Assembly (NCBI GenBank): GCA_014380425.1
Contig: JACMJX010000347.1
Coordinates: forward strand, 1-35,358
Origin: Chitinophagaceae bacterium
GTDB lineage: Bacteria > Bacteroidota > Bacteroidia > Chitinophagales > Chitinophagaceae
Length of the DNA: 35,358 nt
Direction of reading: 5' to 3'
Shown here: piece after piece, positions 1-35,358 of the stretch
Layout of the letters: each line of letters opens with the position of its first letter
Numbering within the stretch: the first letter of the stretch is position 1
The notes under the pieces: generated by a model
Seen by the model: the letters and a program-made list of their open reading frames with translations, nothing else
Databases searched by the model: none
Told to the model about the DNA's origin: nothing
Made by a program: the position numbers and the translations under genes

Positions 1-2
1 GC

Positions 3-1142
3 GAATTAATTCGTTCAAAACAATTATCACCGGTTGACCTCGTGAATAATTGTCTTGCTAAAATAAAGGAGTTGAATCCAACACTAAATGCTTTCATCTC
101 TGTTTTGCATGACGAAGCAATAGAATCAGCAATTGTTGCGGAAAAGGAAATAAGTAAGGGAAACTGGAAAGGCGTTTTGCATGGAATTCCAATAGCTGTA
201 AAAGATTTTTATGATACTGCTGGTATTAAAACAACAGCAGGGTTCGAAAAATTTAAAGACCGAATTCCCGAAAAAGATGCTGCTGTAGTTAAACTGTTGA
301 AAGAAAGCGGAGCGATACTAATTGGTAAAACCAATATGCATAAATTAGGAATGGGAACAACCTCGGTAGATAGTTATTTTGGAAGTGTACACAACCCGAT
401 TAATCCGCAATATGTTGCAGGTGGTTCATCGGGAGGTTCGGCAGTGGCAATAGCCACGGGAATGTGTTTTGCAACAGTTGACACTGATGCAGTTGGTTCT
501 TGCCGCATTCCTGCGGCTTGTTGTGGTGTAATGGGTTTCAAAGCAAGTAATGGCTTAATAAACATGGAAGGAATTCTTGCGGGAGAAAAAACTGATGAAA
601 CCATCGTTCAATTTTCTGCTGCAGGGATAACAACTCGTAATGTTGAGGATACTGAAATAATGTTAAACGTATTAACTAACAACCAAACAAAGAGGAATAA
701 TTCCAATAGTGCTTTAAAAATTGGTATAGTGCAAAACTTTAGTGGTAATGAAGAAATAAAAAAGTCATTTTTAAAAGTATCAGCAAAACTTAAAGAATTA
801 CATTATGAAATAATACCTATAGAAATTCCTTTTGATAAGGCACAATTCAATATAGAAAATTTAAAAAAAGACCGTGACGCTGTAAATGAATTATTATTTA
901 CTAAAGTGGATTTGCTTTTGCTTCCCACACTTAAAGATTATGTACCCACAATAGAAGATGCTAAGAAAAAAGGAGACCAGGCTATAGCTCCTGCCAATAC
1001 CTTTTTCTGTAATTACTTTGGTTTGCCCGCTATAAGCATCACATATGAAAAAGATACAAAAGGTTTTCCTTTAGCATTTCAGGTTATAGGAAAGCCAATG
1101 CAAGATTATGAGGTGCTTGATTTTGCAAAAAAGTTTGAGTGA
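3..1142 (+). CDS. Amidase (amidase signature family), 5' truncated by window edge
   Basis: GGSSGGSAVA and DAVGSCRIPAACCGVMGFK match the amidase Ser-Ser-Lys signature; the frame stays open upstream of the listed GTG at 42 to the window start (ELIRSKQLSPVDLV). Confidence 0.88.
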   Translation, partial: ELIRSKQLSPVDLVNNCLAKIKELNPTLNAFISVLHDEAIESAIVAEKEISKGNWKGVLHGIPIAVKDFYDTAGIKTTAGFEKFKDRIPEKDAAVVKLLKESGAILIGKTNMHKLGMGTTSVDSYFGSVHNPINPQYVAGGSSGGSAVAIATGMCFATVDTDAVGSCRIPAACCGVMGFKASNGLINMEGILAGEKTDETIVQFSAAGITTRNVEDTEIMLNVLTNNQTKRNNSNSALKIGIVQNFSGNEEIKKSFLKVSAKLKELHYEIIPIEIPFDKAQFNIENLKKDRDAVNELLFTKVDLLLLPTLKDYVPTIEDAKKKGDQAIAPANTFFCNYFGLPAISITYEKDTKGFPLAFQVIGKPMQDYEVLDFAKKFE

Positions 1143-1340
1143 TTACCAAGAAAATAATTTTTGACAAATGTTCCATAACGATAGCACGAACGCACAACAC
1201 TATATTTTCGCAATTGGTATGAATGGAAATCACTTCATTTTTTTATAAATAAATAACAAAGTGGAGCCCAGCAACCACTAAAAAACGGGGCGTTATTGAA
1301 AAACTATACTAGTAGGAAAACAATTAAAAAAAATTATAAA

Positions 1341-1862
1341 ATGGAAAATAAAGCAAAAAAAACGCAAACTGAATCTACTTTAATTCTTGCTCAAATAGCC
1401 TGGGTCGTAAAAGATATCTCGGTTACAGAAAGATTTTTTAAGGAAACCTTGGGCATAAGTAAATTTAGCAAAGCCGAAATAAGTCGTGCCAAAGACTATG
1501 ACGGCACTTATTACGATAAGCCATCTAATGCTGAGAATCTCGTTTCAGTTGCGTATTCGGGTGGGGTATTTATTGAACTCATACAGCCTGTTTCAGGTAA
1601 TAGTATTTTTCAAGATTATCTTGAAAAAAATCCTGCTGGAGGTATGCAACACGTTGCATACAAGATACCCGTTGCTAAACTTGATAAGGTAATTTCCGAA
1701 TTTGGGGATAAAGGGTTACCCGTAATATCAAGATTCGATACGCCCATTGCTATCATTGTTTTTTTCGACACTTATAAAGAAATTGGCGTTATGACCGAAA
1801 TAATGGGTATCACTGAAGAAGGTGAGAAAGCTGTTGAGAAAATGAAAAGTGAAATGAGTTAA
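1341..1862 (+). CDS. VOC/glyoxalase-like family protein
   Basis: ILAQIAWVVKDISVTERFFKETLGI, FIELIQP and GMQHVAYKI are typical VOC strands; likely start is the internal ATG MENKAKK at 1341 rather than 1296. Confidence 0.75.
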   Translation: MENKAKKTQTESTLILAQIAWVVKDISVTERFFKETLGISKFSKAEISRAKDYDGTYYDKPSNAENLVSVAYSGGVFIELIQPVSGNSIFQDYLEKNPAGGMQHVAYKIPVAKLDKVISEFGDKGLPVISRFDTPIAIIVFFDTYKEIGVMTEIMGITEEGEKAVEKMKSEMS

Positions 1863-1898
1863 TCTGCACACCAAATTTTAATTTTTTTAAAAAAAAAT

Positions 1899-2324
1899 AT
1901 GAACAAAGAGACAAGAAATATACTCCTGAAAAGCTTAGATAGATTAGTGGGATCATGGGAAACATCAGACCCAAGTGGAGCGGACGCTGTAAAAGGACAA
2001 TCTACTTTTGAATGGATGGAAGGCGGTAATTTCCTTGTACAACACATAAATTTAAGCGAAGCAAAAGGAATTGAAATTATTGGCTATGACGAAAAAAGCA
2101 ATTCGCTTAAATCGCATTACTTCGAGGGTAGCACAGGTAAACATCTTGAATATACCTATCAATTAGAAGATGATACCTTGACCGTTTCCATTGATATGCC
2201 AACAGCCAAAGGGCAATTTATCGGAAAGTTTAACGATGACAACAGCGAATACAAAGGGAGATGGGATTGGATGCAAGATGGTAAAAAAATGGGGTTTGAA
2301 GCGAAAATGAATAAAATAAAATGA
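1899..2324 (+). CDS. DUF1579-like small protein
   Basis: Intact 141-aa ORF with LDRLVGSWETSDPSG and WMEGGNFLVQHI pattern of lipocalin-like/DUF1579 proteins. Confidence 0.6.
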   Translation: MNKETRNILLKSLDRLVGSWETSDPSGADAVKGQSTFEWMEGGNFLVQHINLSEAKGIEIIGYDEKSNSLKSHYFEGSTGKHLEYTYQLEDDTLTVSIDMPTAKGQFIGKFNDDNSEYKGRWDWMQDGKKMGFEAKMNKIK

Positions 2325-2368
2325 AAAAGATAATCGGAATATTTCTCAGTCTTGTAAAAAAATAAAAA

Positions 2369-2899
2369 ATGGAAACAAAGATTTTAATTCAAAAAGAAAC
2401 AATTAGTGCGGCATTAAATACAACTATAACTGATTTATTACAGTTGCTTGCAGTTTTTGATGAAGCGCAAATAAATGTCATTCCTTTTAAAGATAGTTGG
2501 ACAGCAGGTCAACTTTCAAAGCATGTATTGATGAGTAATGAAGGATTTATTGAAATATTGAATGGCCCAAACAAAGAAACCCAAAGACAGGCGGATAAAA
2601 TGGTACAAAAAATAAAAAGTGATTTTTTAGATTTTAGTACAAAGGGTCAATCAGCAGATAATTTGAAACCTCCAATAATTGACTATAATAAAAACGCATT
2701 ACTCATTTCTCTGGAAGCTTTAAAAGAAAAAATAAGTGAAGCTATTGAAAACCTTGATTTAACGAAAACATGCACAGCTCTTGAATTACCAGTGTATGGC
2801 TTTTTAACCAGGTGGGAAGCACTTCATTTTATGCTTTATCATACTCAAAGGCATATTCATCAGTTAAAGAATATCTTAAAAAAAGTGGCATCGCAGTAA
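2369..2899 (+). CDS. DinB family protein
   Basis: WTAGQLSKHVLMSN and WEALHFMLYHTQRHIHQLKNI (DinB-like His motifs). Confidence 0.8.
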   Translation: METKILIQKETISAALNTTITDLLQLLAVFDEAQINVIPFKDSWTAGQLSKHVLMSNEGFIEILNGPNKETQRQADKMVQKIKSDFLDFSTKGQSADNLKPPIIDYNKNALLISLEALKEKISEAIENLDLTKTCTALELPVYGFLTRWEALHFMLYHTQRHIHQLKNILKKVASQ

Positions 2900-2974
2900 T
2901 GATAAAAAATGTATTTGGCTTAATAAACTTTGTAAAAATGATGATGATATTACTTCCTATTTAAACAATTTTTT

Positions 2975-3559
2975 ATGCAAAATCACTTACAAATCATTGC
3001 AGGAATTATAGGGCTTATAACCTACTGTTTTCTTTTTTTTAAAATCTTTAAAAATAATGCTAAACAAAATTTTGCAGCCTTTTTACTTTGGGCAATTTTA
3101 AGTATTATAACTACTATTACTGTTTTTATAGAAGAAGGTAATTACTGGCTTTCGCTGGGCAATGTTTTAGGTGAAACAGCAATTACTATTTTACTAATTG
3201 TAAAAAAGCAAATTGCATGGTCGTGGATAGAAACTTCAACTGCGTTTTTGGTAATAATTTGTTTAATAATCTGGTTTTTTATGGGTGAGAAAGCAGCTAT
3301 CGTTTCATCCAGTTTAGCAACAGTAACAGCAAGTATTCCTCAAATGGTGAGTACTTACAAGAAGCCATCATCTACTCCTACTGGAATTTACGTGGCATTC
3401 TTAATGGCAAATATTTTATCGCTTTATGCGGGAAAATCATGGACAATCGAAGAACGTTTTTATCCTGCTTCGGCAGTCGTTTTATGCTTAATAATTGCGC
3501 TTTTTTCATTGAGAATTTTACAAACCATTGGCATTAGAAACACCAATAGAGCTGATTGA
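2975..3559 (+). CDS. Multi-pass membrane protein, uncharacterised
   Basis: Several hydrophobic helices; ASIPQMVSTYKKPSSTPTGIYVAF is PQ-loop-like. Confidence 0.6.
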   Translation: MQNHLQIIAGIIGLITYCFLFFKIFKNNAKQNFAAFLLWAILSIITTITVFIEEGNYWLSLGNVLGETAITILLIVKKQIAWSWIETSTAFLVIICLIIWFFMGEKAAIVSSSLATVTASIPQMVSTYKKPSSTPTGIYVAFLMANILSLYAGKSWTIEERFYPASAVVLCLIIALFSLRILQTIGIRNTNRAD

Positions 3560-3590
3560 ATAAAATATTTCCAATTAATCAAAGCACTTT

Positions 3591-3695
3591 ATGAGAAAAG
3601 TAATCTTAAACTTAGCCATAATACTAGACGTTTTCATTGAAAGGCCAAACATTGACATGGAATGGCTTGTGCGACATGGAATATCGAACTTCTAA
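3591..3695 (+). pseudogene. Remnant of a dihydrofolate-reductase/RibD-C-like gene (N-terminus only)
   Basis: ATG frame encodes MRKVILNLAIILDVFIERPNIDMEW then stops; resembles the N-terminus MRKVILNLAxSLDGFIEGPNGEIDW of DHFR-like proteins. Confidence 0.5.
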
Positions 3696-3749
3696 ATGAC
3701 TTTACTAAAGATTTTAAAGAAAATATATAAACAATTAAAAAATTAAATT

Positions 3750-4178
3750 ATGAAAGCAACTTCTATCATTCCAAGCATTCTTTACGAAGATGCAACCGCT
3801 GCCATTGAGTGGTTGTGCAATGCTTTTGGATTTGAAAAACATTTAATTGTTCCCGGTGAAGATGGAATAATTGTTCATGCCCAGTTAACGCTTGGAGATA
3901 TAATGATTATGATAGGTTCTGCACAAAGGCAAAGTGAATACACTAAACTTATAAAGCAGCCAAATGAGATTGGCAATTTTGAAACGCAGAGTCCGTATAT
4001 AGTTTTAGCGGAAAATGATATGGAAGCTCATTATGAAAAAGCTAAAGCACACGGAGCTAAAATTGTAATTCATTTGAAGGAGGAGGATTACGGAGGCAAA
4101 AATTATTCTTGCTATGACCCCGAAGGACATTTATGGAATTTTGGTTCTTACGACCCTTGGAATACAACAAATAAATAA
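3750..4178 (+). CDS. VOC family protein (PhnB/glyoxalase-like)
   Basis: SIIPSILYEDATAAIEWLCNAFGFEKHLIVPGEDG and YSCYDPEGHLWNFGSY. Confidence 0.82.
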   Translation: MKATSIIPSILYEDATAAIEWLCNAFGFEKHLIVPGEDGIIVHAQLTLGDIMIMIGSAQRQSEYTKLIKQPNEIGNFETQSPYIVLAENDMEAHYEKAKAHGAKIVIHLKEEDYGGKNYSCYDPEGHLWNFGSYDPWNTTNK

Positions 4179-4233
4179 GTTTAACTATTTCAAGACTTTA
4201 AAATAAATACATAAACATTTAAAAAAAACAATC

Positions 4234-4659
4234 ATGAAAGTACATCCTTATTTAAACTTTGACGGCAAAGCCGAAGAAGCATTTATGTTTTACAAATCCG
4301 TTTTTGGCGGAGAATTTTCGGCAAATATGAAAATGTCCGAAATGCCGGATGGCAAAAAACTTTCAAAAGAAGAGCAAAACCGCACGATGCACATTGCTTT
4401 GCCTATTGGTGAAGGTACAGTGCTGATGGCATCGGATATTGTTCCTTCTGCTGGGCATAAGTTGCAATCGGGCAGCCAAACTTACACGATGTTAAGCCCA
4501 GATACCAAAGAAGAAGCAGACCGCTTATTTGATGGGCTTTCCAAGGATGCGGACATTGAAATGAAAATGGAAGATACATTTTGGGGCGATTATATGGGCA
4601 GTTTTACTGATAAGTTTGGCATTAAATGGATGATAAATGTGACGGTACAGCGAAATTAA
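4234..4659 (+). CDS. VOC family protein (PhnB-like)
   Basis: YLNFDGKAEEAFMFYKSVFGGEF and WGDYMGSFTDKFGIKWMINV. Confidence 0.85.
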   Translation: MKVHPYLNFDGKAEEAFMFYKSVFGGEFSANMKMSEMPDGKKLSKEEQNRTMHIALPIGEGTVLMASDIVPSAGHKLQSGSQTYTMLSPDTKEEADRLFDGLSKDADIEMKMEDTFWGDYMGSFTDKFGIKWMINVTVQRN

Positions 4660-4737
4660 AAGTATGGGAACGTTCAAAAAACAACTTAAAGAAGTTTCAG
4701 AAATAAGAAGCAATGCAAGGTGTTTTTGAACGTTTCT

Positions 4738-4774
4738 TTTTCTGCAACTCAGGTCTAAGCTAAGTTGCAGAAAA
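4738..4774 (+). terminator. Candidate terminator hairpin downstream of the VOC genes
   Basis: TTTTCTGCAACT (4738-4749) and AGTTGCAGAAAA (4763-4774) are perfect 12-bp complements with a 13-nt loop, followed by TTCTTTT. Confidence 0.45.
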
Positions 4775-5087
4775 TTCTTTTAGTGACCTTTAAGGCGTTA
4801 GACTTAGTTTTTAGCATACAAAAGTGTAATGCCTTTGTTACGTCATACCAAGTTTAATTTTCCACTTTTCCACCATCAAAAAATTACCGGAGTATTGACT
4901 TTAAAGGAATTTGATTTTATTATATCGGTATTATATTTATCAATTATCATCCGCGTTACTGCTAAATGATGGTTCCTTTTCTTTTGATCTCTTCAATAAT
5001 TTTTCTTCTTATGTAAAAGCCTTTATTTTAAAGCTATTTTAAAAATCTGCTAATTTACTACACTACCCTTTTTTAGAAAACTTAGAA

Positions 5088-6080
5088 TTACACTATTCGC
5101 CGCACCCGCTGCTCCATCATCATTAGATCTATCAATGCAAGTGCGGTGGCGGCTTCGAGAATAACAGGGGCGCGAAGCGCAACACAGAGATCGTGTCTGC
5201 CTTTGATGGAGAAGTCCTCCGTTTGGCCTGTTTCCCAGTTAAGGCTGTTCTGCTCTTTTGGAGTAGAGGCGGTCGGTTTGATGGATATGCGAAAAATGAG
5301 TTCGTTGCCATTCGTGATGCCACCGACGATTCCACCGGCATGGTTGGTGCGGGTTCTGCCTTCCATGTTTTCTATGGCATCGTTATGCTCGGTGCCGAAC
5401 ATTTTTGATGCTGCAAAGCCGCTTCCGAATTCAATACCTTTCACTGCGGGTATGGCAAATACGATATGTGCTATGATGGATTCTGCGGAGTCGAAGAACG
5501 GCTCGCCGAGGCTGGCGGGTAAACCATTAACGCGGCATTCTACGATGCCCCCAACAGAGTCCTTAGCGTCGATGGCACGCTGAAGGCCTATGTCTAAGTC
5601 TGCCTCACCGCCTATTTCCGTGACTGCTGCATGTATGCTAACACCGGGCATTAGCTTTTTGGCAATGGCGCCTGCGGCTACCAGCCCGGTAGTGAGCCGG
5701 GCGCTGAAATGACCACCGCCCCTGTAGTCCTCATGGCCGCCATATTTCTGGTGGGCCACCATGTCTGCATGTCCGGGCCGGGGGAAACTTCGCTGCTTTT
5801 CGTAGTCGCTGCTTCGTATATTATTATTTTCAAAGAAAATAGTTATGGGAGCGCCGGTCGTTTTACCATTGAATACACCACTCTTGATGAGAGGGTAATC
5901 CGCCTCCTGGCGGGGTGTGGTTCCTTTCTGTTTACCACCTTTTCTGCGTTCGAGATCCGGCAGCATGTCTGCATCTGATAAAACAAGGCCTGCCGGGCAA
6001 CCATCGATAACGATACCGACAGACTCGCCGTGCGACTCTCCGAAAATATGCACGCTGAAGATGCGGCCGAATGAGTTCAT
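5088..6080 (-). CDS. aroC: Chorismate synthase
   Basis: GRIFSVHIFGESHGESVGIVIDGCPAG, RPGHADMVAHQKYGGHEDYRGGGHFSARLT. Confidence 0.97.
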   Translation of the reverse strand: MNSFGRIFSVHIFGESHGESVGIVIDGCPAGLVLSDADMLPDLERRKGGKQKGTTPRQEADYPLIKSGVFNGKTTGAPITIFFENNNIRSSDYEKQRSFPRPGHADMVAHQKYGGHEDYRGGGHFSARLTTGLVAAGAIAKKLMPGVSIHAAVTEIGGEADLDIGLQRAIDAKDSVGGIVECRVNGLPASLGEPFFDSAESIIAHIVFAIPAVKGIEFGSGFAASKMFGTEHNDAIENMEGRTRTNHAGGIVGGITNGNELIFRISIKPTASTPKEQNSLNWETGQTEDFSIKGRHDLCVALRAPVILEAATALALIDLMMMEQRVRRIV

Positions 6081-6082
6081 AA

Positions 6083-7351
6083 CTATGCTTTATTTATGAT
6101 GGATCCTAATGACTGCAAGTGTTCAAAGAAATCGGGATATGATTTGTTGATGGCCTGCGCATCGTCAATGGCAGTAATTCCTTCCGCTTTAAGGGCAGCA
6201 ACGGCACATGCCATCGCGATGCGATGGTCGTGATGCGAATGTACAGACGCACCTCTTAAGCCCGTGCTGCCGTCGATGATCATGAGGTCATCCTGAAGAT
6301 CGATCTTTATGCCCATTTTACCAAACTCCTCCTGCAATGTAAGCGCCCTGTTGCTTTCCTTATGTGTGAGGCGGCTAGCACCTTGTATCACCGTTTTACC
6401 ATGGCAGTAAGCCGCCAGGGCTACGAGTGGAGGAAATAGATCTGGGCATTCCGTAGCATCAAAATGAAATGCTTTCAGTGCGCCCGGTGCCACTTCAATC
6501 TGCTCCGGCTGCACGGAAAGCACGGCACCGCATTGCATCAGTGCCTGCAGCACAGCCTTATCAGCCTGGGTAGAAAAGATATCCAGCCCCTTTACTACGA
6601 TTCCGCCGGCTATGGCACCTGCCACCAGCAGGAAAGAGGCACCACTCCAATCACCCTCTACCTTGTAAGATGTTGCTTTATAGCTGTTAGATTGCTTCAA
6701 AAAGCAGAAAGACTCATAATTATCGTTGACCACCTCTATGCCGAAATGTTGCATTACCTGCAGTGTAAGATCTATATAAGGCTTACTGGTAAGGTTATGT
6801 ACTCGAATGCAAACACCTTCGGCACCCGCTGCACCGTAAGCCATCAGCAGCCCTGTAAGAAACTGTGAACTGAGTGATCCATCCACTTCTATGTTGGCTG
6901 GCTTCAGGGGGCCTTTTATTCTGAGAGGTACTTTGCCCATGTTCGATTCAATTGCAATACCGAGAGATGGAAAAATTTTATTGAAGAACGACATGGGCCT
7001 TGTAACAAGACTGCCCGTGCCATTTATAACAATCTCGCGGCTGCTCAGTGCCGTAATAGGCGTAAACATCCGGATGCCCAGTCCGGATTCTCCGCAATTC
7101 AGTTCATCTGCAATGGGGTAAACGCCTTTACTCTTTACCGTGAGTGAACCATCGGCATTAGCGGTTACTAATGCACCCAGTTTTGTTATTACGTCGAGTG
7201 CGGCAAGATCGTCATTGCTTTTACCAGGTGATAGCAGTTGCGTGGTGCCTATAGACAATAATGCTGCTGCGCAGGCACGCTGCATCGAGCTTTTGGATGC
7301 AGGTGCCTGAATGGTGCCTGAAATGGACGATGGCTGTATTTGTACGATCAC
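6083..7351 (-). CDS. aroA: 3-phosphoshikimate 1-carboxyvinyltransferase (EPSP synthase)
   Basis: APASKSSMQRACAAALLS, LNCGESGLGIRMF, DHRIAMACAVAAL; GTG start directly abuts the aroB stop. Confidence 0.94.
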   Translation of the reverse strand: MIVQIQPSSISGTIQAPASKSSMQRACAAALLSIGTTQLLSPGKSNDDLAALDVITKLGALVTANADGSLTVKSKGVYPIADELNCGESGLGIRMFTPITALSSREIVINGTGSLVTRPMSFFNKIFPSLGIAIESNMGKVPLRIKGPLKPANIEVDGSLSSQFLTGLLMAYGAAGAEGVCIRVHNLTSKPYIDLTLQVMQHFGIEVVNDNYESFCFLKQSNSYKATSYKVEGDWSGASFLLVAGAIAGGIVVKGLDIFSTQADKAVLQALMQCGAVLSVQPEQIEVAPGALKAFHFDATECPDLFPPLVALAAYCHGKTVIQGASRLTHKESNRALTLQEEFGKMGIKIDLQDDLMIIDGSTGLRGASVHSHHDHRIAMACAVAALKAEGITAIDDAQAINKSYPDFFEHLQSLGSIINKA

Positions 7352-8377
7352 TTATAAAGCTTGAATGATTTGTTCTAATTGTATCATTGGTATGTTCGTT
7401 ACAGTTGCTTTTCCGATCTCTTCAAGCAACACGAAATTCATTCCCTGCCCGCTCCGCTTCTTATCCATCTTCAACACCTCGAACGCCTGCTGCTTATTGT
7501 ATTCCATAGCAATAGGCAGGTGGTATTGTTGCAGCAACCTGCTGATGCGTTCCGTTTGGGAAGCAGGGAGGCCTTTGATCTTTTCTGAAATAACAGCCGC
7601 AGCTACCATACCGATACTGATAGCATGGCCATGCAATAATTGATACTCGTTTTCAATGGCGTGGCCGAGGGTGTGTCCGAAATTAAGCAGTTTGCGTTCT
7701 CCCTGTTCGAATTCATCCTGCTCTACTATTTCCGATTTGATAACCACGTTTCTTTCGATGGTTTCTGCCAGCAAAGATTTGTTACTTCTAAAGTCTTTCA
7801 GCTGGTGCTTTTCGAGAAAGTCGAAGAGATGGGTATCTTTGATACAAGCGTGCTTGATGACTTCTGCGAAGCCGTTTACCCACTGTTCCCAAGGAAGAGT
7901 TTGAAGAAATGAATAGTCGTACAAGATAAATTCCGGCTGTCGGATGGTGCCCACCAGGTTTTTATAGATACCCACGTCGATCCCATTCTTTCCGCCCACC
8001 GCGGCATCCGTCTGTGCAAGAATAGTGGTTGGCACAAAGCCTACGCTGAGGCCACGCATATAGACAGCAGCAGCGTATCCAGCGATATCTGTTACAACAC
8101 CGCCGCCTACACCAATTATAAAAGTTTTTCTGTCTGCCTCATAACGGATTAGTTGCTGCATAATACTGTCGACCGTTGCCTGCTGTTTGTACTGCTCGCC
8201 AGCAGGAATCACTATTGTGCTATAACCAGCAAACTTATCTTGATGCAACCCATAAACATCAGCATCCGTAATGATGATGATCTTATCCCGGTGAACAATG
8301 TCGCCAATGGCAGACATGGTTCCATCCATATAACAGCTTACTTTTTTTCCGGAGAATGTGTACGTTAATGTTCTCAT
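7352..8377 (-). CDS. aroB: 3-dehydroquinate synthase
   Basis: GVGGGVVTDIAGYAAAVYMRGL, TTILAQTDAAVGGKNGIDVG, FAEVIKHACI, LNFGHTLGHAIE. Confidence 0.96.
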   Translation of the reverse strand: MRTLTYTFSGKKVSCYMDGTMSAIGDIVHRDKIIIITDADVYGLHQDKFAGYSTIVIPAGEQYKQQATVDSIMQQLIRYEADRKTFIIGVGGGVVTDIAGYAAAVYMRGLSVGFVPTTILAQTDAAVGGKNGIDVGIYKNLVGTIRQPEFILYDYSFLQTLPWEQWVNGFAEVIKHACIKDTHLFDFLEKHQLKDFRSNKSLLAETIERNVVIKSEIVEQDEFEQGERKLLNFGHTLGHAIENEYQLLHGHAISIGMVAAAVISEKIKGLPASQTERISRLLQQYHLPIAMEYNKQQAFEVLKMDKKRSGQGMNFVLLEEIGKATVTNIPMIQLEQIIQAL

Positions 8378-8382
8378 CCCGC

Positions 8383-9468
8383 CTAAGAATTCATGATCTT
8401 ATTCTGACGGTTGATACTTTCCATGTGAACCGCATCGAAGTATTTGGTGATGAATTCTTGACTGAGACCCAGCTTATCTCCTCGCTGGTAAGCTCTTTCG
8501 AGAATTTCATTCCAGCGGTTGGTTTGAAGGATAGTGATATTGTTTTCTTTTTTATACTGCCCGATCTTCTCGGCAATCTTCATACGCTGGCCGATGATCT
8601 GCATCAGTTCGTCATCAAGGTGGTTGATCTGCTGGCGCAGCTTTTCCAATGCTGCATTCAGTTCTTCCGACGTTTCTTCTTTTCTCCAGATAATGGTCTC
8701 CAGCATCTGTGCGAGACGCTCGGGGGTTACCTGTTGCTTGGCATCGCTCCAGGCATTATCGGGATCAATGTGTGTTTCTATGATCAGGCCGTCAAAATCC
8801 AGGTTGATAGCTTGTTGCGCTACGTCAAGCAGGATATCCCTGCGTCCGCAGATATGTGAAGGATCATTGATAAGCATGGTATCCGGAAACCGGCGCTTCA
8901 TTTCGATAGCCAGGTGCCACATGGGTGCATTACGGTATTCAGTGTTGCCATAAGAAGAAAAACCGCGGTGAATGAGACCGATCTGCTTAATACCTGCTTT
9001 GGCTACCCGCTCCATCGCACCGATCCACAGCTCAAGATCAGGATTTATAGGGTTTTTTATCAACACCGGTACATCTGCGCCCTTCAAAGCGTCCGCAACT
9101 TCCTGTACGCTGAACGGGTTAACAGTAGTACGTGCTCCGATCCATAGTACATCCACATCGAAGTGCAGTGCGTCCTCTACTTGCTTGGCAGTAGCCACTT
9201 CTATAGCTACCGGCAATCCACTTACTTTTCGTGCTTGTTGTAGCCAGGGAAGTCCTTTGGTTCCAATACCTTCAAAGCTGCCGGGTCTTGTACGCGGCTT
9301 CCATATACCGGCACGTAGAATATCCACTTTGCCCGTTTGAGCAATTCCTGTCGCTGTTTGCATCACCTGTTCTTCAGTTTCTGCGCTACAGGGCCCCGCT
9401 ATTATCAGGGGTCTCTTGTTCCATTTCTGCTGAACAAGATCTTTTGTTGTTGGTTCGGTTGCTTGCAT
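8383..9468 (-). CDS. Bifunctional DAHP synthase / chorismate mutase
   Basis: IIAGPCSAETEEQVMQTA, PVLIKNPINPDLELWIGA, INDPSHICGRRD plus C-terminal mutase-like LRQQINHLDDELMQIIGQRMKIAEKIGQYKK. Confidence 0.94.
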   Translation of the reverse strand: MQATEPTTKDLVQQKWNKRPLIIAGPCSAETEEQVMQTATGIAQTGKVDILRAGIWKPRTRPGSFEGIGTKGLPWLQQARKVSGLPVAIEVATAKQVEDALHFDVDVLWIGARTTVNPFSVQEVADALKGADVPVLIKNPINPDLELWIGAMERVAKAGIKQIGLIHRGFSSYGNTEYRNAPMWHLAIEMKRRFPDTMLINDPSHICGRRDILLDVAQQAINLDFDGLIIETHIDPDNAWSDAKQQVTPERLAQMLETIIWRKEETSEELNAALEKLRQQINHLDDELMQIIGQRMKIAEKIGQYKKENNITILQTNRWNEILERAYQRGDKLGLSQEFITKYFDAVHMESINRQNKIMNS

Positions 9469-9495
9469 TTATTATTAATTTTTCAATCCTGACTC

Positions 9496-11163
9496 TTACC
9501 TGCTATTAGCATCGTTCATTCGGATCCTTCTCCCCTTGTAAGTTTTGCCATCTACAGCAGAGATCATTTTGCTGGCGGACGATGCATCCACTTCTACCCA
9601 ACTATTCATCTCTTTCATGTCTATTCTGCCCAACACTTCTTTTTTCAGGTCGCTCATATCGAGAATAAACTGAAGGAAGCTGGCTTTATAAAAGCCGTCT
9701 TTCGTTCCAAGGTTTACGAACAGCTTGGTAAAGTTGCCATTTCCATTAAAGCTTCTGCCCTGGGTGTCTCTCACTTCACGAACCCTGCCATCTCTGGAAG
9801 TACTATCTCTATATTCCACCCGAGTTCTTCTGTCGTCACGCACGTTCAAGTCTTCTGCATTCTCGTAGTACTTAAGGAAGCGGTCGAATTCCATGGCGGC
9901 AACGCGCTTCAATACTTCTTCCTTGCTCATTTCGGCGAACTTTTCTTCCAGCATCGGCACATATGTTTCATAGTCGCCGTGGCTGATATCGGTTTGTATC
10001 AGTTTGTCCATAAAGTGAAAGAACTGCTTACGGCATACATCCTTGCCGGTCGGGATCTCCAGCTTATGAAACTGTATCTGGTTGATCTTTTCCAGTGCGC
10101 GCAGCTTAAATGTTTCACGGCTATGGATAATCGAGATACAAATGCCCGTTTTACCGGCACGCCCTGTTCTTCCACTCCGGTGTGTGTATACTTCCACATC
10201 ATCTGGCAGTTCAAAATTGATAACATGAGAAATGCCTTGTACATCGATCCCTCTTGCGGCAACGTCTGTTGCTATGAGCAGTTGCAGACTTTTATCCCTG
10301 AACTGCGACATTACCTTATCACGCTGGCCTTGGTTAAGGTCACCATGCAATGCGTCTATATCGTACCCTTCTCTGGTCAGTTTTTCAGATATATCCTGAG
10401 CGTCTGCTTTCGTGCGCGTAAAAATAATACCATACATTCCCGGGTTAAAGTCAATAATACGTTTCAGTGTTTCATAGCGATGCTGCGCACTACTGATGTA
10501 ATACTGGTGATCGATGCTTTTATTAGCGGTATTTACTTTACCTACCGTTACTTCCATCGGTTCTTTCATATACTTTTTGCTCACCCGGCGGATCTCTGGA
10601 GGCATTGTGGCGCTAAATAGCCAGGTGGCATCTCGTTCCGGTGTATTCTTCAGAATGAACTCTATATCATCCTGAAAGCCCATATTCAGCATTTCATCGG
10701 CTTCGTCGAGCACTACGTATTTTATCTTTTCAAGGTTGATGGCCTTTCGTTCTATAAGATCGATTAGCCTTCCTGGTGTTGCTACTACTATGTGCACGCC
10801 TCTTTTAAGGTCGCGGATTTGCATGGTAATAGACGTACCGCCGTAAACGGCTAGTACATGAATACCCGGCATGAACTTCTTGAACAATTCCACTTCATTC
10901 ACGATCTGCATACACAGTTCACGCGTTGGGCACACTACAAGCGCCTGCGGGTAGCGCTCCTTCGAATCGATCAACTGCAACAGCGGTATGCCAAATGCCG
11001 CTGTTTTTCCTGTGCCCGTCTGGGCCAGTCCAATAAAATCCTTGGTGCCGCTTAACAGCACGGGGATTGATTTTTCCTGTATTTGAGTTGGGTTCACAAA
11101 CCCCAACTCGTCGGTTGCCTGCACTAATCGCGGATCAATGCCCAACCCTTCAAATGTCATCAT
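9496..11163 (-). CDS. DEAD/DEAH-box RNA helicase with DbpA-like C-terminal RNA-binding domain
   Basis: AQTGTGKTAAFGIP, VLDEADEMLNMGF, SATMP, HRSGRTGRAG; C-terminal FVNLGTKDGFYKASFLQFI...GRRIRMNDA. Probable start MMTFEGLG. Confidence 0.95.
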   Translation of the reverse strand: MMTFEGLGIDPRLVQATDELGFVNPTQIQEKSIPVLLSGTKDFIGLAQTGTGKTAAFGIPLLQLIDSKERYPQALVVCPTRELCMQIVNEVELFKKFMPGIHVLAVYGGTSITMQIRDLKRGVHIVVATPGRLIDLIERKAINLEKIKYVVLDEADEMLNMGFQDDIEFILKNTPERDATWLFSATMPPEIRRVSKKYMKEPMEVTVGKVNTANKSIDHQYYISSAQHRYETLKRIIDFNPGMYGIIFTRTKADAQDISEKLTREGYDIDALHGDLNQGQRDKVMSQFRDKSLQLLIATDVAARGIDVQGISHVINFELPDDVEVYTHRSGRTGRAGKTGICISIIHSRETFKLRALEKINQIQFHKLEIPTGKDVCRKQFFHFMDKLIQTDISHGDYETYVPMLEEKFAEMSKEEVLKRVAAMEFDRFLKYYENAEDLNVRDDRRTRVEYRDSTSRDGRVREVRDTQGRSFNGNGNFTKLFVNLGTKDGFYKASFLQFILDMSDLKKEVLGRIDMKEMNSWVEVDASSASKMISAVDGKTYKGRRIRMNDANSR

Positions 11164-11239
11164 AAATAGTAAAAATTTGCGCAAAGGTACTATAATAATG
11201 TCATCCCGTCAGTTTTGGGTCAAAACATGTCAACGGATG

Positions 11240-12079
11240 CTATTTTATAATCCTTTTAATTTTATTGGCATTCTCTATCAGTTCCTTTAAATACTCGTAA
11301 TTCTCCTTCTCCAGGCAGCTTTTGAATTTACGCAGTTGAGAGATATGCTCATTCAGCACATCGAGAATATTTTCCTTGTTCTGCATAAAAATCGGCACCC
11401 ACATGGCAGGATTGCTTTTGGCCAGTCTTACAGTGCTCTCAAAGCCACCACTTGCGAGTTCGAAGATGGCTTGGTCTTCCCGTTCTTTTTCCAACACGGT
11501 GTTTGCCAGCGCAAAAGAAGTAATGTGAGAGATATGGCTCACATAAGCTGCATGAAGATCATGCGCCATTGCATCCATGTATAGAAGATGCATGCCTATT
11601 GCCCGGTACATGTTCTCTACCATTTCTATCGCTCCAGGATGGCTTTCTTCTTTATTGCAGATCACCACGGCTTTATTTGCAAAAGCACCTCGCACCGCCG
11701 CTTCTGGACCGCTGTACTCAGTTCCCCACATTGGGTGAGTGGCAACGAAACGTTTATGCATCGGGTGGCTTCGTACCAGCTCGCAAACGGCTTGCTTGGT
11801 AGAGCCCACGTCCATCAGCACCTGGTGCTGTATCCTGTTCAGCAAAGGCAGGATAATTTCGCCAACAGCATTCACCGGGATAGCTATAATAACAAGATCT
11901 GCCTGGTCTAAGGCAGGCTCCCAGTCCATCACCTCATCTACCAGGCCCAGGCTCAATGCTTTCTGCAGGTGCTCCTTGTTAGCGTCTACACCAATAATAC
12001 GGGAAGCAAAACCCTTTTCCCGCATAGCCAGTGCCATAGATCCGCCAATCAAACCGATACCTATTATCGTGACTGTCAT
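11240..12079 (-). CDS. tyrA: Prephenate dehydrogenase
   Basis: ITIIGIGLIGGSMALAMREKG Rossmann motif, DVGSTKQAV, HPMWGTEYSGPEAA; ATGA overlap with the upstream aminotransferase stop. Confidence 0.92.
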   Translation of the reverse strand: MTVTIIGIGLIGGSMALAMREKGFASRIIGVDANKEHLQKALSLGLVDEVMDWEPALDQADLVIIAIPVNAVGEIILPLLNRIQHQVLMDVGSTKQAVCELVRSHPMHKRFVATHPMWGTEYSGPEAAVRGAFANKAVVICNKEESHPGAIEMVENMYRAIGMHLLYMDAMAHDLHAAYVSHISHITSFALANTVLEKEREDQAIFELASGGFESTVRLAKSNPAMWVPIFMQNKENILDVLNEHISQLRKFKSCLEKENYEYLKELIENANKIKRIIK

Positions 12080-13248
12080 ATTGCTGTTATTAAAGCGAGC
12101 GCCTTTTCAAGAACTTCTTTTTTCTGACAGAGACTCACTCTCACATACCCGTTACCGTTACTGCCAAAAATACCGCCTGGAGTTATGAATACATTTTTAT
12201 CATAAAGAACCTGATCGCTTAGGGTAAAACCATCATTATAGCGGTCTGGAATGGAAGCCCATACAAACAAACCTGCCTGAGTGTTATTGAAGCTGCAGCC
12301 GAGCGCCTCCAGTATCCTGTACACTACTTGCCTGCGTTCATGATACGTTACGTTCAGCTCATCATACCATTCCCTGCTAAGGGATAGCGCTTTAGCGGCA
12401 GCCAACTGCACGGGCAGAAACATGCCACTGTCCATATTACTCTTAAAACGAAGTACTTCGTCTATGCGTTCCTTGGCTGCAGCCATAATACCCACACGCC
12501 AGCCTGCCATGTTCACCGACTTACTAAGTGAATTCAGTTCTATTGCAATATCTTTCGCACCATCTACGGAAAGAAGACTTGCAGGTTTGTCATTTAGTAT
12601 AAAACTATATGGATTGTCGTGACATATAAGGATACTATGTCTCTTGCCAAACGCTACAATTCTTTCAAACAGCTGCTTTGAGGGTAGCTTGCCGGTAGGC
12701 ATGTGTGGATAATTGATCCACATTATCTTTACCCTACTTAGGTCCATCTTTTCCAATGCATCGAAATCAGGCTCCCAGTTGCCGTCTTCCTTCAACTCAT
12801 AATCTATACAACTGCCTCCGGCAAGCTGCACTGCACTTCGATACGTGGGATAACCCGGATTCGGTATCAGGGCCCGATCGCCCTCGTCTAGGTAAGTCAT
12901 GCACACATGCATGATTCCTTCCTTGGAACCGATCAGTGGAAGGATCTCCGTATCGGGATTCAGCTGCACACCATACCAGGATTCATAAAAGCTGGCAATA
13001 GCATTGCGCAATACCGGCGAGCCTTTATAGCTTTGGTATGCATGTACATTCGGCTTTATACTTTCTTCATTCAAAACCTTAATTACATCCGGATGCGGCG
13101 GCAGATCCGGACTTCCGATTCCCAGATTGATGATCTGTTTTCCGGCTTTATTCAAAGCGTCTATCTCACGAAGCTTCTGTGAGAAATAATATTCCCCGAT
13201 CCCTTCCAGGCGTTTAGATGTAGCTATCATTAATATTTCTTTAGTCAT
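12076..13248 (-). CDS. Class I/II PLP-dependent aminotransferase
   Basis: INLGIGSPDLPPHPDV, NPGYPTYRSAV, LNSLSKSVNMAGWRVG (PLP lysine). Exact start uncertain (13230-13254); the 13290 start would overlap pheA. Confidence 0.9.
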   Translation of the reverse strand: MTKEILMIATSKRLEGIGEYYFSQKLREIDALNKAGKQIINLGIGSPDLPPHPDVIKVLNEESIKPNVHAYQSYKGSPVLRNAIASFYESWYGVQLNPDTEILPLIGSKEGIMHVCMTYLDEGDRALIPNPGYPTYRSAVQLAGGSCIDYELKEDGNWEPDFDALEKMDLSRVKIMWINYPHMPTGKLPSKQLFERIVAFGKRHSILICHDNPYSFILNDKPASLLSVDGAKDIAIELNSLSKSVNMAGWRVGIMAAAKERIDEVLRFKSNMDSGMFLPVQLAAAKALSLSREWYDELNVTYHERRQVVYRILEALGCSFNNTQAGLFVWASIPDRYNDGFTLSDQVLYDKNVFITPGGIFGSNGNGYVRVSLCQKKEVLEKALALITAI

Positions 13249-13258
13249 AAACATAGGA

Positions 13259-14089
13259 TCACACTGTTTCCCCTTTTTTATAAATACCATACACCCTCAC
13301 TTCTTCTGTCATACTTTTTATAGCCTCCATTACCGTATTAAACTGGTCTAGCGAATCGAATTCCATATCCGCGTGAAATGAATACTTCCAGTCGCTACCT
13401 GGTATCGGGAAGCTTTGCAACTTGCTTAGGTTGATTCCCCCATCGGCAATTTTCGTTAATACCTTGGCAAGACTACCCCTTGAATGATCGGTATTGAAGT
13501 TAACAGAAGCTTTGTTGGCGTCATGGAGCTTATCCGACTGTTCCTCAGGTTGCAGTATAAGAAAACGCGTATAATTATTCCGCATCGTGTGAATATTGGG
13601 AGCGATTATCTCGAGGTTAAAGAGATCTGCAGCCAGCTTACTGGCAATAGCAGCTATATGGCTGCTTTTTTGCTCTTGAATACGCTTTGCGCTTAACGCG
13701 GTATCTTCTGTTTCTACCAGTTTCCAGTTGTACTTGTCAAGGTATTCCGTGCATTGCAACAGCGCCATGTAATGCGAATGCACTTCACGTATATCTTCCA
13801 GTTTCACTCCCGGGTTCACGAGCAGGTTCTGTTTGATCTGCAGGTAAACTTCGCCAGTTATAACCAGGCTACTTTTCTGAAGCAATGTATAATTAGGTAG
13901 TATGCTCCCGGCGATGGAATTTTCTATTGCCATTACTCCACCGTCACTTTCTTTTCTGTTGGCGGCTATCTTTATTACGTCTTTGAATGTAGCACAGGGC
14001 AGTACTTCCACATGCTTTCCGAAAAACTGCCTTGCAGCAACCTGGTGAAAACTTCCTTCATAACCTTGTATGGATACTTTCTTATTCAT
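13259..14089 (-). CDS. pheA: Prephenate dehydratase
   Basis: VSIQGYEGSFHQVAARQFFG, GVMAIENSIAGSILPNYTLL, NNYTRFLIL and ACT-domain LAKVLTKIADGGINLSKLQSFPIPGSDWKYSFHADME. Confidence 0.94.
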   Translation of the reverse strand: MNKKVSIQGYEGSFHQVAARQFFGKHVEVLPCATFKDVIKIAANRKESDGGVMAIENSIAGSILPNYTLLQKSSLVITGEVYLQIKQNLLVNPGVKLEDIREVHSHYMALLQCTEYLDKYNWKLVETEDTALSAKRIQEQKSSHIAAIASKLAADLFNLEIIAPNIHTMRNNYTRFLILQPEEQSDKLHDANKASVNFNTDHSRGSLAKVLTKIADGGINLSKLQSFPIPGSDWKYSFHADMEFDSLDQFNTVMEAIKSMTEEVRVYGIYKKGETV

Positions 14090-14095
14090 AGTCGT

Positions 14096-14131
14096 AAAAA
14101 AAAGTCCCCCGGGTCTGCCGGGGGACTTTTT
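14096..14131 (-). terminator. Intrinsic terminator of the pheA attenuator
   Basis: Minus strand AAAAAGTCCCCCGG-CAGAC-CCGGGGGACTTTTT(TTT): perfect 14-bp stem, 5-nt loop, run of T; ends 6 nt upstream of pheA ATG. Confidence 0.9.
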
Positions 14132-14158
14132 ATGTTGAGTTTTTAGTTCTTAGCTGTT

Positions 14159-14239
14159 TCAACAAAAGCTCCCCGTTCCACTGATAAAGTAGAAAAAGAA
14201 GTTAAAATAAAATCGTGTATTTGTTTTTGTTGAAGTCAT
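14159..14239 (-). CDS. Phe/Tyr-rich leader peptide of the pheA attenuator (26 aa)
   Basis: ATG ACT TCA ACA AAA ACA AAT ACA CGA TTT TAT TTT AAC TTC TTT TTC TAC TTT ATC AGT GGA ACG GGG AGC TTT TGT TGA = MTSTKTNTRFYFNFFFYFISGTGSFC*; residues 10-18 have six Phe and two Tyr. Immediately upstream of a terminator and pheA. Below the length cutoff of the ORF track. Confidence 0.85.
   Translation of the reverse strand: MTSTKTNTRFYFNFFFYFISGTGSFC
14164..14174 (-). promoter_or_regulatory. Candidate antiterminator segment
   Basis: Minus strand GGGGAGCTTTT can pair with AAAAGTCCCC in the terminator's 5' arm (10 bp, one bulged G). Confidence 0.65.
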
Positions 14240-14247
14240 TTATGATT

Positions 14248-14278
14248 CAAATGTAGAAAGTAATTAGAATAAAACAAA
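14248..14278 (-). promoter_or_regulatory. Bacteroidota-type promoter for the phe/aro operon
   Basis: Minus strand TTTG - 19 nt - TACATTTG matches the TTTG / TAnnTTTG consensus of the Bacteroidetes primary sigma factor; 8 nt upstream of the leader ATG. Confidence 0.65.
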
Positions 14279-14415
14279 TTTATTTTTGAATGATAGAACT
14301 ATATGGATGGCTAAGGCGGGCATCCCGCCTGGAATTTCGAGGGTATCGGTTATTTTCAGGAACAAACAAGCTGTTTCTTTTGTGCTTTGCCAGGCAGTGA
14401 GATCGGTTACGAGCC

Positions 14416-14979
14416 TTAATCGAGACGCCGGGCGAGCCGCTCGTCGATAAGCTGAAACAGGTGAAAGGGTTTGTAGATGCGCCAGTTCTCGATGTCCATG
14501 AGTTCTATGTAATAGTTAAGCCTCGCTTTCCTGAAATCGTGCTGGGCTTGAAAAGGCATATTAAGACATACAATCCAGCCGTTTTCATCGGTAACTTCAT
14601 CAAACCATTCCTGGTAATACTCCTTGTCGCTATTATGAAAGTTCAGAACGTTTTCTGCTATTAAAACAAATTTTGTAATACCCTCTTTAAAGAAGCCATC
14701 CGTTACATCTCGTCTCATGGTCATAATATCATTCTCGATCGCATCGTTCCATTCCCCTATCAGCTCGATGATAACGTATCGTTCTTCATAGTCTGCCATC
14801 AGCACTTTCATATATAGAGTGCGGGAACCAAAATCGTCCCACTGCGGGTGAATGTAGTAGTTGTAGATAGTTTGGGTAAACTCGAACTCAGAATGTTGTG
14901 CACCGAAGAAAGGTGAACGCTCATCCTCCTCTGTTACATAAATGTGTCTCCAGTTATAAAAAGGTTCTATCTCGTGCAT
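14416..14979 (-). CDS. Uncharacterised protein (187 aa)
   Basis: Intact ORF with no confidently recognised domain; rich in Trp/Tyr/Glu. Confidence 0.75.
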   Translation of the reverse strand: MHEIEPFYNWRHIYVTEEDERSPFFGAQHSEFEFTQTIYNYYIHPQWDDFGSRTLYMKVLMADYEERYVIIELIGEWNDAIENDIMTMRRDVTDGFFKEGITKFVLIAENVLNFHNSDKEYYQEWFDEVTDENGWIVCLNMPFQAQHDFRKARLNYYIELMDIENWRIYKPFHLFQLIDERLARRLD

Positions 14980-14993
14980 ACGGCGGAAGCTGT

Positions 14994-15830
14994 TTATTGA
15001 TGATACTTAATGAGCCCCTCCATAGGATTCTTCAATATTGTGCCAAGCTCCAATTCATAACTATGACAAAGCTCCTTTACCACGTCCCGGAATCCAAAAG
15101 CTATGCTTCCGGTAAAATTAATGGGAAGACTCCAGCTTTCTGCGTATTTGCAGATGTGATGGAAAAAGAAATCATTCAATCCGTCTTCGATGATATTCTC
15201 TATCATATAATGGCCCCGGTTTTCTACTAAAAAAGTAGCAAAGGATGCCAGGTATCGATTCGGTAGCGCGTTTTTATAAACGTTGTCGAGAATATCCGTT
15301 AGGTTGGTATTAAACGATTCATTAAATCTAAATTTTAGATCTTCATCAAATGTATTGTACAGATAGTATTGCAGCACTTTTTTACCAAGGTAGGTACCGC
15401 TGCCTTCATCGCCCAGTACATAGCCCAGTCCAGGGCTGTTCTTCAGTATTTTCTTTCCGTTGAAATAACAGGAATTACTGCCCGTGCCGAGAATGCAGAT
15501 GATTCCCCTTGAGTTGCCGCTCAGCGCATGGCAGGCACCCAGCAGGTCGTGCTCCACATGCATTTTCGCGCCCTTGAATGTTGCCTTTAATGCTTTTTTA
15601 ATGATCAGGCGATTTTCGGTTGTACCGCAGCCGGTTCCATAGTAAAAGATTTCATCTATTTCGTAGTTCTTGATTTTGGGAAGCAAGTTAGCTTTTATCA
15701 GATCTATTATGGCAGCAGTATTGAGGAAATACGGGCTAATGCCCTGCGTGAAGATTGTTTTTTTCTTTCCGTTGTCCAAGATGCACCACTCACATTTAGT
15801 ACTGCCGCTGTCGGCAATCAATTTAGGCAT
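14994..15830 (-). CDS. BadF/BadG-type ATPase (N-acetylglucosamine kinase-like)
   Basis: LIADSGSTKCEWCILD phosphate-1 motif, GIICILGTGSNSCYF, GLGYVLGDEGSGTYLGKKVL, NFTGSIAFGF. Confidence 0.87.
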   Translation of the reverse strand: MPKLIADSGSTKCEWCILDNGKKKTIFTQGISPYFLNTAAIIDLIKANLLPKIKNYEIDEIFYYGTGCGTTENRLIIKKALKATFKGAKMHVEHDLLGACHALSGNSRGIICILGTGSNSCYFNGKKILKNSPGLGYVLGDEGSGTYLGKKVLQYYLYNTFDEDLKFRFNESFNTNLTDILDNVYKNALPNRYLASFATFLVENRGHYMIENIIEDGLNDFFFHHICKYAESWSLPINFTGSIAFGFRDVVKELCHSYELELGTILKNPMEGLIKYHQ

Positions 15831-15928
15831 ATTTCGAGATTAGGTATTATAAATTATAATATAACGAAATTAGGAAAACCGGGTCACTCGTTATCTATAA
15901 TATTTAGCTTAATTTGCAGCATATAACT

Positions 15929-17515
15929 ATGCAACAGGAAAACAAGAAATTCCAGCCATGGCTTCCCCTGCTGTTTGCGCTGGTGCTGGTCGCGGGAATC
16001 TTTATTGGATATAAGCTGAGAGAGAACACAGGTGCCAGCTTTTTCAAGGCGGGCCGAAGAGCGCCTCTGCAAGAGGTGATCGACCTTGTCCGCATGAAAT
16101 ATGTCGACTCTGTAAATACCGATACACTCGCCGATATAGCTATTCAGGATATTCTTTTAAAGCTCGACCCGCATTCCATTTATATTCCACCGGTTGAACT
16201 ACCGGAAATGAACGAAGACCTGCAAGGCAATTTCCAGGGTATAGGCGTGGAGTTTCATATTTATAAAGACACGGTGAACGTAATAAACGTACTTGAAAAA
16301 GGACCCAGTGAGAAGGCAGGTTTGCAAGTAGGCGATCAGTTTATAAAGGTGGGAGATTCACTGGTAGCAGGTAATAAGATAACGGGGCCTCGTATCAAAA
16401 ACATGCTGCGAGGGCCGGGTAGTAGTATGGTAGAAGTAACATTACTTCGCGCGGGCAGGCAACAGAATTTCAGCATCCGTCGCGGGGTGATCCCTCTCCC
16501 CTCCCTAGACGCTTCCTACATGGTGGACGGGGTAACAGGCTTTATACGTCTCAATAAATTTTCGGAAAATACCTACGAAGAATTCATGCAGGCACTCGAA
16601 GACCTGCAGCGCAAAGGTATGAAGCAGTTGATCCTCGATCTTCGAGGAAATGGTGGTGGTATTCTTTCGGAAGCCGTAGATATTGCCGACGAATTTCTGG
16701 ATGAAGATAAACTCATTCTTTCTACTAAAGGCTCTCATGTGCCCATAATAGAATATAGAAGCAAAAGACCTGGCCTGTTTGAAAAAGGGCAACTAGCCGT
16801 ACTGATAGACGAGAGTTCTGCTTCTGCAAGCGAAATACTTGTGGGTGCTATTCAGGATTGGGACCGTGGCACTGTAATAGGCCGCCGGAGTTTTGGTAAG
16901 GGCTTGGTGCAGGAGCAATATGAATTAAACGACGGAGCGGCATTGCGCCTCACAGTAGCACGTTACTATACCCCCAGCGGCAGGAGTATTCAGAAGCCTT
17001 ATACCGGCAACGACCATTACGGTGATGATCTTATGGAGCGTTACGAACACGGAGAGCTGGTGAATGCAGACAGCAATAAGGTGATAACAGGCAAAGCTTT
17101 TAAAACCAGCAAGGGCAGAACGGTGTATGGAAGTGGCGGCATTATGCCAGATGTATTCGTGCCTTTCGATACTACGGCTTTTTCCAGTACGCTGGCGAAA
17201 GTATTTACATCGAATACACTCAGCAACTTCGTTTACAGGTATTACATCGTTCATAAAAACGAGCTAAAAACGTATAGTTCTGCAAGCACTTTTGCCGCTA
17301 ATTTTAGGAACGAGGGAGGAGTATGGAATGAATTCCTATCTTTTGCAGCGGCCGACAGCCTGAATCTTGGCGGGCTTCAGGAAAAGGAAAAACTGGTGGC
17401 ACAGCGCCGTCTCGAAGCCCTTCTCGCACGCCTGCCGTGGAGAACGCAGGGATTTTATGAAGTAATCAACAGAACCGACCCTGCGGTGCAGAAAGCACTG
17501 GAAGTGCTAAAATAG
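15929..17515 (+). CDS. S41 family C-terminal processing peptidase with PDZ domain and N-terminal membrane anchor
   Basis: LVRMKYVDSVNTDTL, LDPHSIYIPP, PDZ region VLEKGPSEKAGLQVGDQFIKVG, DESSASASEILVGAIQDWDRGTVIGRRSFGKGLVQ. Confidence 0.94.
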   Translation: MQQENKKFQPWLPLLFALVLVAGIFIGYKLRENTGASFFKAGRRAPLQEVIDLVRMKYVDSVNTDTLADIAIQDILLKLDPHSIYIPPVELPEMNEDLQGNFQGIGVEFHIYKDTVNVINVLEKGPSEKAGLQVGDQFIKVGDSLVAGNKITGPRIKNMLRGPGSSMVEVTLLRAGRQQNFSIRRGVIPLPSLDASYMVDGVTGFIRLNKFSENTYEEFMQALEDLQRKGMKQLILDLRGNGGGILSEAVDIADEFLDEDKLILSTKGSHVPIIEYRSKRPGLFEKGQLAVLIDESSASASEILVGAIQDWDRGTVIGRRSFGKGLVQEQYELNDGAALRLTVARYYTPSGRSIQKPYTGNDHYGDDLMERYEHGELVNADSNKVITGKAFKTSKGRTVYGSGGIMPDVFVPFDTTAFSSTLAKVFTSNTLSNFVYRYYIVHKNELKTYSSASTFAANFRNEGGVWNEFLSFAAADSLNLGGLQEKEKLVAQRRLEALLARLPWRTQGFYEVINRTDPAVQKALEVLK

Positions 17516-17541
17516 TTATCCTGTTATATACCTGCTGATTC

Positions 17542-19800
17542 CTAATCGAACTTCTTTTTTAATTCCATCAGTTTAGCCTGGAAAGGATCGAGTTTTTCTG
17601 TCCCTTTTATGGAGTTTTTGTTACCTAGGGAGGCTCTAGCAGCGGCAGGGCCGGGAGCAGTTTTAGCCGCACCGCTATCCTTCATCGAAAGCGCAATCCT
17701 TTTCCTGTTTACATCTACTTCTGTAATGGTTACCATCACCTTCTGCTGCAGCTTCACCACCGCGTTGGGGTCAGAGATATACGTATTACTTAACTGCGAT
17801 ATATGAACAAGCCCGTCCTGCTTCACTCCTATATCCACAAAAGCTCCGAAATTGGTGATATTAGTAACAAGGCCTGCCACCCGCATGCCGACCTTGAGAT
17901 CTTCGATCGTCTTTATCGTATCATCAAAACGAAACTCCTCGATCTGATTACGGGGATCACGGCCTGGCTTTTCAAGTTCCTTCAATATATCTTCGATGGT
18001 AAACTCGCCAGCCGATCCTGTAATATACTTTTTGCGATCGATCTGTTTACGCAGTTCAGGTTTTTTAATAAGATCTTCCAGCGAGCAGTTCAGATCCTTT
18101 GCCATGTTCTCCACGATGCCATAGCTTTCGGGGTGTACTGCACTATTATCTAAAAGGTTTTGCGAGCCTTGTACCCGTAAAAAGCCTGCGCATTGCTCAA
18201 AAGTTTTAGGCCCCATCAGGCTTACTTTCTTTAGTTGCGACCGGGAAGTGAAACTACCGTAGGTAGATCGGTATTCTACAATGTTTTTAGCAAGTGTGCT
18301 GCTCAGTCCGCTGACATACATCAGCAAGTGCTTGCTAGCGGTATTCAGGTTCACACCCACATGGTTGACACAGCTTTCCACTACTTTATCGAGGCTCTCC
18401 CTCAATCTTGTCTGGTTCACATCGTGCTGGTACTGCCCGACACCGATCGACTTAGCGTCTATCTTTACCAGCTCGCTCAGCGGATCCAGGAGGCGTCGGC
18501 CAATACTTATTGCGCCCCGCACCGTTACATCTTCATTTGGGAACTCTTCTCGTGCCACCTCTGAAGCGGAGTAAATGGAAGCACCGCTTTCATTCACCTG
18601 GAAGATGCTTATTTTTCGACCGAAGTCGATACCCCTTACCAACTGCTCGGTTTCTCTCCCCGCCGTGCCATTGCCCACACCGATGGCTTCGATATCATAT
18701 TTATCCACCAGCAATTTTAGTTCGCTAATCGCTTCCAGCCTTTGATGGGCCGACAAGGTGTAAATAGTTGAATTGTATACAAAGTTACCCTGAGCGTCAA
18801 GGCATACCAGCTTGCATCCTGTTCTAAAACCCGGATCCAGGGCAAGAATTCTTTTAGAGCCTAATGGAGACGATAACAGCAACTGGCGGAGGTTCTCTGC
18901 AAATACTTTTATAGCATCCTCGTCTGCGGTACTTTTACTGATAAGCCTGAATTCGTTTTCAATGGAGGGCTTAAGCAGGCGCTCATAGCTATCTTCAATA
19001 GCCTTTTTTACTTCGAGTGACTGTGCGCCGGATGCTTTCACAAGTACCCTTTCCAGATCGCCCGTTGCCTGAAGTTTATCGATATCGATATCCATGATAA
19101 GAAACCCTTCTTTCTCGCCCCTTCTGATTGCTAGAAGGCGATGGGAAGGACATTGGCGCAAGGGCTCACTGAATTCAAAATAATCCCTGTACTTTTGAGC
19201 ATCGGCTTCTTCTTTTTTGCTGCTTAAAACTTTTGAATAAAGAACCGCTGTTTCCTGAAACAGTTGTCTCAATTTATTTCTTGCTTGTTCATTCTCCGAG
19301 ATCCATTCTGCCATAATATCCCGTGCTCCATGGAGGGCTTCCTTAACATCTTTCACGTCTTCTTTCAGGTAGCTTTTCGCCTCTTCCTCGGGCTCCCCTC
19401 CCTGCTGTGCGAAGATCCATTTCGCCAGAGGTTCGAGTCCTTTTTCTATAGCGGTGGTGGCCCTCGTCTTCCTTTTTGGTTTGTAGGGAAGATAGATATC
19501 TTCTAACTCGGTAGCATCGTAGCCATCGATAATCCTGCTTTTTAACTCAGGGGTCAGTTTACCTAATGCCTCGATGGTTTTGAGAACCGTTTCTTTTCGT
19601 TTGTCAAGTTCTACGAAATATCCGATCTGCTCGATGACCTCATTAATTTGTACTTCGTTCATATTTCCGGTAGCTTCCTTGCGATAACGGGCTATAAACG
19701 GTATTGTAGATCCCTCTGCATGAAGGGTATTTATATTACTGATCTGTTTTAGGGTAAAACCTAGTTTTTCACCTATTTTCTGGATGTATCTCTGTTCCAT
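17542..19800 (-). CDS. tex: Tex family RNA-binding transcription accessory protein
   Basis: FIARYRKEATGNMNEVQI, LALDPGFRTGCKLVCLD, C-terminal S1 domain GLVTNITNFGAFVDIGVKQDGLVHISQLS. Probable start MEQRYIQKIGEKLGF at 19800. Confidence 0.95.
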   Translation of the reverse strand: MEQRYIQKIGEKLGFTLKQISNINTLHAEGSTIPFIARYRKEATGNMNEVQINEVIEQIGYFVELDKRKETVLKTIEALGKLTPELKSRIIDGYDATELEDIYLPYKPKRKTRATTAIEKGLEPLAKWIFAQQGGEPEEEAKSYLKEDVKDVKEALHGARDIMAEWISENEQARNKLRQLFQETAVLYSKVLSSKKEEADAQKYRDYFEFSEPLRQCPSHRLLAIRRGEKEGFLIMDIDIDKLQATGDLERVLVKASGAQSLEVKKAIEDSYERLLKPSIENEFRLISKSTADEDAIKVFAENLRQLLLSSPLGSKRILALDPGFRTGCKLVCLDAQGNFVYNSTIYTLSAHQRLEAISELKLLVDKYDIEAIGVGNGTAGRETEQLVRGIDFGRKISIFQVNESGASIYSASEVAREEFPNEDVTVRGAISIGRRLLDPLSELVKIDAKSIGVGQYQHDVNQTRLRESLDKVVESCVNHVGVNLNTASKHLLMYVSGLSSTLAKNIVEYRSTYGSFTSRSQLKKVSLMGPKTFEQCAGFLRVQGSQNLLDNSAVHPESYGIVENMAKDLNCSLEDLIKKPELRKQIDRKKYITGSAGEFTIEDILKELEKPGRDPRNQIEEFRFDDTIKTIEDLKVGMRVAGLVTNITNFGAFVDIGVKQDGLVHISQLSNTYISDPNAVVKLQQKVMVTITEVDVNRKRIALSMKDSGAAKTAPGPAAARASLGNKNSIKGTEKLDPFQAKLMELKKKFD

Positions 19801-19966
19801 GTAATGAATTGGGGCAGTAAAAGTAAAGGAAGGATCGGAAGAAAAAACTTTGTTTATCAACACTTGATTATAAGGAGACCCTGAAAAGGGGCGGAATTCT
19901 GATCCGGTATTATGAAATGCTGAAAAATCCTGCTATTTTGTAGGCAGAATCAACCCTTTACCGGAA

Positions 19967-22900
19967 ATGAACCCAAAAACCCTGATGGCCTTGTGCCTTT
20001 TCCTCAGCACTCTGTCATCTTTTGCACAGGATAAGAATCCTCTGATCAATTCAGGCGAACTTATAAAGAAAGGTGTAGCATTACATGACGAAGGCAAGTA
20101 TAAAGAAGCGCTGGAACTTTATAACAAAATAGAATTCAGCGATACCAATTATGTGCGCGCTCTGTATGAAAGAGCTATGACCTGCGAAGCCGACAGTCAG
20201 TTTCAGGAAGCGTTGGCAACTTGTGAGGAGGCGATGCTATTAGCCGAAGACAAAGAACTAGAACCATTGCTCTATACTGCTTATGGCAGCATACTGGACA
20301 ATCTGGATCAAAAAGAGCGGGCACTGAAAGTGCTTGACTCCGCAATCGTAAAATATCCGGCATACATTAACTTCTATATTAACAAAGCCACCACATTTAT
20401 AAGAATGGAACGGTTTGCGGATGCTGAGAAAGTATTGCAGGAGGCAGTACTGATTGAACCTACTTCCAGCACTGCCCATTTTAAGCTCGGTATTGCCAGT
20501 ATGCAGCAGGGTAAGTCGGTTCAGGCTTTCCTGGCATTCATGACAAGCCTTCTAATACGCCCAGAAGGCAAATACAATAAAAGCTGTATAACGTTGCTTA
20601 ATTCTATTTCTAAAAGCCAGGATGGCATTCTGGAGTTTATCAAAGCAAGAAAAGAATCAATGCCCGAAAGTTTTGTACTGGTAGAACAGATTGTACTTTC
20701 CAAGATAGCGCTTGACCCTAAATACAAATCGCTCATCAGGCTCGACGATCCTATCAGCCGGCAACTTCAGGTAATCCTTGAAAAGATCGAGTTTGACCAG
20801 GATGACAAGGACTTTTATATGCAATACTACGTGCCTCTTTACAAAAAGTTTTTTAAAGATGGCAAATTTGAAATACTCGTAAATCACTCATTTGCCGGTA
20901 CGAATATTTCTTCCATCGTTTCCTATGTAAAAAAGAACAAGAAGGAAGAAGAGGCATTGGTGAATGAAGCAGTAGCTTATTTTGCGCTGATACGATCTAC
21001 CCGCGAAGTACTCTTTAATGCCCGTAAGGCAGAAGGAATTATCTACCACTACCTCGAAGGATCTCTCTTTGGAAAGGGCGTTAGTACCAATGGAGGCAAA
21101 ACTATTACTGGCTCCTGGGTCTTCTACTATCCTGAGGGCAGTACAAAAGCAATTGGAGCATTCGATAGCCAGGGCGAGAAACAAGGTGTTTGGAAATACT
21201 ATCATTTTAATGGACAGCTCCGCGGGCATGAGTCCTATAAGAATGGTAAGCAGGAAGGGGAGGAGCGTTTCTACTACAATAACGGCAACCTTGCATCGCA
21301 CTGCTCCTACACTGCAGGAGAAGCGGAGGGCGTCAATACCAGGTATTTTAGAATGGGAGGAGTAAATATTACCGAGTTCTATACACATAACAAGTTGAAT
21401 GGAGTGCGAAAAACATTTTATAAGACAGGAGGGCTAAGGACTGTAGAAAACTATGTGAATGATGTGCTGAATGGAACCACAAGCTTATATTATGAAAACG
21501 GAAAACTGGAAAGAGAAGGCATTTATTCTAAAGGCAAATTGAACGGGCCGTATAGATGGCATCATGTAAATGGCAAGCTGGCAGGCGAAGGCAGCTATAC
21601 TGACAATGAGCAGTCAGGCACCTGGAAAAGATATCATGCAAACGGCCAGCTAAAAAGCATTGAGAACTATGCAAATGGCAAGCTGGAGGGAGAATACAGT
21701 GAATATCATCAAAACGGACAGCTATTTACCAAATACCTAAACCGGAAAGGAAAAACAAGCGGCGAAGTAAGTTACTATGCCGAAGATGGAAAGCTCTATT
21801 CCATATTGATCTTTGAAAACGACAAATTGAAGACCAGTAAGTATTTCGACAAGACGGGCAAGCAGATCAGCATATCTGAAACCGAGGGCCGGAAATTACA
21901 GCAGGAGAACTACGATGCAGAAGGATTCAGGTGGAGATCGGCGCTTTATAATGAAAAGGGAAATCTGGACGGCACCTGTAGCTACTATTTCAGTTCGGGA
22001 ACATTGAGAAAAACAGAAACACTCTTTAATGGAGTGGAGACTGGTTCATCCGTAACATATTACCCAAACAAGAAGAAAAGCTACGAAATGAATCTTAAGG
22101 AAGGTAAAAAAGACGGTTATTATATCTCCTACTATATTCATGGGGCTAAAGAGTATGAAGGCTGGTACCAGGAGGACGAATCTGAAGGTACGTGGTTGTT
22201 TTACAACGCACGTGGTAACATGTCAGAAAAGCGGTATTACCGGAATGATGATCTGGATGGCATTAAAACATCCTACTTTCCGAATGGAAAAGTAAACTCT
22301 GAAGCACGATACGAAATGGGATATCTAAGGAGTGTAACCCAGTACGATACTACGGGGAAAGTAAGTAATCATGTAAGTTTACAGAATGGGAAAGGCGCTT
22401 ATAAAATGCTGCACCTGAATGGAAAAACACGCTTTGAAGGAGCTTACGTAAATGGCAATCTACATGGCATTTTCAACTACTATTTCTTTGACGGAAGCCT
22501 GGAGACAAAAGGATTCTATAAGTATGGTTTGATGGACAGCACCTACCGGGATTACTATTATGGCAACATTCTTCATATAGAAGGCCGCTATGAACTGGGC
22601 GACAAAGCAGGCACCTGGAAATACTACACCAAAGGTGGAAAGCTTAGCTACACCGAAGACTTCGAGAATGGGCAACTGCATGGAAAAAGGGTTTATTACT
22701 ATCTTAATGGAAAGATCGATACGGAATCATGCTATGAGAATGGAACCTTACACGGGCTTCACAAGAAGTACACAGAAGATGGTATCCTGATTTTTCAGCT
22801 ACGGTACCACGACGGAGATTATAAAGGGTATAGCTATCTCGATAAGAATAGCCAACCGGTACCGGAGATCCCGATATTGGGATCGACTGCGAAGATCAAG

Positions 22901-23263
22901 ACGCTCTTCCCTAATGGCAATACGTCGGCTGTTTTCGAGTATGTAGACGGTAAGATGGTGGGGCCTGACAACCATTATCATGTAAATGGCAAGCTCTCGA
23001 TGGAGAGCACAGAAGTTTATGGCAGTACCGAGGGCGCATTAAAACGTTATCATCCCGATGGCACATTGGAAGCGGAATTTAATTACCTGCATGATAATCT
23101 TGACGGCAGGTTTGTGCTGAAAACAGATAAAGGGGTGGTAGAGGAAGAAGGCAACTATTATAACGGCGAGCCTCATGGCGCTTTTAAATATTACGATGCC
23201 CAAGGCAAACTAAAAGAAACACATATTTATTACTATGGAGCATTACTAGATGTGAAAAAATGA
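19967..23263 (+). CDS. Secreted TPR + MORN/YwqK-like repeat protein (1098 aa)
   Basis: Signal peptide MNPKTLMALCLFLSTLSSFAQ; N-terminal TPR-like helices; then roughly 25 repeats of the type YYxNGKLxxEGxYxxGKLxG. Confidence 0.88.
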   Translation: MNPKTLMALCLFLSTLSSFAQDKNPLINSGELIKKGVALHDEGKYKEALELYNKIEFSDTNYVRALYERAMTCEADSQFQEALATCEEAMLLAEDKELEPLLYTAYGSILDNLDQKERALKVLDSAIVKYPAYINFYINKATTFIRMERFADAEKVLQEAVLIEPTSSTAHFKLGIASMQQGKSVQAFLAFMTSLLIRPEGKYNKSCITLLNSISKSQDGILEFIKARKESMPESFVLVEQIVLSKIALDPKYKSLIRLDDPISRQLQVILEKIEFDQDDKDFYMQYYVPLYKKFFKDGKFEILVNHSFAGTNISSIVSYVKKNKKEEEALVNEAVAYFALIRSTREVLFNARKAEGIIYHYLEGSLFGKGVSTNGGKTITGSWVFYYPEGSTKAIGAFDSQGEKQGVWKYYHFNGQLRGHESYKNGKQEGEERFYYNNGNLASHCSYTAGEAEGVNTRYFRMGGVNITEFYTHNKLNGVRKTFYKTGGLRTVENYVNDVLNGTTSLYYENGKLEREGIYSKGKLNGPYRWHHVNGKLAGEGSYTDNEQSGTWKRYHANGQLKSIENYANGKLEGEYSEYHQNGQLFTKYLNRKGKTSGEVSYYAEDGKLYSILIFENDKLKTSKYFDKTGKQISISETEGRKLQQENYDAEGFRWRSALYNEKGNLDGTCSYYFSSGTLRKTETLFNGVETGSSVTYYPNKKKSYEMNLKEGKKDGYYISYYIHGAKEYEGWYQEDESEGTWLFYNARGNMSEKRYYRNDDLDGIKTSYFPNGKVNSEARYEMGYLRSVTQYDTTGKVSNHVSLQNGKGAYKMLHLNGKTRFEGAYVNGNLHGIFNYYFFDGSLETKGFYKYGLMDSTYRDYYYGNILHIEGRYELGDKAGTWKYYTKGGKLSYTEDFENGQLHGKRVYYYLNGKIDTESCYENGTLHGLHKKYTEDGILIFQLRYHDGDYKGYSYLDKNSQPVPEIPILGSTAKIKTLFPNGNTSAVFEYVDGKMVGPDNHYHVNGKLSMESTEVYGSTEGALKRYHPDGTLEAEFNYLHDNLDGRFVLKTDKGVVEEEGNYYNGEPHGAFKYYDAQGKLKETHIYYYGALLDVKK
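21160..23240 (+). repeat. Coding tandem MORN-like repeat array
   Basis: Recurrent NGKL/NGQL/DGTL units about every 20-25 aa, visible in DNA as aatgg(c/a)aa(g/a)ct. Confidence 0.8.
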
Positions 23264-25182
23264 GAACAATAACACTTATACAAAACCTGGTAGGCTGCCT
23301 ATTGACAGTGGCCCCCATATTACTGCAAGCACAAACTGCCGAGCAGCTCAAAGCGCGCTACCCGGGAGATGTGGCCGTAGTGCTGAAATCAGCGCTGCAC
23401 TACAAAATCGTGGTTAAAAACGGACAACCTGAAATAGAAAGTAAAGAAACACAAAAGATTCTTTACCTGTCAGACAATGCCGGCGCATATATGAGTCGTT
23501 ATGGCTTCTCGCACAGCAGCTTTCACGAATTGCGGGAATATCAGGCTTATACTCAAACAAAAGCAGATAAAAAAGTAAAGGTGACTGACTTTACTACAAG
23601 CAGTAAAACATCGGGTGGCGTGTTTTATGACGATATTAAGGAGACAAAGTTCGACTTTCCATCGATAACCGAAGGAGCTACCGGAAACCTGGAAATCTCC
23701 ATCGCGCATAAAAAGCCTTATCTGTTGTCGCCCTATTACTTTTCCCGTTTTATACCTGTAGTGAACAGCGAACTGAAAATCACTTTCCCCAGAACTATGG
23801 GTATAAAATATGTGCTGAAAGGAATAGATACCAGCTTTATAAAAGTGAGTCTGGAAGAGAAGCGGGATAATTATATTTACACATTTCATGTAAAGGATCT
23901 TCCTGCGGAGCTTTCTTATCCCGATGCACCCGACAATTCATGGTATTCACCCCATGTAGTCTTTTATATAGATCATTATAAAAATGAACAAGGAGAAACA
24001 GTCAACTACCTATCCAATGTAAATGACCTCTATAAACTAAATAGCAGTTTTATAAAAGATCTGAGTAAAGAGGCAGGCCCCGATCTAAGGCGTATTGTGG
24101 ATTCCCTGACGGGTAGTTTGAAATTACCAGAAGAAAAAGCAAAACGCATTTACAGTTGGGTACAGGAACATATCAAATATGTGGCTTTTGAAGACGGCAT
24201 GGAAGGCTTTATACCAAGAGATGCCAACTTTGTATGCAGCCGTCGCTTTGGAGACTGTAAAGACATGAGCAGTATACTTACCCTGATGCTTAATACAGCA
24301 GGAGTTCCAGCCTATCACACCTGGATCGGCACCCGGGATCTCCCCTATACATACAGCGAAACTCCCCTTCCGATAGTAGACAATCATATGATCTGTGCAG
24401 TTCAGCTAAACGGCCATTTCGTCTTCCTTGATGGTACAGACGCTGATTGCACTTTTGGCATGCCATCGCAAGGTATTCAAGACAAGGAAGCACTGATTTC
24501 CATCAGCCCTGCGGAATACAAAATAGTACGGGTACCCGTGCCATCGAAAGAAGCTAATTACACCACCGATTCTACTTTTCTTGAACTTACCAATGAGGGA
24601 TTAAAAGGATCTATCAGCAGACGCCTAAAAGGCTATCCTGCCATGCAAACCCATAGCCTGGTGAATTACACTAATGACAGAGATCGCGAGAAATACTTAA
24701 AAAACAAGCTAAGCCGCGGCTCCAATAAATTTCAACTGCTGAATTTTACAACAGGTGATGCCTTTAACAAAAACGAAGCGCATTTGTCAGCCAGCTTTTC
24801 GCTGCAGGACTATGCCAGAAAAGCCGATGATGAGTGGTATCTTAATCTGAACCTCTTTAAGTTCTATGAACACGAGGAAATAGACATTCCGAAACGTACC
24901 ATGCCCATCGAATTCGGTTATCTTTTCAGCAGCCGGTTCGTTACTGTTCTTAAAATTCCGGAAGGGTATAAGGTAAGCTATCTACCGAAAGGTAAATCCT
25001 TTCACAATAAGGTATGGGGCTTCGATATCAGTTATGAACAGAAAGGTAATACCATTGTTCTTACTCAGCAATTCGATAACGATCATCTGATATTATACAA
25101 AGATCAGTTTGAAGCTTGGAATGAGGTGCTTCGTCATCTTTTTCCCCTTTATAAGGAATCCATCAGCTTATCCAAAAAATAG
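23260..25182 (+). CDS. DUF3857 / transglutaminase-like domain protein
   Basis: Signal peptide; Cys-His-Asp motifs RRFGDCKDMSSIL, DNHMICAVQL, FLDGTD; ATGA overlap with the preceding gene. Confidence 0.88.
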   Translation: MRTITLIQNLVGCLLTVAPILLQAQTAEQLKARYPGDVAVVLKSALHYKIVVKNGQPEIESKETQKILYLSDNAGAYMSRYGFSHSSFHELREYQAYTQTKADKKVKVTDFTTSSKTSGGVFYDDIKETKFDFPSITEGATGNLEISIAHKKPYLLSPYYFSRFIPVVNSELKITFPRTMGIKYVLKGIDTSFIKVSLEEKRDNYIYTFHVKDLPAELSYPDAPDNSWYSPHVVFYIDHYKNEQGETVNYLSNVNDLYKLNSSFIKDLSKEAGPDLRRIVDSLTGSLKLPEEKAKRIYSWVQEHIKYVAFEDGMEGFIPRDANFVCSRRFGDCKDMSSILTLMLNTAGVPAYHTWIGTRDLPYTYSETPLPIVDNHMICAVQLNGHFVFLDGTDADCTFGMPSQGIQDKEALISISPAEYKIVRVPVPSKEANYTTDSTFLELTNEGLKGSISRRLKGYPAMQTHSLVNYTNDRDREKYLKNKLSRGSNKFQLLNFTTGDAFNKNEAHLSASFSLQDYARKADDEWYLNLNLFKFYEHEEIDIPKRTMPIEFGYLFSSRFVTVLKIPEGYKVSYLPKGKSFHNKVWGFDISYEQKGNTIVLTQQFDNDHLILYKDQFEAWNEVLRHLFPLYKESISLSKK

Positions 25183-25186
25183 AATA

Positions 25187-27166
25187 ATGCGCAGCAGTAC
25201 ATACTTTTTACCCGTCTCACTTATCTTTCTGTGCACCCTCGGTGCGAAAGCTCAGAAAACTCCAACTCCCAACCTGATACTGGAAGAATGGAGCAGCAAA
25301 CCAGCGGTGCATTCGCTAACGGAATCGCAGAAGAACGAGTCGGCTGTAATCTTGCTTGATAAGAGAAGAATTGAATACATAGATGTAAAGGAAGTGGTAG
25401 AAGCTTACCGCACCCTCCATAAGATCATTCATGTGAATGACGACAGGGGCATCGAATCTTTCAACAGGATCTACCTGCCAGCCACAGACGATGGAAACAT
25501 TGTAGACATTAAGGCAAGAACGATCTTTCCCGACGGTAAAACAATCGAACTGGATAAGAAACATATTAAGGAGCTGAAAGAAGACAATCAAATATACAAG
25601 ATCTTTGCCATGGAAGGACTGGTAAAAGGCTGCGAGATCGAGTTCTATTACACATATAAAACAACATCTAATTTTTTTGGCAAGGAAGTGTTGCAAAGCA
25701 GAGCACCCGAGCTAGATGTACAGGTTGAGCTGGTAGCACCGGAGCGCCTGATCTTTGAGACACGCAGTTATAATGGCCTCAACACATCTACAGATACAGT
25801 ATTAAACAATAAGAGGATCGTTTATTTGCAGCATAAGGATATACCAGGCGTGGATGAAGAAAAGTATTCACAGTACACATCGAACCTCAAGAGACTGGAT
25901 TACAAGCTTTCCTATAATAAAAGCCGCAGTACAGAAGAACGTTTGTTTACCTGGAACGAACTGGCCAGGCGAGCCCATACACTTAATGCCGTTTTTACGG
26001 ACAAGGAGTTGAAAAGAGCAGCGGGCGTAGTGAACGATAGAGACTGGAAGAAACTAGGCAGCGAACGAGAAAAAGTGATTGCTGTAGAACATTATATTAA
26101 AAAGAACTTCGCCTCGCGAGATGATATCAGCAGCGACCAGGCTGATAATGTAGAATGGATCATTAAAAACAAAATATGCAGCAAGAGGGGAATGGCCCGG
26201 CTCTTCGGAGCTATCTTTCGTCAGCTCGACATCAATTACGAATTGGTACTATGTGGCGCCCGCGATGAATACACGATCGATAAAGACTTCGAGAACTGGG
26301 GTAATTGGGATAATACCCTTCTGTATTTTCCTGGCCTGAAGAAATTTATTGCTCCGGTGCTGCCTGAGACACGCTTTCCATGGATAGATCCCCAATGGGC
26401 AGGAACAGACGGGATCTATTGCAAAACCACTACCATCGGCAACTTCACTACAGCGATAGCAAGCATTAAACCAGTGCCCTTGGAAGATTACAAACAATCG
26501 CAGAGTAATATTGAAGTTGTTGCTCAACTTAATGAGGCACTCGATAGCCTGGTAATAGATGCCAAAGAGCTTTGCACTGGTTATTCAGCCCGCTATTATC
26601 GTGCGGCATTCAATTTCAACTCAGAGGAAGAACAAAAGCAGCTGATTAAAGAGATCATCAAGAACGGAACCAAGACGGATCATATCATCTCATCGAAACT
26701 GGAAAACAAAGACTTTGAAAGCTACGCGGATAACAAACCGGTCATTCTGAATGCAGTTGTGAAATCAGGCGATCTCGTTGAAAGAGCTGGTAGTAAATTA
26801 CTGATAAAAGTAGGTGAGCTGATAGGCCCGCAGGCAGAGATGTACCAGGAGAAACCCCGCCAGTTGCCCCTGGAAATCGGGTACCCGCACGTGCTAAATC
26901 GTTCTATCCGGTTAAAGATTCCCCAAGGCTATACCGTGAAGAATCTTAAAGACCTGGTTATGGACCGCGTTCATAAGGAGGACGGAGTGGCCACTGTCGG
27001 TTTTACCTCAACTTATACCATGAATGGAGATACGATCGTGATCGACGTGCATGAAGAATATGCACGAACCTATTATCCCATCTCCATGTACGAAGACTTC
27101 AAGGCCATTATAAATACTGCAGCCGACTTCAATAAGGTAGTTCTCGTGCTGGAGAAAACCCGTTAA
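25187..27166 (+). CDS. DUF3857 / transglutaminase-like domain protein, probably degenerate at the active site
   Basis: Signal peptide MRSSTYFLPVSLIFLCTLGAKAQ; same architecture as the preceding gene; KICSKRGMARLFGAI and WDNTLLYFPG lie at the Cys and His motif positions. Confidence 0.82.
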   Translation: MRSSTYFLPVSLIFLCTLGAKAQKTPTPNLILEEWSSKPAVHSLTESQKNESAVILLDKRRIEYIDVKEVVEAYRTLHKIIHVNDDRGIESFNRIYLPATDDGNIVDIKARTIFPDGKTIELDKKHIKELKEDNQIYKIFAMEGLVKGCEIEFYYTYKTTSNFFGKEVLQSRAPELDVQVELVAPERLIFETRSYNGLNTSTDTVLNNKRIVYLQHKDIPGVDEEKYSQYTSNLKRLDYKLSYNKSRSTEERLFTWNELARRAHTLNAVFTDKELKRAAGVVNDRDWKKLGSEREKVIAVEHYIKKNFASRDDISSDQADNVEWIIKNKICSKRGMARLFGAIFRQLDINYELVLCGARDEYTIDKDFENWGNWDNTLLYFPGLKKFIAPVLPETRFPWIDPQWAGTDGIYCKTTTIGNFTTAIASIKPVPLEDYKQSQSNIEVVAQLNEALDSLVIDAKELCTGYSARYYRAAFNFNSEEEQKQLIKEIIKNGTKTDHIISSKLENKDFESYADNKPVILNAVVKSGDLVERAGSKLLIKVGELIGPQAEMYQEKPRQLPLEIGYPHVLNRSIRLKIPQGYTVKNLKDLVMDRVHKEDGVATVGFTSTYTMNGDTIVIDVHEEYARTYYPISMYEDFKAIINTAADFNKVVLVLEKTR

Positions 27167-27238
27167 TGGCTGCTACGCGTCTGCTTTGAACTTAGATACA
27201 CACTATTTCAATACCTTTATGCTTTAAAAGAAGGTACG

Positions 27239-28600
27239 ATGGACATTAAGCAGAATATTCTTGAAACGATAGGCAACACACCGCTGATCCGGCTCAACAA
27301 GATCACGAAGGACTTTCCCTGCACAGTGCTTGCAAAAGTAGACTACTTTAATCCCGGCAATTCCATCAAGGACAGAATGGCACTGAAAATGGTGGAGGTT
27401 GCTGAAAAGGAAGGAAAGCTGAAGCCAGGCGGCACTATCATAGAAGGCACTTCAGGTAATACAGGGATGGGGCTGGCTCTTGCGGCGGTTGTTAAAGGAT
27501 ATAAGTGCATCTTTGTTACTACCGAAAAGCAGTCGAAGGAAAAGGCGGATATACTGAAGGCCGTAGGTGCGGAAGTAATTGTATGCCCTACTAACGTGCT
27601 GCCAGAAGATCCGATGAGCTATTACAGCGTTGCCAAGCGACTGTCAAAGGAGGTTCCCAACTCCTATCACATGAACCAGTACGATAATCTTGCAAACCGG
27701 CTGGCGCATTATGAAAGCACCGGTCCGGAAATATGGAACCAGACAGATGGAACAATCACCCATCTTGTATGTACCGCCGGAACAGGCGGCACTGTTACGG
27801 GTACGGCAATGTTTCTGAAAGAAAAGAACCCTGCCATTCAGATTTGGGCCATAGATGTTTACGGCTCCTTACTTACAAAATATTTCCGCACGGGTGAAAT
27901 AGATATGAATGAGGTACACCCCTATATATCAGAAGGGTTTGGAGAAGACTTCGTGCCGCAGAATTATGACATGAGTGTTATCGATCACTTTGAACAGGTG
28001 ACTGATAAAGACGGAGCTGTAATGGCAAGACGCATTGCAAAGGAAGAAGGACTCTTCTGCGGCTACAGTGCCGGCAGTTGCCTGCAAGGCCTGCTGCAGC
28101 TAAAAAGCAGACTTAAAAAAGAGGATGTAGTGGTTTGTATTTTTCACGACCACGGCAGCCGCTACGTTGGGAAAATTTATAATGACCAGTGGATGATGGA
28201 ACGCGGCTTTTTGGATGTAAAAACGTTTAAGGATATAGTCATTGGAAGAGTAAACCGCCAGAAACTGGTTACCATTAGCCCGGAGCATACGGTTTCGGAA
28301 GCGGTAGAACTCATGACAAAGTTCGATATAGAACATATACCTGTATGGAAAAACAGCGCCATTGTAGGAGCTATCAGCGAAGGAGGTCTTTTCCAGAAAG
28401 TATTTTCCGATCCTGATATAAAGAGTGCATCTGTAGAAAGCGTTATGGAAGCTCCTTTCCCCATCGTTGACTTTAATACGCCTGTAGAAAAATTAAGCAC
28501 GCTGATCAATAAGGAGAATGGGGCTGTGCTTAGCAGAGATGAAGCCGGAAGTTACCATATCGTTACGAAATACGACGTGATTCAATCTCTTGCTGGGTAA
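27239..28600 (+). CDS. PLP-dependent cystathionine beta-synthase / cysteine synthase-like with CBS domain pair
   Basis: IGNTPLIRLNKI, FNPGNSIKDRMALKMVE, EGTSGNTGMGLALAA, GTGGTVTGTAMFLKE; C-terminal CBS motifs. Confidence 0.94.
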   Translation: MDIKQNILETIGNTPLIRLNKITKDFPCTVLAKVDYFNPGNSIKDRMALKMVEVAEKEGKLKPGGTIIEGTSGNTGMGLALAAVVKGYKCIFVTTEKQSKEKADILKAVGAEVIVCPTNVLPEDPMSYYSVAKRLSKEVPNSYHMNQYDNLANRLAHYESTGPEIWNQTDGTITHLVCTAGTGGTVTGTAMFLKEKNPAIQIWAIDVYGSLLTKYFRTGEIDMNEVHPYISEGFGEDFVPQNYDMSVIDHFEQVTDKDGAVMARRIAKEEGLFCGYSAGSCLQGLLQLKSRLKKEDVVVCIFHDHGSRYVGKIYNDQWMMERGFLDVKTFKDIVIGRVNRQKLVTISPEHTVSEAVELMTKFDIEHIPVWKNSAIVGAISEGGLFQKVFSDPDIKSASVESVMEAPFPIVDFNTPVEKLSTLINKENGAVLSRDEAGSYHIVTKYDVIQSLAG

Positions 28601-28787
28601 CTTCGGCCAAATGCAGTTTTTTTAGTATCTTGTCAACTAATAAGCACGGCTATAAAAACTTTTTCTTCATACGATTTCTTGGGTCAGAACCTCGATTTTC
28701 TCGATCATCCCCTGGGGTAAATCGCCCTTTTTCCGTGTTCCAAATCTGTCCCGAAGTGGATATATTTTTTACTCTACAACTTATTAT

Positions 28788-30032
28788 ATGCAAACATCAG
28801 GAGCAGTATCTGCTAATTCCAGCTATTTTCTTGACCTTGAACATAAATATGGAGCTCATAACTATCATCCCCTGCCGGTGGTATTAAAACGTGGTGAAGG
28901 CGTGTTTCTTTGGGACGTAGACGGGAAGCGATACTACGATTTTCTAAGTGGTTATTCCGCAGTAAACCAGGGCCACTGCCACCCTCGGATCATTGCGGCA
29001 TTAACAGACCAAGCCTCCTTACTTACACTTACTTCCCGGGCCTTTTACAATAATGTATTAGGTGAATATTAGCAGTATATTACCAGCTATTTTGGTTACG
29101 ATAAAGTGCTTCCAATGAATACGGGCGTTGAAGCGGGGGAAACAGCCATTAAGCTGGCAAGGCGCTGGGCCTACACTGTTAAAGGTGTTGAAGAAAATAA
29201 AGCACGCGTGGTGTTTGCCAGAAATAATTTCTGGGGAAGAACACTGGCTGCTATTTCCTCCTCTACGGACCCTTCGAGCTATACTGGATTTGGTCCCTTT
29301 ATGGACGGCTTCGACCTCGTACCTTATAACGATCTTGTGGCCCTGGAAAAAGCGTTTCAGAATAAGAACGTAGCGGCTTTTATGGTAGAACCTATCCAGG
29401 GAGAAGCGGGAGTAGTAGTGCCGGACGATGGCTACCTTAACGGAGTAAGACAGCTATGCACTGAATACAATGTGCTATTTATTGCAGATGAAATACAGAC
29501 AGGTCTTGCAAGAACCGGTAGAATGCTGGCCTGCGACCATGAAAACGTTCGACCTGATATCCTCGTACTTGGTAAAGCTTTAAGTGGTGGTACTTTGCCC
29601 GTAAGCGCCGTTTTATGTGACGATGAAATTATGCTCGCCATTAAGCCGGGGGAGCATGGATCTACCTACGGAGGCAACCCCCTGGCGTGCAAGGTTGCCA
29701 TTACAGCGCTGCACGTACTTAAAGATGAAAAGATGGCCGAGAATGCCGAAGCTATGGGCCAGCTGCTGAGAAAGGAACTGACAGCTATCAACTCCAGCTA
29801 TATAAAGCTGGTAAGAGGAAAAGGCCTATTGAATGCCATAGAAATTGAACATGAAAATCCTCATGCCGCCTGGGAACTCTGCCTGCTGCTAAAAGATAAC
29901 GGCCTTCTGGCAAAGCCCACTCACGGCGATAAAATAAGATTTGCGCCACCCCTTATTATAACAGAAGAACAAATTGCAGAATGCGTAGATATCATACGGA
30001 AAAGTCTCGATATGCTATCTTTGAATCCTTAA
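28788..30032 (+). pseudogene. rocD: Ornithine--oxo-acid aminotransferase interrupted by an in-frame TAG
   Basis: N-part (28788-29072) [31 protein letters not shown] and C-part [54 protein letters not shown] are in one frame, separated by TAG at 29070-29072. Confidence 0.8.
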
Positions 30033-30081
30033 AATCATTCCACTGCAAACACACCACCAAAGGGAACGCAAAAAGGATTTC

Positions 30082-30723
30082 ATGAACGAATTGATCATGA
30101 CCTTGCCAGATGGCATTACGGTGCCGTTCGTTCTTGTTGCAGGTTTAAGTGCAGCGCTGCCAAATACATTCGTCATCTTTATCACAGGAACAGTCTGCAT
30201 TGCAGTTGTAGCCATTACAATGGGGATTGGTGCTTATTTTACGACTAAAACGGAGCGTCATCATTTCAACGCGGATATTGCGAGCAAGGGCTCGAAAGAA
30301 CGGAAATTTCTGTCAAAGTTGGATATAGGCAAGCAGGTTCAGGATCTTGCCACAGAGCAAATAGTAAGGGAAAAGGAACAGTGGAGTGATCTGATGAATC
30401 AAAAGCAAGGGTCACAGAATGCTGGTAGCAGGGGCCTGTCGATTGCTCTTGCATGTATTGCGGGAGGGCTGCTTCCCATACTACCATTTTACTTTAGCAA
30501 TAACGTTGATAGTTCATTAAAAACTGCTGCTCTTATAAGTTTTGCCGGGCTGTTCCTCTTTGGGGTGGCTAAAGGACGAATAACTGGCTACAATCCATGG
30601 AAATGCAGTTTCCGCATCCTCCTGTTTGCTACAATGGCAGCCGCTTGCGCTTATGGTGTGGTTTATATCGTGAAGGCTAATCCTCTTTCTTCAACTCCAG
30701 ATCGGGAAATACAGCGGAGGTAA
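30082..30723 (+). CDS. VIT1/CCC1 transporter family-like membrane protein
   Basis: Transmembrane segments with VAITMGIGAYFTTKTERHHF and SFAGLFLFGVAKGRITGYNPWKC. Confidence 0.7.
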   Translation: MNELIMTLPDGITVPFVLVAGLSAALPNTFVIFITGTVCIAVVAITMGIGAYFTTKTERHHFNADIASKGSKERKFLSKLDIGKQVQDLATEQIVREKEQWSDLMNQKQGSQNAGSRGLSIALACIAGGLLPILPFYFSNNVDSSLKTAALISFAGLFLFGVAKGRITGYNPWKCSFRILLFATMAAACAYGVVYIVKANPLSSTPDREIQRR

Positions 30724-31069
30724 CCATAATTACGGCGGACAGTATCAACAGGTAAAGCCCGGTTTCCTTATCTGGGCACTCCCCGGCAAAGCAGCCTGAA
30801 ACAATAATGTAATTTCTAACGGCCCATGCAAGGTTGAAACCACATACAAACAGATTGGTTCGTTTAGCCCATATTTTAGGCAGCAGGAAGAACAATGTCG
30901 CGAAAATGGCGAGAATTAGATTCATCAACCCCGGCTTACCAAAACTGGTTCCATCCGTCCGGAGACCCGTGGCTACAATGTTTCGCGATTCGATAGTAAC
31001 CCATGGCAGCATACAAGCTATTATCAAAAGTACTGAGCCTGCGATCCCTATCCATTTGCTGTATTTCAT
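30677..31069 (-). CDS. Small integral membrane protein, uncharacterised
   Basis: Four hydrophobic segments; likely start MKYSKWIGIAGSVLL at 31069; 3' end overlaps the convergent VIT-family ORF. Confidence 0.65.
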   Translation of the reverse strand: MKYSKWIGIAGSVLLIIACMLPWVTIESRNIVATGLRTDGTSFGKPGLMNLILAIFATLFFLLPKIWAKRTNLFVCGFNLAWAVRNYIIVSGCFAGECPDKETGLYLLILSAVIMVTSAVFPDLELKKED

Positions 31070-31160
31070 AAGGCAAATGTAAAGAAATAGTGCAAGAGGA
31101 ACGATTTGAGCTGCGAAAGTATATGATGCAGCCCATGCATGCAGCACCCGGTAACGCAAC

Positions 31161-32036
31161 TTATTTTCTTATCTTGAAGATCCTCGATAGATTGAATCCA
31201 AATCTGATATCACCGTTGAAGAACTTTTCGTTTGTCTGAGTGATGTACGCCCTTTCATTCATTCCCGATGTATTTGAAAAATGCAGCTGGAATACATGCC
31301 CACCTGTTTCAATATCTACTCCAATAGACAGCGGATCCGTATTGTCATCTGGTACTCCATCCAATGCATGATGGTAGTCGGCCGTGATGGCAATTCTCTT
31401 ACTCACTTTATAACGCGCACCGCCGCCGAGCACAAATATACTTTTCTCTTCTTCCGGTGTTTCCACCATATTCCTATGTAAGAAAAGCGGACTTAGTTGA
31501 AAAGATAATCTTTGAGAAAACTTCCTCCCAGCAATCAGCTGCACATAATAAGCGGAGCGGTCATTGAAATCTGGCTTAACCGGCTCAAACGATTCTTCGG
31601 TCCACACTGTGCTACCTGCTGCAATGAGAAGTGAAAGTGGAACACTTTTACTGCCTTTCGACTGCTGCAATATCCTCGCTTTTATAAAAGCATCATATTC
31701 CTTGCGTAAAGTGCTGCGACCGATACCCACCATCACATTATCCGTAATACCATAATCAAAACTCATTCGCATGGTAGCGGCATCCAGCCCGAAGAATTGC
31801 TTGATACCCTGGTTCACCCTTCCGAAACGGTGAAGGATTCTGAAATCAAGATGGCCTTTTCCAAGCATCTCCAGTGAATGCGCGTTGATGACCCGTGTTG
31901 ATTTGAAAGCACCTGTTACTTTTTCATTCGGTGGTATCGAATCTTCGATTCCTTTTAGCAAGCTTTCTGTTTCCTGAGCATTTACAAGCTGGCAGCATGC
32001 CAGGCTCAAGAAGATGGAGGGTATTAATTTCTTCAT
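31161..32036 (-). CDS. DUF5777-like outer-membrane beta-barrel protein
   Basis: Signal peptide; AFKSTRVINAHSLEMLGKGHLDFRILHRFGRVNQGIKQFFGLDAATMRMSFDYGITDNVMVGIGRS. Confidence 0.8.
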   Translation of the reverse strand: MKKLIPSIFLSLACCQLVNAQETESLLKGIEDSIPPNEKVTGAFKSTRVINAHSLEMLGKGHLDFRILHRFGRVNQGIKQFFGLDAATMRMSFDYGITDNVMVGIGRSTLRKEYDAFIKARILQQSKGSKSVPLSLLIAAGSTVWTEESFEPVKPDFNDRSAYYVQLIAGRKFSQRLSFQLSPLFLHRNMVETPEEEKSIFVLGGGARYKVSKRIAITADYHHALDGVPDDNTDPLSIGVDIETGGHVFQLHFSNTSGMNERAYITQTNEKFFNGDIRFGFNLSRIFKIRK

Positions 32037-32038
32037 TT

Positions 32039-32590
32039 TTATATTTTCTTTAGCAAAGGTATTTCTACTACTACTCTTACGGATTTGGCAACTTTATCGC
32101 GTACTAAAGCTGGTATTTTAATATTATAATCTTCTGGTTTAATAATAAATTCAGCACTCGCTGACGCCACTCCTTCTTTCACCGTAAATACCGCCTCTGT
32201 GGTCACCGGGTTCGAAACTCCATGCATGATAAGCGTTCCGCTCATCGGCACCTTATAAACACCGTCCTTGGAAAGATTGACATTACCGACAGAAGGGATA
32301 GTGCCTTTAAAGGCGGCTTTGGGATACTTATCACTTTCCAGATAGTTCTCGTTGAAATGCTCCTGCATTAAAGAATTTTCAAACTGAAATCCTTTAATGG
32401 GTACAGAAAACTCAATCTTGCCTCCAGTCATGTCAACGACACAGATAGCCGTTTTATTATGAGCTTCGATATTCTCAAATAAAGCTTTTGAGTAAAATGA
32501 CACGGCTGCATCCTTTGAGAAGTAGCGTGCCTGGGCAAAACAATGATTAGCGGCAAGAATAACTGCCACAGAGAAAAAGATCCTCTTCAT
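32039..32590 (-). CDS. YceI family protein
   Basis: Signal peptide; FSKDAAVSFYSKALFENIEAHNKTAICVVDMTGGKIEFSVPIKGFQFENSLMQEHFNENYLESDKYPKAAFKG. Confidence 0.87.
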   Translation of the reverse strand: MKRIFFSVAVILAANHCFAQARYFSKDAAVSFYSKALFENIEAHNKTAICVVDMTGGKIEFSVPIKGFQFENSLMQEHFNENYLESDKYPKAAFKGTIPSVGNVNLSKDGVYKVPMSGTLIMHGVSNPVTTEAVFTVKEGVASASAEFIIKPEDYNIKIPALVRDKVAKSVRVVVEIPLLKKI

Positions 32591-32621
32591 AATATACGAT
32601 TGATATTACTTCGCTATGTAC

Positions 32622-33014
32622 TTAGTTTGTTTTAAGGCCACCTGCATTGATCCAGTCTGTTATCTTGTTCTGGTCAGCCTGAGAAAGCGCTCCCGACTGC
32701 GGCATTGTTTTTTCATCTACCGCTCTCACTTTTATCCTTGTTTTAAGCGTTATGATATTGCAGGTATCTGAAAAATTCGCACCTCCGCTTCTTTGAGAAT
32801 TATTATGACAGCTTGCGCACCTATTTTCTATCAGCGTTTTAACCGCCAGAAAAAGAGGACCCGGTGTGCCAGGGCAGGCAGATGCCGGAGGAGGAGGAGT
32901 AACAGGAGGAGGTGTAGGGGTTCCGTTATCATCGTCGCTTTTACTGCAACTTACCACGTTGATCATCAAGATAGCAGCTGCAAAAAGCATCGATACTGAT
33001 AATTTTCTGTACAT
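32622..33014 (-). CDS. Small c-type cytochrome-like lipoprotein
   Basis: N-terminal hydrophobic segment with VVSC lipobox-like Cys, Pro-rich linker, one CXXCH motif (RCASCHN), and DEKTMPQSGALSQADQNKITDWINAG. Confidence 0.84.
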   Translation of the reverse strand: MYRKLSVSMLFAAAILMINVVSCSKSDDDNGTPTPPPVTPPPPASACPGTPGPLFLAVKTLIENRCASCHNNSQRSGGANFSDTCNIITLKTRIKVRAVDEKTMPQSGALSQADQNKITDWINAGGLKTN

Positions 33015-33088
33015 ATAGGTTCTTATTTTGATAATAATAATCGTCGATATTCTCGAAGAGGTTGCTTGTTATTCAAAAATAATTACAG

Positions 33089-33104
33089 TTATACACCTGT
33101 ATAA
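33089..33104. promoter_or_regulatory. 16-bp palindromic candidate operator
   Basis: TTATACA-CC-TGTATAA, perfect 7-bp arms, upstream of the cytochrome gene and next to a TATTTTTG -7-like element (33074-33081, minus). Confidence 0.4.
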
Positions 33105-33139
33105 TAGATACGCGTGAAACGTGTAATTAGATCTTGTCG

Positions 33140-34570
33140 TTATTTTTGACGGCTGGGTATATTATATTTTAACCCCAATAGAAGGCCCGTGGTATGAAGT
33201 TTTACCTTCCCCTCTCCCGCACCTGCCAGTGGTACCTTAATGTATGGTTCTACAAGTAAGGAGAATCTGCCGGATATCATTTTCTCATATCCTAAAGAGA
33301 GAGTCGCGATGGAAAAGAGATGACGATTGCCGTTATAGGTTTTTTCCCCAATGTGAGGCATTCCGTATTTGGTGTAAGAATAGATATAAGTCTCCCGTTT
33401 CATGAAATAGGAGGAAATACCTGCCACACCATAAATGGAATATTTCCTGTTTCTTAGAAAGTCGTACCGCAGCGAAACAGGGATATCGATCACGTAACAA
33501 TCAGCGTCGATTTTTTTCAGATCCACTGTGGTATAATAAGATCCGGGCTCGAACTTGTAATCTTCTTTACCTGCCTGGTACTTTTTCTTGCCAGCATACA
33601 CCCCCGTCTGTAAACTAAGCCTGTTATTGATACGGTATCCAATTCCAACACCATACTCCTGGGAGACAGTGCCCTGCGGTAATGGTTTTACGCTCGTATT
33701 GGCAAAGGAGCCGGAAGCTATCAAATAAAATCCGTGAGGTCTCGCTTTAGTAAGCCTCTGGGTTTCCTGCTTCATGCTTTTTGTACTTTCCAGCTGTTTT
33801 GACAAAGTATCTGTTAGAGTCAGGGCATCGTTCTCCCGCATCAATGTATCCTTTTCATTTAAAGAATCTTCCGGAAATGTAGCTGCTGCCTGTATATTTG
33901 GAGTACCGCTTGCAGGAGCTTTTACGCTGCCCGAAATATTCTTGTCTAAGCCATAAGTTATGCTTTGTTTCTCGACAGCCGGCATCTCAGTGTCGCCTGC
34001 TATGTTTCCTGTCGCTACTTTTTGTAGTGTTCTGTCCTCATTGTTTGCAGACATCTCATTAGATAAAACAGGAAGGTCGGAATAGGGTGGAAGTGCTATA
34101 TGTTCCCCATTTGCAGGCTTCACATAAAGTTTGTCAGCTAAAGAAAAGGCGGGATGTTCCGCTTTTTTAACCACGAGTACAGCATGTCCACGGTCAAGAC
34201 CAGGCATGTCCTTTTCTGAACCGGCATTTTCAGCCGAGCTTTTTACTGCCTTTTTGTTTTCGGCCTGCTTCATACTGCTAAAATTACCTGCCGGGGGGGG
34301 CATTACCGGCTTTTCCGCAGTAATTTCCTTCATAGAAAGCCAGCCTTGGTCACTTCCAGAAGTAAAAATAATATAACTACTTCCGGCAACAGTAAGAGCA
34401 ACAAGTGGCCATAACCAGAAGAAAATGGCTTTCCGGCGGCACTTCTCCGGAAATTCTCTGTCCAGCAAAGTATTCATTGCCTTCCAGTCTTCTTCGTTAA
34501 AAGAAGGCGAAACATTTTCCGCTGCTTCACGGATCCTTGACTCAATGTTATCAAATTGCCTTTTGTTCAT
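33140..34570 (-). CDS. Single-TM protein with C-terminal outer-membrane beta-barrel-like domain; possible anti-sigma-like N-terminus
   Basis: N-terminal cytosolic segment and TM (AIFFWLWPLVALTVAGSSYIIF), long linker, then GFYLIASGSFANTSVKPLPQGTVSQEYGVGIGYRINNRLSLQTGVYAG; overlaps the sigma factor gene by 20 bp. Confidence 0.72.
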   Translation of the reverse strand: MNKRQFDNIESRIREAAENVSPSFNEEDWKAMNTLLDREFPEKCRRKAIFFWLWPLVALTVAGSSYIIFTSGSDQGWLSMKEITAEKPVMPPPAGNFSSMKQAENKKAVKSSAENAGSEKDMPGLDRGHAVLVVKKAEHPAFSLADKLYVKPANGEHIALPPYSDLPVLSNEMSANNEDRTLQKVATGNIAGDTEMPAVEKQSITYGLDKNISGSVKAPASGTPNIQAAATFPEDSLNEKDTLMRENDALTLTDTLSKQLESTKSMKQETQRLTKARPHGFYLIASGSFANTSVKPLPQGTVSQEYGVGIGYRINNRLSLQTGVYAGKKKYQAGKEDYKFEPGSYYTTVDLKKIDADCYVIDIPVSLRYDFLRNRKYSIYGVAGISSYFMKRETYIYSYTKYGMPHIGEKTYNGNRHLFSIATLSLGYEKMISGRFSLLVEPYIKVPLAGAGEGKVKLHTTGLLLGLKYNIPSRQK

Positions 34571-35135
34571 ACACTTTTACAGTTGCTTGTTGCAGCATTT
34601 TCTGGATATTCATCCTTGCCCTTGCAAGATTGCTTTTTGACGTTCCTGTGGTGATTTTAAGGTGCTTTGCGATTTCCTCATGCTTGTAGCCGTCAATCAC
34701 ATAAAGGTTAAAAACAGCCCTGTAAACAGGCGAAAGCCTTTGAACCAACGCCATAATTTCTTTATAGCTCATATGATCTATGGAATTGCCTGCCTGATCT
34801 TCCTGTTCTATTACAGTGTCGTCCATTTCAAGATATAGCTGATGCTTATGATTCTTCCTGAAATGGTCGATGGCCGTGTGTACCATTATTTGCCTGATCC
34901 ATCCTTTAAGGGATGCTTCTACATTTTCATATTTGGGTTTAAATGAACCAAGATCCTTGAACACCTTCAGAAAGCCGTCATTTACAATTTCCACGGCATC
35001 ATGCGGGTTGCTGGTATAGCGCAGGCATACAGACATAGCATATCCATAGAAAGTCGTATAAAATTTTTTCTGACTCTCCCTTTGGAGCTTTGCACACTCC
35101 CTAATGATATGTTCTATCTCCTGATTACCTGTCAA
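34551..35135 (-). CDS. ECF-type RNA polymerase sigma-70 factor
   Basis: Region 2 YAMSVCLRYTSNPHDAVEIVNDGFLKVFKDLGSF; region 4 LSPVYRAVFNLYVIDGYKHEEIAKHLKITTGTSKSNLARAR. Confidence 0.93.
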   Translation of the reverse strand: MTGNQEIEHIIRECAKLQRESQKKFYTTFYGYAMSVCLRYTSNPHDAVEIVNDGFLKVFKDLGSFKPKYENVEASLKGWIRQIMVHTAIDHFRKNHKHQLYLEMDDTVIEQEDQAGNSIDHMSYKEIMALVQRLSPVYRAVFNLYVIDGYKHEEIAKHLKITTGTSKSNLARARMNIQKMLQQATVKVYEQKAI

Positions 35136-35256
35136 GACGAATCATTTATAGTACCAATATTCGGAATAAAACGTGAAATGGTTGCGTATTGGGGCAAGAT
35201 TTCTGAAAACAGGGTTTCTGTAAGGTATTTTAGTACACGGTAGCCGTTTTTCTGGT

Positions 35257-35296
35257 AAAAAAAAGGCGCACCGCAGATGGGTACGCCTTTTTGCAA
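35257..35296. terminator. Candidate bidirectional intrinsic terminator
   Basis: AAAAAAAAGGCGCACC ... GGGTACGCCTTTTT stem (one mismatch) flanked by A-run and T-run, just downstream of the partial minus-strand gene at the window end. Confidence 0.65.
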
Positions 35297-35312
35297 ATTT
35301 TATCTTATTATA

Positions 35313-35357
35313 CTAAGCGTGTGCCTTGTTTCCTTTCACCTTAGCGATCACTTCTTC
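35313..35357 (-). CDS. C-terminal end of a minus-strand gene (..EEVIAKVKGNKAHA*), product unknown
   Basis: Open frame from the window edge to TAG at 35313-35315, followed by a terminator-like hairpin; too short to identify. Confidence 0.4.
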   Translation of the reverse strand, partial: EEVIAKVKGNKAHA

Positions 35358-35358
35358 A

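Follow-up and report, generated by a model that had tools for sequence, protein, structure and literature searches.

The locus studied here raises the question of whether the short region that precedes pheA, the gene of prephenate dehydratase, is a transcription attenuator and, if so, which amino acids it senses and which genes depend on it. The window, i.e., the whole stretch of DNA that was analysed, comprises 35,358 nucleotides of a Chitinophagaceae genome. An earlier note, made from its sequence, had placed a phenylalanine attenuator upstream of pheA. The reading favored here, to which a probability of about 0.9 is assigned, is that of a ribosome-mediated (classical) attenuator that would sense charged tRNA-Phe and tRNA-Tyr and control the operon pheA-aspC-tyrA-(helicase)-aroG/CM-aroB-aroA-aroC. 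The open reading frame (ORF), promoter motif, terminator, and antiterminator of the leader, with their conservation and covariation, were read from the sequence and from its comparison with relatives, and the geometry of ribosome stalling was modelled.

According to this reading, transcription would start a few nucleotides 5′ of the leader AUG, and the ribosome would load on a nearly leaderless 5′ end. With an ample supply of Phe and Tyr, the ribosome would clear the aromatic codons and cover segment 2 in the tail of the ORF; the terminator (helix 3:4) would then form and the RNA polymerase would halt just 5′ of pheA. When Phe or Tyr is short, the ribosome would stall on the aromatic codons and leave segment 2 free to pair with segment 3 once this has emerged, which would preclude the terminator and allow transcription of the operon. 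The synthesis of aromatic amino acids would in this way be restricted to times of shortage.

Organization of the Presumed Operon and its Leader

After pheA, the presumed operon continues with an aminotransferase (aspC), tyrA, a DEAD-box helicase, a DAHP synthase/chorismate mutase fusion (aroG/CM), aroB, aroA, and aroC. The earlier note had put all eight genes under the attenuator; their common direction, close spacing, and conserved order (Table 1) agree with this, and the control itself we infer. The helicase gene, located inside the aro operon (9496-11184, minus strand), encodes a DbpA RNA-binding domain. It holds the same position in three other loci (L148, L152, and L153), lies just upstream of pheA in another (L150), and was not detected in the loci L149 and L151.

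The elements of the leader described in the earlier note were all found on the minus strand where it had placed them: the promoter-like TTTG-N19-TACATTTG, the ORF of 26 codons, in which a stretch of nine residues contains six Phe and two Tyr, the sequence GGGGAGCUUUU in the final codons of this ORF (14174-14164), and the perfect 14-bp stem with a U-run, followed by pheA. The aromatic block occupies residues 10-18 of the leader peptide, the ninth residue being Asn. The terminator is very strong (-23.8 kcal/mol), and the pheA ATG, at 14089, is nine nt 3′ of its stem. The whole leader folds better than any of 200 shuffled versions (z = -5.5). A chance ORF in AT-rich DNA was ruled out by the shuffling of pheA upstream regions, as an F/Y-rich ORF with a stem and a T-run after it arose in none of 1580 dinucleotide-shuffled sequences.

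Table 1. Positions of the predicted leader elements and of the presumed operon in the window.
Feature	Position	Strand	Basis
-33 element TTTG	14278-14275	minus	sequence; 19 nt 5′ of the -7 element
-7 element TACATTTG	14255-14248	minus	match to the Bacteroidetes sigma-A consensus TAnnTTTG
Predicted leader 5′ UTR, about 4 nt	14240-14243	minus	start site deduced from the motif; TTTG-ATG gap 8 nt
Leader ORF MTSTKTNTRFYFNFFFYFISGTGSFC	14239-14159	minus	26 codons plus UGA; homologous F/Y-rich ORF in 81/81 related loci
Regulatory codons F10 Y F N F F F Y F18	14186-14212	minus	sequence; inside the modelled permissive stall zone
Candidate segment 1 UUCAACAAAA	14225-14234	minus	pairs with UUUUGUUGAA of segment 2; recoding test at family level, weaker for the window alone
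Segment 2 CGGGGAGCUUUUGUUGA	14159-14175	minus	ORF tail, overlaps stop codon; 16-bp duplex with segment 3 (-21.0 kcal/mol), covariation in relatives
Segment 3 UCAACAUAAAAAGUCCCCCG	14119-14138	minus	terminator 5′ arm plus preceding conserved UCAACAUAA
Intrinsic terminator (3:4), 14-bp stem and U-run	14096-14131	minus	sequence, calculated fold, covariation; 81/81 relatives; arms 14131-14118 and 14112-14099, loop CAGAC, U-run 14103-14096
pheA, prephenate dehydratase	13259-14089	minus	Pfam PF00800, 191 bits
Rest of presumed operon	5088-13290	minus	Pfam; gaps of at most 55 nt; order conserved in relatives

Conservation in Related Loci and the Amino Acids Probably Sensed

The leader was compared with 82 related loci, 80 of them pheA loci from a scan of species genomes, mostly of Chitinophagaceae, and two from a genome search; one locus had no upstream sequence and was left out. 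The proposal of an attenuator depended on the persistence of both the F/Y-rich ORF and the alternative pairing in close relatives. In all 81 assessed loci, pheA is preceded by a short ORF with a series of codons for the amino acids that the operon makes and, between this ORF and the first gene, by an intrinsic terminator; the alternative pairing was calculated in 80. These counts are not independent trials, since two loci (L002 and L048) belong to the same genome and the sequences are related. The record of these two loci, JADCRZ010000042.1, is titled Williamsia sp. (an actinobacterium) and carries a Chitinophagaceae-type pheA locus; its leader sequence matches a genome in the genus of the window, and it is probably a mislabelled MAG.

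The attenuator proposed in the earlier note is supported by these comparisons, but most likely not as a sensor of Phe alone. Tyr codons recur as regularly as Phe codons, in keeping with an operon for both. Given that Phe, Tyr, and their common precursor are all products of this operon, the likeliest reading is that both amino acids are sensed, and we infer a response to each of them. The same attenuator might sense Phe only, the Tyr codons being neutral single-step neighbors of Phe codons. Phe does exceed Tyr in the ten-residue block (means of 5.2 and 3.6), and TTT/TAT and TTC/TAC are one base apart; against this stand the two or more Tyr codons in the block of every one of the 81 leaders, often in a strictly alternating FYFYFYF, and the presence of tyrA and the common pathway in the operon, which make sensing of Phe alone unlikely.

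Alternative Helices and their Covariation

In the earlier note, part of the ORF tail was paired with the 5′ arm of the terminator. The calculations agree with this pairing, although its extent had been drawn too short: it covers about 16 bp and includes UCAACA. The best calculated 2:3 duplex in the window joins CGGGG (14175-14171) and GCUUUUGUUGA (14169-14159) with UCAACA...AAAGU.CCCCG (14138-14119). Across the family, the consensus reads CCGGGA..GCUUUUGUUGA for the ORF tail and UCAACAUAAgAnUCCCGG for the stretch just 5′ of and inside the terminator arm. In the only locus without the calculated antiterminator (L019), the stop codon of the ORF comes earlier, and the complementary segment is found directly 3′ of it.

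The compensatory stem changes that the earlier note had suggested looking for in relatives were found in both alternative helices; the calculated antiterminator is mutually exclusive with the terminator. In an alignment of 78 sequences, double-changed cells of the antiterminator number 49, compared to 17.6 in shuffles; in the proposed register its cells are paired in 84.6% of cases, but in at most 50.3% after a slide by 1 to 3 columns. For the terminator, the double-changed cells are 39 vs. 5.1 in shuffles. Examples are the replacement of UGUUGA/UCAACA by UGUUAA/UUAACA or by UGCUGA/UCAGCA. Moreover, in 30 more distant leaders the own segments pair at -17.2 kcal/mol, compared to -10.9 kcal/mol when partners are swapped between species (p = 9e-10). 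When applied to the whole-leader alignment, RNAalifold returned the terminator only in part, as alternative helices and helices shifted in the alignment conflict with each other; for this reason, the tests of pairing used named structures and duplex swaps.

The first codons of the leader (in many species KAY, encoded by AAAGCAUAC) probably form a segment 1, whose pairing with segment 2 would give a protector or pause hairpin. At the family level, the natural 1:2 duplexes reach -16.6 kcal/mol vs. -12.9 kcal/mol for synonymous recodings (p = 9e-15, with species that are not independent), and diverged tails favor the heads of their own leaders (p = 2e-4 and 2e-5). The outcome of this test varied with the part of the leader taken: little co-variation was detected on a shorter cut, and codons 1-11 gave a positive result. 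In the window alone segment 1 is weak (-10.2 vs. -8.8 kcal/mol for synonymous recodings), and in a model of the nascent RNA helix 2:3 outcompetes 1:2, so that termination without translation is not assured and the role of segment 1 is a tentative one.

Modelled Position of the Ribosome

The effect of a stalled ribosome was calculated with a masking model in which about 28 nt around the A-site codon are hidden and the choice of helix is computed before segment 4 is made. In the window, this model forms helix 2:3 fully at stalls on codons 1-18 (15.7 expected pairs), the last of which, F18, closes the aromatic block; pairing falls at codon 19 and is completely lost (0 pairs) at codon 23 and all later positions up to the stop. 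Over 80 leaders, the mean number of 2:3 pairs is 16.4 at the position two codons ahead of the last aromatic codon and 13.9 at that codon itself, and then 7.6, 4.2, and 3.4 at the next three. The edge of the permissive zone thus coincides with the last of the regulatory codons. In the model, then, a stall frees segment 2 and completion of the ORF covers it, in agreement with the proposal of the earlier note that a ribosome stalled at F14-F16 would leave the antiterminator segment free and one at UGA would cover it. In relatives with a longer ORF tail, segment 2 is only partly covered once the ribosome has reached the stop; over all leaders, a mean of 7.8 pairs is left. For the complete leader at equilibrium, the terminator wins whatever the position of the ribosome, and the decision must therefore be kinetic.

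This last result, together with the strength of the terminator, would also suit a terminator with constitutive partial readthrough, preceded by an ORF that is translated but is no sensor. Such an arrangement is very improbable, as a conserved and covarying antiterminator and a codon block placed at the stall boundary would have no reason to persist in it. About equally improbable is that the product of the leader ORF is a small aromatic peptide with a function of its own, the hairpin merely ending its transcript. A role in trans has been proposed for the peptide peTrpL (PMC7298713), and the F/Y block is well conserved at the protein level; however, Phe and Tyr interchange freely and the RNA pairing covaries, and the tail nucleotides that give PGMLLL in some species give GSFC or GCFC and then a stop codon in others. 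As the tail RNA is kept while the reading frame shifts, there it is the RNA, and not the peptide, that is under selection. A functional peptide would, in addition, be compatible with attenuation. Slightly less probable still is translational control by occlusion of the pheA start. The stem does end just 7-10 nt 5′ of pheA in the window and many relatives, but a U-run follows it throughout, and in many others 90-180 nt lie between the hairpin and pheA; such control could act on top of attenuation.

Promoter Motif and Predicted Nearly Leaderless Start

An exact TAnnTTTG motif occurs within 45 nt 5′ of the leader start in 71 of 80 leaders, and in the full set of 80 if one mismatch is allowed; the corresponding numbers in upstream control windows are 1 and 16. 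In 73 of the 80, this motif is separated from the start codon by 4-10 nt. Given that the motif spans -12 to -5 (PMC9723704), the predicted leader 5′ UTR is 0-6 nt. The leader mRNA is therefore likely to be nearly leaderless, with a start predicted from the motif. In Flavobacterium psychrophilum, only 5.5% of the mRNAs have been described as leaderless (PMC9723704). The motif-to-start gap is larger in most of the other families sampled, which suggests that the nearly leaderless start is peculiar to the family of the window. Bacteroidetes lack Shine–Dalgarno initiation. The leader, presumably translated, would be a clean test system for transcription–translation coupling in Bacteroidetes and for initiation on nearly leaderless mRNA.

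Distribution in Bacteroidia

Two sets of more distant loci place the leader largely within one class. In a phylum-wide draw, an F/Y-rich leader precedes pheA in 30 of 34 loci of the class of the window, nearly all with a clear terminator, and in one of 26 loci outside it. A further 19 loci came from a second draw, made within the class, and 11 of these have an F/Y-rich leader (three of the 11 without a terminator by the criterion used); in these class draws, several Bacteroidia families have pheA without the leader. A covariance model (R2) of the leader gave one strong match per genome in 36 of the 61 family genomes searched, that of the window included, and 19 of its best 20 matches are directly 5′ of pheA. 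The comparisons indicate that the attenuator is conserved across much of the class Bacteroidia, and the covariance model is ready for use. That a two-amino-acid (Phe or Tyr) attenuator on a nearly leaderless mRNA is ancestral to much of this class is a tentative extension, to which somewhat less than even odds are given; if true, ribosome and RNA polymerase would be closely coupled at such leaders without Shine–Dalgarno initiation. In the within-class draw, 78 of the 109 sampled genomes gave no prephenate dehydratase match, possibly owing to widespread Phe auxotrophy or to another enzyme.

Relation to Known Elements

At the Rfam gathering threshold, the window leader has no match, and a described riboswitch or T-box at this place is thereby ruled out. 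The best match among 4227 families is the enteric pheA leader (RF01859, Phe_leader; 40.3 bits, E = 1.3e-5); the score is below the gathering cut-off of 55, and the leader is thus not filed in this family. Both share a Phe-rich leader ORF, a terminator directly before pheA, and an alternative pairing. By contrast, the window leader has mixed Phe/Tyr codons, a segment 2 inside the ORF tail, a Bacteroidetes promoter, and almost no 5′ UTR, and would control an operon for Phe, Tyr, and the common pathway. Bacteroid-trp (RF01692), a structured cis-regulatory element of Bacteroidetes, is listed for trp (PMC2864571), whereas the window leader belongs to phe; its covariance model gave no match at the leader, even at a relaxed threshold. 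The leaderless trpL attenuator of Sinorhizobium meliloti also has its leader ORF at or next to the transcript 5′ end (PMC7298713), but it is alphaproteobacterial and responds to Trp, and the start in the window is predicted.

An earlier example is a structured 5′ element upstream of F. psychrophilum pheA, reported without an Rfam hit along with clues for leader peptide attenuation of amino-acid operons (PMC9723704). It is of the same class and in the same place as the window element; as far as the main text of that report covers it, neither a leader sequence nor a switching model is given, and conservation is stated for Flavobacteriaceae only. Among the families sampled here, f5 has an F/Y leader before pheA, and one f5 member carries a Flavo-1 RNA. 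In the literature that was searched, no published pheA attenuator of Chitinophagaceae was found. According to a 2010 survey, leader-peptide attenuation was not known outside Proteobacteria and Actinobacteria before that survey added Firmicutes (PMC2965389). The type of mechanism is already known, and the Phe/Tyr leader is uncatalogued in Rfam. The sequence comparisons give good support for the window element as a genuine, well-conserved attenuator of the classical type; its predicted, nearly leaderless start would be specific to the family, and it probably senses both amino acids. It would provide a documented Phe/Tyr attenuator for a large bacterial class in which leader-peptide attenuation is barely described.

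Other Candidate Regulatory Elements in the Same Genome

Candidate leaders precede three further amino-acid loci of this genome. Before hisG (locus L143, 750-788), a candidate His leader, MKLYTHIHHHYR, is accompanied by a TATTTTTG promoter motif and a terminator. Before trpE (locus L144, minus strand, about 3030-2910), a candidate Trp leader, MIQSIQNIQWWWHTNLKRGW, and a terminator were found, with a sub-threshold Trp_leader match (31.6 bits vs. 41). Before ilvD (locus L145, 1180-1335), a candidate Ile/Val leader ends in FIVVVVIIIIPALHGGVNV and is followed by a terminator. The his, trp, and ilv candidates suggest that attenuation is a general strategy in this genome. The same genome has a SAM riboswitch (77 bits) at the locus of a homoserine dehydrogenase gene (L147, 2593-2714), and the window itself contains a DUF805 RNA motif (RF03081, 65.4 bits) at 1256-1322 of the plus strand, upstream of an ORF starting at 1296/1899.
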